From Solemya velum gill symbiont (GTDB lineage Bacteria > Pseudomonadota > Gammaproteobacteria > Chromatiales > Chromatiaceae), in the NCBI RefSeq assembly GCF_000787395.1, contig NZ_JRAA01000001.1, positions 310,001 through 374,000 of the forward strand: a stretch of 64,000 bases of DNA, in the 5' to 3' direction. The notes beneath the pieces were generated by a model. That model ran no database searches, was not told the origin of the DNA, and worked only from the letters and a program-made list of their open reading frames with translations. A program made the translations under genes and the position numbers. Every line of letters starts with the position of its first letter. Position 1 is the stretch's first letter. Positions 1 to 64,000 of the stretch are shown here, piece after piece.

Positions 1-2
1 AG

Positions 3-605
3 CAGACACTCGTTATTTTTGAGGATGGCGACAAGCTGGAGATACCAGCTTCACAGCCTATGCCCGGCAGGGGTAGTGAAATGACCAAGATTGACGGCTC
101 ACTGGGCAAGATAAAGATGGTTGTTCCTGCCGACCGCCGGCGCAAGGCGATGAGGCTTGTCTGCCTGGAATGTCACGGAAAAGGTTTCGCAGAAGGTTTC
201 ATGAGCCAGTTTGACTCTGCGGTTGAACTCTATAATGAGAAATTCGGCAAGCCTGCGCAGGCTATCATGTCGGCCCTGTATGAAAAGGGATTGTTAACGC
301 CCGCACCTTTTGATGAGCCGGTCGAATTTACCTACTGGGAACTTTGGCATGACGAGGGGGCACGTGCACGACATGGTGCTGCCATGGGGAGCCCCAATCA
401 TGCCTGGTGGGAAGGCCTTTATCTCGTGAGTCGAAATTTTTATTCGCGATTTCTGCCGCAGATCAAAGAAGTGGCCGGTAAGGATGGTGAGACACTCATT
501 AAGCAATATGTTACCGATGTCGAGGAACATCACGGCTGGTTGAGTAAACCGCAGGCGGGCAATCCTATCCTCGGTTTTGGACAGGGGAAACAGAGCAATG
601 AGTAA
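3..605 (+). CDS. Hydroxylamine oxidoreductase-like multiheme cytochrome c, C-terminal part (5' end outside window)
   Basis: The reading frame is open from the left edge, so this is the C-terminal 200 residues or so of a longer protein. One heme site (CLECH) is visible, followed by a long helical region rich in Trp, Tyr and His (FTYWELWHDEG, HAWWEGLYLV, EEHHGWL). That pattern is typical of the end of octaheme HAO-family proteins after the last heme. It ends on an ATGAGTAA overlap with a NapC/NirT-type gene, and this pairing is known for the reductive HAO-like enzymes of non-nitrifiers, which act in the periplasm on hydroxylamine or nitrite. The direction of the reaction, and whether the active-site tyrosine cross-link exists, cannot be judged from this fragment. 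Family call fairly sure, substrate inferred. Confidence 0.75.
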   Translation, partial: QTLVIFEDGDKLEIPASQPMPGRGSEMTKIDGSLGKIKMVVPADRRRKAMRLVCLECHGKGFAEGFMSQFDSAVELYNEKFGKPAQAIMSALYEKGLLTPAPFDEPVEFTYWELWHDEGARARHGAAMGSPNHAWWEGLYLVSRNFYSRFLPQIKEVAGKDGETLIKQYVTDVEEHHGWLSKPQAGNPILGFGQGKQSNE

Positions 606-1248
606 CTCCTCTTCCGCGCTCAAGATAGGCCCACGTATTGTTATTGCGCTCGTCGTTGCGGGTTTGAGTGGTGTCATCTTCATGCTCACATTAATAGAAT
701 TTGACCATCTCACCAGTACGGAAGAGTTTTGCACCACCTGTCACTCCATGGAGCTGGCAGCCGTGCCATACCGAGAGTCTAGTCACTATAACCCGGCATC
801 GGGTGTACGTGCCTCATGTGGTGATTGCCATGTATCTGAAGGTGTTCTGACGGCGACATTTGATCATGTGATGGGTACCAAGGATCTTCTGAGGCAGATC
901 TTCGGGCCAAAGTATGACAATCCCGTTGTGAATTTATTACATCTTCCGGATGCCGCTTTCGCTGCGCGTGAGTGGTTTAACGACAGGAACTCTGCCACAT
1001 GTATGCGTTGTCATGTCAAGGAAGCGATAATCGGTAAACGAACTGATACACTCAAGGTTCACCAGGAAGACGCTAAGGGGAAGGGGTGTGTCGAATGCCA
1101 CATTAACCTTGTACACAGAAAAGTTCCCGGTGAAAAGACCTTTAAACGTGATGGGTGGAACCGAATGGTAGAAGAAGAGTTCAATCTTGAGACGGGTATG
1201 GCTGAGAAGATTCTTCGGGGTGATGTAGAGGCCCCGGCCGTGGAATGA
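598..1248 (+). CDS. NapC/NirT-family tetraheme cytochrome c, quinol-oxidising partner of the HAO-like protein
   Basis: 216 residues from the ATG that overlaps the stop of the preceding gene; an upstream in-frame codon at 577 lies inside that gene and is less likely. One N-terminal membrane anchor (about residues 12-34) is followed by four heme sites: CTTCH (Cys45), CGDCH (Cys74), CMRCH and CVECH. This is the NapC/NirT/NrfH architecture, which takes electrons from membrane quinol and hands them to a periplasmic reductase. The translational overlap indicates that the partner is the HAO-like cytochrome. It differs clearly from the napC copy at 26.8 kb. The operon ends here, and an IS30 element lies 57 bases downstream. 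Confidence 0.85.
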   Translation: MSNSSSALKIGPRIVIALVVAGLSGVIFMLTLIEFDHLTSTEEFCTTCHSMELAAVPYRESSHYNPASGVRASCGDCHVSEGVLTATFDHVMGTKDLLRQIFGPKYDNPVVNLLHLPDAAFAAREWFNDRNSATCMRCHVKEAIIGKRTDTLKVHQEDAKGKGCVECHINLVHRKVPGEKTFKRDGWNRMVEEEFNLETGMAEKILRGDVEAPAVE

Positions 1249-1305
1249 ACCGTTATTAATGTTAATTTGTTAATTACTTGATTAGTTTCCTGAAAAAGGA
1301 CGTGA

Positions 1306-1325
1306 ATTCAATTTCCAAGTGCAAC
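1306..1325 (+). repeat. IS30 left terminal inverted repeat
   Basis: The 20-base left end begins ATTCAA and ends AGTGCAAC. It matches the reverse complement of 2346-2365 at 16 of 20 positions. Confidence 0.8.
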
Positions 1326-1400
1326 TCAACAGAGTTGGTTAGAGGGCAAGCTGCGGTAGCATAGGTAGCTTCTCTCACCGACCAAAGTTAGAGGAGCACC

Positions 1401-2363
1401 ATGTACACGCAGCTTACCCAGGAAGAACGATACCAGATTCAGGCACTGATGAAAGCAGGTCACAATCAAACAGAGATAGCCAAGATACTTGGGCGCCACA
1501 AATCCACTGTCAGCCGCGAACTGAGGCGTAACCGTGGCTTGCGCGGCTATCGCCCCAAACAGGCCCATCGGCTGTCTGTAGAGCGCCGTCAGAGCAAGAG
1601 CCAGCCCCGTATTGCCACTACCCACTGGGAGCGAGTCGAGCATCTGTTGCGCGAGGACTGGAGTCCGGAACAAATCAGCCTGTGGCTGTGCAATGAGGCT
1701 GACATTCAAATCTCTCATGAGTGGATTTACCAGTACGTTCTCCAGAACAAATCCATGGGCGGTAACCTATACCGCCACCTGCGTTGCCAGAAGCAGCGTC
1801 GAAAGCGCTATGGCAGCTATAGCCGCCGAGGGCAACTGATTAACCGAGTCAGCATCGATGAACGTCCTGCCGTGGTTGATGAGCGTTCACGCTTCGGTGA
1901 TTGGGAACTTGATACCATTATCGGAAAAGGCCACAAACAGGCCATCGTTTCAATCACCGAGCGTAAATCCCGATTGACGCTCATCCATAAGGTGGAGAGA
2001 AAAACCGCCAGCAACGTCACCAGCGCTATCCTCAAACTGCTCAAACCCATCGCCGGCCGCGTTCACACGCTGACCTCAGATAATGGTAAGGAATTCGCCG
2101 GTCACGAGACCATCGCTAAAGGCCTCAGTGCCAGGTTCTTCTTTGCCCATCCCTATGCCTCCTGGGAACGTGGCTTGAATGAGAACACCAATGGACTCAT
2201 TCGCCAATACTTCCCAAAGCATCGGGACTTTACAACCATCACTCAGGCGGAAATCAACCAGGTGATGAATAAACTGAACAATCGTCCCCGAAAATGTCTT
2301 GGCATTAAAACGCCCAATCAAGTATTTTTCGGGATTAACCCATCCGTTGCACTAGTGAGTTGA
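1401..2363 (+). CDS. IS30-family transposase (DDE type)
   Basis: 320 residues. The N-terminal helix-turn-helix (YTQLTQEERYQIQALMKAG, then ILGRHKSTVSRELRRNRG) is the IS30 DNA-binding signature. The DDE core follows, with Asp in FGDWELDTIIGKGH, Asp in TLTSDNGKEFAGH and Glu in the NENTNGLIRQYFPK block. Length is within the range of shorter IS30-family transposases. The ATG at 1401 is preceded by a GAGGAG-type ribosome site. The stop codon lies inside the right inverted repeat. The frame is intact, so the element may still be mobile. Confidence 0.93.
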   Translation: MYTQLTQEERYQIQALMKAGHNQTEIAKILGRHKSTVSRELRRNRGLRGYRPKQAHRLSVERRQSKSQPRIATTHWERVEHLLREDWSPEQISLWLCNEADIQISHEWIYQYVLQNKSMGGNLYRHLRCQKQRRKRYGSYSRRGQLINRVSIDERPAVVDERSRFGDWELDTIIGKGHKQAIVSITERKSRLTLIHKVERKTASNVTSAILKLLKPIAGRVHTLTSDNGKEFAGHETIAKGLSARFFFAHPYASWERGLNENTNGLIRQYFPKHRDFTTITQAEINQVMNKLNNRPRKCLGIKTPNQVFFGINPSVALVS

Positions 2364-2365
2364 AT
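2346..2365 (-). repeat. IS30 right terminal inverted repeat
   Basis: 20-base right end, reverse-complementary to the left repeat at 16 of 20 positions. It contains the transposase stop codon. Confidence 0.8.
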
Positions 2366-2400
2366 CCGCGAAGTAATGTTGTTAATTCAATCGTATTTAG

Positions 2401-2571
2401 TTTCGTATTCCTATCGCGGCACTGACCGCCAATGTACTTCAGGATGAGGAAGAGCGCTGTCTTTCACTGGGCATGGATTCTTACATCTCAAAACCTGTAG
2501 ATCTCAACAAGTTATCAGAAACCCTGGAGGCTTATTTGCCAGATGTTGGTGAAAGTGCCTCTTCTTCTTAA
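2401..2571 (+). pseudogene. Response-regulator receiver domain remnant (C-terminal third)
   Basis: Frame 2404-2571 reads RIPIAALTANVLQDEEE, then CLSLGMDSYISKPVD and a tail ending in four serines or so and a TAA. The blocks I-A-L-T-A-N, G-M-D-x-Y-I-x-K-P-V and the closing amphipathic helix are the beta4 to alpha5 end of a receiver, as found at the C-terminus of hybrid histidine kinases. A TAG stop sits in frame at 2398-2400. No N-terminal counterpart exists left of the IS30 element, so the rest of the gene was lost, probably in a deletion linked to that element. Too short for the ORF threshold; not functional. Confidence 0.75.
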
Positions 2572-2702
2572 CAGGCCAAGTTGTTCTGCTCTGGTCGTTG
2601 TTTCATGGTTAACATCGACCGGTTAAGCCACAATCAAAAGCAGGTCCCTATAGATACATTGTCTGTTTCTTCATATAGAAATCAGAATCCAGAGAGCCCC
2701 TC

Positions 2703-2716
2703 TTGACATTGGTCAA
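2703..2716. promoter_or_regulatory. FNR/CRP-family type operator, TTGAC-N4-GTCAA
   Basis: A perfect 5+5 palindrome with a 4-base spacer, 85 bases before the FNR-type gene. Geometry equals the FNR/ANR box (TTGAT-N4-ATCAA) but the inner base pair of each half-site differs. It is a good candidate for autoregulation. Binding is inferred, not shown. Confidence 0.55.
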
Positions 2717-2801
2717 GTCAATTTTTCTTGATTTCGGTTGAAATAGCCTTACAGGATAATAGCTCACACTTACGCCAGTCTGGTATAGGGATGTAGAGAA
2801 T

Positions 2802-3536
2802 ATGAATCAGTCGATCGATGACAGGATGAACCCCAATCCAGGCCGGGCCAAGAATAAAGGTTGTGAATCATGCAAAACGATAAAATTTTGCATGAATTCG
2901 TGGCTTGATAAGAATGCGGTCGATGCTATGGAACGGATCATGAAAAGGAAGGTCTTTTCTGCGGGCCGAAAAATATACAGGAGAGGAAATCCATCGCAGT
3001 CATTTTACGTTGTCCAGTCTGGCACCGTGAAAGTGGAGAGAATTCTGGGTGACGGTCGTCACTATGTGCATGGCTTTTATCATAGTGGGGATGTATTCGG
3101 CATCGAATCATTTTGTCATCAAAGCTATTGTAATGATGCAACCGCACTTGATGATACGCAGATTTGTGCGATCGAACGTAGCCAATTTGAGTTGCTCAGT
3201 GCAACAAATCCACAAGTACAAAAGATGATTAGTCAGTTAATCAGCAGTGAATTGCGTCTGATTGAGAAGCGATTGATTGACAGGCATCTCGATGTTGAGA
3301 AGCAGTTGTTGATATTTTTGCATGACCTGACCAAGCGATGCTGTGAGTCTTTCTCTGAAGATCGCAGGTTCTCTCTGCCAATGTCTCAATATGATATCGC
3401 CAGCTACTTGGGAGTGCGCCATGAGTCTGTCTGTCGTGCATTAAAAAAGATGCAGCGGCAGGGAGTTACCCAGAAAAAATCCAAGAATATTGAAATCATC
3501 AATATTGATAATGCATTATCGCCGTTGCATCTTTGA
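2802..3536 (+). CDS. Crp/Fnr-family regulator with an FNR-type iron-sulfur cysteine set
   Basis: 244 residues. The N-terminus carries C21-x2-C24-x5-C30, the exact spacing of the [4Fe-4S] cysteines of FNR, and a fourth Cys occurs in the sensor domain (DTQICAIERS). A cyclic-nucleotide-binding fold spans about residues 45-165. A C-terminal winged helix-turn-helix follows (MSQYDIASYLGVRHESVCRALKK). In the recognition helix the FNR pattern E-x2-S-R is E-x2-C-R here. It is therefore expected to sense oxygen and activate anaerobic respiration genes; the HAO-like pair and nap are plausible targets. A palindrome upstream (2703-2716) fits autoregulation. Confidence 0.85.
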   Translation: MNQSIDDRMNPNPGRAKNKGCESCKTIKFCMNSWLDKNAVDAMERIMKRKVFSAGRKIYRRGNPSQSFYVVQSGTVKVERILGDGRHYVHGFYHSGDVFGIESFCHQSYCNDATALDDTQICAIERSQFELLSATNPQVQKMISQLISSELRLIEKRLIDRHLDVEKQLLIFLHDLTKRCCESFSEDRRFSLPMSQYDIASYLGVRHESVCRALKKMQRQGVTQKKSKNIEIINIDNALSPLHL

Positions 3537-3609
3537 TTGAGAAACACTGTTTATTTCCTTGGCGAGAGCACTGTATATACTTAATCACTCTTGAAGGTCC
3601 GAGTGGCAA

Positions 3610-3999
3610 TCAACGCACTTCAGCAACCTCGATGCTTCCGGGGAGTACAGAGACTCTCAAGTGCCATTTCTGTGAAAACTTACCGATGCATGCACTCGTT
3701 TTTTCACCATCCTGAAAGTTCACGTCGATATTGAAACCCTGTGCAGGCTCGTGGTTCAGGGTAATCACTCTTCTTTCACCCGGCCTGATTTGAACGGCCA
3801 TGATTTTTTCCTGCAAATCCATGTTTCCGTGTTCAATGGTTACTGAAGGTAAGATGTGCTCAGTCATATTTAAAATTACGACATAGAGTGGCTTGGCCGG
3901 ATAGTGAAGCCCGATCCACCAGTTGGCAGAAATGACAGCCGTTACGACGACAAATGCCGCTGTAAGAAGTATCTGCCTTAAGCTCAGCTGAATGGTCAT
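3610..3999 (-). CDS. Small membrane-anchored hypothetical protein
   Basis: 129 residues with one N-terminal hydrophobic segment (about residues 8-28, ILLTAAFVVVTAVISANWW) and a C-terminal part of beta-strand character that would lie in the periplasm. No motif or family is recognised. It is convergent with the FNR-type gene. The 3537-3609 gap holds nothing evident. The hydrophobic start and the absence of a better competing frame support it as a real gene; its function is unknown. Confidence 0.55.
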   Translation of the reverse strand: MTIQLSLRQILLTAAFVVVTAVISANWWIGLHYPAKPLYVVILNMTEHILPSVTIEHGNMDLQEKIMAVQIRPGERRVITLNHEPAQGFNIDVNFQDGEKTSACIGKFSQKWHLRVSVLPGSIEVAEVR

Positions 4000-4174
4000 G
4001 GATTGATACCTCGATATCTCATGACGTGGTTTAGAGAAAGTGATGGTCTGTAGTCGGGTGGTCTCAACAGGGGCTGCATATTTTCTATAATGCGTATTTT
4101 AGAGAGTTCTCTGTGGATGACATTGAAAAAAGGCAATGTAGTCTGTTTTTTGGGGTGGGAGGCTGGTTTGGTTT

Positions 4175-4669
4175 ATGGAGGAGAGAGAGTCCCCCATACT
4201 AAAGTCCAGTAAAATTCACAGGAATCTACAAATACCAGTAATTATAGGCTCATACCCTGATGGCGAAGGACTCTATCTTCAAATTACTAAGACTGGGGCC
4301 AAGTCTTGGTTTTACCGCTATGAAGTTGGCGGGAAAGGACGTAAAAAGGGATTGGGTGCCTACCCAACAATCACCCTTGAAAAAGCACGTACTGCCGCGC
4401 ATGAATGTCGCCTGTTGAGACAGCAAGGGCTTGACCCTATCGATTACGCAAAGCAACTGGAAGAAAAAAGATAGCCAAGGAGCAACTTGATAAAGCACAG
4501 ATCAAGACTTTTCAAAATTTGCGCTCTTGAGTACATAGACTCTAGAAAAGCTGAATGGTCAAATGCCAAACACGCACATCAGTGGAGTCAGTCCCGAGTG
4601 AGGCTCAATGGAGTGGCCATAGAGTTATATGTTCTGAAAATATACTTGCGAATACCCTTGACTTCATAG
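4175..4669 (+). pseudogene. P4-type tyrosine integrase, decayed N-terminal part
   Basis: Bases 4175-4474 encode the arm-binding domain of a P4-like integrase (DUF4102 type): SYPDGEGLYLQITKTGAKSW, then FYRYEVGGKGRKKGLGAYPT and the L-E-K-A-R helix. Translation then stops, but the next part of the family (IAKEQLDKAQIKTFQN, followed by ALEYIDSRKAEWSNAKHAHQ) can still be read by changing frame twice between 4465 and 4600. The catalytic domain (R-H-R-Y) is missing. This is a scar of an integrated element. No tRNA or attachment-site duplication is visible next to it. Confidence 0.85.
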
Positions 4670-4840
4670 GCCCAAGCCCATACCTTAGAGTTTAGCTAGA
4701 AAGTTAGTCTTTTGTTTACATTCTCCATTTCGCAGTCTTATTCGTAATTCCTCGTCCTGTAGTTTCTTAAGTTCCAGCCTATCTTCCCGCTATTCAAGCC
4801 TCTTGAAGAGGTACTTATTCTTAAATTTCAGGAAATTATT
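4670..4840 (+). other. Leader region of the cold-shock gene
   Basis: A 170-base non-coding stretch, pyrimidine-rich in its middle, ending in AGGAAA eight bases before the csp start codon. A short CCTCTT/AAGAGG inverted repeat lies at about 4799-4811. On the minus strand a charged helical frame (about 35 codons, 4683-4790) can be read, but it has no start and overlaps the csp leader. It could be more phage debris. Cold-shock genes often have long leaders, and that role is inferred here. Confidence 0.35.
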
Positions 4841-5050
4841 ATGTCAAATACAGTTAATGGAACTGTTAAATGGTTCAATGAAGCAAAAGGCTTCGGATTT
4901 ATTGAGCAGCAATCTGGTCCGGATGTTTTCGCTCACTTTAGTGCAATTGCCAGTTCAGGCTTCAAAACTCTGGTAGAAGGCCAGAAAGTTGAGTTCACGG
5001 TAACTCAAGGTCCAAAAGGACCTCAGGCCGAGAATATCATCGCCGTGTAA
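4841..5050 (+). CDS. Cold-shock domain protein (CspA family)
   Basis: 69 residues, the usual length of a single cold-shock domain. Both nucleic-acid-binding motifs are present: RNP1 as KGFGFIEQ and RNP2 as DVFAHFSAI. The N-terminus [13 protein letters not shown] is canonical. The protein binds single-stranded RNA and DNA and acts as an RNA chaperone. AGGAAA precedes the ATG and a strong terminator follows at 5092-5131, so it is a single-gene unit. Whether it is cold-induced cannot be read from the sequence. Confidence 0.95.
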
Positions 5051-5091
5051 ACCGCTGCGACGTATCAGTATCTCTATAGATGCTATACAAC

Positions 5092-5131
5092 AAAAAAAGA
5101 GTACGCCCGAAACGGCTTGCTCTTTTTTTAT
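5092..5131 (+). terminator. Rho-independent terminator after csp
   Basis: The A-rich arm AAAAAAAGAG pairs with CTCTTTTTTT around an inner GCC/GGC pair and a CGAAAC-type loop, giving a long hairpin that ends in a T run. The A/T symmetry would let it work in both directions. Confidence 0.85.
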
Positions 5132-5381
5132 TCCCCCAGGAAAAAGTTAAGTTACTCAAATTGATTAATACCCGGCCATCCAATTGATGTTACTGTGTAC
5201 TGTACACATACCATCTCTGGCAACTTCCTTGCCAGGCAGCAGGATTTCAAATGGTTCGTAGGAGGAACTGTTTGCCCCTTGTTGATCATTCCGTTGTAAC
5301 GCGTTATCAGGCATGCCTGGCTGGACCGGGCTGTAGTGAATGGCGCGACGATTTTTTCTCATTAATTTAGGGAGCAAGATC

Positions 5382-5510
5382 ATGGGTAGAGAACAAAAAG
5401 GAAATAAAGAGGCCAAGAAGAAACCGGCCATGACGCTGCAAGAGAAACGCGCAGCGAAGAAGTCAAAGAAGGAATCCTCAAATTTATTTAAGAATGACCG
5501 GGCGCAGTAA
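5382..5510 (+). CDS. Small lysine-rich protein, 42 residues
   Basis: The frame begins ATGGGTAGAGAACAAAAAGG, preceded at good distance by AGGGAG. The product is very basic: G-R-E-Q-K-G-N-K-E-A-K-K-K-P, then LQEKRAAKKSKKE and a short polar tail. Such K/E-rich proteins of about 40 residues recur in gammaproteobacteria as uncharacterised genes, and a nucleic-acid or ribosome-associated role would be a guess. It is too short for a usual ORF cut-off. The minus-strand frame across the same bases has no features of a gene. Confidence 0.6.
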   Translation: MGREQKGNKEAKKKPAMTLQEKRAAKKSKKESSNLFKNDRAQ

Positions 5511-5695
5511 GCCTTTTCCAGGCAGACAGGATTTATTCTCGTCTGCTCTGGTTATTGCATCAATATCGATTCCGCACGACTTGAATAGAGCCTGTTTTAC
5601 ATGGCTGCTCTAATCTCAAGTGAGTTGCGTTGCACCAATGAGCAGGACTCGGCATGCAGCCACGCCGACTTTGAACATACCTTCCAGGAGATATA

Positions 5696-5977
5696 ATGAT
5701 TTCATTCCCCAGGCTTGAGTGTTGGAATCCCACTACCAACGTGGCGACCGTTGCGGCCGATGTAGACAAAAATCGTGTGCTTTGCCGGATCTCGCTGAAG
5801 ATATTGAGAGATCAATTCGGTGCCTCAGAGAAGAAGCCCATGCAATTCGTTGTACAGCATCGAACGGAAATACAAGACGCTGCAAGAAAGCTTATAGAGA
5901 ACAGTGTCTTTGAAAAGGATGGCTCTGTTCTAATTCGCGCTTGCGACTTCACAGATTCAAAGCCGGGCCAGACATAG
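5696..5977 (+). CDS. DUF1488-like small protein
   Basis: 93 residues. AGGAGAT lies just before the ATG. The layout resembles DUF1488 proteins: an N-terminal FPRLECWNP segment, a short strand with V-L-C-R-I-S, then FGASEKKPMQFVVQHRTEIQ and an A-R-K-L-I-E-N helix. The family is a small conserved gammaproteobacterial family without a known role. The last residues after about 80 are weakly conserved in type. The similarity is from memory of the pattern, so the family call is moderate. It stands alone between the 42-residue gene and the aminotransferase. Confidence 0.6.
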   Translation: MISFPRLECWNPTTNVATVAADVDKNRVLCRISLKILRDQFGASEKKPMQFVVQHRTEIQDAARKLIENSVFEKDGSVLIRACDFTDSKPGQT

Positions 5978-6063
5978 ACAAGTTGCCGATAAGATTGACC
6001 TGCTCCCTCCGCCAAATACCGGGTACACGACACCGGATCCGATAGTTCAAATCGTCTCATCTC

Positions 6064-7170
6064 ATGATAATCCCACGCATTGAGCTCTTTGAATGGCTCC
6101 AAAATAATCACGAACGCGCTCAGTACGTTCTGGCCTCAAGCAAAATGAAAGGCCTATCCAAACAAGAATATGACGAACTGGTGCAATACAATCTTGAACC
6201 AGAACTTGATCTTGGACGGGGCGACCCCCGTGGCGCTAACGAATTCAAACAAATTCTGATGGAGATTTATGATTGCGGGATGGAGAACATCGTTTCTGCC
6301 TCAGGTGGCACCCAGGCCAATTTTCTCGTATTTCTGTCGACACTGAAAAAAAAAGATGAATTCATCGTAGAGCAGCCCGGTTACCAACCGATGTGGCTAA
6401 CACCAAAGATGATGGGTGCTCGAAAAATTCTGTGGCCCAGGCGATTTGAAGATGGATTTCGTCTGGATATTGACGCGCTGGAAGAACTGATCACCGACAG
6501 GACGAAGCTCATCGTGCTGACCAATCCGAATAATCCAACCGGGGTGGTGGCAGACAGGGAATCTGAAATCAGAAAGATCGCCGAGATCGCAAAGGCTAAA
6601 GGCACTTATGTTCTGATCGATGAGATTTTCCTCGATGGTGCGGACAAACAACAGGTATCTGCCTATGGACTGCCTAACGTCATCATTACCAGCAGTATGA
6701 CCAAGGTTTACGGTCTGGGAGGCCAGAGGACGGGCTGGATAATCGCACTAAAAATAATTGCTGCCAAGTGTCAGCATGCCAAAGCTCATACCAATGGTTC
6801 TTCTTCCTATGTCGGGGAATTGATGAATGCCCACGCTCTGCGCAAAGCCAGAAAACTTCTTGTGCAAAGATTTCATAAGCTTTCAACTTCCAACCTCCTG
6901 GTGCTTGATGAATGGATGGAGGCCAATCAGGATATCGTGGAATGGGTGCGGCCTCACGGCGGGATAATGTGCTTCCCGAAATACAGAGTCAATATGTCTT
7001 CAATAGAACTTTGCAATATGTTGCTTGATGATCACGGCGTTATGGTAAATCCCGGAGAATATTTTAATATGGATGGCCATATCAGGCTTGGCTATGCCTG
7101 CTCAGAAGATGTGTTAAGAAACGGCCTCAATGCACTGGGTAATGGTTTGAAGGCGTTGGGTTCAGGTTAA
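6064..7170 (+). CDS. PLP-dependent aminotransferase, fold type I (class I/II)
   Basis: 368 residues with the expected landmarks in order: SASGGTQANFLVF (cofactor phosphate site), NPNNPTG (155-160), LIDEIFLD with Asp186 for the pyridine nitrogen, and SSMTKVYGLGGQRTGW with Lys214 as the Schiff-base lysine. It should transfer an amino group between an amino acid and an oxo substrate in the cytoplasm. The substrate is not evident. It lies 560 bases before a nucleotidyltransferase and a CDP-alcohol transferase on the same strand, so it might supply an amino head group such as an aminoalkyl phosphonate or phosphate. The start codon has no strong ribosome site; an alternative start cannot be excluded. 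Confidence 0.9.
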   Translation: MIIPRIELFEWLQNNHERAQYVLASSKMKGLSKQEYDELVQYNLEPELDLGRGDPRGANEFKQILMEIYDCGMENIVSASGGTQANFLVFLSTLKKKDEFIVEQPGYQPMWLTPKMMGARKILWPRRFEDGFRLDIDALEELITDRTKLIVLTNPNNPTGVVADRESEIRKIAEIAKAKGTYVLIDEIFLDGADKQQVSAYGLPNVIITSSMTKVYGLGGQRTGWIIALKIIAAKCQHAKAHTNGSSSYVGELMNAHALRKARKLLVQRFHKLSTSNLLVLDEWMEANQDIVEWVRPHGGIMCFPKYRVNMSSIELCNMLLDDHGVMVNPGEYFNMDGHIRLGYACSEDVLRNGLNALGNGLKALGSG

Positions 7171-7736
7171 CAGAGGTTGCCCGGGAACTCAGGGCGAGTT
7201 CTGTCAGACACACAAATGCTACTGCATACCAGTGCTGTTATGCACTTTTATGCCAATTTTTGAACTCACCGACATCCATGCCCCGTTTACTGTATGATGA
7301 ACATGCTTTCCTTTAGCTCTCCTTTGGCCGTTACTGGGCCCATCTTTAGCTTTCCTTTAGCAAACCTTAAGCTCTTGTCTGGTTTTTCAGATGATCTATA
7401 CCTTTCAAGAAATCGATTAAGCCGTCTTAGAACAATGGCTCGCCATTTGTGAGTCAGCTGAGTATTCGGAACTCAGCAGATACGATTATTTCGAATACTC
7501 TGTATGCGAATAACTGCATTCTGAATGTCGTTGTCCCCACTTTGTGTTCGTGATGCAAAACGACCCATGGATACAAGCGATTAGCTGATATCAATATCAG
7601 GTATAGCAATAGATTTTCTATTCTATCGGACTCTTCTCCATGGCAAGTCAGTTATTCGTTCTGACAGCTTGTCTGCCTGACTTATCCAGATGAGCAGCAT
7701 CAATACTCGACAATAATATTCTTAGGAGAAATGACT
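7171..7736. other. 566-base non-coding region with repeats
   Basis: No credible frame on either strand. It holds two near-copies of TTTAGCTYTCCTTT (about 7313-7326 and 7346-7359), a 9-bp inverted repeat (7460-7468 with 7492-7500) and, at its right edge, the ribosome site of the nucleotidyltransferase gene. A promoter or structured leader for that gene is plausible but unproven. Confidence 0.5.
7460..7500. repeat. Inverted repeat GAGTATTCG...CGAATACTC
   Basis: Perfect 9-bp arms with a 23-base spacer, in an otherwise empty intergenic region about 240 bases before the nucleotidyltransferase gene. It could be an operator or an RNA stem. There is no T run after it. Confidence 0.5.
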
Positions 7737-8618
7737 ATGTCTAAACACATAAGAACTGCACTGCTTCTAGCTGCAGGCACTGGATCTCGCCTGCGCCCAT
7801 TAACCCTTGATGCGCCAAAATGTCTTACGGAAGTGAGCGGTGAACCGATTCTGGGTCGGTTGATTGATAATTTACGCTTGCAAGGCATTAAACGCCTGGT
7901 GGTTGTCACTGGCTACCTTGATGAGTGTATCCGTGAATTTCTCGGAAAAAATGCGCCTGATCTACAGGTCGACTACATATTCAATCCAGTCTACAGAACA
8001 ACCAACAACATCTATTCTCTCTGGCTAGCACGCAAAGCCATTGAAGAATCCTTTGTGTTGATAGAGAGCGATCTTGTTTTTGAGGAATCAATGCTGGAGC
8101 GCATGCTTGTGCCTGACAAAATTGCGATTTCGAAAATTTTGCCATGGATGAATGGTACCGTTGTTGAGCTCAACTCAAATAATAGTGTTGCAGCATTTCA
8201 TGTTAGTCATGACGTTAATGATGCGAAACGTTATAAAACCGTTAATATTTACAGCTTGTCCTCACAGAGTTGGCAGAGAATAACAAAACGATTAGACCAG
8301 TATGTGGCTGATAATCAAGTGAATGAATATTATGAGACAGTATTCGCAGATATGGTAAGAGATGGGTCGCTTGAGTTTGATGCGGTATTCTTTGATAAGA
8401 ATAAATGGTATGAGATTGATTGCGTGAAAGATTTGCATGAAGCAGAGCTGATGTTTCCTCGCGTACCTTTGGATACAATTTCAGAGACTGCTCACTTGGG
8501 ACATACATCCTGCCTTAGCCCGGCAAAAAGCACCAATATTCCTAAACTAGAAAACAAACGATTGCGTTCAGATAAAATTGTTCATATCGGCAAGCTGGCA
8601 CCTGGAGAAAAACCATGA
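7737..8618 (+). CDS. Nucleotidyltransferase of the LicC/PntC type (phosphoalcohol or phosphonate cytidylyltransferase)
   Basis: 293 residues from the second ATG; AGGAGA is 7 bases before it but only 1-2 bases before the ATG at 7731. The N-terminus LLLAAGTGSRLRPLT with a following PKCL is the nucleotide-binding signature of sugar-nucleotide/CTP transferases. TTNNIYSLWLAR and ESDLVFE are typical of the choline-phosphate/2-aminoethylphosphonate cytidylyltransferase group, and WYEIDCVKDL supplies the second metal-binding Asp. The last 40 or so residues show no known motif. It overlaps by ATGA with a CDP-alcohol phosphatidyltransferase, so it probably makes the CDP-activated head group that enzyme uses. 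The precise alcohol is unknown. Confidence 0.82.
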   Translation: MSKHIRTALLLAAGTGSRLRPLTLDAPKCLTEVSGEPILGRLIDNLRLQGIKRLVVVTGYLDECIREFLGKNAPDLQVDYIFNPVYRTTNNIYSLWLARKAIEESFVLIESDLVFEESMLERMLVPDKIAISKILPWMNGTVVELNSNNSVAAFHVSHDVNDAKRYKTVNIYSLSSQSWQRITKRLDQYVADNQVNEYYETVFADMVRDGSLEFDAVFFDKNKWYEIDCVKDLHEAELMFPRVPLDTISETAHLGHTSCLSPAKSTNIPKLENKRLRSDKIVHIGKLAPGEKP

Positions 8619-9265
8619 CGGCTGTACAAGAGTCATCAGTGGCGCCGCCAACAATACTGTCATTTGCAAAAGACCTGGCCAACCTCTGTTCTCTGGCGGG
8701 GCTTTTTTCTGCAGTTCTGGCAATCTATTTCGCCATCACGAACAATTTTCCTGCCGCAATGATTGGGTTGGTTTGGGCCGTATTCTTTGACTGGAGCGAT
8801 GGCAATATCGCACGGCGCATGAAGAACAGAACTGATAATCAGAGAATGTTTGGTGGGCAACTTGACTCACTGATTGATATTGTCAGTTTTGGTGTTTGTC
8901 CTGCTGTGGTTTTATTAAGTTACGGTGACTTTCATCCCTGGTTCTTACCAGGCGCTTTTATTATTGTTGCGGCAGGTGTTCTCAGATTAAGTTATTTCAA
9001 TGTCTATGGCCTGGTTAGCAAAACCAGCTATCAGGGTTTGGCTATTGATAATAACGGGATTCTTCTGGCACTGCTTTTTGTATTTCATGGCCTCATCAGT
9101 TCGTCTGTGTTTACCGCAGTGCTATACATTTTAATACTGACATTGGCAGCTTTAAACGTGTCACCGGTTAAAACTCCAAAATTGAGTAGTGGAGCATGGT
9201 ATTACGGCATTGTTACTTACACTCTCATTTTGACTATTTTTTATAGCTGGCAGTTACTAAAGTAA
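8615..9265 (+). CDS. CDP-alcohol phosphatidyltransferase family membrane enzyme
   Basis: 216 residues, about six membrane segments. The catalytic signature is D59-x2-D62-G63-x2-A66-R67, then G80-x3-D84-x3-D88. Between R67 and G80 there are 12 residues instead of the canonical 8. The motif and the following SFGVCPA resemble phosphatidylserine-synthase-like members. The enzyme joins a CDP-activated group and an alcohol in the cytoplasmic membrane. Given the ATGA overlap with the nucleotidyltransferase, it most likely completes an unusual phospholipid or phosphonolipid. Ordinary phosphatidylserine synthesis is an alternative. Confidence 0.85.
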   Translation: MTAVQESSVAPPTILSFAKDLANLCSLAGLFSAVLAIYFAITNNFPAAMIGLVWAVFFDWSDGNIARRMKNRTDNQRMFGGQLDSLIDIVSFGVCPAVVLLSYGDFHPWFLPGAFIIVAAGVLRLSYFNVYGLVSKTSYQGLAIDNNGILLALLFVFHGLISSSVFTAVLYILILTLAALNVSPVKTPKLSSGAWYYGIVTYTLILTIFYSWQLLK

Positions 9266-9446
9266 TATAAAAGTGCAGTAGAACTTCTGTCCGTTTTGGG
9301 CAGTAGTTAGCATTAAATCAGCGGGTTTACGGATCATTGTGTGAGGGCTCTAAACAATGAAGTTATCGTCCAACATTAAGAGTCTAGAGGGAATGAGCCC
9401 AAATGATATCGGGCTATCCGAATTCCAATGAAATGAGGATATTTAA

Positions 9447-9617
9447 ATGACTGAACAAGACAAAATTACGATGGACAAATATGGTATTTCAAGCTCATCT
9501 AAGGCAGTGTATTTTTATAAGGACCACAAGTACGAAAGGCTTACAGATGCGATCAATTATGCCAAGATTGATATAAAACGGGCTAAAGAGGATGCCGATC
9601 CTACCAAGCCAGCCTGA
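9447..9617 (+). CDS. Small hypothetical protein, 56 residues
   Basis: The ATG at 9447 follows TGAGGAT at a normal distance. The product has a polar N-terminus and then KAVYFYKDHKYERLTDAINY followed by AKIDIKRAKEDAD. The pattern aromatic-x-aromatic-K-x2-K-Y-x2-L-x-D-A-x2-Y-A looks like a small strand-helix protein rather than random translation. No family can be named with certainty. It lies 180 bases after the CDP-alcohol transferase and may belong to a separate transcript. Confidence 0.55.
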   Translation: MTEQDKITMDKYGISSSSKAVYFYKDHKYERLTDAINYAKIDIKRAKEDADPTKPA

Positions 9618-9669
9618 CAATTGGGCTTGTATTTAGCCTAAATTCCCTCAGACATCAGCTACGCAGTAC

Positions 9670-9700
9670 CTGAAGGTCTGCACGCCGTGCAATCCTTCAG
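9670..9700. repeat. Two-step hairpin downstream of the 56-residue gene
   Basis: CTGAAGG pairs with CCTTCAG, and inside it GCAC pairs with GTGC around a GCC loop. Flanking CCCTC (9645-9649) and GAGGG (9700-9704) could extend it. No T run follows, so this is a folded RNA or protein site rather than a classic terminator. Confidence 0.5.
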
Positions 9701-9834
9701 AGGGAAAGGTCGGTCTCACCATGCCGTTGAATATAATGATGGTGCCAAAAGTCTGAAGATTCTCGCCCACAGTGTCTTAGCCTTGCTGTGCCGTTTGGTC
9801 GCCGTACTCAACAGTCCATTACATCCGAAACATT

Positions 9835-9866
9835 GAATGTCCACTTCTGGCCGAAAGCAGTCATTC
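9835..9866. repeat. Imperfect palindrome GAATG...CATTC, possible dispersed repeat
   Basis: GAATGTCC(A)CTTCTGGCC is followed by GAAAGCAGTCATTC, which folds on itself. A related but more divergent string (GAATGTCCGTTTTCGACC) occurs at 11773-11790, and a weaker one at about 9287-9305. The set suggests a family of small intergenic palindromes. Confidence 0.45.
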
Positions 9867-9939
9867 CACGACTACAATTTCTCAAGCACTTCACCACTTT
9901 TCTTCAACAGCTCCGAAACCGCTCTTCTAGCGGCCGTAC

Positions 9940-10536
9940 TTATCGTAAAGCCATGTAGGTGAGAATGGTGAAGATAATCCAGGCACAAGGAATGATCATT
10001 AGTAGCAGGTAACCCCGGTTTCTCAATAGTAGCAATATCCCAATTGTCGCTATTGCTGTCGGATCCGGTGCGATGGTGACGAGTTCGATTCCTCTAAAGC
10101 TTCTTCCAGCAAGCAGCAGTACGACCGGGTGAATCATGTATGCATAGATGATAATCAGCCATCCGCTAATTGCCCTTGCAGTAGAGCCATGCGCCCTGTT
10201 CGGGGTATTTTCTGTCATCGCGGCTGAAATAACCAACAGGAGAGATTCCCCATAAAAGAGGTAAGCCAACGCCTCCACCAGCGGGTTTATTTGCGCATAA
10301 AAGCCCCTCAACATCCATAAACCGACAAACACCCAGATCAGGGCCAGCCACAAGAGGACTGCCTTTTGAGCCACTTGATGTCGTGAGCGAATCAGCCAAA
10401 TGGCAACCATGGCAGACAGGAGCAGCGGGGCCTGGTATGGCCACAGCGCAGAGTTTGACTGCTCGAACAGCCTGAAATAGGTCTCGGGAGAAAAAATCAG
10501 GAAATCATTGAGTGAATACGAAAGCCAGTGATCCAT
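9940..10536 (-). CDS. DUF6064-like integral membrane protein
   Basis: 198 residues from the ATG whose first base touches the stop of the preceding aldo/keto reductase frame (TGATG); a GTG one codon earlier is possible. About six hydrophobic segments, an N-terminal LNDFLIFSPETYFRLFE and a central L-R-G-F-Y-A-Q-I-N-P resemble DUF6064 proteins. Function unknown. Coupling to the exported aldo/keto reductase suggests the two are co-expressed. It remains intact although its upstream neighbour is frameshifted. Confidence 0.65.
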   Translation of the reverse strand: MDHWLSYSLNDFLIFSPETYFRLFEQSNSALWPYQAPLLLSAMVAIWLIRSRHQVAQKAVLLWLALIWVFVGLWMLRGFYAQINPLVEALAYLFYGESLLLVISAAMTENTPNRAHGSTARAISGWLIIIYAYMIHPVVLLLAGRSFRGIELVTIAPDPTAIATIGILLLLRNRGYLLLMIIPCAWIIFTILTYMALR

Positions 10537-11449
10537 CACAAGGCGGCAATATATTTGACGAGCGTCTCGCGCATCTTCTGTTCAGGAACAATCCCCCTCA
10601 TTGCGCTCATATTTTCAAACAGGTGATCTAAACGCGTTGTTGCCGGAATAGCACAAGTGACCGCAGGATGTGAAACAATAAACTTTAGCAGCAACGAGGC
10701 CCAGTTATCACACTCGAACTCTCGTGCAAAACCCGGCAGGGGATGTTTCTTGGCCCAATCGACCAGGCTTCCACGCTGGAAAGGACGGTTGGCGATAAAG
10801 GCTATACCACGCTCCCTGGCGATCGGAAGAATGCGCTGTTCCACTTCACGGTCAATCGCATTGTATGTCGCCTGGACAAAATCGATCGGCTGGGTAAGCA
10901 TGATTTTTTCCAACTCTGCATGTCGTCGCCCATGCGATGTCGTTACACCGACATAACGCAATCGACCCAGCTGTTTCATTTCAAACAGGGTTTCCAGGTG
11001 CCCTTGCCATGACAGCAGGTTGTGCACCTGTAATAGATCGAACTGATCGACTTTCCAGAGGTTTCTCGACGCTTGGATTTCAGCTGCCCCATCCTCAACC
11101 GAAGTGGTCCAGACTTTTGTCGCAGAAAAAACAATCCATCTACGTATTTGAGATTTTCCAGACAGTAACCCAGGTTTCTTTCAGAAGAACCATATATCGG
11201 GGAAGAATCGATAATACCGCCACCGAGTTGGAAAAAAATCCGTAGTAACTCGGTGCGTTGTTGTAACACTTCGACGTCATGACCGACATTGAAAGAGACA
11301 AAGCTGCCCATACCAATTGCAGGCAGCTTTTCACCGCTCGAAGGAATGACCTTGAGCAGTGGGTCTGCATGAACACTTGCAGCGAGTCGGTCAAGCTGTG
11401 CCAAGCCGAGACACGCAGCTATTGCCTGGAGGAAATGCCGTCTATTCAT
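10536..11449 (-). pseudogene. Tat-exported aldo/keto reductase, broken by a single frameshift
   Basis: The first half (11449 down to about 11132) begins MNRRHFLQAIAACLG, a twin-arginine signal, and continues with GGGIIDSSPIYGSSE, which holds the catalytic Asp and Tyr. The second half (to 10536) contains the family C-terminus (RLRYVGVTTSH, ERGIAFIANRPF, CAIPATTRLDHL). The frames part at a run of six A on the plus strand (11126-11131). One extra base there restores FFSATKVWT (catalytic Lys) and then LLQVHN (catalytic His). The gene is thus one base from a full protein of about 305 residues. It may be a true recent mutation, a phase switch or a sequence error. An unneeded ATG at 11482 is ignored because MNRR has the better ribosome site. 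Confidence 0.85.
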
Positions 11450-11557
11450 TCTTTTCCCGTGCCATATATACATCGTAAACATAGCTCATAATCCTATTCA
11501 TGAGCCAACTACCAGACACCATTTGAGCTGCCCAAAACGAGTTGTCCAGCTTGAATG

Positions 11558-11668
11558 TTAGTTCATCGCCGGTTTTATCTCCAATGGAACGATGGATTCC
11601 TGTGCTGGAGGTTGATGATCCAGCGAGCTATGTGGTCGTTTGGTGTTGTAATGCCTTCTCCATCACAT
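11558..11668 (-). pseudogene. IS3-family transposase (OrfB) C-terminal scar
   Basis: On the minus strand the frame reads WRRHYNTKRPHSSLDHQPP, then AQESIVPLEIKPAMN and a TAA. W-R-x-H-Y-N-T-x-R-P-H-S-S-L is the hallmark ending of IS3-group integrase-type transposases. A stop precedes the tryptophan codon and nothing more of the gene is readable, so this is an old remnant of about 35 codons. It occupies most of the otherwise empty 11450-11795 interval. Confidence 0.8.
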
Positions 11669-11795
11669 CTCTGGTTTAGAGAACGCATCCAGAATTATAT
11701 TAGTAGAACAATTGCATAACGATGAGTCGCCCATCTTCATAGGGAATCAGGCCACTCAATTTCTACATTGACGAATGTCCGTTTTCGACCAAAGA

Positions 11796-13481
11796 CTAGA
11801 AATAGTAGGAGAGCAGGTAGAGGCACAGCAGGATTGCAACCCACATCACCATGCTGCCGGTCGAGAGAACACGTGACAATATGCCAGTCGGACCATGATG
11901 CCGGTAGAGATTGGATATGATGCTCTCGACCCTGTTTTTCATGCGTCGCTCCATGCTCTTCTGGGCGACCGAGGCATGAATACTGAATTCCTCTGTCAGT
12001 TCCTTGAAGAACTTGCGATAGAACCAGTCGAAATCGAGGCTGATGGTTAAGGTGCGTTTCATCATCTTGAGCATCACGAAGAAAGCGAAACCGGCAAACA
12101 ACAGGAGTTGCAGTTGTGTCACCAGGTGGTCGATTGTGTAGGGTTGATAGTCAACCGCGTAGGGTAAGATGGCATACAGCGGATCCGGATAGATGCCTAT
12201 GGCGATACACAAGAAAGAGAAAATCCACATTGCCATACGCAGGTTGACCGGAGGCTCCGGTGGTCTCAATCCCGAATCTTTCTGAAAAAAGACAAACCAG
12301 GGGAACTTGATTCCTGCGTGCAGGAAGACGCCTGCCGATGCTGCGAGCAGCAGCATCCACACCAGTGCGAGGCCTTCATGTGCAGCAGCCGAGGTCTCCA
12401 GTGACTTGGTAACAAAACCCGATGTAAATGGAAATGCAGAGATCGCCAATGCACCGACGATGCCGTGGAATGCTGTCAGCGGCATACTCTGGAACAGTCC
12501 ACCGAGATCGGTGCATTTGCGTTTGCCTGTCATCATCAATACGCTGCCGGCCGACATGAGCAGCAGCGCTTTGTAGATAATGTGTGCAAAGGCATGGGCG
12601 GCTGCGCCATTGAGAGCCATCTCGGTACCGATACCGATTGCTGTCACCATGAAACCAACCTGGTTAACAATGCTGTAGGCAAGAATGCGTCGCATGTCAT
12701 TTTCAAGCAGGGCGTAGATGATGCCGTAGAACACCATGTAGAGACCAATCCAGATCAGGATTTCAGTTCCGGGAAAGCCGACCAGCAGGGCGAAGACAGC
12801 GGTTTTGGTGGTGAAGGCAGAGAGAAATACGGTACCACTGGGGCTCGCTTCAGGATAGGCATCTGCAATCCACGCCGACAGTGGCGGGGCACCGGCATTG
12901 ACCAGGAAGCCTGCAAGAATCAGCCAGGTCGCAGTTGAATCAGCCGTCATGGCGACGAATTGTGTTGAGCCGGTTTCGATCACGTAGGCAACAATACCTG
13001 ACATCAGGATGACGCCGCCAAGCAGGTGTACCAACAGGTAGCGCATGCTCGCCCTGTAGGCGCTATGCGTGCCCGCAGCCCAGATAACAAGGGTAGAGCC
13101 GAGAGCCATGATCTCCCAGAAGATGAAGAGTGTGATCAGGTCGCCAGCAAAAGTAACGCCAACCGCAGCGCCTGCATAGACAAATGCAGCCGTCAGTTCA
13201 ATTGTTCGTGCCTGCTTGAGTGCATATAGCCCACCAGCAAAAGCCATGATGCTGAAGATGGTGGCAAACAGGCGTCCTTCGGTACTTGAGCGAACAGGAT
13301 CAAGACTGTAATCGAGAAAGCCGATTTGCAGGTTACTTCCATCCGGCAGCAGCCATACCAATGCCAGTGTCAGGATTGGAAGTGACATTACCAGCAGTGA
13401 TCTCCTTGCATCGCTGACGAAAGGAATCAGGAAAGCGCCGAGGATCATGATCAATCCTGGTGGAAAGGCAAACTCACTCAT
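11796..13481 (-). CDS. Mrp/NADH-dehydrogenase-like antiporter subunit (NuoL/MrpA-type)
   Basis: 561 residues from the ATG in the ATGAGTGA overlap with the 86-residue gene upstream. It belongs to the proton-pumping antiporter family: conserved motifs include FIFWEIMALGSTLVIW (key Glu), AYSIVNQVGFM and HAFAHIIYKALLLMSAGSV (His/Lys channel). About 14 membrane segments are followed by an amphipathic C-terminal arm, as in NuoL-like proteins. It is the last gene of the ten-gene operon running from 19087. It probably supplies the function of the N-terminal part of MrpA, which is missing as a single large protein here. Confidence 0.85.
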   Translation of the reverse strand: MSEFAFPPGLIMILGAFLIPFVSDARRSLLVMSLPILTLALVWLLPDGSNLQIGFLDYSLDPVRSSTEGRLFATIFSIMAFAGGLYALKQARTIELTAAFVYAGAAVGVTFAGDLITLFIFWEIMALGSTLVIWAAGTHSAYRASMRYLLVHLLGGVILMSGIVAYVIETGSTQFVAMTADSTATWLILAGFLVNAGAPPLSAWIADAYPEASPSGTVFLSAFTTKTAVFALLVGFPGTEILIWIGLYMVFYGIIYALLENDMRRILAYSIVNQVGFMVTAIGIGTEMALNGAAAHAFAHIIYKALLLMSAGSVLMMTGKRKCTDLGGLFQSMPLTAFHGIVGALAISAFPFTSGFVTKSLETSAAAHEGLALVWMLLLAASAGVFLHAGIKFPWFVFFQKDSGLRPPEPPVNLRMAMWIFSFLCIAIGIYPDPLYAILPYAVDYQPYTIDHLVTQLQLLLFAGFAFFVMLKMMKRTLTISLDFDWFYRKFFKELTEEFSIHASVAQKSMERRMKNRVESIISNLYRHHGPTGILSRVLSTGSMVMWVAILLCLYLLSYYF

Positions 13482-13734
13482 CGTAGTAAGTATCCTTTCG
13501 CTTGAGGAAGATACCGAGAATCTTTGCAGCGGCAACCATCGCTGCACATGTCAGAAAGCCGTACCAGGTAAAGAATCCCCAGCTCGCATCAATCGACATT
13601 CCCTGGTCTTCAAAATGGGGATGATGATGCATAAAGAACTCGGGGAGCAGGGCGAGAGCCAGGATCAGCAGCTGGATGAGCCACAGCTTGATGCGGTTCT
13701 CTTCACGATAGAGCCAGTGTTTCTTTTCACTCAT
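13474..13734 (-). CDS. Small two-helix membrane protein of the Mrp-like operon
   Basis: 86 residues with two hydrophobic segments (about 17-35 and 52-72) separated by a His-rich loop (PEFFMHHHPHFE). It is locked between two antiporter subunits by stop-start overlaps at both ends, so it is surely translated. It is not one of the standard MrpA-G subunits. Small accessory subunits of this kind occur in Mrp/Mbh-like clusters, and the histidines might bind a metal, but neither role is shown. Confidence 0.7.
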   Translation of the reverse strand: MSEKKHWLYREENRIKLWLIQLLILALALLPEFFMHHHPHFEDQGMSIDASWGFFTWYGFLTCAAMVAAAKILGIFLKRKDTYYDE

Positions 13735-15200
13735 GGCTGTACTACCTCACGTGCCAGTTCCAGTGGCACTTGTGGGAAAAGGAATAACAGCAGGGTAAGA
13801 GCGGCTGTTGCTGACAGTGCCAGGACAATAGGCAGCGGTGCTTCACCATGCGGATGTTGGGCGCTCTCTGTCGACTCCTGCTTGAAAAAGGCGGCATAGA
13901 TAATAGGAATGAAATAGGCCGCATTCAACAGGGTAGAGAGGATGATAACGCCAATGGCAACAATTTGATCCGCCTCGAAGGCTCCCATCAGCATGTACCA
14001 CTTGGAGATAAAGCCGGCAGCAGGAGGCACACCAATCATTGAGAGAGCGCCAATGGCAAAAGCACCCATGGTCCATGGCATACGCTTGCCAATGCCATCG
14101 AGCTGGCTTATCTCTGTTTTGTGTGCAGCCGTATAGATTGAACCGGCAGCAAAGAAGAGTGTGATTTTGCCGAACGCATGGGCAGCAATATGCAGAGCCG
14201 CACCCATTGCAGAGATGGGCGCCAGTATCGCAACGCCAAGAATTACGTAGGAGAGCTGACTGATAGTCGAGTAGGCGAGACGGCGTTTGAGATTGTCCTG
14301 CCTGAGTGCGATCAGCGAGGCCGTGATTATGGTAAAACCGGCCGCGTAGAGCAGCCAGTGGGTCCATGGCTGCGCCTGCAACAGGTCGATACCGAAAATG
14401 TAGACGGCAATTTTAACCACGCTGAACACACCTGCCTTGACCACGGCAACCGCGTGCAGCAATGCACTGACAGGTGTGGGTGCGACCATGGCAGCCGGAA
14501 GCCAGCGGTGAAACGGCATCAATGCCGCCTTGCCGATACCGAACATGTAGAGCAACAGCATCAGGCCGAGTAGGGCATCTTGCAGTTTACCGTCGAGAAT
14601 ACCGCCGGCAGTAAAGTCGGTGGTACCGGCAACAGACCAGGTCCAGATGATTGCCGGCATCAGCAGGCCGATAGAGGTGCCGATCAGAATGCCCAGGTAG
14701 GTGCGTCCTGCAGTCATGGCATCGTCTGTACCCTTGTGAGTAACCAGCGGGTAAGTCGACAGGGTCAGCATTTCATAAAAGATAAACAGGGTCAGCAGGT
14801 TTGCCGAAAACGCAATGCCGACAGCCGCACTCAATGCAATCGTGAAGCAGATGTAGAAACGCGTCTGGTGCTTCTCGTTATTGGCGCGCATGTAGCCAAT
14901 TGAGTAGAGCGAGTTGATTGGCCATAGCAGTGAAGCAATGCCTGCGAATAGCATGCCCAGCGGCTCGACCTTGAATGCGATGGAGAGTCCAGGCAGCATC
15001 TCGACCAGGGTGACTGCAGGACGTCCTCCATCCAGAATTGTCGGCAGCAGGGAGAAAACGCTGATCAGCAACAACAGTGATGTAACGATGGTCACTGCTT
15101 CACGCAGATTGGGTCTGTTACTGGTCAAGAGGACGCCTACACCACCAGCTAATGGCAGGAACAGCGATGCAAGAATAGCCGTTTCAGGTGACAGCATCAT
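13731..15200 (-). CDS. MrpD/NuoN-like antiporter subunit, second copy
   Basis: 489 residues, about 14 membrane segments. Motifs of the family are present: LFIFYEMLTLSTYPLV with the membrane Glu, LMPFHRWLPAAMVAPTPVSA with the Lys/His-containing loop, and AYSTISQLSYVILG. It overlaps the next upstream gene by ATGATG/TGA. It is similar in type to the MrpD at 15197-16678 but clearly a different paralogue. It pumps protons or Na+ across the cytoplasmic membrane as part of the complex. Confidence 0.87.
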   Translation of the reverse strand: MMLSPETAILASLFLPLAGGVGVLLTSNRPNLREAVTIVTSLLLLISVFSLLPTILDGGRPAVTLVEMLPGLSIAFKVEPLGMLFAGIASLLWPINSLYSIGYMRANNEKHQTRFYICFTIALSAAVGIAFSANLLTLFIFYEMLTLSTYPLVTHKGTDDAMTAGRTYLGILIGTSIGLLMPAIIWTWSVAGTTDFTAGGILDGKLQDALLGLMLLLYMFGIGKAALMPFHRWLPAAMVAPTPVSALLHAVAVVKAGVFSVVKIAVYIFGIDLLQAQPWTHWLLYAAGFTIITASLIALRQDNLKRRLAYSTISQLSYVILGVAILAPISAMGAALHIAAHAFGKITLFFAAGSIYTAAHKTEISQLDGIGKRMPWTMGAFAIGALSMIGVPPAAGFISKWYMLMGAFEADQIVAIGVIILSTLLNAAYFIPIIYAAFFKQESTESAQHPHGEAPLPIVLALSATAALTLLLFLFPQVPLELAREVVQP

Positions 15201-16678
15201 GGTGAGACTCCCAGAAGCTGAGCAGCTGCTTTGGATGCAATACCTGCTGTCAGGCTACTGTCGATACCGACATAGAAGTTGACCATGATCAGTAACCAGG
15301 TCGGTATCAGCATGGTCAGCGGAGCCTCGCTGATTGAAGCGGGTCCATTGTAGGGCTTGAAATAGGCTGTTTCGACAATACGCCAGATATAGACAACGGC
15401 CATCAGCGAGCCTGCGAGTACGACAACGACGATGGGCCAGTATCCCTTATCAAGTGCTGCAAGCACCAGGTACCACTTACTGATGAAACCAGCGGTCAGT
15501 GGAACGCCTATCAGGCTGACACCCCCGGCAACAAATGCAGCCATTGTCCATGGCATACGCTTGCCCAGGCCTGCAATGTCTCCGATGAGGACAGAGTTGA
15601 GGCGATAGATAATGCAGCCTATAGCCATGAACAGGGCGGACTTGATGATCGCATGGTTGAACAGGTGAACCAGGCCGGCGGTCAGGCCGGTGACCGTTCC
15701 AAGGCTGATGCCAACGACGATATAACCGATCTGCGCAATACTAGAGTAGGCCAACAGGCGTTTGAGATTCTCCTGGAAGATAGCCACCATCGAGCCGATG
15801 AGTATGGCGGCCATCCCCAGGATGATCAGAATCTCCGCGACCGGCATGGTGCCAAGCACGAAATCGACACCGAAAATGGTAAACAGCACGCGCAGCAGAA
15901 CGTAGGCTGCGACCTTGGTTGCGGTTCCTGCCAGCAATGCAGAGACAGCTGATGGTGCGTAGGTGTAGGCGTTTGGCAGCCAGCTGTGCAGTGGAAAGAG
16001 TGCCAGCTTGAGGCTGATGCCGACTGTCAGGAATGCAAGTGCGGTGAGCACGGTACGTGATTCATTGACGGCCGGCAGACGTTCGGCAAGATCGGCCATG
16101 TTGAGTGTGCCGGTCATCATGTAGAGCAGGCCGATACCGATCAGGTAGAAGGTTGCACCGAGGGTGCCCATGATGAGGTACTGGAAAGCGGCAGACAGCG
16201 CACGACGATCCTTGCCCAGGCTCACTAGTGCATAACTGGATAGTGAAGAGATTTCGAGGAATACAAACAGGTTGAAGGCGTCACCGGTGATGGTGATGCC
16301 GAGCATGCCGGTATAACAGAGCAGGAAAGCAGCATAGAAAAGATACTGCATCTTGATGTTAATTTCGTCAGCTACACTGCGCGCAGCGAAAGGCAGTACA
16401 AGGGCACCAATGGTTGTAATGATGAGCAAGACGTAGCTGCTTAGCGCATCAACCCGGTACTCGATACCCCAGGGAGCTGCCCAGCCACCGATCGCATAAC
16501 TGATGACGCCACTTTCGCTGGTTTGCCATACAAGTTGACCGGCTATGCCAAGCGAGACCAGCATGACCAGCATTGTGAGCAGCCAGCATGCCCTTGGATT
16601 TTTCAGCAGCACACAGGCTGGTGCCGCCAGCAGCGGAATAACGACCTGCAGAATCGGGTAATGGGTGGCCAGTGTCAT
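15197..16678 (-). CDS. mrpD: MrpD-like antiporter subunit
   Basis: 493 residues with the proton-pump family motifs LFVFLEISSLSSYALV, LALFPLHSWLPNAYTYAPSA and AYSSIAQIGYIVVG, plus NHAIIKSALFMAIG. Directly downstream of MrpC with a 4-base overlap, in the C-then-D order of Mrp operons. It forms the ion-translocating part of the complex together with the two related subunits further down. Of the three antiporter-like genes this one is the best fit to MrpD. Confidence 0.88.
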   Translation of the reverse strand: MTLATHYPILQVVIPLLAAPACVLLKNPRACWLLTMLVMLVSLGIAGQLVWQTSESGVISYAIGGWAAPWGIEYRVDALSSYVLLIITTIGALVLPFAARSVADEINIKMQYLFYAAFLLCYTGMLGITITGDAFNLFVFLEISSLSSYALVSLGKDRRALSAAFQYLIMGTLGATFYLIGIGLLYMMTGTLNMADLAERLPAVNESRTVLTALAFLTVGISLKLALFPLHSWLPNAYTYAPSAVSALLAGTATKVAAYVLLRVLFTIFGVDFVLGTMPVAEILIILGMAAILIGSMVAIFQENLKRLLAYSSIAQIGYIVVGISLGTVTGLTAGLVHLFNHAIIKSALFMAIGCIIYRLNSVLIGDIAGLGKRMPWTMAAFVAGGVSLIGVPLTAGFISKWYLVLAALDKGYWPIVVVVLAGSLMAVVYIWRIVETAYFKPYNGPASISEAPLTMLIPTWLLIMVNFYVGIDSSLTAGIASKAAAQLLGVSP

Positions 16679-17037
16679 AGTTCGTTATCCGACTCGCTGA
16701 TCGCTTCCTCATCAACTGTGCCATAGGCCTCTTTTATCCGTACCACCAGGGCGAGAGCCAGCGCTGTGGTGGCAACACCAACAACAATCGCGGTCAGTAT
16801 CAAAACGTGTGGCAGTGGATTGGAATAGATAGCATTGCTGCTTCCCTCGACGACAATCGGTGCTGTACCACCATCAACCTTGCCCATGCTGATATAGAGA
16901 ATAAATACGGAAGTCTGAAAAATATTCAGGCCGGCAATTTTCTTGATCAGGTTACTGGATGAGATAACCACGTAGAATCCCGCCATCATCAGAACGATAA
17001 CAATCCAGTAGCTGTAGAGTCCAAGGAGATCGTTCAT
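16675..17037 (-). CDS. mrpC: MrpC/NuoK-like subunit
   Basis: 120 residues and three membrane helices: YWIVIVLMMAGFYVVISS, IFQTSVFILYISMG and LILTAIVVGVATTALALAL. The third, with the T-A-I-V-V-G-V-A-T-x-A block before a charged tail, is the MrpC/NuoK signature. A DP-x-P-HVLILTAI type segment appears as NPLPHVLILTAIVV. It overlaps both neighbours by four bases. Confidence 0.88.
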   Translation of the reverse strand: MNDLLGLYSYWIVIVLMMAGFYVVISSSNLIKKIAGLNIFQTSVFILYISMGKVDGGTAPIVVEGSSNAIYSNPLPHVLILTAIVVGVATTALALALVVRIKEAYGTVDEEAISESDNEL

Positions 17038-17459
17038 TGTTTTGTTGTTTTCCGTCCGGCAAAGAAGAAGTAGATGGTAATCATTGCAGCCGCTACCGTG
17101 ATGCCGACACCCAGTTCAATTAGCAATATACCCAGATGCTGACCATGTACAGGATCATGCGCAAGTACACCGTAGTCGAGGAAGTTGCCTCCGAGCAACA
17201 GGCTGGCGACGCCTACGCCACCGTAGATCAATACACCGGAAGCCAGCATGACACGTACCACCCATGGCCGGATAACCTGCTTGAGTGCTGCCAGACCGAA
17301 GATCAGACCGTATAGAATCAGGGAGGCAGAAAAGATCACACCGGCCTGAAAGCCTCCGCCGGGTCCGTAATCGCCGTGGAACTGAACATAGAAGGCAAAC
17401 AGCATGATCAGGGGGATCAGGATCTTGGCGACAGTACGTAGAACAAGGTGATATCTCAT
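17034..17459 (-). CDS. mrpB: MrpB subunit
   Basis: 141 residues. The segment FYVQFHGDYGPGGGFQAGV is the strongly conserved MrpB core (H-G-x-x-x-P-G-G-G-F-x-G-G/A), followed by three to four membrane helices. It is needed for assembly and activity of Mrp cation/proton antiporters. Start and stop overlap neighbours by four bases. Confidence 0.9.
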   Translation of the reverse strand: MRYHLVLRTVAKILIPLIMLFAFYVQFHGDYGPGGGFQAGVIFSASLILYGLIFGLAALKQVIRPWVVRVMLASGVLIYGGVGVASLLLGGNFLDYGVLAHDPVHGQHLGILLIELGVGITVAAAMITIYFFFAGRKTTKQ

Positions 17460-18004
17460 GACTGTTCTTTATCCTCGTCCGGACTTCGACGCCTGCGGTT
17501 CATCAGCAGAACCATGACAGCGATTCCGGCCGTAAAAATGACCGCGACTTCACCCAGGGTGTCAAAGCCACGATAGCTTGCAAGCACCGAGGTGACCATG
17601 TTGGGTACACCGACTTCGTTTGGTGAGTCATTGATGTACCTGGGAGCCACGTGCTGTTGTACGGGCGCATCCGGGTCACCGTAATGCGGCATGTCGAATG
17701 TGCCATAGATGAGTGTCACGCCTGTCAGGATGACCACGATGATCGGTATCAATGCACGCGGTCGCCTCGGCTCACGCCGCAGTCTGCCTGTCAGACTCAG
17801 TGTCGCCAGCATCAGCACAGTTGAGATTCCAGCACCGACTGCTGCCTCGGTAAAGGCGACGTCGACCGCATCCATGACAACGAATATGATTGCCGTGACG
17901 AGACTGTACAGGCCGGCCAGCATGATTATCGCAACCAAATCCCTCAGATGGATAACCGCAAATGCAATCACCACCAGGAAGGCCAACAGCATGTAGGTGA
18001 TCAC
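17456..18004 (-). CDS. MrpA C-terminal-like subunit (MbhD plus MbhE type)
   Basis: 182 residues. The first part (two to three helices with VIHLRDLVAIIMLAGLYSL and DVAFTEAAVGAGISTV) matches the MbhD/DUF4040 block of the MrpA tail. The second part (NMVTSVLASYRGFDTLGE, then VAVIFTAGIAVMVLL) matches MbhE. In Bacillus-type Mrp both are fused to the large NuoL-like part of MrpA; here they form a separate gene, and a NuoL-like subunit is at the far end of the operon. This split arrangement is also known from Mbh-like clusters and cyanobacterial Mrp. Confidence 0.85.
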   Translation of the reverse strand: MITYMLLAFLVVIAFAVIHLRDLVAIIMLAGLYSLVTAIIFVVMDAVDVAFTEAAVGAGISTVLMLATLSLTGRLRREPRRPRALIPIIVVILTGVTLIYGTFDMPHYGDPDAPVQQHVAPRYINDSPNEVGVPNMVTSVLASYRGFDTLGEVAVIFTAGIAVMVLLMNRRRRSPDEDKEQS

Positions 18005-18330
18005 GTGTTCGATGACGCACCTCCATCCTCTTTCAGTAGGGGCTTCAGTTGGCCATGGAGGGCAGACTTCGCCAGGGCATGTGTTGAGGTCGGGCTGGTC
18101 AGCAGGATAAACACGGTGATCAGTAACAGTTTGACGGTCACCAGTGTCAGGCCGGCCTGGAAAGCAAGCCCGACCAGTATTGCGGCAGTTCCAAAGCTGT
18201 CAGTAATGCCGGCTGCATGCAAACGTGTATAGAAATCGGGAAAACGTAGTAAGCCGAGACTGCCGATCATGACTGCAAGGCCGCCGCTGAGAAGAAAAAA
18301 CCAGCTGAGAGTGTCGGTAAGCAAATGCAT
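18001..18330 (-). CDS. mrpG: MrpG subunit
   Basis: 109 residues with three hydrophobic segments. GSLGLLRFPDFYTRLHAAG followed by TDSFGTAAILVGL is the MrpG/PhaG signature. A charged C-terminal tail follows. It shares one base with the stop of mrpF and overlaps the next gene by four bases. Confidence 0.9.
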   Translation of the reverse strand: MHLLTDTLSWFFLLSGGLAVMIGSLGLLRFPDFYTRLHAAGITDSFGTAAILVGLAFQAGLTLVTVKLLLITVFILLTSPTSTHALAKSALHGQLKPLLKEDGGASSNT

Positions 18331-18608
18331 TATTCCGACTCCTCCAGGCTTTCATCGCCGAGGGTGCCGTATTCAAAAAATTTCAAAATTGCGATGGTGC
18401 CAATGAAGTTGATCAGTGCGTAAACGAGAGCGATATCAAGAAAATCGGGACGTCCCATCAGAAATCCGGCAATCGCAATTGTCAGTACTGTTTTGGTACC
18501 GAAGCTGTTGAGTGCGAGGATACGGTCGTAGACAGTTGGCCCAAGCAACATGCGTAAAAGACAAAGGATCATGGCAACGGCGACAGCAAAGAGCGCAGCG
18601 GTAAACAT
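18330..18608 (-). CDS. mrpF: MrpF subunit
   Basis: 92 residues, three helices. LLGPTVYDRILALNSFGTKT is the conserved MrpF block (G-P-x-x-x-D-R-I-x-A-x-N). FLDIALVYALINFIGTIA is the typical third helix. It sits between mrpE and mrpG with only two bases to mrpE, the standard E-F-G order. Confidence 0.9.
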   Translation of the reverse strand: MFTAALFAVAVAMILCLLRMLLGPTVYDRILALNSFGTKTVLTIAIAGFLMGRPDFLDIALVYALINFIGTIAILKFFEYGTLGDESLEESE

Positions 18609-18610
18609 TG

Positions 18611-19963
<1,353 letters not shown>

Positions 19964-20003
19964 TCACGATACTTGAGTCTCCGGCACATTAGTGCCGAAT
20001 CAG

Positions 20004-20032
20004 AAAAGCCGGCTATTCAGCCGGCTTTTTTG
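20004..20032 (+). terminator. Rho-independent terminator after adk
   Basis: AAAAGCCGGCT and AGCCGGCTTTT form an 11-bp stem around ATTC, followed by a T run. A smaller hairpin CGGCAC/GTGCCG lies just before it (about 19982-19997). Confidence 0.9.
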
Positions 20033-20159
20033 TTTGTTTCGCCACCGGGCTTGATCCGGGCACTCTCCGGAAATTCCTTTGATATGTGCCTGGCACTTCT
20101 ATTTGCTAGAATGAACAGCTCCGGCAGATACTTATTCCATTCAAACTAGGGCTGATAGA

Positions 20160-20831
20160 GTGAAACAGGACGAAACATATTTAGTTGTCAGCATTGATGA
20201 CCACCCTTTGTACCGTAAAGGAATAGCCGATCTGCTTGATATGGATGAGAACCTGCAAATGATTGGCGAGGCAGCTGACGGCATGCAGGGGCTGGAACTG
20301 GTGTTGGAAACAGATCCGGATATTGTCTTGCTGGATATCGATATGAAAGGTACCAATGGTATCGAGACTCTGAAAGCGATCAAATCCTCCAATGTTGAAA
20401 CACTCGTCCTGATGCTGACCGTATCCGACAATGAAGATGATATTGTCGCTGCGTTGCGCAGTGGTGCAGACGGATATCTTCTTAAAGATATGGAGCCTGA
20501 AGATATGCTGGCAGCAATTCATGAAGCGATAGACGGGAAAATAGCCATCAGTAAGCAGCTGACGCAGATGCTGGCATATGCACTTCGTTCTGACGATGAC
20601 TCCATTGACGATCTCGCCTCGGCAGGCCTGACCAACCGTGAACTTGAGATTCTGAAACATATCGCAAAGGGTGAGAGCAACAAGGTCATAGCAGACAATC
20701 TGGATATATCTGCAGCGACAGTAAAAGTCCACGTCAAACACATCTTGAAGAAGCTGAATTTACGCTCGCGGGTCGAGGCCGCAGTCTGGCTGCTCAACTT
20801 AGCTGATCCAGATCAATTAAATGTTAATTAA
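20160..20831 (+). CDS. NarL/FixJ-family response regulator, no adjacent kinase
   Basis: 223 residues starting with GTG. The receiver has the acidic pair in SIDDHPLYRKG, phospho-acceptor Asp59 (DIVLLDID) and the Lys of YLLKDMEPEDM. The LuxR-type helix-turn-helix reads LTNRELEILKHIAKGESNKV, then ISAATVKVHVKHILKKL. It strongly resembles NarL/NarP. No histidine kinase is in the neighbourhood, so its partner lies elsewhere. Its gene sits directly before the nap operon, and paired NarL-type heptamers lie between the two, so it probably controls nap in response to nitrate or nitrite. Confidence 0.9.
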   Translation: MKQDETYLVVSIDDHPLYRKGIADLLDMDENLQMIGEAADGMQGLELVLETDPDIVLLDIDMKGTNGIETLKAIKSSNVETLVLMLTVSDNEDDIVAALRSGADGYLLKDMEPEDMLAAIHEAIDGKIAISKQLTQMLAYALRSDDDSIDDLASAGLTNRELEILKHIAKGESNKVIADNLDISAATVKVHVKHILKKLNLRSRVEAAVWLLNLADPDQLNVN

Positions 20832-20907
20832 TCTGGCAGGGTAGTAGCTATATTAGAAAACAATAACTCATTAAAGAACAATAAAAACAATAAGGTACAC
20901 TCCCTAC

Positions 20908-20948
20908 TACCACCTTTGTGGTACGCCTTTCTTACTCCCTATTTGGTA
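20908..20948. promoter_or_regulatory. Two NarL/NarP-type 7-2-7 sites upstream of napF
   Basis: TACCACCTTTGTGGTA (20908-20923) and TACTCCCTATTTGGTA (20933-20948) both have the 16-base TAC...GTA geometry of inverted NarL heptamers with a 2-base gap, with starts 25 bases apart. The surrounding DNA is a tandem repeat (CTCCCTA...GGTA(A)CGCCTTT(T)C twice). Placement 100-140 bases before napF fits an activator site. Match to the heptamer consensus is partial. Confidence 0.55.
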
Positions 20949-21050
20949 ACGCCTTTTCTTTTGCTATGCGCTATTAATAGCCTGTCGCCGGCTAATGAAA
21001 TGCCTGGAGTTAGGTATTTTTGACCAATCAAGAGGTCTGATTTTTTTACG

Positions 21051-21572
21051 ATGAACAGGAAGCAGTTCCTTCGTGGCAACAAGACAGAATATCGTCCGCC
21101 ATGGGCTATTGACGAAGATCGGTTTACCGAGCTTTGTAACCGTTGCTCAGACTGCTTCTCTGCCTGTAAAGAAAACATCATTGAAAAAGGCCGTGGCGGC
21201 TTCCCGCAAATCAATTTCCAACAGGGCGAATGTCTGTTCTGTGGCGACTGTGTTGAACAATGTCAAACCGGTGCCTTGCAGAAAAGCAGATACGAAGCCG
21301 ATGCGGCACCCTGGATGCTCAAAGTGCAGGTCTCGGATAAATGTCTGAACTTTACAGGCGTTGTCTGCCGCAGTTGTGGTGACCGTTGTGCTGAACGAGC
21401 AATTCGGTTTCGACCACAAATTGGTGGAAAACAGAAGTTACAACTGGATTATGAAATGTGTACCGGGTGCGGCGCCTGCATTGCCCCGTGTCCAGTGCAA
21501 GCAGTCAAATTAATCCCTGTTTCTGAAAGTTGGTTATCGGAACAGGAATCACTATTAGAGGTATGTGCATGA
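21051..21572 (+). CDS. napF: NapF, iron-sulfur accessory protein of nitrate reductase
   Basis: 173 residues, no signal peptide. Ferredoxin-type cysteine clusters occur at CNRCSDCFSACK, CLFCGDCVEQCQ and CTGCGACIAPCP, with an extra CRSCGDRC. N-terminal MNRKQFLRG is typical. NapF is a cytoplasmic protein that helps insert iron-sulfur or keep NapA competent before export. It is the first gene of napFDAGHBC and ends on an ATGA overlap with napD. Confidence 0.92.
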   Translation: MNRKQFLRGNKTEYRPPWAIDEDRFTELCNRCSDCFSACKENIIEKGRGGFPQINFQQGECLFCGDCVEQCQTGALQKSRYEADAAPWMLKVQVSDKCLNFTGVVCRSCGDRCAERAIRFRPQIGGKQKLQLDYEMCTGCGACIAPCPVQAVKLIPVSESWLSEQESLLEVCA

Positions 21573-21805
21573 ATATTTGCGGAATATTGGTTCACGCAAA
21601 ACCGACGAGCTTTGATGCGGTCAGAGAACGCCTGCTGTCAGTGGATGGTATTGAAATCCATGGCATGAGTGATGAAGGCCGTGTTGTCATCACCCTTGAA
21701 GAGGATGATGAAGATGCAATGTCTGATGCATTGCACAAGGTACAGACACTTGAAGGCGTTATTTCTGCATCAATGATTTATCACCATAACGAAGACGAAG
21801 TATAA
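21569..21805 (+). CDS. napD: NapD, Tat-signal chaperone for NapA
   Basis: 78 residues from the ATG overlapping the napF stop; the open frame upstream to 21530 lies within napF. The sequence MNICGILVHAKPTSFDAVR, the G-I-E-I-H-G strand and the D-A-L-H-K-V-Q helix match NapD, a small ferredoxin-fold protein that binds the NapA twin-arginine signal peptide until the cofactor is loaded. Confidence 0.92.
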   Translation: MNICGILVHAKPTSFDAVRERLLSVDGIEIHGMSDEGRVVITLEEDDEDAMSDALHKVQTLEGVISASMIYHHNEDEV

Positions 21806-21833
21806 GAAGCTATCTTCTTAGGAGAAAGAGACG

Positions 21834-24398
21834 ATGAAACAAACAAGGCGAGAGTTTATCAAGAACAACGCAATCGCTGCGACAGCAGCGGCTGCCGGTA
21901 TCACGATACCGGGTGTCACCATTGCCGCTGAAGGTGATGACGGCATCCGCTGGGACAAGGCAGCTTGTCGTTACTGTGGAACCGGTTGTAGCGTATTGAT
22001 GGGTGTTAAAGACGGTAAAGTGGTTGCCTCACAGGGCGATCCGGATGCACCGGTTAACCGTGGATTGAACTGTATCAAGGGTTACTTCCTGCCGAAGATT
22101 CTATACGGAAAGGATCGTCTGACCCAGCCATTGCTGCGTAAGACCAATGGCAAATACGACAAGAATGGCCAGTTTGAGGCTGTTTCCTGGGATGAAGCCT
22201 TCAAGACCATGGCAGAAAAATGGATTGAAGCGCGTAAAAAAGGTCCCAAGGGTATCGGTATGTTCGGTTCCGGCCAGTGGACTGTATGGGAAGGTTATGC
22301 CGCCCAGAAGCTGCTCAAGGCCGGTTTCCGCTCAAACAGTCTTGAGCCGAATGCCCGTCACTGTATGGCTTCAGCGGTAGGCGCTTTCATGCGCGGTTTT
22401 GGTATCGACGAACCCATGGGCTGCTATGACGACCTGGAACATGCTGACGCTTTCGTACTCTGGGGTGCGAATATGGCAGAAATGCACCCGATTCTGTGGT
22501 CTCGTCTGACTGATACCCGTCTGACCAAGAAAGGCTGCGAAGTTCATGTCATGTCGACTTACACGCATCGCAGTTTTGAACTGTCTGACAATGACATTAT
22601 TTTTGAGCCGCAGACAGACCTGGCGATTGCCAACTACATTGCCAACTACATTATTCAGAACAAGGCCTACAATCAGGACTTCCTGGATAAGAATGTTAAC
22701 TTCACCAAGACACCGACTGATATCGGTTATGGCCTGCGTCCGACTGATCCTCGCGAGAAAGCTGCGAAGAACGCCGGTAAGGGCAAGCTGAGTAAAATCA
22801 GTTTTGAAGAGTATGCCAAGTCAGTAGAGCCATACACGCTGGAATATACGGCCAAGCTCTCCAAGGTACCTGCGAAAAACCTGGAACGCCTGGCTAAAGT
22901 CTATGCGGATCCAAACAAGAAGGTATCTTCTTACTGGACCATGGGAATGAACCAGCATACACGTGGCGTATGGGTTAACGGCCTGGTTTACAACATTCAC
23001 CTGTTGATGGGCAAGATCTCAGAGCCTGGCAACAGCCCGTTCTCTCTGACTGGCCAGCCTTCGGCTTGTGGTACTGCTCGTGAAGTGGGTACTTTTACCC
23101 ACCGACTGCCAGCAGATCTGGTGGTCAAGAAAGACGCTCACTGTAAATTTGCTGAAAAAACATGGAAGATTCCTGCCGGTACTATCCCGCGTGCTAACGG
23201 TAAAACCGATGATAAGGATCAGACCGACATCAGCGGTAAGCCAATGGGTAAAACCCTGATTCATGCTGTTGCCATGCATCGTGCATTGAATGACGGCAAG
23301 ATGAATACCTTCTGGGTAATGTGTAACAACAACCTGCAGGCTGCAGCCAACTTTAATGATGAGTCCTATCCCGGCTGGCGCAATCCTGACAACTTCATCA
23401 CAGTCAGTGACCCGTACCCAACGGTTTCAGCCATGGGTGCCGACCTGGTACTGCCTACTGCGATGTGGATTGAAAAAGAGGGAGCCTACGGTAACGCAGA
23501 GCGTCGTACCCAGTTCTGGCGTGAGCAGGTTGCCGCTCCTGGAGATGCGAAGTCTGATCTTTGGCAAGTGATGGAGTTTTCCAAGTACGTCAAAACTGAC
23601 GATGTATGGGACGCCGCACTGCTGGATGCCAACCCTGACTTCAAGGGAAAGACCCTGTATGAAGTACTTTATGCCAACGGACAGGTTGACAAGTTCCCTG
23701 CTGAGCAGGTGACTGATGATCGTGGCAACAAGTATGACAACCACGAGTCTTCTCACTTTGGCTTCTATGCACAGAAAGGCCTGTTTGAAGAGTACCGCCT
23801 GTTTAACTCGGCAGAGGGTATTCCCAAGAAAGGTCATGAGATGGCTGAATTCGGCGCCTACCACAAAGCCCGCGGTATTCGCTGGCCAGTTGTAGATGGA
23901 AAAGAGACTCTGTGGCGTTTCCGTGAAGGTTACGATCCACATGTCGCCAAGGGTGAGGGCGTTAAGTTCTATGGCAAGCCGGATGGCAAAGCCAACATCA
24001 TTACCGCTCCTTATGAACCAGCAGCTGAGCCACCGGATGATGAGTACCCACTGTGGCTCTGTACCGGTCGTGTTCTGGAACACTGGCACTCAGGTTCCAT
24101 GACCATGCGCGTACCTGAGCTTCGCAGGGCTGTCCCTGACGCCTTGTGCTACATGCATCCGAAAGATGCCAAGAAGCTGAGACTGCGTGACGGTGCCAAG
24201 GTGAAAGTTGTTTCACGCCGTGGCGAGATCGAGACGCGTGTTGACACCCGTGGCCGTAACAAGCCGCCACAAGGGCTGGTATACGTGCCCTGGTTCGATG
24301 CAAGCCGCTTGATCAACAAGGTCACGCTTGACCAGACCGATCCGCTTTCGAAAGAGACGGATTACAAGAAGTGCGCGGTCAAGGTCGTTAAGGCGTAA
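21834..24398 (+). CDS. napA: NapA, periplasmic nitrate reductase catalytic subunit
   Basis: 854 residues, close to family size. A Tat signal (TRREFIKNN, then an Ala-rich stretch) is followed by the [4Fe-4S] cysteines 46, 49, 53 and 81 and the molybdenum ligand Cys178 in [11 protein letters not shown]. Many bis-MGD binding blocks are present ([37 protein letters not shown]). It reduces nitrate to nitrite in the periplasm with electrons from NapB. AGGAGA precedes the ATG. The Tat pathway exports it folded, assisted by NapD. Confidence 0.97.
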
Positions 24399-24444
24399 AG
24401 ACGGTTCAGAGTGAAGAAACAGACTATCGGCAAATGATGCAGTC

Positions 24445-25308
24445 ATGAGTGAAGCAACGGAAAACAAGCCAACAAATGCCGCCAGGACGATGTCGCGCAG
24501 ACAGTTTCTGGCAGACACTGCCAGAACGGCCTGTGGCGTTGGCTTGCTTGGCCTGGGTATCGGCGTCTATTCAGATCGCGCCGGTGCCCTGCCTGCAAAC
24601 GCGTTAAGACCGCCCGGCGCCAAGCCGGAAGAGGATTTCCTTGCGGCCTGTACGCGTTGTGGCTTGTGTGTTCGTGATTGTCCTTACGACATGCTGCATC
24701 TCGGCAAGATGGGTGATGATGTGCCTTTGGGTACACCTTACTTTTTTGCCCGGGAGGCGGGTTGTGAAATGTGTGAAGACATTCCTTGTGTACCTGTTTG
24801 TCCAACCGGTGCGCTGGATCACGACCTGACTAACATCAATGATTCCCGCATGGGCCTGGCGGTGGTTTCCGACGAGGAAACCTGTATCGCCTTCCTGGGT
24901 CTTCGTTGCGAGGTCTGTTTCAACATCTGTCCTATCCGGGGCGAAGCGATTACGCTGGATAAAAAGCATAACGAGCGCACCGGCAAACATAGCCTGTTTA
25001 TTCCGACTGTCCATTCCGAAGCCTGTACTGGCTGCGGCAAGTGCGAAGAAGCCTGCATTCTGGACGAAGCAGCGATTCGCGTTTTACCTAACCACCTGGT
25101 GCAGGGCAAGTTACAAGCCCATTACCGCAAAGGGTGGGAGGAAAAAGCCAAGGCCGGAGAGGCACTGGTCACACCGGACACTGAACACCGCTATAACCTG
25201 CCGGAAGGCATGCGTTACGAACATGCTGGCGAGGGGTTGATCATGGATGATGCCGATGCATCAAAGAGTGATGCAATCAATATTCTCAATCGTGGTTTTG
25301 GAGATTAA
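24445..25308 (+). CDS. napG: NapG, periplasmic ferredoxin-type protein
   Basis: 287 residues with a twin-arginine signal (MSRRQFLADTAR) and four [4Fe-4S] cysteine groups: CTRCGLCVRDCP, CEMCEDIPCVPVCP, CEVCFNICP and CTGCGKCEEACI. With NapH it forms a second route for quinol electrons to NapB/NapA. The stop overlaps the start of napH (TAATG). Confidence 0.94.
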   Translation: MSEATENKPTNAARTMSRRQFLADTARTACGVGLLGLGIGVYSDRAGALPANALRPPGAKPEEDFLAACTRCGLCVRDCPYDMLHLGKMGDDVPLGTPYFFAREAGCEMCEDIPCVPVCPTGALDHDLTNINDSRMGLAVVSDEETCIAFLGLRCEVCFNICPIRGEAITLDKKHNERTGKHSLFIPTVHSEACTGCGKCEEACILDEAAIRVLPNHLVQGKLQAHYRKGWEEKAKAGEALVTPDTEHRYNLPEGMRYEHAGEGLIMDDADASKSDAINILNRGFGD

Positions 25309-26210
25309 TGATGGCTAAACCTTTCAGCGAAATCGGAAACGATGCAATTCAATCCAAGGGCTGGCTTGCTGCGCATAAATGGCTGATTTTGAGAAGAGTT
25401 AGCCAGCTAGGCGTACTAGCCTTGTTCCTGCTCGGGCCGTTGGCTGGTATCTGGATAATCAAGGGCAACCTGTCATCAAGCCTGTTGTTTGACACAGTGC
25501 CAATGACAGAGCCGGTCGTCTTTTTACAGATGCTGGCTACAGGACTGGTTCCTGCTACCGATGCCATTATTGGTGTTGCCATTGTTGCAGGTTTCTATTT
25601 TCTGGTTGGTGGCCGGGTGTTCTGCTCATGGGTTTGTCCCGTGAACATGATCACTGATGCTGCGCACTGGTTAAGGGAACGCCTTGGTATCCGTGGAGGC
25701 GCGCGTTTCAGCAGAAACCTGCGTTACTGGATGCTGGGGATGGTACTGCTGCTCAGTGCTGTCACAGGAACCATGGCATACGAAATGTTCAACCCGGTAT
25801 CGATTCTTCATCGAGGAATTATTTTCGGTGTTGGCCTGGCCTGGTCAGTCGTGATTGCGATTTTCCTGTTTGATTTTCTGGTAGCTAAACGTGGCTGGTG
25901 TACTCACCTTTGCCCTATGGGCGGTTTGTACAGTGTGATTGGCCGCTATAGCCTGTTGAAAATTGCTGCAGACAAGCGCGAAGCATGCAATGACTGCATG
26001 GATTGCTTCATTGTCTGTCCTGAACCGCAGGTCATCAAGCCTGCACTGAAGGGTGCAAAGAAAGGTTTAAGCCCGGTAATCCTGGCCAGTGAATGCACAA
26101 ACTGTGGTCGTTGTATCGATGTATGTTCAGAAGATGTTTTCAGCTTCGGAACACGCTTTAACAAATATGAAAAACTCGGAAGTGAAATAGGTTCTGCACA
26201 GAAGGTTTAA
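25308..26210 (+). CDS. napH: NapH, membrane quinol dehydrogenase component
   Basis: 300 residues, four membrane helices. Two cysteine motifs at helix ends (FCSWVCPVN and CTHLCPMGG) and two [4Fe-4S] clusters near the C-terminus (CNDCMDCFIVCP and CTNCGRCIDVC) are diagnostic. It passes electrons from quinol to NapG on the periplasmic side. There are two possible ATG codons (25308, 25311); the first overlaps the napG stop by one base. Confidence 0.94.
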   Translation: MMAKPFSEIGNDAIQSKGWLAAHKWLILRRVSQLGVLALFLLGPLAGIWIIKGNLSSSLLFDTVPMTEPVVFLQMLATGLVPATDAIIGVAIVAGFYFLVGGRVFCSWVCPVNMITDAAHWLRERLGIRGGARFSRNLRYWMLGMVLLLSAVTGTMAYEMFNPVSILHRGIIFGVGLAWSVVIAIFLFDFLVAKRGWCTHLCPMGGLYSVIGRYSLLKIAADKREACNDCMDCFIVCPEPQVIKPALKGAKKGLSPVILASECTNCGRCIDVCSEDVFSFGTRFNKYEKLGSEIGSAQKV

Positions 26211-26265
26211 TGCCTGTGCATTTATTAATGATTTACTACTGATCCATCAGATAGTGGGGTATAAC

Positions 26266-26694
26266 ATGAAGAAAATTATTATGACATTTATCACCGGTCT
26301 GGCTCTGGTCACGGCATCTATGTCTACCATGGCTGAAATCCAGTCTTTACGTGGTGCACACGCACTCGACAAACCGTCTGAAACTTTAGACAAGCGCAAG
26401 CAGATTAAGCAGAAAGACGGCTTTGAACGCAGCTACAAGATTCAGCCGCCAATGATTCCACACACAACGGAAAAGGACAGAATCAGCCTGAAAAACAATA
26501 GTTGCATGAAATGCCACAGCGAAAAGAATCACGAGAAAGAGAAAGCGCCAAGAATTGGTGATAGCCATTACATCGATCGTGACGGCAACAAGTTGAGTGA
26601 TCTCTCTTCTCGCCGCTACTTTTGCACCCAGTGCCATGCGACACAGGTCGATGCAGACCAACTGGTTGAAAATGACTTTGTTGGGGCTAAATGA
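26266..26694 (+). CDS. napB: NapB, diheme cytochrome c subunit
   Basis: 142 residues. The start is the ATG before KKIIMTF rather than a GTG at 26254, because it gives a normal signal peptide (cut after about residue 23). Two heme sites, CMKCH and CTQCH, and the segments SLRGAH and PPMIPH are typical of NapB. It is the electron donor to NapA in the periplasm. A terminator-like hairpin follows, separating it from napC. Confidence 0.93.
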   Translation: MKKIIMTFITGLALVTASMSTMAEIQSLRGAHALDKPSETLDKRKQIKQKDGFERSYKIQPPMIPHTTEKDRISLKNNSCMKCHSEKNHEKEKAPRIGDSHYIDRDGNKLSDLSSRRYFCTQCHATQVDADQLVENDFVGAK

Positions 26695-26720
26695 TTTAAG
26701 CGCTTCTGCCTGTAACAACA

Positions 26721-26749
26721 GGGGAGGCGAACTCTCGCCTCCCTTTTTT
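26721..26749 (+). terminator. Hairpin with T run between napB and napC
   Basis: GGGAGGCGA and TCGCCTCCC form a 9-bp GC-rich stem around a four-base loop, followed by six T. It has all marks of an intrinsic terminator although napC follows on the same strand 52 bases later. Confidence 0.8.
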
Positions 26750-26801
26750 GGACCTATGCACTTTAGTGCATGGTTAAATACTAAATTTGGGAAATGTAAC
26801 G

Positions 26802-27422
26802 ATGGGTAAATTAAAAAAATGGTGCTCTTCAATGGTATTTGTTGGCATCGGTGTAGGTGTTCTGCTCTGGGGCGGTTTTAACTGGTCTCTGGAACTGACG
26901 AATACAGTAGAGTTCTGTATTTCATGCCATGAAATGGAGTCGACTGTTTACCAGGAGTTGCAGGAGACCATTCATTGGTCAAATCGTACGGGTGTTCGCG
27001 CAACCTGTCCTGACTGTCATGTACCTAAAGAGTGGACCCACAAGGTCTACCGTAAAATTCGGGCCTCTAACGAGCTCTACCACAAGTTCCTGGGCACAAT
27101 CGACACGCCTGAGAAATTTGAGGACTACAGGCTGACCATGGCCATGAATGAGTGGAAACGCATGAAGTCGACAAACTCGCGTGAATGTCGCAACTGCCAT
27201 GACTTTGCTTCAATGGACCTGGACAAGCAGGATGAGCGTAGTGCTGAACGCCATGATCCTCATGTCTGGGAAGTCGAGGATGGTATAGAGCCTTCATTGA
27301 CCTGTATTGACTGTCATAAAGGTATTGCGCACTCTTTGCCGGAAGGCTGGGAAGAGGCTGTTGATAATGATCCTCTGCTTTCAGCTGGACTGGAAGCACT
27401 CCAAGAAGTTGAAAAAGAGTAA
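26802..27422 (+). CDS. napC: NapC, membrane tetraheme quinol dehydrogenase
   Basis: 206 residues from the ATG; a TTG at 26787 is in frame but less likely. One N-terminal helix is followed by four hemes: CISCH, CPDCH, CRNCH and CIDCH. The YxxHxKFLGTIDTPEKFE region (here ELYHKFLGTIDTPEKFE) is a NapC hallmark. It oxidises quinol and reduces NapB. It is the last nap gene and stands behind a terminator-like hairpin, so its level may be set separately. Confidence 0.94.
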   Translation: MGKLKKWCSSMVFVGIGVGVLLWGGFNWSLELTNTVEFCISCHEMESTVYQELQETIHWSNRTGVRATCPDCHVPKEWTHKVYRKIRASNELYHKFLGTIDTPEKFEDYRLTMAMNEWKRMKSTNSRECRNCHDFASMDLDKQDERSAERHDPHVWEVEDGIEPSLTCIDCHKGIAHSLPEGWEEAVDNDPLLSAGLEALQEVEKE

Positions 27423-27511
27423 GTTTGGGTAGTAAAGGGGCCGGGGTCATCTGGTTTGACTCCGTGCCCTGATGCGCAGTAGTTGCCGGCCCAGGGCCGG
27501 CATGACATCAG

Positions 27512-28072
27512 CTATTCAAACATCCCCATCACGACACACGAGATCTGGTTGTAGATATCGATTCCATCTTTATCCATCACCTGATCGATGACCCAGCGGT
27601 TTTCCTGTCCGGCTCCCATGACCTGCTGAATCTCATAGCCGAGATGGCGCATAAAGGGGTAGGTAGGGCCTTCATCTGTAAAGTTGAAATCGGAATATTC
27701 GGCGCCGCGTTGATTGAGCTTGGCGATAAAGGGCTGGATATAGTCGCCAGCGCCAAAGATGTCCGCCATGTTGTCTTGTACATGCTTTGACATGTGCTTG
27801 GCACTTTTCATGATCAGATCACGGCGGTGGTCGCCCTCAATTTCAAGACGCTCGGTGACAATACGGTCGACAAGCGCAAGCTGAAAAATGAGGTATTCGA
27901 TCATCACGGCAAAGCGCTGATGATCATCTTCGTAGATGAAATCCTCGCCGTGCAGGTTGATTGCTTTCTCCTTGGCAATGCGCCAGGCATTAAAAGCAAT
28001 TGCGCTGCCTATTTCGTCGATTGAACGTTCTGCGTCCTCATCGTGCCAGTGCGCCTTGATTCGAAGGGCCAT
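27512..28072 (-). CDS. Unrecognised soluble protein, 186 residues
   Basis: No known motif. It is rich in charged and aromatic residues, predominantly helical, with KAHWHDEDAERSIDEIGSA at the start and FTDEGPTYPFMRHLGYEIQQ later. No signal peptide or membrane segment. It is convergent with napC and separated from it by a GC hairpin (27485-27501). It is divergent from the 349-residue gene, with about 100 bases between the starts. The length, ribosome context and coding-like composition support it as real. Confidence 0.65.
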   Translation of the reverse strand: MALRIKAHWHDEDAERSIDEIGSAIAFNAWRIAKEKAINLHGEDFIYEDDHQRFAVMIEYLIFQLALVDRIVTERLEIEGDHRRDLIMKSAKHMSKHVQDNMADIFGAGDYIQPFIAKLNQRGAEYSDFNFTDEGPTYPFMRHLGYEIQQVMGAGQENRWVIDQVMDKDGIDIYNQISCVVMGMFE

Positions 28073-28174
28073 GAATACTCCTGATGTTGCAGGGTTAATC
28101 TATCCTGCTTTTCGTTGTTTCAAAACTGATATGGGCGTATTTTACGTTGAGATGGAATCTGAAACGAGCCTGAA

Positions 28175-29224
28175 ATGAGTGTGGGTATCGAAAAGCTGAT
28201 CGAGACTGTACAGCATAACTGTGATATTGCCGATGCACAGCATGGCGGTGATTACACCATGTGCACCTATTTGATGAAGATGCGCGAGTATTTTCGCTGG
28301 GTTGGTGGTTATGGATTTAGCGACCGAATACCCGCAGATGAACTTGGTGATTGGCTCGAGTCGCGAGAGGGTCGCTTCAATGAATTGGAAGAGGCTGATT
28401 TTTCCTCTATCGAGGTTGATGGCCGCCAGGCAGACCCATTCGATGCAGAGCTGATCAACAGCTGGCTCAACCCCCATGGCCTCGTTTACAGTGCCGGTCT
28501 TGAGAACTGTGCGCGGGCGCATTTCTATCTTGCACACCTGGATTCATCGGAACAGCAGCAGGATGGCTACTCACTGCATATCAGCGGCAAGGAACTCGCA
28601 CGTGGTCTCAATTCACCACCTGCGATGATGCAGGAGAGTACCATTTATCTCAGGCGCGAGGCGCTACGCCGACTGATGTGGGAGCGTCTTGAGACCTGGC
28701 GCTGGAACAGCCTCGATAATCCCATGGGCCGCGCTTTCGCGTGTTATGACCTCGAGACAGATATCGAGGAGGCGCTGAGCCTGATCGCTGATCACGAACT
28801 GGAGAGTGTGCGCCAGCACGAAATCGGTGAATATCTAGCAGGACAGATGCTGGGCGATAAGTGGAATCATCTCTTGATGGCAGTATCGGGAACACCAGCA
28901 GAGCTGATGATGCGTGGCTTGCGTGATCATCTGGCTGACTGTCTGGCAACCATCCCGTACCTGGTGGAAGATGGCAGGGAGTCATCCATCCATTTTCTGC
29001 TTGGTAATCTCTCCGGAATGCGGGCACAGCTGTTTCCGTCTCTCAGGGTGGAGTATGAGAAGTGGCGCGAATCAGGTGACAGGCGTGGTTTGCTCGAGTT
29101 GTCGAAGCGCGGTCAGGATCACTGGCAGCAGCCTGCCGAATCACTGCTCGTATTTGACGAGGGCGACCCCCATTTGCGTCACCAGGTTGAGGAAGCTGTC
29201 AACAATGCGATTATGAAGGCCTGA
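28175..29224 (+). CDS. Unrecognised protein, possibly of the Sfum_1244 family
   Basis: 349 residues, soluble, mostly helical. The N-terminus MSVGIEKLIETVQHNCDIAD, with CTYLMKMREYFRWVGGYGF after it, and the YLRREALRRLMWERLETWRW segment suggest the Sfum_1244-type family of uncharacterised proteobacterial proteins, recalled only approximately. The repeated C, H and W residues could bind a cofactor but no defined motif is seen. It is divergent from the 186-residue gene at 27512-28072. Function unknown. Confidence 0.6.
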   Translation: MSVGIEKLIETVQHNCDIADAQHGGDYTMCTYLMKMREYFRWVGGYGFSDRIPADELGDWLESREGRFNELEEADFSSIEVDGRQADPFDAELINSWLNPHGLVYSAGLENCARAHFYLAHLDSSEQQQDGYSLHISGKELARGLNSPPAMMQESTIYLRREALRRLMWERLETWRWNSLDNPMGRAFACYDLETDIEEALSLIADHELESVRQHEIGEYLAGQMLGDKWNHLLMAVSGTPAELMMRGLRDHLADCLATIPYLVEDGRESSIHFLLGNLSGMRAQLFPSLRVEYEKWRESGDRRGLLELSKRGQDHWQQPAESLLVFDEGDPHLRHQVEEAVNNAIMKA

Positions 29225-29269
29225 TTTCCTCTGCTTTGGAATTGGGCTATAGCATCAACAACGTCAATT

Positions 29270-30742
29270 CTAAAAACTCAAATCCACTGCAAAGAACAGC
29301 ATTCCCAGTAACAGCAGCAGGCCCAGGGCGACCATGGAGAGGCCAAAACCAAAGAAGGCAATCTGTACTGCCCTGGGTGGCTGGGTGACGATGCGTTCCT
29401 CAAGTTTTCCCTCTGCTCGCATACGCTCAATCCAGGCCGGGTGTTCTTTTTCCAATGCCTCTAGCTCAGCAGCGCCGTGGAATATGTGGGCGTTTAATGG
29501 AAAGGCACTGGGTCGGTAGCTTTCGATGAAAAAGTGGACGACGAAGATATGCGCCATGGCCAATATCGCTTCAATCTTGTGTACCCAGCGGGCCACGTTC
29601 ATCATCCAGCCAGGCAAGACTGAAGTGGTCAGTACTGAATCGAACATCAACAGGCCGGTCGTTCCCACGATAAGCAGTCCCCACCAGACTGCCCAGTAAT
29701 CGAATTTCTGCCACCAGGACCACCGGTCAAACACCGGGTGCTCCCTGCGTCCAAACAACCAGGACATATGCTGGTGTACGGCTTTGAAATCACTCCAGGT
29801 CCAGACCAGGCTGTCCGGGCCGCTGAGGTAGCCTTTCTTACCGACAAGCGCTGAACGGATCAGGTAGACAACATGGGCGGTAAAAATGGTCATCAGGAAG
29901 AGGCCGAACATGCGGTGTACCCAAACAGCACCATCACCCCCGCCAAAGGGCAATGCGAGGGTTTTTCCCAATCCTGTTTCAATGTACATCCAGGCCACAC
30001 CTGTTACCGAAAGTGCCATGAAACTGATAACAAGGACCGTGTGCATCCAGCGTTCACTGCGGGTAAAACGCTCTACCAGAACTCTCTTTTCAGGTTCTTT
30101 CCTCTTTTCATGCCTGTTTTCCCAGTGTTGTCTCGCCTCGCGCCATGCCCATACAGTCGTATAGGGCATAAAGAAGATGAAAACACCTCCGGCCAGTGCG
30201 AGAAAAAAAACAGTAGACCAGTAAAGAGCAGGAAAATCTTCCCGGGTCTGTTGTGACCATGGGCGTTTTTCGTGAGTGACATAGCTTCCCATTCCGGGGC
30301 CAGCTCCTTCGTGACACTTGGCACACACCTTTTCGTGGCGATGCTCGGCAAAAGCCGCCGCCTTGGGGTTGTGTATACCTGCGACTGGTTTCAAGATATG
30401 GCAGTCCCGGCAGACCAGGGTAGTGCGAGCGTAATGCAGATTGTTCTGTTGACCCTCGTGGCAGCTGAGGCAGTAACGTGCGTGGTAGAAAGATTTTACA
30501 TCCTCGTGTGCGTCCGATTGAGTTGAGTTCTGACGCACAGGTCCATGTCCGGGACCGAGAATATCCAACCAGCTTTTGTTCGTTTTTTGCGAGGGTGTAA
30601 ACAGCTTGGGATCGTTCGGGTCCTCATAACCGCTCTGGGCCCAGGTCGGGGATGAGCTCACAATGATCAGGAACAGGAGAGGCAAAAGTCCTGCGAATAT
30701 GCGGTGTGTGTCATGACGGCCGGTTCTGAGAAGTAGAGACAT
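29270..30742 (-). CDS. Triheme cytochrome c fused to a membrane cytochrome b (b561/FdnI type)
   Basis: 490 residues from the ATG at 30742; the frame stays open to 30829 but that part lacks a signal sequence. A signal peptide (LLFLIIVSSSPTWAQ) is followed by three heme c sites: CLSCH (Cys91), CRDCH (Cys111) and CAKCH (Cys140). Then come about five membrane helices resembling the cytochrome b subunit of formate dehydrogenase or hydrogenase, with the candidate heme-ligand histidines in WMHTVLVIS, VHRMFGLFL, HVVYLIRS and WVHKIEAILAMAHIFVVHF. One polypeptide could move electrons between a periplasmic donor and quinone. No catalytic subunit is adjacent. It is divergent from SulP. Confidence 0.82.
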   Translation of the reverse strand: MSLLLRTGRHDTHRIFAGLLPLLFLIIVSSSPTWAQSGYEDPNDPKLFTPSQKTNKSWLDILGPGHGPVRQNSTQSDAHEDVKSFYHARYCLSCHEGQQNNLHYARTTLVCRDCHILKPVAGIHNPKAAAFAEHRHEKVCAKCHEGAGPGMGSYVTHEKRPWSQQTREDFPALYWSTVFFLALAGGVFIFFMPYTTVWAWREARQHWENRHEKRKEPEKRVLVERFTRSERWMHTVLVISFMALSVTGVAWMYIETGLGKTLALPFGGGDGAVWVHRMFGLFLMTIFTAHVVYLIRSALVGKKGYLSGPDSLVWTWSDFKAVHQHMSWLFGRREHPVFDRWSWWQKFDYWAVWWGLLIVGTTGLLMFDSVLTTSVLPGWMMNVARWVHKIEAILAMAHIFVVHFFIESYRPSAFPLNAHIFHGAAELEALEKEHPAWIERMRAEGKLEERIVTQPPRAVQIAFFGFGLSMVALGLLLLLGMLFFAVDLSF

Positions 30743-30780
30743 ATTTCTGTTAGATCCTTTTAATGCCCGGGGATAGTATT

Positions 30781-30809
30781 GATCCACTCTCACTATATTG
30801 ACGTGGATC
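30781..30809. promoter_or_regulatory. Inverted repeat in the divergent promoter region of the triheme-cytochrome b gene and sulP
   Basis: GATCCAC (30781-30787) and GTGGATC (30803-30809) are perfect 7-bp arms with a 15-base spacer, 39 bases upstream of the cytochrome start codon. A second partial pair, TGACGT with ACGTCA, overlaps it (about 30799-30828). It could be an operator. No regulator is assigned. Confidence 0.4.
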
Positions 30810-31007
30810 GAAAACCTTATCAACGTCACTGATTCTCATTGTGCCTGTTGCATTTGCATGAATAACCAAGCATTTAGTGGTTTTATTTTTTTCGGGATGA
30901 CCATCTGCCTGGGGCGAGTATAAAGAGAAGCAGTCCGTGTTTATTCTGCATTAATGATCGCTAATATGCTAAAATAGTCGGCTGATTCAGCCATTGGCCA
31001 TTTTCCC

Positions 31008-32570
31008 ATGTTCACGATTACACCTGCCCAGATCGGCAGCATCAAAGACGATACGCTGTCAGGACTGACTGTTGCACTGGCACTTGTGCCCGAGGCTGTC
31101 GCGTTCGCCTTTGTCGCCCATGTTTCTCCCGAAGTTGGCCTGTGGGCCGCAGTTATCGTCGGTTTTCTGGCCGCGGCCATCGGTGGTCGTCCCGGAATGA
31201 TCTCGGGTGCAACCGGTGCGCTGGCTGTGATCATGGCGGGTCTTGTGATCCAGCACGGAGTGGACTACCTGTTTCCCGCAGTTATCCTGATGGGACTGAT
31301 CCAGATCTCAGTGGGGGTACTCAGGCTCGGCAAGTACATGCGCATTGTGCCTTACCCGGTGATGCTCGGATTTGTTAACGGTCTTGCAGTGGTGATTTTT
31401 CTTGCCCAGCTACAGCAGTTTTTCGATATCGACCCGGTGACAGGGGAGAAAACGCTTCTCGAAACGCCCATATTGATGGCAACACTTGGTGTTGTCCTGA
31501 TGACGATGGCGATCATCCATTTTCTGCCAAAATTCACCATGGCAGTGCCTGCTGCACTGGTGGCGATTGTGAGCACCACGCTGCTGACACTGTTTGCGAC
31601 ACAGGTCGGTTTTGACTTTGGCATCAAAACTGTTGGTGATGTCGCGCCTATCGGTGGCCTGCCAACACTGCCGGACTTCAGCCAGACGATGGGCAGCTGG
31701 GATCAGATTGTTGATACATTCATGATTATATTTCCATACTCTTTTGCATTTGCTGCCATTGGCCTGGTTGAGTCACTGCTGACACTGGGTGTTATCGACG
31801 AAATGACAGGTACACGTGGATGCGGTAACAAGGAGTGTGTCGGCCAGGGTATTGCCAACATCGTCGCTGGTTCTGCCGGAACCATGGGTGGTTGCGCCAT
31901 GATCGGACAGAGCATGATCAACATTAACTCGGGCGGTTTCGGACGCCTCTCTGGCATCATGGCAGCAGTTTCACTGGCGCTTTTCATCCTGTTTGGTTCC
32001 TCCCTGATCGAGGTGATTCCGGTTGCCGCGCTGGTTGGTGTCATGTTCATCGTGGTACTCGCGACTTTTGAATGGTCGAGTTTCCGTATTCTCAGAAAAG
32101 TACCGAAACACGATGCTTTCGTTCTGATTGTGGTTTCTGTCATCACAGTTATAACTGACAACCTGGCGCTTGCTGTCGGGATCGGCGTGATTATCTCCGC
32201 ACTGGTCTTCTCCTGGACAAGTGCGATTCGTGTTGTGGCAGATATATCTGTCAATGAAGAGGGTGCCAAAATCTATGTAATCAACGGACCACTTTTTTTC
32301 GGTTCTGCCAAGGTGTTTTCTGATCTCTTCACCCCTGATGATGATCCTGACGAGGTAATTGTTGATTTCATCAACTCACGTGTTGTCGATCACTCAGCGG
32401 TTGAGGCGATCGACTCACTCGCGGAACGTTATACAAAACGCGGCAAGAATCTGCATCTGCGTCATCTCAGTGTTGACTGTACCAACCTGCTCAACAAGGC
32501 GGGGGACCTGGTTGAGGTCAACTACGAAGAGGATCCGAACTACAAGGTGGCCGACGACAAGCTTGCCTGA
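31008..32570 (+). CDS. SulP-family anion transporter with C-terminal STAS domain
   Basis: 520 residues. It has the SulP start (DTLSGLTVALALVPEAVAFA), GLWAAVIVGFLAAAIGGRPG followed by ISGATGA, and about 12-14 membrane helices. The cytoplasmic STAS domain spans about residues 415-510 (KIYVINGPLFFGSAKVF). SulP proteins carry sulfate, bicarbonate or related anions. The CGNKECVGQGIANI block is as in bacterial bicarbonate/sulfate members. The substrate is not decidable from sequence. No partner gene overlaps it. Confidence 0.92.
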   Translation: MFTITPAQIGSIKDDTLSGLTVALALVPEAVAFAFVAHVSPEVGLWAAVIVGFLAAAIGGRPGMISGATGALAVIMAGLVIQHGVDYLFPAVILMGLIQISVGVLRLGKYMRIVPYPVMLGFVNGLAVVIFLAQLQQFFDIDPVTGEKTLLETPILMATLGVVLMTMAIIHFLPKFTMAVPAALVAIVSTTLLTLFATQVGFDFGIKTVGDVAPIGGLPTLPDFSQTMGSWDQIVDTFMIIFPYSFAFAAIGLVESLLTLGVIDEMTGTRGCGNKECVGQGIANIVAGSAGTMGGCAMIGQSMININSGGFGRLSGIMAAVSLALFILFGSSLIEVIPVAALVGVMFIVVLATFEWSSFRILRKVPKHDAFVLIVVSVITVITDNLALAVGIGVIISALVFSWTSAIRVVADISVNEEGAKIYVINGPLFFGSAKVFSDLFTPDDDPDEVIVDFINSRVVDHSAVEAIDSLAERYTKRGKNLHLRHLSVDCTNLLNKAGDLVEVNYEEDPNYKVADDKLA

Positions 32571-32637
32571 GCAGGTTGTTGACCAGGATAAGTATTGCGA
32601 CACATAATCAACTCATTGCAATAACTGGTTTGTGCTC

Positions 32638-33252
32638 ATGACGACAGCTTTTGACAAACAGGTAACGCCTCTTCGCACCATTTTCGAGGTGAAGCCCGGC
32701 AGTTTTATCTTCAGCCGCGAAAATGCATTGCCGGCCGATTTCTGCGATGAAGTTGTGCGTCGCTTCGAGGCCAGCGAGTCCTATCAGCGCAAGGGCGTCA
32801 TTGGCCAGCTTGGCGAAGAGGATAGCGGCATCAAAAGCACCATGGACCTCGTCGTAAGCGACAAGGATGACTGGAAGGATATCGACCAGATGTTCTTCCG
32901 TGGCATGGCAGCGGCAATGAATGAGTTTCGTGAAAGTTTTCCCTATTTCAAGGGCCACTTCAAAGACCTGGGCTACCAGGTTCAGCGTTACCTCCCGGGC
33001 GACTATTATCATTGGCACATTGACGGGGGCAGTCATCAGTTTGCCGATCGCCAGCTGGTCGCACTCTGGTATCTGAATGATGTGCCCGAGGGTGCAGGTG
33101 GTGAAACCCAGTTTCTGTTCCAGGACATCAGTGTACGTCCCGAGAAGGGCAAGCTGGTGCTGTTTCCTCCATTCTGGACGCATGAGCATCGTGCAGCCGA
33201 AATGCTCAGCGGTGCCAAATATATCGCAACCACCTGGGTTCTGTTTCGTTGA
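32638..33252 (+). CDS. 2-oxoglutarate/Fe(II)-dependent dioxygenase, prolyl-hydroxylase type
   Basis: 204 residues from the ATG; a GTG two codons earlier is in frame. The iron facial triad is His127 and Asp129 (YYHWHIDGG) plus His182 in PPFWTHEHRA, followed by the cofactor-binding end of the fold (YIATTWVLF). G-A-G-G-E-T-Q-F is the usual strand before the last ligand. It should hydroxylate a protein or small-molecule substrate, unknown here. It is translationally coupled to the degenerate receiver gene behind it (TTGA overlap). Confidence 0.83.
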   Translation: MTTAFDKQVTPLRTIFEVKPGSFIFSRENALPADFCDEVVRRFEASESYQRKGVIGQLGEEDSGIKSTMDLVVSDKDDWKDIDQMFFRGMAAAMNEFRESFPYFKGHFKDLGYQVQRYLPGDYYHWHIDGGSHQFADRQLVALWYLNDVPEGAGGETQFLFQDISVRPEKGKLVLFPPFWTHEHRAAEMLSGAKYIATTWVLFR

Positions 33253-33614
33253 AACAGCTGTTGGCGATTATTGAGATGGGAGGCTATCCCAATTTCATTC
33301 CGCTTTACCGGTCGCTGGGATTTGAAGTCCATGTCGAGAATTCCGTGCGTAAGGCACGTAGCTGGCTAAAGAAAACAACACCGGATGTCATTGTTGCCGA
33401 GTATAATTTCCAGAGCCAGTTTCGCGATCGAACATCAAACCTTGAAACCCTGATGGCAGTGCTCGAGAAATATGGAAGCAGCAAGGTCATCGCCTTCTAT
33501 GACACACAGACTGAACATAAACTGGCGTTGCTGCAGGAGCGCTTTCCCCTGCATGATGCGATCCCTTTCCCTGTCAGTGAAGAGAAACTGACAGATGCAC
33601 TTGAACGCATATAG
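33249..33614 (+). CDS. Degenerate receiver-like protein (pseudo-receiver)
   Basis: 121 residues starting with TTG inside the stop of the dioxygenase gene. The alternation of strands and helices (LLAIIEMGGYPNF, DVIVAEYNFQSQF, KVIAFYDTQTE, AIPFPVSEEKLTDALE) follows a response-regulator receiver. The phosphorylated Asp position is Glu51 and the conserved Lys before Pro in the last loop is Phe. It therefore cannot work by ordinary phosphorylation and might be constitutively active or a protein-interaction domain. It lies between an oxygenase and a flavoprotein, a functional link being possible. Confidence 0.6.
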   Translation: MKQLLAIIEMGGYPNFIPLYRSLGFEVHVENSVRKARSWLKKTTPDVIVAEYNFQSQFRDRTSNLETLMAVLEKYGSSKVIAFYDTQTEHKLALLQERFPLHDAIPFPVSEEKLTDALERI

Positions 33615-33638
33615 TTACCCCTGTTAACAAGGCAGAAA

Positions 33639-34766
33639 ATGAAGAAAATCACAATTATCGGAGCGGGATTTGCAGGATTGACCGCGGTCCGTGAACTCAG
33701 AAAACTGGACAAGTCTGTTGAGATTACGCTTATCTCGCCAGTTGCAGAACTGCACTACCTGCCGGGCATCATCTGGATACCGAGTGGCAGGCGTCAACGT
33801 GAGGACCTGGTTATTTCACTGGATAACTATTTCTCACGTATGAAGGTCAAATTTCACCAGGGGAATGTGACCGGATTGCGTGATGGTGGCCGCGTTGTCG
33901 AGACAGACAATGGCGAAATTACGAATGATGGCCTGATTATTGGTTCCGGTGGCCGATTCATCAAGAAGCTGCCTGGAATTGAACGTGCCATCACACCTTG
34001 TGAAGGTATTACCGCTGCCGAGAAGATTCGTGATCGCCTCAAAGAGATGCAGGGTGGAAATATCGCCATCGGTTTTGCCGGTAATCCGAAAGAGCCAAGC
34101 GCAATGCGTGGCGGCCCCATGTTCGAGTTTCTATTCGGGCTCGATACACAACTTCGCCAGGAAGGGCGACGCGACAACTTCAAGCTGACTTTCTTCAGCC
34201 CTGCGCCTCAACCGGGAAATCGCCTCGGCCCGAAGGCGGTTAAGGGGCTGTTGGAGGAGATGAAGAAACGCAATATCGATACCCATCTCGGTCACAAGAT
34301 GAAGGGCTTTAGCGAAACCGGCGTAACAACCGAGGGCGGAGAGTTTCCTGCTGACCTGATTCTTTTTATGCCCGGTATGACCGGCAACAAGTGGTTTGAC
34401 AATTCAGAACTACCTCGCTCTGAGGGAGGCCTGATCAAGGCAGATGCCCAGTGCCGTGTCGAGGGTATGAAAAATGTCTATGTTGCCGGTGATTCCGGCA
34501 GTTTTCCGGGGCCTGACTGGATGCCTAAACAGGCACACATGGCTGATCTGCAGGCTACTGCGGCAGCAAAGAACCTGCTCACCGAGCTTGATGGCAGTAC
34601 TCCATCTGAAACTTTCAAGGTGGAACTGGTCTGTATTGTCGATTCAAACAGCAAGGGTATGTTGGTCTCGCGTAATGAGAAACGTGCGCTGACACTGCCT
34701 GCATGCAGGATGTTCCACTGGATGAAGCGTGGTTTTGAGTGGTGGTACCTGAAGCAGTATCGCTGA
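33639..34766 (+). CDS. FAD-dependent oxidoreductase of the SQR/FCSD type
   Basis: 375 residues. ITIIGAGFAGLTAVREL is the dinucleotide-binding fold. YVAGDSGSFPGPDWMPKQAH is the FAD-contacting block shared by sulfide:quinone reductase and flavocytochrome c. The C-terminus (FHWMKRGFEWWYLKQY) looks like a membrane-touching amphipathic end. Cys121 may correspond to the first redox cysteine of SQR, but the site of the central one reads SAMRGGPMFEF, without Cys. It is therefore not a standard sulfide oxidase and might act on another thiol or as a quinone reductase. It is 24 bases after the receiver-like gene. Confidence 0.78.
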   Translation: MKKITIIGAGFAGLTAVRELRKLDKSVEITLISPVAELHYLPGIIWIPSGRRQREDLVISLDNYFSRMKVKFHQGNVTGLRDGGRVVETDNGEITNDGLIIGSGGRFIKKLPGIERAITPCEGITAAEKIRDRLKEMQGGNIAIGFAGNPKEPSAMRGGPMFEFLFGLDTQLRQEGRRDNFKLTFFSPAPQPGNRLGPKAVKGLLEEMKKRNIDTHLGHKMKGFSETGVTTEGGEFPADLILFMPGMTGNKWFDNSELPRSEGGLIKADAQCRVEGMKNVYVAGDSGSFPGPDWMPKQAHMADLQATAAAKNLLTELDGSTPSETFKVELVCIVDSNSKGMLVSRNEKRALTLPACRMFHWMKRGFEWWYLKQYR

Positions 34767-34776
34767 GTAATAACAG

Positions 34777-35193
34777 ATGCTGCGTATCTCCAATAATGTC
34801 ACTCTGCCCGATTCTGAAATCGAGATGGAGGGCATTCGTGCGCAGGGTGCGGGCGGGCAGAATGTCAACAAGGTCTCCACGGCCATTCATCTGCGTTTTG
34901 ATATCAATGCCTCTTCATTGCCTCCTTTCTACAAGGAACGCCTGCTTCAGCTGCGCGATAAGCGTATCAACAAGGATGGCGTCATCGTCATCAAGGCGCA
35001 GAAGTACCGTTCACGGGAAAAGAACATTGATGATGCGCTCAAGCGGCTCACAGCTATTGTGCGCAGTGTTGCCACCGTACAAAAGAGCCGTAAGCCGACC
35101 AAGCCGACACGGGCAGCCAAGCAACGACGAATCGATGATAAAAAACGGCGTGGCAAGATCAAGCAGAACCGCAAAAAAGTCCATTCGGATTAA
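34777..35193 (+). CDS. arfB: ArfB/YaeJ, peptidyl-tRNA hydrolase that rescues stalled ribosomes
   Basis: 138 residues. The release-factor-like domain holds the catalytic GGQ in RAQGAGGQNVNKVSTAIHLR. A very basic C-terminal tail (KQRRIDDKKRRGKIKQNRKK) is what ArfB inserts into the mRNA channel. Family length about 140. It frees stalled ribosomes lacking a stop codon. Ten bases separate it from the flavoprotein gene. Confidence 0.95.
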   Translation: MLRISNNVTLPDSEIEMEGIRAQGAGGQNVNKVSTAIHLRFDINASSLPPFYKERLLQLRDKRINKDGVIVIKAQKYRSREKNIDDALKRLTAIVRSVATVQKSRKPTKPTRAAKQRRIDDKKRRGKIKQNRKKVHSD

Positions 35194-35198
35194 CGCGC

Positions 35199-36122
35199 TT
35201 GTTCACTACCTATCTCAAGCTGGTGTTTGCTGTCGTCTCCTGGGGTGGCGCATTTGTATTCGCCAAAATGGCGGGTGCTGATATCGGTGAGGTCGAGGCG
35301 GCCTCATGGCGTTTCCTCGTCAGTGCACTCTTGCTGACGCCGCTGCTGTTTCGTACCAGGTTTCCGAAACCAACAGCAAGGGAAATGTTGCTATTCCTGG
35401 TACTTGGCCTGAGCGGTATCTATTTCTATAACCTCTTTTTCTTCCATGGTCTTCAGCTGATCAAGTCGAGTCTTGCCGGCATGATCATAGCTCTCAACCC
35501 GATTGTCATACTGCTGCTCTCTGTCTATTTTTTCAAGGAGCGACTGACGCCAAAGATGTTTGCCGGTGTTGTCATTTCAATTACGGGGGCGATTGTCGTA
35601 GTGCTGGGCAGGCAGGTACCGCAGGGCGGTGAAGCCAGCAGCTGGCTTGGCATTATTCTGATTCTTGGATGTGTCATCAGCTGGTCAATCTACAGTCTTT
35701 TCGGCAAGGCGATGATGAAGCGTTACTCACCAGGACAGCTGATCAGTGTATCCGTGTGGATCGGTGCAGTGATCCTGCTGCTGCATCTCTATCTATCGGG
35801 TTCATCCTTACCACCGGTCAGTGGCATCTCCCTGTTCTCTGTTTTTTATCTCTCGGCGATTGCAACGGTACTGGCCTTTGTCTGGTATTACGATGCGATT
35901 CGACAGATCGGTGCAGGTTTCTCGGCCCAGTTCATCAATCTTGTTCCTTTCTCGGCTGCGTTATTCGGTTACTTCATCCTTGACGAGCGTATCTCGCTGT
36001 TGACCTTGAGTGGTGGTGTCCTGGTTGTCACGGGTGTATTGATTACGCAAAGAGCTAAAATCAGCCAAGCAGAAGCTTCAGCGCCATGCTCACCGAAACA
36101 ATCACAAGCAGCGGACGAATAA
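35199..36122 (+). CDS. EamA/DMT-family membrane transporter
   Basis: 307 residues with ten membrane helices in two EamA repeats (the second begins at about residue 150). It has VSWGGAFVFAKMAGADI near the start and GVLVVTGVLITQRAK at the end. Start is TTG (35199), five bases after arfB. It is a drug/metabolite type exporter, substrate unknown. Its last 20 codons overlap the end of the convergent TSUP gene. Confidence 0.85.
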   Translation: MFTTYLKLVFAVVSWGGAFVFAKMAGADIGEVEAASWRFLVSALLLTPLLFRTRFPKPTAREMLLFLVLGLSGIYFYNLFFFHGLQLIKSSLAGMIIALNPIVILLLSVYFFKERLTPKMFAGVVISITGAIVVVLGRQVPQGGEASSWLGIILILGCVISWSIYSLFGKAMMKRYSPGQLISVSVWIGAVILLLHLYLSGSSLPPVSGISLFSVFYLSAIATVLAFVWYYDAIRQIGAGFSAQFINLVPFSAALFGYFILDERISLLTLSGGVLVVTGVLITQRAKISQAEASAPCSPKQSQAADE

Positions 36123-36813
36123 TTTGTGACCCATGCCTGAGTGTGACGTGTGAACCGAGATATCCACCAATCACCTGGCCCGCCCCCATTACGAATCCGA
36201 TCAGCCAGAGAATCTGGCCGCTGAACAGGAATACCAGCAAGGCTGCAAAATTACTTGTGAAGTTGAGCAGCTTGGTGCCACCGACGGCTTTCTGCAGTGA
36301 ATAGCCGAGCAGAGAGACGAAGGCGAACATGAAAAAAGAGCCCGTGCCTGGTCCGAAGAAGCCGTCATAGAATCCCAGCGAGGTACCGAAAAGAAGACCG
36401 AACACTGCAGGAGTAATGCGCTTGTGACGATCCTGTTCGCCAACCTTGTGGGCGAAAAGAAAATAGAGAGCGAAGCAGATCAACAGGAAGGGGATGAAAT
36501 CCTCAAGCAGTTGGTTGGGCAGTTGCTGGATCATGATAGCACCGGCGGCAGAACCGATGAAAGTCAGGATGACAGCAAGACGTAGTTCTTTCAGTGGCAC
36601 TATGCCGTTACGAATGTAATTCGTGGTTGCCGTAAAGGTGCCAAAAGTGGCCTGCAATTTATTGGTTGCGAGAGCCTGTATCGGTGTCATACCTGTCCAC
36701 ATCAGCGCAGGTACCGACAAGAGCCCGCCACCGCCAGCTATGGCGTCAACGAACCCGGCAGCGATTCCGACAAAGAACAGCAGTGGTAATGAGAGTGCAG
36801 GGTCCGTGAGCAA
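36061..36813 (-). CDS. TSUP/TauE-SafE family (sulfite/sulfonate-type) membrane exporter
   Basis: 250 residues, eight or so membrane helices, starting with TTG. FVDAIAGGGGLLSVPALMWTG and ATNKLQATFGTFTATTNY, then GFYDGFFGPGTGSFFM, are the duplicated signatures of the family. Members export sulfite, sulfonates or C2 compounds, and substrate cannot be fixed here. The gene is convergent with the EamA transporter, overlapping 62 bases. Confidence 0.9.
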   Translation of the reverse strand: MLTDPALSLPLLFFVGIAAGFVDAIAGGGGLLSVPALMWTGMTPIQALATNKLQATFGTFTATTNYIRNGIVPLKELRLAVILTFIGSAAGAIMIQQLPNQLLEDFIPFLLICFALYFLFAHKVGEQDRHKRITPAVFGLLFGTSLGFYDGFFGPGTGSFFMFAFVSLLGYSLQKAVGGTKLLNFTSNFAALLVFLFSGQILWLIGFVMGAGQVIGGYLGSHVTLRHGSQIIRPLLVIVSVSMALKLLLG

Positions 36814-36925
36814 GGATTTGGCCTGTTGGCGTCCGAATTGAACATTCTACCGTTATTTGTGCACTTGTCCTGCCTCATGCAGTGATAAAATCATCCAATT
36901 ACAAATATTTTTTCGGAAACAGAAC

Positions 36926-37219
36926 ATGAGCGACATCCAACTTTCACCAGAACTTTTCCAGCGCATTCAGCAGGCGATCATTGAACAGGAACCAGAGGCA
37001 CAGCAGGATTCAGGCGTCATGATGCAGTACTTGGCAGCTCTGATGGGCTACATTCTTGGCTCGCAACAGGAGATGCCTTCCCAAACCAAGGAGGAATTCA
37101 TGGAAGAGCTATCAGATTTTGCACGTCACGTTATGCGCGATGCCGATGGCAGGGTACAACAGCAGCGCCAGACGCAGGCAGCCAATGCGTTTGGTATCTG
37201 GACGCCTAAGGCCGATTGA
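36926..37219 (+). CDS. Small hypothetical protein before yoaA
   Basis: 97 residues from the ATG that follows TTTCGGAAACAGAAC; the frame is open upstream to 36857 but with unlikely content. It is soluble, Gln-rich and helical (SPELFQRIQQAIIEQEP, MMQYLAALMGYILGSQQE, then a R-V-Q-Q-Q-R-Q-T-Q tail). No family recognised. The short gap to yoaA suggests co-transcription. Confidence 0.65.
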   Translation: MSDIQLSPELFQRIQQAIIEQEPEAQQDSGVMMQYLAALMGYILGSQQEMPSQTKEEFMEELSDFARHVMRDADGRVQQQRQTQAANAFGIWTPKAD

Positions 37220-37240
37220 TCACAGTCGGTAAAGAATCGC

Positions 37241-39160
37241 TTGTCCCCGATCGACGATATCCTTGGTGAAGGTGGTGAACTCGAACAGAGGATTGCCGGA
37301 TTTCGCGTACGCAGCCAGCAGCTGGAGATGGCTCATGCTGTCGATGATGCGTTGAAGTCCGCAGGCACCCTTGTGTGCGAGGCAGGCACGGGTACGGGCA
37401 AGACCTTCGCATACCTTGTGCCAGCTTTGCTATCCGGACTCAAGGTGATTATCTCGACCGGGACAAAAAACCTGCAGGACCAACTGTTCAACCGCGATTT
37501 ACCGCGTATTCGCGATAGCTTGGGGCAGAGCGTTTCGGCAGCGCTTCTTAAAGGGCGTGCAAACTACCTGTGTCTGCATCGCATGGACAGCGCGGAGTTC
37601 GACAGACGTGCAGCGTCACCAAAGACGATGGAGCTCCTGGCGCAAGTGCGCGAATGGGGACGTAAAACCAGGCGCGGGGATATTGCCGAGCTGACGATGA
37701 TCCCGGAAGATGCACCAATCTGGCCGCTGGTGACATCGACAATCGACAACTGCCTCGGGCAGGCGTGTCCCGATTACTCAAAATGTTTCCTAGTCGAGGC
37801 TCGCCGCAATGCACAGGAAGCGGATGTGGTGATAATCAATCACCATCTGCTGTGCGCTGATTTCTCACTCAAGGACGAGGGTTTTGGTGAGCTCTTGCCA
37901 ATGGCGGATGCCTTTATCATAGACGAGGCGCACCAGTTGCCAGCGGTAGCGAACAACTTCTTCGGCACCAGTGTCAGCGCTCGCCAGTTACAGGAGTTGT
38001 GTCGCGATATCCTCACCATCTACAGCCAGATGAAAATGAAGCAGTCTGAAGTGCAGGAAGTGGCAAATGCACTCGACAAGTCAGTGCGTGATTTCCGCCT
38101 GTTACTTGGACTTGACGAACGCCGTGGTGCCTGGGAAGAACTGGCTGCAGATAGCCATCACCTGAAAGCACTTGAACAGCTGCATGAGAAACTCGCTGAT
38201 GTTATCGAGGTTCTGGAGGCTCTCAAGGGTACGGACGAGTCGCTTGATGCCTGTTGTGAACGTGCAGGTCAACTCTCCAGGCATCTTGATCTTATTACCA
38301 GTGACGAGGATGCTGATTCAAACGTGCGCTGGTTTGAAACCACGCGTCTCGGTTTTCGTCTTGCACAAACTCCGCTGGAGATTGCAGAGGCTTTTCAAAA
38401 GCAGATGCAGAGCCATGCCAATGCCTGGATCTTTACCTCTGCAACACTTGCCGTGGGCGGAGATTTCAGTCACTTCTGCTCACAGCTGGGGATCAAGGAA
38501 TCCGAGACTGCTTGCTGGGACAGCCCGTTTGATTATCGCAAACAGGCACTCTGGTATGTACCCGAGGGACTGCCTGAACCAAGTCATGAAAGCTTTGTCG
38601 AGAAGCTGGTTGAATCCGTGATCCCTCTGCTTGAGGCGAGCAAGGGCAGAGCCTTTTTGCTCTTTACCAGCTATCGGGCGCTCTACAGGGCGAGCGAAAT
38701 GCTCGAGGAAAAGATAGACTATCCATTGCTGGTGCAGGGCTCCGCTCCCAAGGGGGAGCTTCTCGATCGTTTTCGTGAACTCGGCAATGCGGTTCTGCTT
38801 GCTACCAGCAGTTTCTGGGAAGGAGTCGATGTGCAGGGCGAGGCATTGTCACTGGTGGTGATCGACAAGCTTCCGTTTGCATCACCCGGCGATCCGGTCA
38901 TGCAGGCGCGACTCGATGCAATAAAAAAGCGCGGGCTCAATCCCTTTATGCAGTACCAGTTGCCACAGGCAGTCATCTCGCTCAAACAGGGTGCCGGACG
39001 CCTGATACGTGGTGTTGAAGACAGGGGTGTCCTGGTGACGGGAGATATGCGTATGCTGAACCGTCCTTATGGCAAGATTTTTATCGATGCCATGCCATCA
39101 TTTTCACGTACACGCCAGCAACAAGATGTTGAACAATTTTTCAGTGGAGAATCTGCTTGA
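37241..39160 (+). CDS. yoaA: YoaA/DinG-family DNA helicase (XPD-like, iron-sulfur)
   Basis: 639 residues, TTG start. Walker A is EAGTGTGKTFAYLVP and the Walker B/DEAH box is FIIDEAHQLP. The four iron-sulfur cysteines are in NYLCLHR, and in NCLGQACPDYSKCF. Motif VI is QGAGRLIRG. The same order with tsaB directly behind is found in E. coli (yoaA next to yeaZ). It unwinds DNA in repair, with YoaA partnering HolC in E. coli; holC is 1.1 kb away here on the other strand. Confidence 0.93.
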   Translation: MSPIDDILGEGGELEQRIAGFRVRSQQLEMAHAVDDALKSAGTLVCEAGTGTGKTFAYLVPALLSGLKVIISTGTKNLQDQLFNRDLPRIRDSLGQSVSAALLKGRANYLCLHRMDSAEFDRRAASPKTMELLAQVREWGRKTRRGDIAELTMIPEDAPIWPLVTSTIDNCLGQACPDYSKCFLVEARRNAQEADVVIINHHLLCADFSLKDEGFGELLPMADAFIIDEAHQLPAVANNFFGTSVSARQLQELCRDILTIYSQMKMKQSEVQEVANALDKSVRDFRLLLGLDERRGAWEELAADSHHLKALEQLHEKLADVIEVLEALKGTDESLDACCERAGQLSRHLDLITSDEDADSNVRWFETTRLGFRLAQTPLEIAEAFQKQMQSHANAWIFTSATLAVGGDFSHFCSQLGIKESETACWDSPFDYRKQALWYVPEGLPEPSHESFVEKLVESVIPLLEASKGRAFLLFTSYRALYRASEMLEEKIDYPLLVQGSAPKGELLDRFRELGNAVLLATSSFWEGVDVQGEALSLVVIDKLPFASPGDPVMQARLDAIKKRGLNPFMQYQLPQAVISLKQGAGRLIRGVEDRGVLVTGDMRMLNRPYGKIFIDAMPSFSRTRQQQDVEQFFSGESA

Positions 39161-39834
39161 AACTGCTTGCAATAGAAACATCCGAAATCGCCTGCTCTGC
39201 CGCCCTGTGGATGAATGGCGAGGTGAGTGAGCGATTCGATCTGGTGCCGCGTCGCCACAGTGAACTGCTACTACCGATGATCGACGAGGTGCTTGCTGAT
39301 ACCGGGGTGGTAAAAAGCCAGCTTGACGCCATTGCATTCAGCCGAGGTCCCGGCTCCTTCACCGGCGTACGAATTGCTACCGGCGTTGCACAGGGGCTCG
39401 GGTTCGCACTCGATTGCCCACTTGTGCCTGTATCAACACTCGCAGGTCTCGCACAGGGTTGCTATCGTCGTCTGCAATCAGCGCGAGTCGCAGTTGCCCT
39501 GGATGCACGCATGCAGGAGGTCTACTGGGGTGCCTACCGGTCTGATGACAATGGTGTCATGCGACTGAGCGGCGAAGAGCGCTGTTGTGCGCCTGCAGAA
39601 GTTAATCTTGATGAGAGTGACTGGAGTGCCTGCGGTAGTGGCTGGGAAGCCTATTCAACTGACCTCAAGAAGGCCTGTGACGGGCAGCTGGGACAGTATG
39701 ACGAAGAGCCGCACTGTCATGCAAAGGATATCGCGATGCTGGCGGCGACACTCTTGCGTGAAGATGGTGGCGTGCCTGCAGAGCAGGCGATGCCTGTTTA
39801 CCTGCGCAACCAGGTAGCACACGTCAAAGCCTGA
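39157..39834 (+). CDS. tsaB: TsaB, part of the tRNA threonylcarbamoyladenosine synthase complex
   Basis: 225 residues, TTG start within the yoaA stop (TTGA). LLAIETSEIACSAAL, RRHSELLLPMIDEVL and SRGPGSFTGVRIATGVAQGL are the family motifs. It is an ASKHA-fold partner of TsaD in making t6A37 on ANN-decoding tRNAs. Length is normal. Confidence 0.95.
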   Translation: MKLLAIETSEIACSAALWMNGEVSERFDLVPRRHSELLLPMIDEVLADTGVVKSQLDAIAFSRGPGSFTGVRIATGVAQGLGFALDCPLVPVSTLAGLAQGCYRRLQSARVAVALDARMQEVYWGAYRSDDNGVMRLSGEERCCAPAEVNLDESDWSACGSGWEAYSTDLKKACDGQLGQYDEEPHCHAKDIAMLAATLLREDGGVPAEQAMPVYLRNQVAHVKA

Positions 39835-39845
39835 GTGGATAAAAG

Positions 39846-39865
39846 AATCACAAATCGATGTGATT
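39846..39865. terminator. Possible bidirectional terminator between tsaB and the acidic gene
   Basis: AATCACA and TGTGATT form a 7-bp stem around a 6-base loop between two convergent genes. There is only a weak A/T flank, so termination is a guess. Confidence 0.35.
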
Positions 39866-40289
39866 AGCTGTCTATTTTCTGCCGGATTTTCTCTTCGATC
39901 AGCGGCATGATTTTTTCATCAATGATGCCTGGCAGGGCATTAAGCAGCTCTTGCCTGACTTCATCGACCAGTTGCTGCGCAAGATCTACCCCGGGCGCCT
40001 CTTGTTCAGGTGCCTCCTGTTCAGGTTCAACCAGGTCAGTTTCATCCAGCTCGGTCACTGATTTAAATTGCTCAAGCTTTGAAAACGAGAGTGTGTCTTC
40101 TTTATCAGGTGCTGCGGGTGGTGTGATCTCTTCTTCAAACAGGGGCGCTGGCGTTGTTTCCTCTTCAGATTCAGGTGCGGGTGTCTCCTCGACGATGAAG
40201 TCGCTCTCTTCAATGTCAGATGCATCATCACACATCAACATATCTTCAAGTGAGAGTTCCACCAGTTCCTTCTCTTGTCCGTCGCTCAT
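39864..40289 (-). CDS. Acidic hypothetical protein downstream of holC
   Basis: 141 residues, extremely acidic (long stretches of Glu, Asp and Pro), low complexity with an E-Q-E-A-P duplication, ending in a helical segment LAQQLVDEVRQELLNALPG followed by K-rich turns. Its start overlaps the holC stop (ATGA). E. coli has valS here, so this is a lineage-specific neighbour. The C-terminal helix might be the only folded portion. Function not known. Confidence 0.7.
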   Translation of the reverse strand: MSDGQEKELVELSLEDMLMCDDASDIEESDFIVEETPAPESEEETTPAPLFEEEITPPAAPDKEDTLSFSKLEQFKSVTELDETDLVEPEQEAPEQEAPGVDLAQQLVDEVRQELLNALPGIIDEKIMPLIEEKIRQKIDS

Positions 40290-40717
40290 GCCTTAATCTC
40301 CTGGTTTGTCAGCGGGTAGCCGCGATCGCGGTAAAATCGATAATGCTCACGGCTTGTCGTCTTCTGTCTCTCATCATTATCCACCGGTTCTATCACGCGT
40401 TCAAAACTGCTGAAGAATGCCGGTATGTCCCCGGACAGGTTGATCAGCACATCGTGCTCGCCACGTGCATCTTCACCCCAGTTGACAAGAACCGGATTGC
40501 TTTCGGGATCGGCATCCGGCAGCAGGTCATGGGGAATGAAGCTCTGTTCCCGGAATGTCCACAGCAGTTGGTTCATGTGCAGGGCCTCGTCGCGCGAACC
40601 TGTCTGGATAACGACCCTGTGACCGGATTTCCACGCCTTCTCTGCAATACGGCAACCGAGGAAAAAACGATCCTGCGTGCTGTCGGCAGAAAGAATGTAG
40701 AACTCCACGCGTGTCAT
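40286..40717 (-). CDS. holC: DNA polymerase III chi subunit
   Basis: 143 residues. VEFYILSADSTQDRFFLGCR, IQTGSRDEALHMNQLLWTF and PHDLLPDADPESNPVLVNW are characteristic of HolC. It links the clamp loader to single-strand-binding protein. The gene follows pepA by 5 bases, the same pepA-holC order as in E. coli. Confidence 0.93.
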   Translation of the reverse strand: MTRVEFYILSADSTQDRFFLGCRIAEKAWKSGHRVVIQTGSRDEALHMNQLLWTFREQSFIPHDLLPDADPESNPVLVNWGEDARGEHDVLINLSGDIPAFFSSFERVIEPVDNDERQKTTSREHYRFYRDRGYPLTNQEIKA

Positions 40718-40722
40718 CGATC

Positions 40723-42204
40723 TTACCCGGCCTTGTTGATCAGGTAGTTAACCAGCAGGGGTACAGGACGACCTGTGGCACCTTTTTCCGCGCCGCTTTT
40801 CCAGGCAGTACCTGCGATGTCCAGGTGCGCCCAGTTGAAATCCTCGGTGAAGCGCGACAGGAAACAGCCGGCTGTGATCGTGCCGGCCGCAGGGCCGCCA
40901 ATGTTGGCGATATCTGCGAAATTGCTGTCCAGCTGCGGCTGGTACTCATCCCACAGCGGCAGGCGCCAAGTACGGTCGTTACAAGATTCGCCTGCGCTAA
41001 TCAGGTCACTGGCAACCTCTTCACTGTTTGCCATCAGTCCAGAGGCATGGTTGCCCAGTGCCACGATGCAGGCACCTGTGAGGGTGGCAATGTCGATGAC
41101 AGTGTCGGGCTTGAAGCGTTTGCTGTAGGTGAGTGCATCACACAGAATCAAACGCCCCTCTGCATCCGTATTGAGAATCTCGATCGTTTTACCGGCCATC
41201 GATGTGACAATGTCGCCCGGTTTGTTGGCATCACCGTCTGGCAGATTTTCGGAGGAGGGAACAACGCCAACAATGTTAATTGGCAGTTCCATCTCTGCAA
41301 CTGCCTTGATGGTACCTATAACGGAAGCACCGCCGCACATGTCATATTTCATCTCGTCCATACGGGCCGATGGCTTGATGGAGATACCACCGGCATCAAA
41401 AGTCAGACCCTTGCCGACGAGAACAACGGGTTTATCTCCTTTCTTGCCACCCTTGTACTCCATGATGATCAGTTTTGCAGGTTGGCGGCTGCCACGTGAG
41501 ACAGAGAGCAATGCACCCATCTTGAGCTTTTCCATCTCCTTCTCGTTAACGACCTTTGTGGAAATGGATTTGTACTTTCGTCCCAGGCTTCCGGCCTTGC
41601 GTGCCAGGTAAGCAGGTGTGCAGATGTTCCCCGGCAGGTCGGCAAGATTCTTCGCCATCTCCATGCCCAGCGCGATCGCCTCTCCCTGTTGGACAGACTT
41701 GCGCCCCCCGGCAAGTTGTTTTGAATTGGAAACCGAGAGACGGATCTTACGAATTTTGTGTGGCTTGTCGTCGTCTGACTTGCATTCGCTAAAGTTGTAG
41801 GTCGCATTGACCAGGGCCTGTGCTGTTTCGCGAAGCAGTGTGCTTGTAGTCAGCGAGCTTTTTGCAGGCATGCCGATAATCGCTTCGCCGACTTTCATCG
41901 ACAGCAAGTTCTTCATTGCGGCAGAGACACCTTTCTGCAACTGGCTGATATTGAATTCATCCTCATCACCTAGACCGACGACAAGCAGGCATTCACACGG
42001 CATGTCACCAGTCTCGCAGAGCAGGGCGGTTTCGCCGGCCTTGCCGTTGAAGCCGCTATTAACCAGTTGTCTTTTGACCAGGCCATTGCTTGCCTTGTCT
42101 ATAGCCTCTGCCTCCTTGCACATCTCTTGCTGAGTTGTTGAGAATAGTATCAGGCAGCGGGTTTTTGTCTTGGCGAGGTCAATTTTTGATAGTGTAATTT
42201 GCAT
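40723..42204 (-). CDS. pepA: Leucyl aminopeptidase (PepA)
   Basis: 493 residues. The M17 signature NTDAEGRLILCDAL and metal-binding blocks (VGKGLTFDAGGISIKPS, KYDMCGGASVIGT) are intact. The N-terminal DNA-binding-type domain is also present. A cytoplasmic Mn/Zn hexameric aminopeptidase that in E. coli also acts as a regulator. Divergent from lptF, sharing the 42205-42281 promoter region. Confidence 0.96.
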   Translation of the reverse strand: MQITLSKIDLAKTKTRCLILFSTTQQEMCKEAEAIDKASNGLVKRQLVNSGFNGKAGETALLCETGDMPCECLLVVGLGDEDEFNISQLQKGVSAAMKNLLSMKVGEAIIGMPAKSSLTTSTLLRETAQALVNATYNFSECKSDDDKPHKIRKIRLSVSNSKQLAGGRKSVQQGEAIALGMEMAKNLADLPGNICTPAYLARKAGSLGRKYKSISTKVVNEKEMEKLKMGALLSVSRGSRQPAKLIIMEYKGGKKGDKPVVLVGKGLTFDAGGISIKPSARMDEMKYDMCGGASVIGTIKAVAEMELPINIVGVVPSSENLPDGDANKPGDIVTSMAGKTIEILNTDAEGRLILCDALTYSKRFKPDTVIDIATLTGACIVALGNHASGLMANSEEVASDLISAGESCNDRTWRLPLWDEYQPQLDSNFADIANIGGPAAGTITAGCFLSRFTEDFNWAHLDIAGTAWKSGAEKGATGRPVPLLVNYLINKAG

Positions 42205-42281
42205 GTCAGGTCGTCTAAGTAACGGGAAATTCTGTTAGGATGCCAGTTATGTAATAGTTAAGTCCAGTGGAAACCTTTTCA

Positions 42282-43382
42282 ATGCAGCTACTGTCGCGAC
42301 TCGATCGCTATGTCGGTTATGAAATCCTGAGGATTTTTGCTGCGATTCTCGTTATTCTGACGTTAATCCTGGTGGGCAGCAGCCTCATCCGGATGCTGCG
42401 TACGGCTGCATCTGGAAGTATCTCGCCGGACTCGGTACTCACCCTGATGTCTCTTGAGCTTTTGCGCCTTTCCGGGCGTCTTGTTCCGGTAGCCTTCTTT
42501 TTTGCGACCGTCATGGCACTTGGGCGAATGTACCAGGAGCAGGAGATGACGGCGCTGTTCTCCAGTGGAGTCAGCCCCTACCGCCTGTTCAAAATCGTTG
42601 GCATCGTTGCGATTCCCATGGTGATTGCAACGGCCTGGCTAGTCATGGTGATTTACCCTTCGACCGGGCGTGTATCTGAACACATTACAACGCAATTTCG
42701 TGACCAGTTGCTGCTGTCATCCATGGAGGGCGGGCGCTTTTACGAGTCGAATAAGGGCAGCCTGGTTTTTTATGCCGAGACCTCGGATATCGATACCGGA
42801 GAACTCGCCAATGTCTTTCTGCATCAGCGCAAGGATGATGGCACGATCACCGTGACCGTCTCGGAAAAGGGAACTCATCAGGTAGATGAAGAAACCGGGC
42901 TGCGCCGTGTCATTCTGAAAGATGGTCACCAGTACCAGGCAGTACCGGGTGCGATAGAAACCTACCAGGTCGATTTCGATGAATTCATTATTACGGTCAA
43001 CAGGCCACCACCGAAAGAGCGGCGCATTCGCCTCAGGTCAGTTGATACTACAGAGTTGCTGCAAATGCCTGACAGGGACGCCAGGATCGAGTTCGAGACG
43101 CGGCTGGTTTTCCCTCTCTCCGTGGTTGCGTTCGGTTTTCTTGCTGTTCCCCTGAGTCGTTCAAGGGTGCGTCAAAGTGCTTACCTGCGTGTGTTACTGG
43201 CAGTTGTTGTTTACGTGCTGTTCACCATGCTGACAAATTCAGCAGAGAAATGGGTAGAGAAGGGAGTGACGCCCTTATGGATGGGGGTATGGTGGGTACC
43301 GGCCTTGATGATGCTGGTCGTTGGCCTGTTGCTTGCGTTAGACCATCCGGCAAGCAGAAAGTGGTGGAAGCGCTATGTATAG
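42282..43382 (+). CDS. lptF: LptF, lipopolysaccharide export permease
   Basis: 366 residues from the ATG before QLLSRLDRYVGYE; a GTG at 42267 is in frame but gives an atypical N-terminus. Six membrane helices flank a large periplasmic jellyroll domain (about residues 125-250). EILRIFAAILVILTLILVG and LGRMYQEQEMTALFSSGVSP are LptF features. With LptG and LptB it extracts LPS from the inner membrane. Ends with an 8-base overlap with lptG. Confidence 0.94.
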   Translation: MQLLSRLDRYVGYEILRIFAAILVILTLILVGSSLIRMLRTAASGSISPDSVLTLMSLELLRLSGRLVPVAFFFATVMALGRMYQEQEMTALFSSGVSPYRLFKIVGIVAIPMVIATAWLVMVIYPSTGRVSEHITTQFRDQLLLSSMEGGRFYESNKGSLVFYAETSDIDTGELANVFLHQRKDDGTITVTVSEKGTHQVDEETGLRRVILKDGHQYQAVPGAIETYQVDFDEFIITVNRPPPKERRIRLRSVDTTELLQMPDRDARIEFETRLVFPLSVVAFGFLAVPLSRSRVRQSAYLRVLLAVVVYVLFTMLTNSAEKWVEKGVTPLWMGVWWVPALMMLVVGLLLALDHPASRKWWKRYV

Positions 43383-44442
43383 ACTCGACTGGTATATCAC
43401 CAAACAGATCGCAATCTGGACAGCAATTGCCCTCCTTGTGCTGGTCTCGTTTCGCAGTTTCAATGTGCTTGTCGAAGAGCTGGGTTCACTGCGTGGCGAC
43501 TACCAGACGTTAGAAATACTCTATGTTGTGCTGTTGCGAACTCCGGGATACATGTACGAGGTGTTCCCCATGTCGCTGCTGATAGGTGGTCTTATGGCGC
43601 TTGGAGGCATGGCAAGAAACCAGGAAATTACAGCGATGCGCGCTGCTGGTGTCTCGGTGTGGCGGCTGTTTCGTGCCTTGCTCAAGAGTGGTGTGCTGAT
43701 TACATTGGTTGCACTTCTCATCGGTGAGGGGCTTGCCCCGGGCATGCGCCAGGAATCGGAGCAGCTACGAGCGCAGTGGCTCAAATCCCCGTCGATTCTG
43801 CAGACCAAATATGGTGTCTGGGTCAGGGATGGTGATTCTTTCGTGAATATTCAGCGGATCAAGCCGAATGGAGAGCTGCGCAGTATCAAGACTTATCGTT
43901 TTAATGATGATGGTTCATTGAATACCATGCGTAATGCACTGCGAGCTGAATATGATGATGAGAGCGGCTGGGTTTTACGCAATGTCAAGGAGACGCGCTT
44001 TGAGGGTGATAGCGTTGTTTCGCAAACCTTGATGAAGACGCAGATGGAAGCGCATCTCGATGCAGACATGATGAGCAAGCTTGGAACAGACCCGCAAATT
44101 CTGTCGATTATCGATCTTTACGAATACAACAGGTTTTTGCACAAGAATGAACAGAGCGTACCCGAATACGAGATTGCTTTCTGGAGTAAACTGGCAATTC
44201 CTGCATTGAGCATGTTGATGTTGCTGCTGGCACTGCCTTTTACTATTAACAACATGCGCAATGTCGATATAGGACGAAACCTGGTTGCCGGTGCGCTACT
44301 CGGTGTATTGATCTACCTAGTGAACAAAAGCGCCTCATTTTTAGCACTTATCTATGCCGTTTCGCCAATCGCAGTAGCCTGGGTGCCCGTGCTCTTGCTT
44401 GCCGCGGCGATCATGCTCTACATGCGACGGATCTCAGGCTGA
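43375..44442 (+). CDS. lptG: LptG, lipopolysaccharide export permease
   Basis: 355 residues, six helices plus periplasmic jellyroll. MYRLDWYITKQIAIW, LGGMARNQEITAMRAAGVS (coupling helix) and the final P-V-L-L-L-A-A-A helix fit LptG. It pairs with LptF. Convergent with the 137-residue gene with a gap of 9 bases and no clear terminator. Confidence 0.95.
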   Translation: MYRLDWYITKQIAIWTAIALLVLVSFRSFNVLVEELGSLRGDYQTLEILYVVLLRTPGYMYEVFPMSLLIGGLMALGGMARNQEITAMRAAGVSVWRLFRALLKSGVLITLVALLIGEGLAPGMRQESEQLRAQWLKSPSILQTKYGVWVRDGDSFVNIQRIKPNGELRSIKTYRFNDDGSLNTMRNALRAEYDDESGWVLRNVKETRFEGDSVVSQTLMKTQMEAHLDADMMSKLGTDPQILSIIDLYEYNRFLHKNEQSVPEYEIAFWSKLAIPALSMLMLLLALPFTINNMRNVDIGRNLVAGALLGVLIYLVNKSASFLALIYAVSPIAVAWVPVLLLAAAIMLYMRRISG

Positions 44443-44451
44443 AATCAGTTG

Positions 44452-44865
44452 CTATCCGAACATGATCCTAGGCATGCGGTCATGGAACTCGGCCATGGTT
44501 GAATCGGGCTCCATGGTGACAACATAGATACGCTGCTCATTCCTGTTTTTAGCCACGAGACCCTGGATGTACTTGCCTGGTAGCAGGTCGAACCAGCGGG
44601 ATTTTCCTTCGTAATCTTTTTCCATGAAACTGCTGACATCGATTTTGACAGGGGTAGGGAAGTACTTGTCCCAAACGCCTGAATAGACAGAGTCGAGTCG
44701 TGCCCAGCCGCCAACCGGCAAGCTGCCGGACTGTTCCCTGCGGCGTCCCCATGGAAGCAACAGATGACTGCCGTTTTTCATACGCACAGGCAGGACTGCA
44801 TTCGGGTTCGGAAAGAAAACCCGGTAGTCCTGTCCAGAATGATTGAATGTCACGCCTCCACACAT
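44452..44865 (-). CDS. SRAP-like (YedK-type) small protein
   Basis: 137 residues. It begins MCGGVTF with Cys2 exposed after Met removal, as in SRAP proteins that bond abasic sites in DNA. The body FPNPNAVLPVRMKNG, LLPWGRRREQSGSLPVGGWA and the HDRMPRIMFG ending are a compact variant, with a late His in HDRMPRI matching the SRAP catalytic His region. It is far shorter than YedK (about 220), so it may be a sub-family. Function in DNA protection is inferred. Confidence 0.6.
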   Translation of the reverse strand: MCGGVTFNHSGQDYRVFFPNPNAVLPVRMKNGSHLLLPWGRRREQSGSLPVGGWARLDSVYSGVWDKYFPTPVKIDVSSFMEKDYEGKSRWFDLLPGKYIQGLVAKNRNEQRIYVVTMEPDSTMAEFHDRMPRIMFG

Positions 44866-44968
44866 ATGATAATTGTACTACATAAGTTCTAAGCGTGTTG
44901 TGAGAGACTGTTTTTCCGCTTGAGAAGTTCGATAATGATAGGTAGAGACAATATTTGGACATTAACGA

Positions 44969-45826
44969 ATGTTGGATAATTCGATCAATCACGATGTTGC
45001 AACGAAATTACGGGAAGTGGCGGATATTCTCGAACAGCAGGGCGCAAACCCGTTTCGTATTCGCGCTTATCGACGTGCTGCTGAAACTGTTACTCATCTT
45101 GAAGCGGATTTACCGGACCTGCTCGAGCAGGGTGGTATCGATGCCCTGATCGAACTTCCGAACATCGGTCGTGGTATTGCCACGGCGATTGCAGAAATTC
45201 TGGCTACTGGCCGTTGGGCACAGCTGGAACGGCTGCGCGGTTCACTGGATCCGGTGAAGCGATTGCAATCTGTTGCGGGTATCGGACCCAAGCTGGCGCA
45301 ACGCATACATGATGAGCTCCATATCGATACACTAGAGGGTCTGGAGCTCGCAGCACATGATGGACGCCTGGAAGAGTTGGAGGGTGTCGGAGTGAGACGT
45401 GCCACCTCAATCAGCGCAACGGTAGAGAATATGCTGGATCGTGTGCGCAGCAGCCGTCACAACCAGGATGAAAATGGCCCGTCAGTTGAAATGCTGCTCG
45501 ATGTTGATCGTGAATATCGCGAGAAGTCATCGGCAGGGGAACTGCCCACCATCGCCCCGCGGCGCTTTAATCCAAACGGTGAGGCCTGGTTGCCGATTCT
45601 GCATACTGAACGTAATGATTGGCACTTTACCGCTCTGTTTTCAAATACAGCCAGGGCGCATGAACTTGGGCATACTCATGACTGGGTGGTGATTTATCAT
45701 TACAATGATCACCAGGAAGAGGGTCAGCACACAGTGGTCACAGAGACGCACGGTGCTATGATTGGTCAACGTGTCGTGCGCGGACTCGAGATCGAGTGCC
45801 GCGCTCTTTGGGAGAATAATAATTGA
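44969..45826 (+). CDS. Helix-hairpin-helix protein with PolX-like N-terminus, no polymerase palm
   Basis: 285 residues. Residues 1-150 are the N-terminal DNA-binding part of PolX/Pol beta-type proteins: VADILEQQGANPFRIRAYRRA, then two hairpins in LIELPNIGRGIATAIAEI and LQSVAGIGPKLAQRIHDEL, plus LEGVGVRRATSIS. The nucleotidyl-transfer domain (Gly-Ser with Asp triad) is absent. Instead residues 190-285 are a different domain with WLPILHTERNDWHFTALFSN and THDWVVIYHY, unassigned. It probably binds structured or damaged DNA; enzymatic role unknown. Four-base overlap with sixA. Confidence 0.8.
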   Translation: MLDNSINHDVATKLREVADILEQQGANPFRIRAYRRAAETVTHLEADLPDLLEQGGIDALIELPNIGRGIATAIAEILATGRWAQLERLRGSLDPVKRLQSVAGIGPKLAQRIHDELHIDTLEGLELAAHDGRLEELEGVGVRRATSISATVENMLDRVRSSRHNQDENGPSVEMLLDVDREYREKSSAGELPTIAPRRFNPNGEAWLPILHTERNDWHFTALFSNTARAHELGHTHDWVVIYHYNDHQEEGQHTVVTETHGAMIGQRVVRGLEIECRALWENNN

Positions 45827-46284
45827 AGCTCTATCTTGCACAACATGGTGATGCGGTGGGGAAAATGATCGACCCCGAGCGCCCCCTGTCAGGAAAAGGG
45901 AAGGAAGATGTCAGTAAAATGGCTGATTTCCTCACCAAGGCTGGAGTACGCGTCGATCGTGTGATTCACAGTGGTAAATTGCGTGCACAGCAGACCGCCA
46001 GCATACTGGCCCGGTCTATTGCGCCAGGTGTCCCGGTTGAGACCAGTGGTTTCATCAATCCAAATGACGATCCGGCATCTTTTCACTGGGAAAGAGGTGG
46101 TCCGAAACAGGATATACTCGTTGTTGGCCACCTTCCCTTTATGGAAAAGCTGGTTGCTCACCTTGTTACAGGGGATATGGAGAGAGATATCACAGATTAC
46201 GACCCGGGCAGCGTCGTTTGTCTTGAGTATAGCCATGATAGTTGGCAGATAATCTGGATGTTGAATCCCGGGCTTCTCGCCTGA
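45823..46284 (+). CDS. sixA: SixA-type phosphohistidine phosphatase
   Basis: 153 residues, TTG start overlapping the previous stop (TTGA). The phosphate pocket motif is LAQHGDA (the usual R-H-G with Gln in place of Arg, a common SixA variant). The second His is in ILVVGHLPFMEKL. RPLSGKGKEDVSKMADFL is also typical. SixA removes phosphate from His in HPt proteins or in the nitrogen-PTS. It is 13 bases before the SpoIIE gene, so it may act in the same phospho-signalling set. Confidence 0.87.
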   Translation: MKLYLAQHGDAVGKMIDPERPLSGKGKEDVSKMADFLTKAGVRVDRVIHSGKLRAQQTASILARSIAPGVPVETSGFINPNDDPASFHWERGGPKQDILVVGHLPFMEKLVAHLVTGDMERDITDYDPGSVVCLEYSHDSWQIIWMLNPGLLA

Positions 46285-46297
46285 TTAGCCCGGAATC

Positions 46298-47989
46298 ATG
46301 GAAAAAGAACAAAAAGAACTTCTCGCTGACAAAATTGGCGGCCTCGGCCAGGCTCATATCGAAGTGCTGGCCGACATGGCGCAGAGCTTTGCCGAATCTC
46401 TCGACATTGACGATACCCTTCGTACCGCCCTCAGAAAAACCATGCAATACCTCGATGCAGAGGCAGGTTCTGTCTTCTTGCTGGTTGATAATGATGAGAT
46501 TCTTGAATGCCGCGCATCGGAAGGACCGGTTGATATCACCGGGCTGAGATTACCGGCAGGACAGGGCATTGTGGGGCAGACAGTACAGGAAAACGACACC
46601 CTGATCATTCGTGATGTCTCCAAAAGCAAGAGCTTTAACGTGGCAGTGGATGAGGATACAGGCTTTCAGACCCGTTCCATTCTTTGCGCTCCCCTGACGG
46701 TTCGTGGCGAACGCCTAGGTGCACTGGAACTGATCAACAAGCAGGGCAGCGATGGTCTGTTCAGTGACAGGGATCGCAGTTTTCTTAGTGCCCTGGCATC
46801 ATCTGCGGCCCTGGCGATGCTCAATGCTCGTATGGCTGCAGACCTGGTTGAACAGGAGAAGGTACGCAAGGAGCTGGAGATGGCACGCGAGATTCAGAAC
46901 TCCTTGTTACCGCCGATGCCACCACAAGATGCACCGATCCACGGCCTGAATATCCCTGCACGTGGAGTATCTGGTGATCTTTACCTGTTTTTCCCTCTTT
47001 CGAACGGGCGTCTCTTCTTTGCCCTGGGTGATGTTTCTGGAAAAGGGATACACGCGGCTCTCTTCATGGCCAAGACCGTCAGCCTGATTCGCGCGCTGGC
47101 AAAGCTGGAGCACAGCCCTGGAAAGCTCTTTGCCCGGCTCAATGATGAAATCAGAGAGACGGCCAGCCGTGGTATGTTCATCACCCTGGCTGCCGGTACC
47201 TTTGATCCGGCTAGCGGCAAGGTGTGCATGACCAATGCGGGTCATGAGCCCCCGCTGTTCCGAAACATCGACGGAGAGTATGTTGCCTATCCAGCAGATG
47301 CTCCGCCCCTCGGTATCCTTCCTGACCTGGTTTTTGAAGAAGTGGAGATCATGCTGGAGGGTGGGGCACTCTATCTTTTCACCGATGGAATGACTGAAGG
47401 CTTCGACAGTGAAGGCCAAGCACTGGGTGTAGCAGGGGTGAAGGCAGCTATTGAGCAACATCAGAATTTGAATCCACAGGCACGTATCCAGGCGATGGTG
47501 GAACCCCTGACAGATACAGATACGCAACTTCGTGATGACATAACCCTGCTGGTCGTTGAACATCAGCCCATACAGGTGCTGGCCAAGATAGAGGTTTCAG
47601 CATTGCCAACTAATCTCAAGGGACTGCGGGATGGCCTGCGCGAGGTGCTGGTCGAGAATGAAATCGACAAGGCCCTGGTGGAGAAGCTGGTCCTTGCGGT
47701 TGGAGAGGCTGTGATGAACGTGGTGCAACACGGCTTTGACGGAGGGGGAGCAGAGGGTAGAATTACCCTTGAGGTATGTAAAGAAAGGGACGGTCTGCTG
47801 TTTCGGTTGATGGATAACGCTCCGTCGATGGACCCTGCCGAGGTCACCCCTCGTGATCTTGATGACATCCGCCCCGGAGGTCTGGGTACCCACTTTATAC
47901 GGGAACTGATGGACAGCGTTGAATTCATGCCACCACCTGCTGGTAGTGGAAATCTGCTGGAAATGCGCAAGAGGATAGAACTGCTGTGA
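46298..47989 (+). CDS. GAF-SpoIIE phosphatase-HATPase protein (partner-switch regulator)
   Basis: 563 residues in three blocks. Residues ~30-175 are a GAF sensor (AEAGSVFLLVDNDEILE to GALELINKQ). A helical linker (EQEKVRKELEMAREIQNSLLP) leads to a PP2C/SpoIIE phosphatase (~195-420) with metal ligands in GDVSGKGIHAALF, LYLFTDGMTEGFD and LRDDITLLVV. Residues ~430-563 are an anti-sigma-kinase-like HATPase (LAVGEAVMNVVQHGF, FRLMDNAPSMDP, RPGGLGTHFIRELMDSVEF). It could thus both phosphorylate and dephosphorylate a STAS protein. The STAS gene overlaps its stop by four bases, and the Mla genes follow. Confidence 0.92.
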   Translation: MEKEQKELLADKIGGLGQAHIEVLADMAQSFAESLDIDDTLRTALRKTMQYLDAEAGSVFLLVDNDEILECRASEGPVDITGLRLPAGQGIVGQTVQENDTLIIRDVSKSKSFNVAVDEDTGFQTRSILCAPLTVRGERLGALELINKQGSDGLFSDRDRSFLSALASSAALAMLNARMAADLVEQEKVRKELEMAREIQNSLLPPMPPQDAPIHGLNIPARGVSGDLYLFFPLSNGRLFFALGDVSGKGIHAALFMAKTVSLIRALAKLEHSPGKLFARLNDEIRETASRGMFITLAAGTFDPASGKVCMTNAGHEPPLFRNIDGEYVAYPADAPPLGILPDLVFEEVEIMLEGGALYLFTDGMTEGFDSEGQALGVAGVKAAIEQHQNLNPQARIQAMVEPLTDTDTQLRDDITLLVVEHQPIQVLAKIEVSALPTNLKGLRDGLREVLVENEIDKALVEKLVLAVGEAVMNVVQHGFDGGGAEGRITLEVCKERDGLLFRLMDNAPSMDPAEVTPRDLDDIRPGGLGTHFIRELMDSVEFMPPPAGSGNLLEMRKRIELL

Positions 47990-48312
47990 AATGTGAAATT
48001 AGCGAGCAAGAAGGATTTCAGGTCGTCGCCTTGGGAGGAGACGTGGATCTCGCCAGTTCCCCAGAAGCGCGTGATGCCATTCTTGGCGGTCTCGCCAAGA
48101 GCAATGTTCTGGTCGATCTGTCCAATGTCGAATATATCGACAGTTCCGGTGTGGCAAGCCTGGTTGAAGGATACCAGTCAGCCAAGGATAAAGGGCGTAG
48201 TTTTGGATTGATTGGCGTCAGCGAGGCTGCATTGATGGTCCTACAGTTGGCCCGTCTGGACAAGGTTTTTTCTATTTACACGAGCGTTCAAGACGCCGTA
48301 GATCAAGGCTAA
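47986..48312 (+). CDS. STAS-domain anti-sigma-factor antagonist or MlaB-like protein
   Basis: 108 residues, GTG start in the previous stop (GTGA). Full STAS fold: VVALGGDVDLASSPEARDA, LVDLSNVEYIDSSGVASLV with the phosphorylatable Ser53/Ser54, and GLIGVSEAALMVLQLARLD. Context permits two readings: the target of the phosphatase/kinase before it, and the MlaB-like STAS subunit of the MlaEF transporter after it. MlaB in E. coli is a STAS protein bound to MlaF. Both could be true at once. Confidence 0.88.
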   Translation: MKCEISEQEGFQVVALGGDVDLASSPEARDAILGGLAKSNVLVDLSNVEYIDSSGVASLVEGYQSAKDKGRSFGLIGVSEAALMVLQLARLDKVFSIYTSVQDAVDQG

Positions 48313-48322
48313 CGGCCACAGC

Positions 48323-49111
48323 ATGCTCACGTTTCTGGAAGGCTTGGGCAGACGCACTGTACGCGGTATTGAAGAGTTGGGCTATCATGCGGCCCTGTTT
48401 GCCGAGAGCATCTACTGGTTGGTCTGGGGTAAACGCATAGGTCAACCGGTACGCAACAACCATGTGGTCAAGGAGATGGTGTCGGTGGGCATCAATGCGC
48501 TTCCGATCATAACAGTACTCTCTTTCAGTATTGGCATCATGCTGGCCATCCAGGGAATCCATACTCTCAAGACATTTGGTGCGCAGAACCAGGTCGTACT
48601 GGGTATAGCGCTTTCCGTCACACGTGAATTTGCACCCCTGATTGTGGCGATCCTTGTCGCCGGCCGTTCAGGCTCAGCCTTTGCCGCCCGCATCGGTACA
48701 ATGAAAATCTCTCAGGAACTGGATGCCCTCAAGGTAATGGGCATCAACCCGGTGCGTTACCTGCTCGCCCCGGCACTGCTCGCGATGCTGGTGATGGTTC
48801 CCACGGTGACTTTTTTTGCCGATCTCGTCGGGTTGCTGGGTGGCGGGCTCTACAGCGCCGCTGAGTTGGGAATAGGGCTGGATGTCTACTGGGAGCGCAC
48901 CCTTGATGTGCTTGATCCGGAAGACCTGATGCAGGGGTTGGTCAAGAGCGTCCTTTTTGCCGTGATGATTTCACTCATTAGTGCAGCCAATGGCTTTTCA
49001 GTCAGCGGGGGTGCCGAGGGTGTTGGACGAGCAACCACCCGGGCCGTGGTAATGTCTATTGCCGCCATCCTTGTGACCGATATGCTGTTTACCTACTTCA
49101 TGAATCAATAA
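48323..49111 (+). CDS. mlaE: MlaE-family ABC transporter permease
   Basis: 262 residues, about five to six helices. SIGIMLAIQGIHTLKTFGAQN, REFAPLIVAILVAGRSGSAFAAR and IGTMKISQELDALKVMG are conserved in MlaE/YrbE. It moves phospholipids in the inner membrane together with MlaF and the MCE protein. It follows the STAS gene by 10 bases. Confidence 0.94.
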   Translation: MLTFLEGLGRRTVRGIEELGYHAALFAESIYWLVWGKRIGQPVRNNHVVKEMVSVGINALPIITVLSFSIGIMLAIQGIHTLKTFGAQNQVVLGIALSVTREFAPLIVAILVAGRSGSAFAARIGTMKISQELDALKVMGINPVRYLLAPALLAMLVMVPTVTFFADLVGLLGGGLYSAAELGIGLDVYWERTLDVLDPEDLMQGLVKSVLFAVMISLISAANGFSVSGGAEGVGRATTRAVVMSIAAILVTDMLFTYFMNQ

Positions 49112-49116
49112 TCATC

Positions 49117-49914
49117 ATGGCTACTGACCCGGCAATAGAAATATCCAACCTGCACGTACGCTATGGCGACGTCGATATTCTGCAGGATGTCAATCTCACC
49201 GTGGAACGCGGTGAGGTGATGGTGATCATGGGAGGGTCGGGTTCTGGTAAGTCGACCTTTTTGCGCCAGCTGCTGGGGCTGGAAAAACTCTATGGCGGCT
49301 CAATCAAGTTGCTGGGTAAGGATATCACCACCCTTACGGGCCAAGAGATGTACCAGATGCGCAAGGAGATGGGGGTTGCCTTCCAGGGAGGGGCGCTGTT
49401 CAACTCTATGACCGTGGGTGAAAATGTCATGCTGCCGCTACGCGAACACGTGGATCTGAATGAGCAGACCATGCAGATCATGGCACGCATGAAGTTGGAA
49501 GTGGTCAACCTGGCAGGTTTCGAAAACTTGATGCCTGCTCAGCTTTCGGGCGGTATGATCAAGAGAGCGGCAGTAGCCAGGGCAATTATCATGGATCCCA
49601 AGCTGCTGTTTTTTGACGAGCCTTCGGCTGGTCTTGATCCGGTGGTATCGGCAGAACTCGATGACCTGATCCTGAAGCTGAAGACTGCCATGGGCATGAC
49701 CATCGTGGTGGTGACCCACGAACTCGAATCAGCCTTCAAGATCGCTGACCGAATTACATTTCTCGACCGCGGCAAACTGCTCATGAGTGGTACTGTTGAT
49801 GAGGTACGCAATTCGGATAACAAGCGTATCCAGAACCTGTTGAACAGGGTACCGGAAGAGGAACAGTTGGATGCCGATGAATACATCAGGCGCCTGGTGG
49901 GACGGGAAGAGTGA
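49117..49914 (+). CDS. mlaF: MlaF-type ABC transporter ATP-binding protein
   Basis: 265 residues with Walker A (IMGGSGSGKSTFLRQL), ABC signature (AQLSGGMIKRAAVARA) and Walker B (KLLFFDEPSAGLDP), and the VTHELESAFKIADR His loop. The C-terminal tail (NRVPEEEQLDADEYIRR) is extended, as in MlaF, where it contacts MlaB. Powers the MlaE permease. Confidence 0.94.
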   Translation: MATDPAIEISNLHVRYGDVDILQDVNLTVERGEVMVIMGGSGSGKSTFLRQLLGLEKLYGGSIKLLGKDITTLTGQEMYQMRKEMGVAFQGGALFNSMTVGENVMLPLREHVDLNEQTMQIMARMKLEVVNLAGFENLMPAQLSGGMIKRAAVARAIIMDPKLLFFDEPSAGLDPVVSAELDDLILKLKTAMGMTIVVVTHELESAFKIADRITFLDRGKLLMSGTVDEVRNSDNKRIQNLLNRVPEEEQLDADEYIRRLVGREE

Positions 49915-49957
49915 TTTTTTACTATGATTTAATAGCCGGAACGGAAACTCGATAACA

Positions 49958-50956
49958 ATGAAATACCAAAATGTCTCCTATATAACAGTCGGCTCCTTTG
50001 TACTGGTCATGCTCATCGGTCTCATGGCGATGCTGGTCATGATTACCGGTTATGTCTGGCATGCTGACTACTATACGGTTCGTTACGACAACGTAACGGG
50101 ACTATCCCGTGGAGCCCCGGTTACCTTCGAGGGATTTCAGATCGGGCGCGTTGCCAGCATTGTTCCGGAGCACGACGAAAAGAATACGACGACCTACAAG
50201 GTCAACCTGGAAATTGACAAGCAGAACGAGGTGAGTTGGCCTATACCGGATGACAGCAAGTTCCGACAGGTCTCATCTGGTTTGCTTTCCACCATAACGG
50301 TAGAAATCGAACGGGGTGAATCCAACACCGCGCTGGAACCCAATACAGAACTGGTAATCCAGGGAACCAGGAAGCGCGACCTGATGCAGACACTGAATAG
50401 CATCGGCGATGAAATCGAGAGCTATAAGGATGATTTTCGCAATATTATCAGCCGCCTTGATAACACCTCGCGCATTATCGATGAGGAGACGCCTGCGATT
50501 ATTGCCCTGGTCAAGAGCGGTAGTACCTCCCTGGACAAGGGCATTGTGGATATTGTCACTGACGTGAAAAGCATGTCTTCCGAATTGAAGGCGGGAATTC
50601 AGGATATGCGTGAAGTGGTTGGTACGGCCAACCGTGAATCGATTTCATCTTTTCTGGAAGCGATGGAAAAGGGCGGCCAGAACTTTGAGGAGCTTTCCAT
50701 GCAACTGCAAGGGAGTCGCGGCAAACTGGATTCGTTGCTGGAAGATTCACGCGACCTGGTCGGGAATAACAAAGGTGATGTCAACCGCACCATCAAGGAT
50801 TTGCAGGCGAGTATCAAGATAATCAGCCAGTCGATCGGTGCTATCACCCACAACCTCGATATAACCAGTCGCAACCTGGCGGAGTTCAGCCGCCAGATAC
50901 GGCAGAATCCTGGACACCTGATCCGTGGCACATCACCGCGTGATGCAGCTCGCTAA
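49958..50956 (+). CDS. mlaD: MCE-domain (MlaD-like) substrate-binding protein
   Basis: 332 residues: one N-terminal membrane helix (about 7-34), an MCE domain (~40-125; YTVRYDNVTGLSRGAPVTFE, FQIGRVASIVPE), then a long helical coil to the end (ISRLDNTSRII, LDSLLEDSRDLVGNN, FSRQIRQNPGHLIRG). E. coli MlaD is about 180 residues, so this is the longer type with an extended helical tail that may bridge the periplasm. No mlaC gene follows; a lipoprotein is next instead. Confidence 0.88.
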   Translation: MKYQNVSYITVGSFVLVMLIGLMAMLVMITGYVWHADYYTVRYDNVTGLSRGAPVTFEGFQIGRVASIVPEHDEKNTTTYKVNLEIDKQNEVSWPIPDDSKFRQVSSGLLSTITVEIERGESNTALEPNTELVIQGTRKRDLMQTLNSIGDEIESYKDDFRNIISRLDNTSRIIDEETPAIIALVKSGSTSLDKGIVDIVTDVKSMSSELKAGIQDMREVVGTANRESISSFLEAMEKGGQNFEELSMQLQGSRGKLDSLLEDSRDLVGNNKGDVNRTIKDLQASIKIISQSIGAITHNLDITSRNLAEFSRQIRQNPGHLIRGTSPRDAAR

Positions 50957-51013
50957 GGTAAACCGGACATGATTTCCGACACTCACCGCTTCGGATAATT
51001 ACAGGAGCCACCA

Positions 51014-51616
51014 ATGAAAAGAGTCTTGTTATATATGCTGCTGGCATCGTTTCTGACGGCCTGTGTTTCTTCACTCTCACCGGTACCGGAAGATCGCTAT
51101 TACCGTCTTTCCGAGGTGGCGGGAAAATCGTCGGGGAGGGCCTCTCTTGGCGGGGTACTGGCGATAGGTACGATCGAGAATGCCGGTGTTTACAATGAAC
51201 GGGCTATTCTCTACAGCGAGTCAACTGAACCTGCCAAATTGCAGCGTTACCACTATCACTTCTGGACCGACGCTCCACCACGCCTGATACAGGACCATCT
51301 TGCCGTCTACCTGCGCAAGGCTTCTGTAGCAAACACAGTCGTGAACGACAGGGGCGAGGTAGACTGGAGTCACTTGTTGTCAGGCAAGCTGCGCCGTTTT
51401 GAGCGCATCATGGATGGCAGTGGTTCGCGTGTTGCAGTGGATATGGAATTTCGGCTTATGCACAATCACAGCAGAAAAGCCTTGCTGGTCAAGGACTACG
51501 ACGTTGAGGTCGAGGTGGCGGGCGATACCGTCAACGATGCGGTTGAGGCTATGACAAGGGCGTTGGAGTCAATCTATGGGCAACTACTGGCTGATATCAG
51601 AAGAGTGGCGAGGTAG
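51014..51616 (+). CDS. ABC-type transport auxiliary lipoprotein (PqiC-like)
   Basis: 200 residues. A lipobox at LLASFLTAC places Cys17 as the lipidated residue. The domain (PEDRYYRLSE, then YYF-like GRYHYHFWTDAPPRLIQDHL region) matches the ABC_trans_aux/PqiC family of outer-membrane lipoproteins that work with MCE transporters. It completes the unit STAS-mlaE-mlaF-mlaD-lipoprotein. AGGAG precedes the ATG. Confidence 0.87.
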   Translation: MKRVLLYMLLASFLTACVSSLSPVPEDRYYRLSEVAGKSSGRASLGGVLAIGTIENAGVYNERAILYSESTEPAKLQRYHYHFWTDAPPRLIQDHLAVYLRKASVANTVVNDRGEVDWSHLLSGKLRRFERIMDGSGSRVAVDMEFRLMHNHSRKALLVKDYDVEVEVAGDTVNDAVEAMTRALESIYGQLLADIRRVAR

Positions 51617-51670
51617 CACACTCCCCTGAAATCACCTTAAGAGGCAGCATTGGACCAGTAACTTACCTGA

Positions 51671-52254
51671 TCAATGCCTGGCCTTGTCGCCCCATATCTC
51701 TTTCAGGCGTTGGTCTCGCCCACAACTGTAACGATAGAATTTATATCTGATCGGGTTGTTTTTGTAATAGTCCTGGTGATAACTCTCTTTTCCCTTGATG
51801 GGATAAAAAGTAGATGCATCCAGAATGGGTGTGACAACAGTTTTACCTGGAAATTGTGAAACGACTCTCTTTCTGGATGTTTCAGCCAGTGCGCGTTCGT
51901 TTTCATTGGCAACGAAAATTGCACTCAGGTAGCTATGTCCCTTGTCGCAAAACTGTCCTTTGGCATCGAAGGGGTCGATACTGACCCAGTAGTATTCCAA
52001 TAACTGTTCGTAGCTGACCTTGTCCGGATCATAGGTGATCTCAACTGCCTCATAATGTCCCGTATGATCACCTTCATAGGTTGGATTGTCCACTGTGCCC
52101 CGGTGAAGCCTGAGATGACATCGGTTACACCTTCCACTTTTTCAAAGTCAGACTCCATGCACCAGAAACAACCGCCCGCAAATGTTGCCTTATCGGCAAC
52201 AGCTACATTTGTACAACAGAGAAAACCTGCCACTAAAAGAATTACCTGTTTCAC
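51671..52254 (-). pseudogene. msrA: Periplasmic MsrA, broken by a single frameshift
   Basis: The N-terminal half (from 52254) has a signal peptide, then TFAGGCFWCMESDFEKVEG with the catalytic Cys, to SGFTG. The C-terminal half (to 51671) continues in another frame with VDNPTYEGDHTGHYEAVEI, DPFDAKGQFCDKGHSYLSAI and the last Cys in YRYSCGRDQ. The break is at a run of four G on the coding strand (plus 52098-52101). One more G would restore S-G-F-T-G-G-T-V-D-N-P. Hence a one-base deletion, either real or a sequence error. MsrA reduces methionine-S-sulfoxide. Divergent from msrB, so the two likely share regulation. Confidence 0.88.
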
Positions 52255-52318
52255 AATAAGACCTTTATCCGTACTGTTATTCGTATGAACTTACTGTAGC
52301 AGAAGAGCTCAAAATTAA

Positions 52319-52945
52319 ATGAGACATTTTTCAGGGATTTATATGGACGTCATGAAAGATCGAAATCTATTACTCATCTTCAGCCTGGCGATTGTGATTA
52401 TTTCCGGCTGGTATTTCACCGGCAGCCACACAGCAACAGCCGAAGATCAGAATACGAACCAGGCTCTGGAGAACCCTCTTGCCGGTACTGATTCGAAATG
52501 GAGTAAGCCCCCCGACGAAGTGTTAAAAAGCCGACTGACGCCCTTGCAGTACAAGGTGACACAGCACGAAGGTACGGAACGCCCATTCAATAATATCTAC
52601 TGGAATAACAGAGAAGAGGGTATCTACGTGGATATCGTCAGTGGTGAACCGCTATTTAGCTCCAGTGACAAGTTCAAGTCAGGAACCGGATGGCCAAGTT
52701 TTACACGTCCCCTGGTCAACAATCATGTCGTGGAAAAAACGGACAGGATGTGGGGAATGAGGCGAACCGAGGTACGCTCAAAATTTGGAGACTCCCATCT
52801 GGGTCACGTCTTTAATGACGGCCCGGATCCTACCGGTCTTCGATACTGTATTAACTCGGCTTCACTGCGATTTATACCCAAGAGTGCTTTAATCGATGAA
52901 GGCTATCCAGAATTTGTTTCCCTGTTTGAATCGATTGAGAAATGA
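52319..52945 (+). CDS. msrB: MsrB, exported methionine-R-sulfoxide reductase
   Basis: 208 residues. An N-terminal hydrophobic segment ([17 protein letters not shown]) exports or anchors it; start may be the third Met (MKDRNLL, 52352) rather than the first. The MsrB domain has [41 protein letters not shown] and RYCINSASL with the catalytic Cys. The zinc cysteine pairs of many MsrB are absent, as in the metal-free type. Acts on oxidised periplasmic proteins. Overlaps the DUF1223 gene by four bases. Confidence 0.93.
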
Positions 52946-53676
52946 AGTTGTCCCGAATCTTGATTTCACTGATTGCTCTTTTCCTGTTTGCACAAGCAGA
53001 AGCTTCAGAGAAAACATATTCCAGCGGTGAACAACAGGTCGCTCTACTGGAACTCTTTACTTCCCAGGGCTGTAGTAGCTGTCCACCTGCCGATAAGTGG
53101 GTTAATCAATTAATCGACAGGCCCGGCCTGTGGAGAAAATTTATACCCGTCTCTTTTCACGTGGACTACTGGGACTACATCGGTTGGAAAGATCCCTATG
53201 CCAGCAGGTCTAACTCGAATAGACAATATCGATACAAGCAGCAGAAAGGAGTCAAGGTTGTATACACGCCCGGTTTTGTTGTAAATGGTAAAGAGTGGCG
53301 AGATTGGCGCCGTAACAGCAAGATACCGCAAGATGAAAACAGTCCGGGCAATCTGGAAGTTAAGATTGATGGTCAGAGACTTCAAGCGAAGTTTATTCCT
53401 GTTGAAAAGAGTGATGAGCGTTATCGTTTAACTGTTGTGTTACTCGGTTTTGATTTGAGTTCGCGGGTAACAGATGGAGAAAATGAAGGCCGTACTCTGA
53501 AAGAGGAGTTTGTTGTACTGGATCAAGCCAGCCAACTTTCGCATGACTCAAACTGGGATATACAGCTTCCCTGGTTGAATACAGCATCCCGGGGAAAGAG
53601 AGGCGTTGCTGCCTGGGTTGCAACTGAAAACAGGCAAGCACCTGTCCAGGCTACCGGAGGCTGGTTGAATCAGTAA
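52942..53676 (+). CDS. DUF1223 thioredoxin-fold exported protein
   Basis: 244 residues with a signal peptide ([14 protein letters not shown]). [20 protein letters not shown] carries the C-x-x-C pair of DUF1223, and [15 protein letters not shown] is the cis-Pro strand. A periplasmic thiol-disulfide function with MsrA/MsrB is a reasonable inference. Its stop codon is directly followed by the last codon of the convergent RND gene with no gap. Confidence 0.87.
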
Positions 53677-56600
53677 CTACTCAGGCGGTTGCAGCAGATG
53701 ACTTTTCGTCATGAATTGACGATACAGCAGCGGCACAATCACCAGGGTCAGCGATGTTGAAAAAACCAGTCCCCAGACAATGGCTGTTGCTACCGGCCCC
53801 CAGATGAGTGATTTACCACCCAGCCCGGTCGCCAGTGAGAAGAGGCCTGCGACCGTGGTCAGTGATGTGATCAGAATCGGAATAACACGCCGTCTTGCTG
53901 CATAGATGGTTGCATGAAGCACACTCATTCCCGCCTTGAGGCGCATGTTGCCCGCAGATATCAGGACAATCGCTGCATTAACAGCGATACCGGCGAGTGC
54001 GACTATGCCATACAGGGTGTAGAGGCTCATCGGGTTGCCTGAAATCAACAGGCCAAAGGTGACGCCTGTGAAAGCCATGAAAAGGGTAGAGAGGATCATG
54101 AATGGCTGCCAGTAACTTCTGAACTGGGTTCCAAGAATGGCGTACATGACTCCGACGCCAAACAGGAACAGGATGAGAATCGAATCCATGGCTTCATAGA
54201 TGTCATCGAGTTCACCTGAAAAATCGAGATCTATGTCAGGGTAGTTATTCTGTATATCATTCCAGCCTTTCTGGATCAGTTGATTGGCAGTGACCGTATC
54301 GATAAGCGTCTCTTCAAGATCTGCTTCCACTGTAATTGCACGCCTGAAATTGTAATGGCGTATGTTTCCAAGTCCGGTTTCCCGCTGCTCTTTGACCAAC
54401 TCGATAAGCGGTACACTGCCACCATCAGCTAACGGCAGTCGGAACTGGAGCAATTCATTGATATTCTTAATATTGCGATCGGATCCTTTTACCCGTATGT
54501 CCACCTTCTCACCGGCATCGCGCATATCTGTCACCACCAATCCATCAACCAGTAACTGGATTGTACGGGTCACTTCCAGCGGGTTAATTCCGGTGCGATT
54601 AATGGCGTCTTCGTCGAGTGAGAGGATGAGTTCGCTGCGGCCTTTACTTGCATCATCATCGATATCCTTAACACCTTCAATGCCGGACAACAGGTCTCGT
54701 AATGCATCTGCTGCCTCCCGTATCTCGGGGTAGGAATCACCACGCACCTTGATGCTGATCGGTTTTTCGGTCGGCGGGCCGCCAGCCAGCCTCAAAAAAG
54801 AGATTTGTACCGGACCGGGTGTTGCCATGATGTCACTACGCATCTCCTCAATCATTGCTTCTACAGTTCTCAGATCCGGTGTTTTCGGATTCAAACCGAC
54901 CATGATCTGGCCGACGTGCTCTCCCAACCGTGGTGCAGTTTCTGTGAACATATTCCCCGAATAACTCAGAACAGCACGCGCCTCTCCATCACGCAAATGT
55001 GATTGAACCTTTCTTTCAATCTCTTCTACTTTCTTCAATGTGGAATGCAAGGTGGTTTCAGGTGGCATTTCAACGTTGACATAGAAGAGGCGTATGGTGT
55101 CAGCAGCGAAGAAATCCATACGCACCATGCCGGCAGCCATGGCTCCGAAGGCGCTGACAAACAGCAGTATGACAAATGAGAATGTCAGCCAGCGGTGACG
55201 CAGAAACTTTACCAGCAGACGTACATATTTAATTTGAATTGCGTGAGTCAGTTTGACCCGGTACTTATGGATTCTTGAGGGCTTCTCGAAGCTGACTTTC
55301 GCTGCAGTAACATGGGCTGGCAGCATCCAGAAGGCCTCGATTAATGAAAGGGAGAGTGCAACAACGACAACAATCGGAACGACTCTCATAAAGTCCCCGA
55401 GGATTCCCGGTAACAGAATCAATGGCCCGAATGCAGCTATGGTTGTGAACACGGCAGCTGTCACAGGAGCAGCCACTTCGTTGAGTGCTTCCATGGAGGC
55501 CTCCATGGGTTTCATGCCATGCCTCACGCGGTAATAGATGCCCTCAACGACAACAACGGCATCATCCACAAGCATACCGAGCACGATGACAACGCCAAGC
55601 AGAACCATGACATTCAGGGTTTCACCAACCCCCGACAGTATCCAGAAGGTACCTGCAAGTATAAAAGGGATGCCGATTGCAGTCAGAAGTGCAATGCGTG
55701 AACCGAGAAAGAACCAGGCAACAATCAAAACGAGAACAAGTCCGATCAGGGCATTTCTCTGCATCAGTGAAATAGCACTCTTGGTGACAACAGTCTGGTC
55801 ATCGACAAGAATCAGCTCTATACCGGTCTGGTCTGAATAGATGTTCCTGCCTTGCATATAGGCCTTGATACGATCGACAAGCTCTATCGTGTTGGCATTT
55901 GCCTGCTTCATCACTGCCAGAAGAACTGCCGGACGTTCATTGAAACTGGTTAATTGGGAGGGCTCAGCACGGCCACGTTCAACCCGTGCAACGGTGCCGA
56001 GTGTGACTTCGCCCTGTGCTCCGACGATTGTGCGTGATGCAAGCTGACCTGGGTCGTTACTTGAACCGACCAGTCGCACCAGCCAGTTCTGTTCCCCAAG
56101 ACGTGTGTCGCCGGCTGCGATATCCTGAAAAAATGCGGAGACAGTATCTGCTACCTGTCCGGGTGACAGGTTCAACTCTTCCAGCAAGGCAGTATCAAAA
56201 TTGACCTGTAATTCAGGTTCTGGCAGTCCAATTGGATCGACACGATCAACTCCCTTGACCCTCTCAAGCCCTTTCTGGATATTGCGTGCCTGGATGCGTA
56301 GCTCTTCATCAAGAGATTGACCGACAACAGCAACTGTCGCAGAAGGGAAGGCATTAGCAGTGGTGATTTCCAGTATCTGGGGGTCTTCTGCTGCGTCTGG
56401 CAGTTCACTCTCCTTGTTCTGGATTTCGCGCCTTAAGTCAGCAACGCTTTTATCGAAGGTGCGTTCATCAATATCCTGAAATCGTACAAGGATACTGGAA
56501 ACCGACTCCCTGCTTGTGGAGGACATGAAGTTGATGTTCTGGATTTTACGAACTGCGTCTTCAATCGGGTCCGTGACCTTTTTTTCGACATCCAGTGCCG

Positions 56601-56766
56601 ATGCGCCGGGAAGTACAGTGGTAATGACGATCCAGTTAAAGTTGATCGTCGGATCTTGCTGGCGCGGCAGGTTCATATAAGAGAGCAGGCCAATGACCAG
56701 TACAAGCACAAAAACCAGGTTGGCAAGAACATGGTTTTGCAGGAGTGACCGGTAGAATGCACCCAC
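53677..56766 (-). CDS. RND-family efflux permease (AcrB/MexB-like HAE type)
   Basis: 1029 residues, 12 membrane helices in two halves and two large periplasmic loops. LGVVIVLGMLVDDAVVVVEGI holds the proton-relay Asp pair in helix 4. The N-terminus (LANLVFVLVLVIGLLSYMNL) and the late GIVALAGIAVNAAIVLI segment are family features. It pumps hydrophobic compounds with the adaptor encoded just upstream (3-base gap). No outer-membrane channel gene is adjacent. Confidence 0.94.
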   Translation of the reverse strand: MGAFYRSLLQNHVLANLVFVLVLVIGLLSYMNLPRQQDPTINFNWIVITTVLPGASALDVEKKVTDPIEDAVRKIQNINFMSSTSRESVSSILVRFQDIDERTFDKSVADLRREIQNKESELPDAAEDPQILEITTANAFPSATVAVVGQSLDEELRIQARNIQKGLERVKGVDRVDPIGLPEPELQVNFDTALLEELNLSPGQVADTVSAFFQDIAAGDTRLGEQNWLVRLVGSSNDPGQLASRTIVGAQGEVTLGTVARVERGRAEPSQLTSFNERPAVLLAVMKQANANTIELVDRIKAYMQGRNIYSDQTGIELILVDDQTVVTKSAISLMQRNALIGLVLVLIVAWFFLGSRIALLTAIGIPFILAGTFWILSGVGETLNVMVLLGVVIVLGMLVDDAVVVVEGIYYRVRHGMKPMEASMEALNEVAAPVTAAVFTTIAAFGPLILLPGILGDFMRVVPIVVVVALSLSLIEAFWMLPAHVTAAKVSFEKPSRIHKYRVKLTHAIQIKYVRLLVKFLRHRWLTFSFVILLFVSAFGAMAAGMVRMDFFAADTIRLFYVNVEMPPETTLHSTLKKVEEIERKVQSHLRDGEARAVLSYSGNMFTETAPRLGEHVGQIMVGLNPKTPDLRTVEAMIEEMRSDIMATPGPVQISFLRLAGGPPTEKPISIKVRGDSYPEIREAADALRDLLSGIEGVKDIDDDASKGRSELILSLDEDAINRTGINPLEVTRTIQLLVDGLVVTDMRDAGEKVDIRVKGSDRNIKNINELLQFRLPLADGGSVPLIELVKEQRETGLGNIRHYNFRRAITVEADLEETLIDTVTANQLIQKGWNDIQNNYPDIDLDFSGELDDIYEAMDSILILFLFGVGVMYAILGTQFRSYWQPFMILSTLFMAFTGVTFGLLISGNPMSLYTLYGIVALAGIAVNAAIVLISAGNMRLKAGMSVLHATIYAARRRVIPILITSLTTVAGLFSLATGLGGKSLIWGPVATAIVWGLVFSTSLTLVIVPLLYRQFMTKSHLLQPPE

Positions 56767-56769
56767 GAC

Positions 56770-57780
56770 TTAATTCTCCTCCACGAGGACCTCGATGTTA
56801 TCGCCGTCCTGTAATCTCTGACGGCCCTCGGTCACAATCAGTTGTTCAGGGGAGGCATTGAACTCGGCTGGCTGCCCCTCCTGCGCATTGGGCAATGCAT
56901 GGAACCTGGCAGTGCTATTATCCACAAGAAAAACACCCAGAAGACCATTTCGTCGTACAAGATAATTTGCAGGGAGTTGATTTGCGCCACCTTGCCAGAC
57001 AAGGCGTCCTGTCGTTCCCGGAGAAGCAGATATATCTTTAAAGACAAGGCGAGCCTCTTGCGTTCGGGTTTTATTATCATAGATCGGGATGATAGTACGC
57101 AGCTCCAGCGGGTAACTATTACCTGCATGGTGGAAATCAACAGCTTTTGCCTGTTGCAGGCTGACTGCATCAGCAGAACGAAGTTCGGCACTTACTTCTG
57201 AGTGGTCCAGTTGCACCAGGTTCACCAATGGCGAGCCAGGATTTGCGAGTTCACCGACATTTGCCAGACGTTTTACAACGACCGCATGAACAGGCGCTTT
57301 GATAATGCAGCGTTCAACATTGATCTCTGCCTGTCTCACCTGTTCCAGCTGATTTTGATGATCAGCCGTTGCTGCGAGCAGGTCAGCATTGCGCTGCTCA
57401 AGAACTTCCTCACTGATACTCCTGGTGTTTTTCAGCCCGCTGGCACGTTCCAGTTGTGTAGATGCAAATGAGCGCAGCGCCTCATTTTTACGTAAAATCG
57501 CTTTTGCCGACTCAAGCCGGGATTTGTGATCACGGCAGTCAAGAATGACTAGCTGATCGCCTTTTTTTACTTGATCTCCCACCTGGACAGGAATGCGTTC
57601 AACTCGTCCGGTTATTTCAGCGGGAATCTCCGGGGCATTGAGCGAGAGGGTAGTAGCAGGAACACTGAATTCTGACACTCGTAAAAGCTTATCGAGTTGC
57701 ATTGCCCTGACTGGCACAGCTTCGGCATGAACCAGTGGGGTGGCTAACATCATAAGAACGAGCAGTGTTATTTGTCTCAT
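56770..57780 (-). CDS. RND efflux periplasmic adaptor (HlyD/MFP type)
   Basis: 336 residues with a signal peptide (LLVLMMLATPLVHA). Barrel-sandwich strands (RVERIPVQVGDQVKKGDQLV and ERCIIKAPVHAVVVKRLANVGELANPG) flank a coiled-coil hairpin (residues ~90-150). It connects the RND permease to an outer-membrane channel. First gene of the pair; the promoter is in 57781-58017, a 237-base gap in which no gene is supported. Confidence 0.92.
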   Translation of the reverse strand: MRQITLLVLMMLATPLVHAEAVPVRAMQLDKLLRVSEFSVPATTLSLNAPEIPAEITGRVERIPVQVGDQVKKGDQLVILDCRDHKSRLESAKAILRKNEALRSFASTQLERASGLKNTRSISEEVLEQRNADLLAATADHQNQLEQVRQAEINVERCIIKAPVHAVVVKRLANVGELANPGSPLVNLVQLDHSEVSAELRSADAVSLQQAKAVDFHHAGNSYPLELRTIIPIYDNKTRTQEARLVFKDISASPGTTGRLVWQGGANQLPANYLVRRNGLLGVFLVDNSTARFHALPNAQEGQPAEFNASPEQLIVTEGRQRLQDGDNIEVLVEEN

Positions 57781-58017
57781 GACAGATCTATTCCCATTTC
57801 GTTATGTATGCTGATATTAATCCAGTCAAAAGCACACTGGACGTTGATTTCAATCTGGTCGTACCCCTAACTACTGTAATTATATTGTACTGCAGTATAG
57901 AAAGCTTCCTTATCTGGAAACCATTCCCCGAAAATGAAAGGGGTATACTGACAATAGATGTGAATGAGGCTCACAGAAGTAGGAGCGATATCTCAAAACT
58001 TAACCAGCTGACTTTTC

Positions 58018-58923
58018 TCACCGCTTCCAGACTCTTCCGTCGATAGCGGACAGCCCCAACGCAATTAATACCATCCCTATGTAATGGACAGCCTCCAGGC
58101 TTTCATCAAGAAAGAGTGAGCCGAGTAGAATCGCCGAAACAGGTATTAGCAGGGTGACCAACAGCAAGTTAGTTGCGCCTGCAGATTCAAGTATTTTGAA
58201 ATAGAGAACGTAAGCGACTGCCGTAGACAGAATAGCAAGCCCAACGATAGCTGCCCATGTCCCCATACCGGGGGCGGTAATGTCAAGGGGGCCGTCTATA
58301 GTCAGTGCAATTGGAGCCATGACGAGTGCCGATGCAGTGACCTGGCCAGCTGCCGTCACAATCGGATTAATCGCCATAGCTTTAAACCGGCGGCCATATA
58401 CACCTGCAAATGCATAAGATAAGGCAGCTGCGATTATTGCCACTTGTGCAAGTGTGTTATCACCTTTACCTATCGCTGGTAGCCCGATCATCACAACGAC
58501 ACCGATAAAACCGACTGCAACACCTGCAAACTTCAATGGCGTGGCACGTTCGTCAGGTAACAGCATCCCTGCAACGACAACAGTGAATAAGGGCGTTGTT
58601 GCATTCAAGATGGATGCCAGGCCAGATGCGATATGTGTTTGCCCCCAGACAATAAGGACAAACGGAATAACATTGTTCAGCAATCCCATTCCCAGGAAAG
58701 CGGTCCAAACAGCTTTACTTTTCGGGGGGCGAAGTCCCATGAAGAGTGCAATACCCCACAATGCGATTGCTGCCAGGCCAACCCTCAGGGTGACAATCGT
58801 CAGAGGTGGAAGATCAGCGACAGCCACACCGATAAAGAAAAATGACCCGCCCCACAGAACCGATAATATGAGGAGCATGGCCCATTCAAAGCCCCCCATG
58901 GAAGTATTGATAGATGATTTCAT
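58018..58923 (-). CDS. EamA/DMT-family transporter, second copy
   Basis: 301 residues and ten helices in two EamA repeats. LLILSVLWGGSFFFIGVAV and NNVIPFVLIVWGQTHIASGLAS at the first repeat, and FLDESLEAVHYIGMVLIALG at the end are typical of the RhaT/YedA-like group. Substrate unknown. Not closely similar to the EamA protein at 35.2 kb. Divergent from ada. Confidence 0.88.
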   Translation of the reverse strand: MKSSINTSMGGFEWAMLLILSVLWGGSFFFIGVAVADLPPLTIVTLRVGLAAIALWGIALFMGLRPPKSKAVWTAFLGMGLLNNVIPFVLIVWGQTHIASGLASILNATTPLFTVVVAGMLLPDERATPLKFAGVAVGFIGVVVMIGLPAIGKGDNTLAQVAIIAAALSYAFAGVYGRRFKAMAINPIVTAAGQVTASALVMAPIALTIDGPLDITAPGMGTWAAIVGLAILSTAVAYVLYFKILESAGATNLLLVTLLIPVSAILLGSLFLDESLEAVHYIGMVLIALGLSAIDGRVWKR

Positions 58924-59154
58924 TGTGTTCGCACGCTTGCGTCAGGCCATTTCAGGTTCAATATAGCCACTCCCTGTATCTGAAACCATCTGATTTTTGC
59001 TGTCTAATTCGTAAATAGGAGATTTACACTCCTGATGTGTCTGGATTATCTTGAAGCATGAGCACCACTTTGAAATTACCCGGCAAGAAACGGATGGAAA
59101 TACAGCAGTCAATACGATCATATAGAATCAATCTGTAGTCGTTGGAGAAAAGAG

Positions 59155-60219
59155 ATGTCAATGCCATCTGAAGAAGAGATGCGGACAGCAGTATCAACAC
59201 GGGACAAAGCCAGTGACGGGGGTTTTTTCTACGGAGTCATTACTACCGGGGTTTTCTGCAAGCCTTCCTGTACCTCCCGCCCGGCTCTGCCTGAGAATCT
59301 GCGTTTCTTTCCAAGTGCCGAGTCTGCGATTGTTGCAGGTTTCAGGCCATGTAAAAGATGTCGGCCAACGGCAGACAACCCACAACTAACCAGGCTTGTA
59401 GATATTGCCCGATATATAGAATCTCACGCTGAAGAACGCCTGACACTTGCACAATTAGCAGATCAGGCAGAGCTTTCACCCTCACGACTCCAGCGAATAT
59501 TCAAACAGGCTTTTGGGGTTTCCCCTAAAGCCTATCAAGATGCGATTCGTATGCGGAAATTCAAAAAATCACTGAAAGAAGGCGCCACTGTTACCGACGC
59601 AATATACTCATCCGGCTTCGGTTCCATCAGTCGAGTCTATGGTGAAGCGACACGTAATATAGGTATGACACCGAAAGCTTATAGAGTTGGCGGTAGTGGT
59701 GAGACCATTACCTATGCCTGCCGGGAGACAGCACTAGGGTTGATGTTAATGGCCGCTACAGTCAAGGGGATCTGTTCTGTGCAATTTGGAGAAAATGAAG
59801 AGACTTTTCTGACAAAACTGCAAGAGGAGTTCCCGAAAGCGGAATTCGAAGCATCATCCTCTCAAAACTCGCCTGAACTTGATGCCTGGATGAATCTCCT
59901 CGGTATGAACATCAGCCAAGGGACTCCGAGGCCAGACCTGCCTCTTGATCTCCGTGGAACTGCATTTCAAATGCGGGTTTGGCAATTCCTTCTTGGCATA
60001 CGTGAAGGGGATGTCCTTAGTTATAGTGAAGTGGCGGCACAGATAGGCAAGCCCAAAGCCTTCCGTGCCGTCGCATCTGCTTGTGCTGCGAATCGCGTTG
60101 GTGTGCTTATACCTTGTCACCGTGTAATAAGAGGAGATGGAGGTCACGGTGGTTGGCGTTGGGGGATGGAACGCAAGCGAGCACTGCTTGATTCGGAACG
60201 AAAACGACGTAGAGGTTAG
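59155..60219 (+). CDS. ada: Ada, bifunctional alkylation-response regulator and O6-methylguanine methyltransferase
   Basis: 354 residues. N-terminal zinc domain with Cys35, Cys39 and the CKRC pair (phosphotriester methyl acceptor), an AraC-type helix-turn-helix (LTLAQLADQAELSPSRLQR), and the C-terminal MGMT domain with the acceptor Cys in VLIPCHRVIRGDG. The full domain order matches E. coli Ada (354 residues). It takes methyl groups from DNA and activates repair genes. Start chosen at 59155 with GGAGAAAAG in front; 59161 is possible. Confidence 0.95.
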   Translation: MSMPSEEEMRTAVSTRDKASDGGFFYGVITTGVFCKPSCTSRPALPENLRFFPSAESAIVAGFRPCKRCRPTADNPQLTRLVDIARYIESHAEERLTLAQLADQAELSPSRLQRIFKQAFGVSPKAYQDAIRMRKFKKSLKEGATVTDAIYSSGFGSISRVYGEATRNIGMTPKAYRVGGSGETITYACRETALGLMLMAATVKGICSVQFGENEETFLTKLQEEFPKAEFEASSSQNSPELDAWMNLLGMNISQGTPRPDLPLDLRGTAFQMRVWQFLLGIREGDVLSYSEVAAQIGKPKAFRAVASACAANRVGVLIPCHRVIRGDGGHGGWRWGMERKRALLDSERKRRRG

Positions 60220-60290
60220 TTAACTTGAGTGGTTATGTAACGGCTTTTCAATGTCTATATGCAGACAATAATAATCCAGTAAGTGTGTCG

Positions 60291-60935
60291 CTAGATGCCG
60301 GGTGGAATCACATAGAAAAGAACTGAAAAGAAATGCAGCACACTTCCAGCAAGAACGAAGAGATGCCAGATAGCATGATGGTATGTCAGACTCTTCCATA
60401 GATAAAAAATCACGCCAAACGAATAGCAGAGTCCACCAGCGAGTAATAAAATCAGTCCACCTGTTTCAATAGAGGCGATCATGGGCTTTATTGCAACGAT
60501 GACAATCCAGCCAAGCCCCAGGTAAAGAGTGATTGAGAGGCGCTTCATGCGCTTTTTGACCAGAACTTCGAGCACAACGCCGGCGATTGCAACAGCCCAG
60601 ACTAATCCGAACAGAGTCCAACCCCATTCGCCACGCAAGTTAACCAGGGTGAAGGGCGTATATGTGCCTGCTATCAGTAGAAATATCGCAGCATGATCAA
60701 GGCGCTGTAGAATCTCTTTTGCTTTCTCATGGGTAATGCTGTGATAGAGAGTCGAAGCTGTATAGAGCAATATCAAAGTTGCGCCATAAATGCTTGTGCT
60801 TGCGATATGCCACGCATCCCCGTTCAGGGAGGAAAAGGCAACCAGAACCGCTAGTCCACTGATGCTGAGCAGCACTCCCAGCCCATGCGTTATTGAGTGA
60901 GCAACTTCTTCTGCAATGCTATAAGAATTTGGCAT
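60291..60935 (-). CDS. Hemolysin III/YqfA-family membrane protein
   Basis: 214 residues, seven helices. The start ATG has AGGA at 6 bases; a TTG two codons up is weaker. HSITHGLGVLLSISGL, STLYHSITHEKAKEILQRLDH and YHHAIWHLFVLAGSVLHFFS carry the conserved Ser and His residues of the PAQR/hemolysin III family, thought to be zinc-binding hydrolases. Real function in bacteria is uncertain. Confidence 0.9.
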   Translation of the reverse strand: MPNSYSIAEEVAHSITHGLGVLLSISGLAVLVAFSSLNGDAWHIASTSIYGATLILLYTASTLYHSITHEKAKEILQRLDHAAIFLLIAGTYTPFTLVNLRGEWGWTLFGLVWAVAIAGVVLEVLVKKRMKRLSITLYLGLGWIVIVAIKPMIASIETGGLILLLAGGLCYSFGVIFYLWKSLTYHHAIWHLFVLAGSVLHFFSVLFYVIPPGI

Positions 60936-61016
60936 GACCAATCCTGTATCAACGCTGATATTAAATTATTGCACAAATAAGTGGTGCCCGCTTCCGCTGG
61001 TAAACCAAATCGGACA

Positions 61017-61631
61017 CTAGTCAGTTAATGAAGTATTATCCTTAAGATTAATCTCTATATTATTGATATTAAATGAAATCTGTGCTGATATGCGTAAATA
61101 GTATTTACCACTTTCATCAACCTGGTAATTCAGTACCGTATTATCATCATCGCTTTTCAATGTCATTTTTTCGATGAAATCAAACTCATCGTTAATAATT
61201 TCTACACAAAGTCTGGCGCTGTCATGTGGCCCGCTGAATGATAAGTTGTATGAATTCGGCTGAAGAGTACCTAAAGGGATGAAATAAGCTTTGCCGGTAT
61301 GTGAGCGAAGAGGAGATAGCTGGTTTTCACTCCAGAATCCGTCATCAGAGAGTGCCAAATCAAGTGGATAATAACTACATTCCACTTTCATGTAGTGCAG
61401 GAGTTCGTGTAGCTCTTGATAGATCTCTTGAGATAATTTGCCGGTATGCCTTTGGATATGCTGATCGGCAACATCCTTCGACATATGGAAGGTCATTCTT
61501 CCGCTGCATTCACCTTCGTGGCATCGTGCACAATTTGTATTAAATGTGGCAATCGACTCTGTTCTTACCCGGTCATCGCATACGCCAATAGAAGGTATTG
61601 CGATCATAATCAGCCACAGAATAACTTTCAT
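61017..61631 (-). CDS. Exported monoheme c-type cytochrome
   Basis: 204 residues. A signal peptide (VILWLIMIAIPSIGVC) is followed by one heme site, CARCH, in FNTNCARCHEGECSG. The rest is a beta-rich domain (SYNLSFSGPHDSARLCVEII, YYLRISAQISFNINNIEI) with no known match, which may be a binding module of the PPC type. A likely axial Met is in GRMTFHM. It stands alone; partner unknown. Confidence 0.72.
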   Translation of the reverse strand: MKVILWLIMIAIPSIGVCDDRVRTESIATFNTNCARCHEGECSGRMTFHMSKDVADQHIQRHTGKLSQEIYQELHELLHYMKVECSYYPLDLALSDDGFWSENQLSPLRSHTGKAYFIPLGTLQPNSYNLSFSGPHDSARLCVEIINDEFDFIEKMTLKSDDDNTVLNYQVDESGKYYLRISAQISFNINNIEINLKDNTSLTD

Positions 61632-61835
61632 TGCCGGTATCCCAATCTGGATTCATACAAATCTTATTCACAGTATATGTTATTCAAGTTGCGATGCTGA
61701 TCCGTTCATCACCCACTACCTGGGAAAACGGTGATTTAACTCGTAGCTGGAAGGGGGGTATGGTGGCGTATTGAGCGATACCGGGCTGAATATGGTTCAA
61801 TCGTATTCTGCGGTTCCAGGGAAAGAACGTGGGAA

Positions 61836-61870
61836 AGAAAAAGGGTTAGCTACAGAATAGCTAACCCTTT
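61836..61870 (-). terminator. Rho-independent terminator after tRNA-Leu
   Basis: On the minus strand AAAGGGTTAGCTA and TAGCTAACCCTTT form a 13-bp perfect stem with a 5-base loop, followed by a T-rich tail. It starts 11 bases after the tRNA end. Confidence 0.88.
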
Positions 61871-61881
61871 GACTTTAAAGA

Positions 61882-61968
61882 TGGTACCGAGGGTCGGACT
61901 CGAACCGACAAGGCCGTGAAGCCGGGGGATTTTGAATCCCCTGTGTCTACCAATTCCACCACCCCGGC
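61882..61968 (-). tRNA. tRNA-Leu(CAA)
   Basis: 87 bases on the minus strand including an encoded CCA. Anticodon stem-loop GGGGATTCAAAATCCCC gives anticodon CAA. The D-loop GGAATTGGTAGACAC and T-arm GTCGGTTCGAGTCCGAC are standard, and there is a long variable arm (CGGCTTCACGGCC) typical of class II leucine tRNA. The acceptor stem has two G-U pairs. The ORFs overlapping it are shadows. Confidence 0.95.
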
Positions 61969-62052
61969 AAAAGTGCTGAAGCGGCGTAGTATACCTGAAA
62001 AAGTCATTTCTGTAAGGGAGATCACGGCCTTGCGTGATATGATATTGCCGCT

Positions 62053-63069
62053 ATGAAACGAACAGATTTCCAATTTGAACTACCAGAGGAGTTGATTGCC
62101 CAGTTTCCGCCGGAAAAACGTGGAGACAGCCGCTTGCTGAGTCTGAATTCGTCGAATGGGACGGTTGATGACAAGCACTTCAGTGATTTGCCCGATATGC
62201 TCGACGAGGGTGATCTGCTGGTATTCAACGATACGCGTGTCATGAAAGCACGCCTGCATGGTGTCAAGGAGACGGGGGGGCAGGTTGAGATTCTCTTGGA
62301 GCGCCTGCTGGATGATTCATACGCACTGGCACATGTCAGGGCAAGCAAGTCCCCGAAACCGGGCACACGACTCCTGATCGATGACGGTATTATCGAGGTG
62401 CGCGGGCGTGAGGGTGATCTCTTCGAACTCACTTGTACGCACCCGGGGTTTGCCAGCCTGATGGAAAACAAGGGTCACGTACCCTTGCCGCCCTACATCG
62501 AACGTGATGATGAGGTTGAAGACCTGGAGCGATACCAGACTGTCTACGGTGAGAAAGTGGGTGCTGTTGCTGCGCCCACAGCCGGTTTGCATTTCACACA
62601 TGAACTGCTTGAACGTCTAGATGCGAAAGGGATTCATTCTGCACGTGTTACCTTGCATGTTGGTGCCGGCACCTTTCAGCCGGTACGAGTCGATAACCTG
62701 TCCGATCATGTCATGCACAGCGAGTGGCTCGAGGTGGCTGAGTTGACCTGTGAACAGGTGAGGGCGTGCAAGGAGGAAGGTAGACGTGTTGTAGCAGTTG
62801 GAACAACCAGTGTGCGTGCCTTGGAGTCGGCTGCAACCAGTGGTCAATTAAAGCCTTACGTGGGTGACACCGAGCTCTTTATTACGCCTGGCTACCAGTT
62901 CAACGTAATCGATGCACTGGTAACGAATTTTCACTTGTCGGAGTCGACACTTCTGATGCTGGTCAGTGCACTGGGTGGAGTCGATAATATTCGGCACGCC
63001 TATCAGCATGCGATCGATCAACGCTATCGCTTTTTCAGCTATGGTGATGCAATGCTGATTTCGCCATGA
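62053..63069 (+). CDS. queA: QueA, S-adenosylmethionine:tRNA ribosyltransferase-isomerase
   Basis: 338 residues. [52 protein letters not shown] and [11 protein letters not shown] are the QueA motifs. It builds epoxyqueuosine in the wobble position of GUN tRNAs. The family length is about 345. It is divergent from the tRNA-Leu gene with about 85 bases between. Confidence 0.96.
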
Positions 63070-63150
63070 CGAACTGAAATAGCAACCATCTGTTTTTACA
63101 TCGTTTTCTCTATCAATTAAAATGGCGCTCTTATACGAGCGGGGTACACA

Positions 63151-64000
63151 ATGCAGGACATCAATCCAATTACCAATTCCATCAACGATATCAAGACGCG
63201 ACTCGTATCGCTCAGGGGGTATCTTTGACTATGATGGCAAACGTGAAAAACTCGATGAAGTCATGCGGGAACTCGAAGACCCGGATGTCTGGAACGACCC
63301 GGAGCATGCGCAAGCGCTAGGTAAGGAGCGAGCACTGCTTGAGGGCGTAGTAGAAAATATTGATTCGATTGATGCGATCATCGCAGATGCCGGTGACCTG
63401 CTGGAAATGGCAGTAGAGGAGGGTGATGAGGAGACTGTCGATGTGATCGCCTCTGATGTCGAGACTTGCGACAAAAAAGTTGCCGATCTCGAATTCCAGC
63501 GTATGTTCTCTGGTGAAATGGATGCCAATAACGCTTTCCTTGATATACAGGCGGGTTCCGGTGGCACCGAGGCGCAGGACTGGGCCGAGATGTTGCTGCG
63601 TATGTATCTGCGTTGGGCTGAATCGCACGGATTCAAGACGGAATTGATGGAAGCGAGTGCCGGCGATGTTGCAGGCATAAAGTCGGCAACCGTAAAAGTT
63701 GACGGCCCCTATGCTTTTGGCTGGCTGCGAACCGAGATTGGTGTACACCGCCTGGTACGCAAGTCACCATTTGATTCAGGCAACCGTCGCCACACATCCT
63801 TCTCATCAGTATTTGTCTCTCCCGAGATCGATGATTCATTCGAGGTGGAGATTGACCCAAGTGACCTGCGCATCGATGTCTACAGGGCTTCCGGCGCTGG
63901 TGGACAACATGTAAACAAGACAGAATCGGCTGTGCGTATCACGCATAATCCCTCTGGCGTAGTCGTTCAGTGTCAGAATGGACGGTCGCAGCATCAGAAC
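63151..64000 (+). CDS. prfB: Peptide chain release factor 2, 5' part, with programmed +1 frameshift
   Basis: Starts at ATG 63151; reads 25 codons (M-Q-D-I-N to R-G-Y-L) to an in-frame TGA at 63226-63228, and continues in the +1 frame from 63227 as [13 protein letters not shown]. The RF2 N-terminal coil, the SPF anticodon-type motif and the peptidyl hydrolase GGQ in [16 protein letters not shown] are all seen before the window edge. It terminates translation at UGA and UAA. The rest lies outside. The normal RF2 is about 365 residues. Confidence 0.96.
63214..63229 (+). promoter_or_regulatory. prfB programmed +1 frameshift site
   Basis: AGGGGG (Shine-Dalgarno-like stimulator), three bases TAT, then the slippery CTT TGA C. 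This is the classic RF2 autoregulation signal: low RF2 lets ribosomes slip +1 at the CUU codon. Codon 26 is the stop, the same place as in E. coli. Confidence 0.97.

Follow-up and report, generated by a model that had tools for sequence, protein, structure and literature searches.

A STAS protein linked to a SpoIIE-type phosphatase and an RsbW-type kinase in an Mla/Pqi-like lipid-transporter operon: a proposed partner switch

How the STAS protein MlaB of the E. coli Mla transporter is controlled has been stated to be open by Kolich et al. 2020, who proposed phosphorylation of its Thr52 and named neither a kinase nor a phosphatase (PMC7367683). No published kinase for MlaB was found in the literature, nor any paper joining SpoIIE and STAS with MlaE, or—with HDOD or partner switching—with an ABC transporter. 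The initial annotation of this DNA knew of no described phospho-switch on an Mla transporter; the possibility itself had already been put forward, with no enzyme named. The operon described here, located in the window—the whole stretch of 64,000 nucleotides from the Solemya velum gill symbiont that was analysed—raises the question whether a phosphatase-kinase protein, encoded in front of a STAS gene and an Mla-type transporter, controls that transporter. Since candidates for the kinase, the phosphatase and the substrate lie together in a single operon at this locus and in its relatives, the question of MlaB control becomes directly testable.

Based on the observed gene content, linkage, catalytic residues, missing mlaB, MlaF class and tail, and co-occurrence, it appears quite probable that the operon encodes an MCE-type (Mla/Pqi-hybrid) lipid ABC transporter, the MlaB-like STAS protein of which is under serine partner-switch control.

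Gene content and layout of the operon

Table 1 Genes of the operon and its two upstream neighbours in the window; coordinates are those of the open reading frames, domain calls are from Pfam/NCBIfam
Feature	Position	Strand	Domain evidence
HhH-domain gene (PolX N-terminal-like)	44969..45826	+	HHH_8/HHH_5 (Pfam)
sixA, phosphohistidine phosphatase	45823..46284	+	TIGR00249 98.9 bits, cut-off 74.5
GAF-SpoIIE-HATPase_c_2 protein, 563 aa	46298..47989	+	SpoIIE 153.5, HATPase_c_2 80.3, GAF 65.3 bits
STAS protein, 108 aa, GTG start	47986..48312	+	STAS 66.4 bits
mlaE-type permease, 262 aa, MlaE domain alone	48323..49111	+	PF02405 247.1 bits, cut-off 22.5
mlaF-type ATPase	49117..49914	+	PF00005; C-terminal tail ...DADEYIRRLVGREE
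Long MCE/MlaD-type protein, 332 aa	49958..50956	+	PF02470 46.6 bits
PqiC-like outer-membrane lipoprotein (ABC_trans_aux)	51014..51616	+	PF03886 49.0 bits

The gene order, the single strand and the spacings given in the initial annotation were borne out by the coordinates and domain matches (Table 1). The HhH gene and sixA, as well as the GAF-SpoIIE-HATPase and STAS genes, overlap by 4 bases, and the gaps amount to 13 bases between sixA and the SpoIIE gene, 10 between the STAS gene and mlaE, 5 between mlaE and mlaF, 43 between mlaF and the MCE gene, and 57 between the latter and the lipoprotein gene. The MlaE permease, the MlaF ATPase and the MCE protein all lie within one operon (PF02405, PF00005, PF02470), and, as also claimed earlier, no sigma factor or separate anti-sigma gene adjoins the module among the window ORFs. 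Scans for promoters and terminators gave sites not above the shuffled-sequence count.

Concerning the first two genes, the HhH gene is probably co-transcribed with sixA, and both are indeed joined to the run here. In the annotation of the homologous loci, however, SixA stands beside none of the other 59, and the HhH gene was not found beside them either; the two, which only the annotation of the window shows next to the module, are therefore placed outside the conserved unit, and sixA was dropped as a switch component.

The transporter genes resemble those of the Mpc (Mla-Pqi chimeric) system of Brucella abortus, which likewise has MlaE and MlaF homologues, a long MlaD-like protein, a PqiC-like lipoprotein and no MlaC (PMC12436622). 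Of these features, the 332-aa MCE protein and the PF03886 lipoprotein are present in the window operon and MlaC is absent, as is a permease-fused STAS: in Mpc the STAS domain is fused to MpcE (PMC12436622), whereas here it forms a separate protein. The main text of the Mpc paper mentions no kinase or phosphorylation (PMC12436622).

The phosphatase-kinase chain and the STAS protein

The 563-aa chain comprises, according to Pfam, the domains GAF (residues 36-173), SpoIIE (236-422) and HATPase_c_2 (434-558), and is thus predicted to unite a sensor, a STAS phosphatase and a STAS kinase. The SpoIIE/PP2C-type phosphatase (PF07228) keeps its metal-binding Asp residues: in the homologue alignment D227, D245 and D363 are conserved in 54/54 sequences and D413/D414 in 53/54, whereas, as a point against the switch proposed below, the window protein has Leu230 at a position occupied by Asp in 52 of the 54. 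The RsbW/SpoIIAB-type GHKL kinase (PF13581) exhibits the N-box and G1/G2 motifs, with E470, N474, D506 and G527-G530 kept in all 59 homologues; the NCBIfam RsbW models match this domain, but below their equivalog cut-offs. The protein is the sole SpoIIE phosphatase and the sole clear RsbW-type kinase of the genome, the other HATPase_c_2 matches reading as ordinary sensor histidine kinases; free STAS proteins number two. A sigma or anti-sigma partner for the STAS protein, which the initial annotation had regarded as evidence against its reading, was looked for in the genome, and neither a SigB/F/G factor above the family cut-off nor another RsbW-type kinase was found.

The STAS protein contains the phosphorylatable Asp-Ser-Ser/Thr-Gly feature as Asp52-Ser53-Ser54-Gly55, both serines being present as previously indicated, and D21, D52, S53, S54 and G55 are found in 60/60 STAS homologues. 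It scores 67.2 with the model TIGR00377 (ant_ant_sig; cut-off 53.45) and 29.6 bits with the MlaB equivalog model NF033618, below the cut-off of 90, so that its likeness to MlaB lies in position and partner, and it falls outside that equivalog. Structure comparison places its model (pLDDT 96) nearest to RsbV and SpoIIAA, among them chains whose structures were determined together with the cognate kinases (Z 16-17, versus 12.4 for MlaB).

Ser53 aligns with Thr52 of E. coli MlaB and with residue 59 of TM1442. It should be pointed out here that conservation of Ser53 alone proves nothing, since Ser/Thr is common at the equivalent position in MlaB without a linked kinase, both in the alignment and according to PMC7367683. 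In E. coli MlaB, T52E weakens the binding of MlaF, and T52A still holds MlaF but is non-functional (PMC7367683); the residue may therefore be important independently of any phosphate.

Linkage and co-occurrence across genomes

Relatives of the locus were found in genome contigs by alignment of the STAS protein, a single-protein scan with the SpoIIE chain having given none; tblastn against plasmids returned distant SpoIIE phosphatases only (<60% identity). The linkage, the absence of which in relatives the initial annotation would have counted as refutation, holds across about 43 genera within the sampled class and also outside that class; in one case the phosphatase gene lies downstream of mlaC. 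The spread is patchy, covering 58 of the 369 class genomes, and in the one congener sampled no SpoIIE match reached E<=1e-40. Of 60 homologous loci, drawn from many families, about 54 show the succession phosphatase, kinase, STAS, mlaE/mlaF, which is more than chance would give; among the 60, the kinase is upstream of STAS in 59, SpoIIE upstream in 52, mlaE downstream in 51 and mlaF downstream in 48. The succession is also seen in 53 of 61 further named loci (kinase 61/61, phosphatase 58/61, Mla 53/61). The sensor on the phosphatase is either GAF or HDOD, and the kinase is fused or separate.

Concerning MlaF, the tail of the window protein carries Tyr256 and Leu260, the counterpart of the handshake tail of E. 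coli MlaF (Y261, L265, L266), the Tyr-x3-Leu of which grips MlaB (PMC7367683). The pattern [YF]x3L is present in 67/67 MlaF proteins of the module-linked class, forming one clade in the tree, and absent from MlaF paired with STAS-fused MlaE. Over the 369 genomes, this MlaF class and the STAS protein occur together in 56 and are both missing from 307, with 6 discordant cases (2 + 4; Fisher 8e-59), the MlaF class being without such a STAS in two genomes, which counts against the reading proposed below. In MlaC-type operons that carry the module, mlaC is not followed by an mlaB. Four genomes possess mlaF-E-D-C without mlaB, their MlaF belonging to the module-linked class, and three others possess mlaE-D-A-C without mlaF or mlaB, the lone mlaF adjoining the STAS module elsewhere. 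From the missing mlaB, the lone mlaF beside STAS, and the clade and co-occurrence of the MlaF class, it appears that the STAS protein occupies the place of MlaB. Another mlaB, which the initial annotation would have held against its reading if it bound MlaF, does exist in the genome, but it is part of a second canonical operon, a complete mlaFEDCB, whose MlaF belongs to a different clade.

Comparative genomics thus strongly supports the earlier proposal that the STAS protein is both an MlaB-type transporter subunit and a predicted kinase/phosphatase target at Ser53; that it would bind MlaF is suggested by gene context and the MlaF tail.

Proposed switch, known systems and rival readings

The window operon shares with E. 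coli MlaFEDB a STAS partner of MlaF, an interface Ser/Thr (Thr52 corresponding to Ser53), the Tyr-x3-Leu tail and the MlaE/F/D core (PMC7367683). E. coli MlaB is, however, without a known kinase or phosphatase, whereas the window STAS is linked to both, is RsbV/SpoIIAA-like in sequence and fold, is encoded by the first transporter-side gene behind its kinase, and goes with an MlaF of a separate clade. With the RsbU/RsbW/RsbV and SpoIIE/SpoIIAB/SpoIIAA switches of Bacillus it has in common the SpoIIE-type phosphatase, the HATPase_c_2 kinase and a STAS with Asp-Ser-Ser/Thr-Gly; in Bacillus the kinase holds a sigma factor, which is the output, whereas here no sigma partner is found and the transporter ATPase is proposed to take the output place. 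One-chain kinase and phosphatase acting on a stand-alone STAS, as proposed for the window, occur in SypE/SypA of Vibrio fischeri, for which no sigma factor is known. SypA influences biofilm formation, the mechanism being described as unknown in the abstract, which mentions no link to Mla (PMC4517449, PMC10120452).

That these genes travel together in many bacteria suggests a lipid pump that may be switchable by phosphorylation. It is fairly likely that the sensor-driven SpoIIE phosphatase and the kinase toggle STAS on and off MlaF, so that the switch acts on the ABC transporter directly, without an intervening transcription factor, and many proteobacteria have a post-translational valve on the movement of lipids between the two membranes. 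The RsbW-type kinase domain would phosphorylate Ser53, in the middle of the face by which MlaB holds MlaF; phospho-STAS would lose its hold on MlaF, the MlaF dimer would not be kept on MlaE, and transport would drop. The SpoIIE domain, driven by GAF (HDOD in many relatives), would strip the phosphate, and dephosphorylated STAS would bind MlaF, clasped by its tail, and let the transporter run, the kinase domain and MlaF competing for one STAS face. Binding, phosphorylation, polarity, signal and lipid cargo are all predictions of this scheme. If true, partner switching would extend from transcription control to the direct control of a membrane transporter, and the cell could quickly adjust the lipid balance of its outer membrane.

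The usual targets of partner switches are sigma factors or regulators (PMC8256260), and in some loci kinase and STAS have no adjoining mla genes, many of these loci lying beside FHA and PP2C genes; the module could thus control something else, such as a regulator or these signalling genes, and be merely co-transcribed with the transporter. This is considered unlikely, since most no-mla loci share their FHA/PP2C neighbours with full operons, which fits mla gene loss from one ancestral locus, and the two no-mla genomes examined keep an mlaB-less MlaF of the module-linked class elsewhere; moreover, that class and STAS co-occur across the 369 genomes, the lone mlaF stays with STAS when mlaE moves, mlaB is missing, and no sigma-B/F/G partner scores above cut-off. 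Anti-anti-sigma-like proteins act by titration, and FHA, PP2C and Ser-Thr kinase genes adjoin many loci, as might be expected if the flow were reversed, with the transporter state setting how much free STAS reaches the kinase and phosphatase and lipid flux being reported to another output. Such a reversal is very improbable: no conserved separate output protein was found in HDOD-type loci, the phosphatase has its own sensor domain, and the kinase is without a conserved second partner gene.

The STAS protein might also be an MlaB subunit, the kinase and phosphatase of which serve the assembly or turnover of MlaF instead of a signal-driven switch; MlaB does stabilise E. coli MlaF (PMC7367683), and the GAF and HDOD parts are without a known signal. 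This is held to be quite improbable, because GAF and HDOD replace one another as the phosphatase's sensor in an otherwise constant set of phosphatase, kinase and STAS, as expected for a signal input to the proposed partner switch.

Gene content and linkage of the module

The gene set and the spacings proposed in the initial annotation for the stretch 44969-51616 were confirmed, each of the named domains exceeding its Pfam cut-off. The STAS protein scores 29.6 bits with the NCBIfam equivalog model of MlaB, i.e. under its cut-off of 90.

Genes of the window operon, and examples of FHA/PP2C neighbours in other loci (L numbers, annotated flanks)
Feature	Position	Strand	Basis
HhH gene	44969-45826	+	ORF
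sixA	45823-46284	+	NCBIfam over cut-off
GAF-SpoIIE-HATPase_c_2 protein, 563 aa	46298-47989	+	Pfam domains over cut-off
STAS protein, 108 aa	47986-48312	+	Pfam; NCBIfam ant_ant_sig 67.2 (cut-off 53.45)
mlaE	48323-49111	+	Pfam over cut-off
mlaF	49117-49914	+	Pfam over cut-off
MCE protein, 332 aa	49958-50956	+	Pfam over cut-off
PqiC-like lipoprotein	51014-51616	+	Pfam over cut-off
FHA/PP2C genes, L082	6422-8240
FHA/PP2C genes, L085	4759-6324
FHA/PP2C genes, L094	6836-8439
FHA/PP2C genes, L272 (with a Ser/Thr protein kinase gene)	5061-7500
FHA/PP2C genes, L273	8087-9677

A profile of five STAS proteins matched (E<=1e-24) in 58 of the 369 sampled genomes of the class, covering 43 genera, with one match per genome. 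The 60 annotated loci exhibit a fixed gene order—SpoIIE phosphatase, kinase and STAS, then mlaE, mlaF and MCE—and close with either the PqiC-like lipoprotein or an mlaC-type end. Upstream of STAS, the kinase is present in 59 loci and SpoIIE in 52; downstream, mlaE occurs in 51 and mlaF in 48. One or the other adjoins STAS in 54 loci, and one of the remaining six (L092) stops at a contig end. Concerning the 61 further loci from named genomes, with record titles including Thiohalobacter, Thiogranum, Chromatiaceae, Rhodospirillales and Magnetovibrio, the kinase occurs in all, SpoIIE in 58 and Mla genes in 53; the order recurs in the survey of mlaE/mlaF linkage that the initial annotation had called for. 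The module with Mla genes is also found outside the sampled class, once complete (L299) and once with the 5' end lost at a contig border (L300). Its presence is patchy, the single sampled congener being devoid of it.

The sensor domain varies between loci (GAF or HDOD, by Pfam), and the kinase is either fused to the phosphatase or separate. In one class member (L303, 6006-10630), the order is kinase-STAS-mlaF-E-D-C-SpoIIE, the phosphatase being at the far end of an operon of the MlaC type, and neither GAF nor HDOD was matched. Neither chance nor mere neighbourhood readily explains why phosphatase, kinase, STAS and transporter stay together while sensors and fusions vary.

It should be mentioned that a short second HDOD gene (~300 aa) lies directly 5' of the HDOD-SpoIIE gene in several loci of the Thiohalobacter/Thiogranum type (L066, L070, L128, L144, L147 and L149). 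Two contigs carrying the module (L124, L130), which stand among uncultured gammaproteobacterial sequences, are titled as a Klebsiella pneumoniae MAG, probably wrongly.

The STAS protein as a probable substitute for MlaB

The STAS protein most likely takes the place of MlaB in the module operons. No mlaB-like frame was found 3' of mlaC in MlaC-type module operons where the sequence extends far enough. Three genomes (G338, with a single MlaE, G055 and G202) have mlaE-D-A-C without mlaF or mlaB, their lone mlaF adjoining SpoIIE-kinase-STAS at another locus; this separation of mlaF, which stays solely next to the STAS module, from mlaE-D-A-C is seen in L089, L091 and L106, with L260-L262. An MsrA-like gene also adjoins the orphan mlaF in L089 and L091, as genes similar to the methionine sulfoxide reductases MsrA (minus strand) and MsrB (plus strand) lie 3' of the window operon (51671-52945). 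Four genomes with the module and no adjoining transporter (G375, G152, G076, G216) possess elsewhere an mlaF-E-D-C operon without mlaB, its MlaF being of the module class; in G375 (85% complete), STAS_2 is matched elsewhere only by a frame of 588 aa.

Across the 369 genomes, this MlaF class and the STAS co-occur in 56, with STAS only in 2, MlaF only in 4 and neither in 307, the Fisher value of 8e-59 overstating the certainty because genomes are not independent. Among the six discordant genomes, two are cut by contig ends (G044, G247), one contains masked bases and only part of the STAS (G103) and one also misses the SpoIIE gene at the locus (G346), which leaves G099 and G267 as the only apparently genuine exceptions. 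In the tree, the class forms one clade (support 95/95), separate from MlaF of mlaB operons including that of E. coli (100/100), while MlaF of operons with STAS-fused MlaE also falls outside it. The C-terminal Tyr/Phe-x3-Leu tail, the counterpart of the tail with which E. coli MlaF clasps MlaB (Tyr261, Leu265, Leu266), is present in 67/67 MlaF of the class and missing in all four partners of the STAS-fused MlaE (L264, L267, L269, L276; ~380 aa with N-terminal STAS), so it seems to accompany STAS subunits that are not fused. The suggested role of an MlaB-like subunit is favoured by the lack of mlaB, the co-occurrence, and the MlaF clade with its tail.

In the symbiont's own genome (2.70 Mb, 99.7% complete), STAS was matched four times—in the STAS protein of the module, in one MlaB and in two long frames of 667 and 530 aa, the one inside the window (31008-32570) reading as a SulP-type transporter. 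The MlaB is encoded in a complete mlaFEDCB operon, located on the contig of the window (L031, 6053-9047); it shows Asn-Ser-Ala-Ala instead of Asp-Ser/Thr-x-Gly, and the tail of the accompanying MlaF (EVDFLGIDE) departs from that of E. coli. The GAF-SpoIIE-HATPase_c_2 protein is the sole SpoIIE phosphatase and the sole clear HATPase_c_2 kinase (83.4 bits; runner-up 27.9), the remaining matches reading as ordinary sensor histidine kinases, so that the free STAS candidate substrates are the window STAS and MlaB only. Genome-wide, no sigma-B/F/G factor exceeded the family cut-off; a sigma partner for this STAS would have spoken against the initial annotation.

Active-site residues and a possible switch on MlaF

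The alignment revealed STAS Asp21, Asp52, Ser53, Ser54 and Gly55 in 60/60 sequences, the kinase N-box Glu470 and Asn474, Asp506 and Gly527-Gly530 in 59/59, and phosphatase Asp227, Asp245 and Asp363 in 54/54, with Asp413/Asp414 in 53/54. At phosphatase residue 230, the window protein (SGDLYLFF) differs from the Asp of 52/54 homologues (SGDFYDFF). Ser53 is aligned with E. coli MlaB Thr52 and with residue 59 of TM1442, the phosphorylation site of the latter. The predicted STAS structure (pLDDT 96) has its best matches (Z 16-17) among anti-sigma antagonists such as RsbV and SpoIIAA, several of whose structures contain the cognate kinase as well; the match to P. aeruginosa MlaB has Z 12.4.

In E. 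coli, Thr52 lies in the middle of the interface that MlaB forms with MlaF, T52E weakens binding, and MlaF is not retained on the complex without MlaB (PMC7367683). Combined with the genes present at the locus, these data make a Ser53 phospho-switch on MlaF the simplest model: the kinase domain would phosphorylate Ser53, MlaF would release the phosphorylated STAS and transport would stop, until the GAF-driven phosphatase reversed it, the same STAS face being contested by kinase and MlaF. Polarity, signal and lipid cargo are inferences. Conservation of Ser53 alone is weak evidence, since T52A of E. coli MlaB retains binding and loses function (PMC7367683), and MlaB proteins that have no kinase linked to them also commonly carry Ser or Thr at this position; the linked kinase and phosphatase are stronger evidence. 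Overall, the partner-switch module is conserved, accompanies a distinct MlaF class and most likely controls the MlaB-like subunit of the latter.

Within the open-licence literature, no paper was found that assigns MlaB a kinase or phosphatase or describes Mla together with a SpoIIE module—which is not proof of novelty—and the statement that a phospho-switch on an Mla transporter has not been described stands on that scope. Kolich et al. posed the regulation of active MlaB as an open question (PMC7367683). The closest transporter is Brucella Mpc, with STAS fused to MpcE and a PqiC-like MpcA (PMC12436622), and the closest signalling pair is SypE/SypA of Vibrio fischeri (PMC4517449, PMC10120452).

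Loci without mla genes and FHA/PP2C neighbours

The GAF-type loci without mla genes keep the FHA and PP2C genes flanking full operons in other genomes and therefore look like one ancestral locus after transporter loss. The HDOD-type L067 and L078, with a TPR-like gene 3' of STAS such as L025 has 3' of its full operon, appear to have undergone a similar loss. FHA and PP2C-phosphatase genes beside the module or a type-II mla operon were seen in 36 of ~139 loci scanned, from many lineages, and may possibly represent a second phospho-signalling layer.
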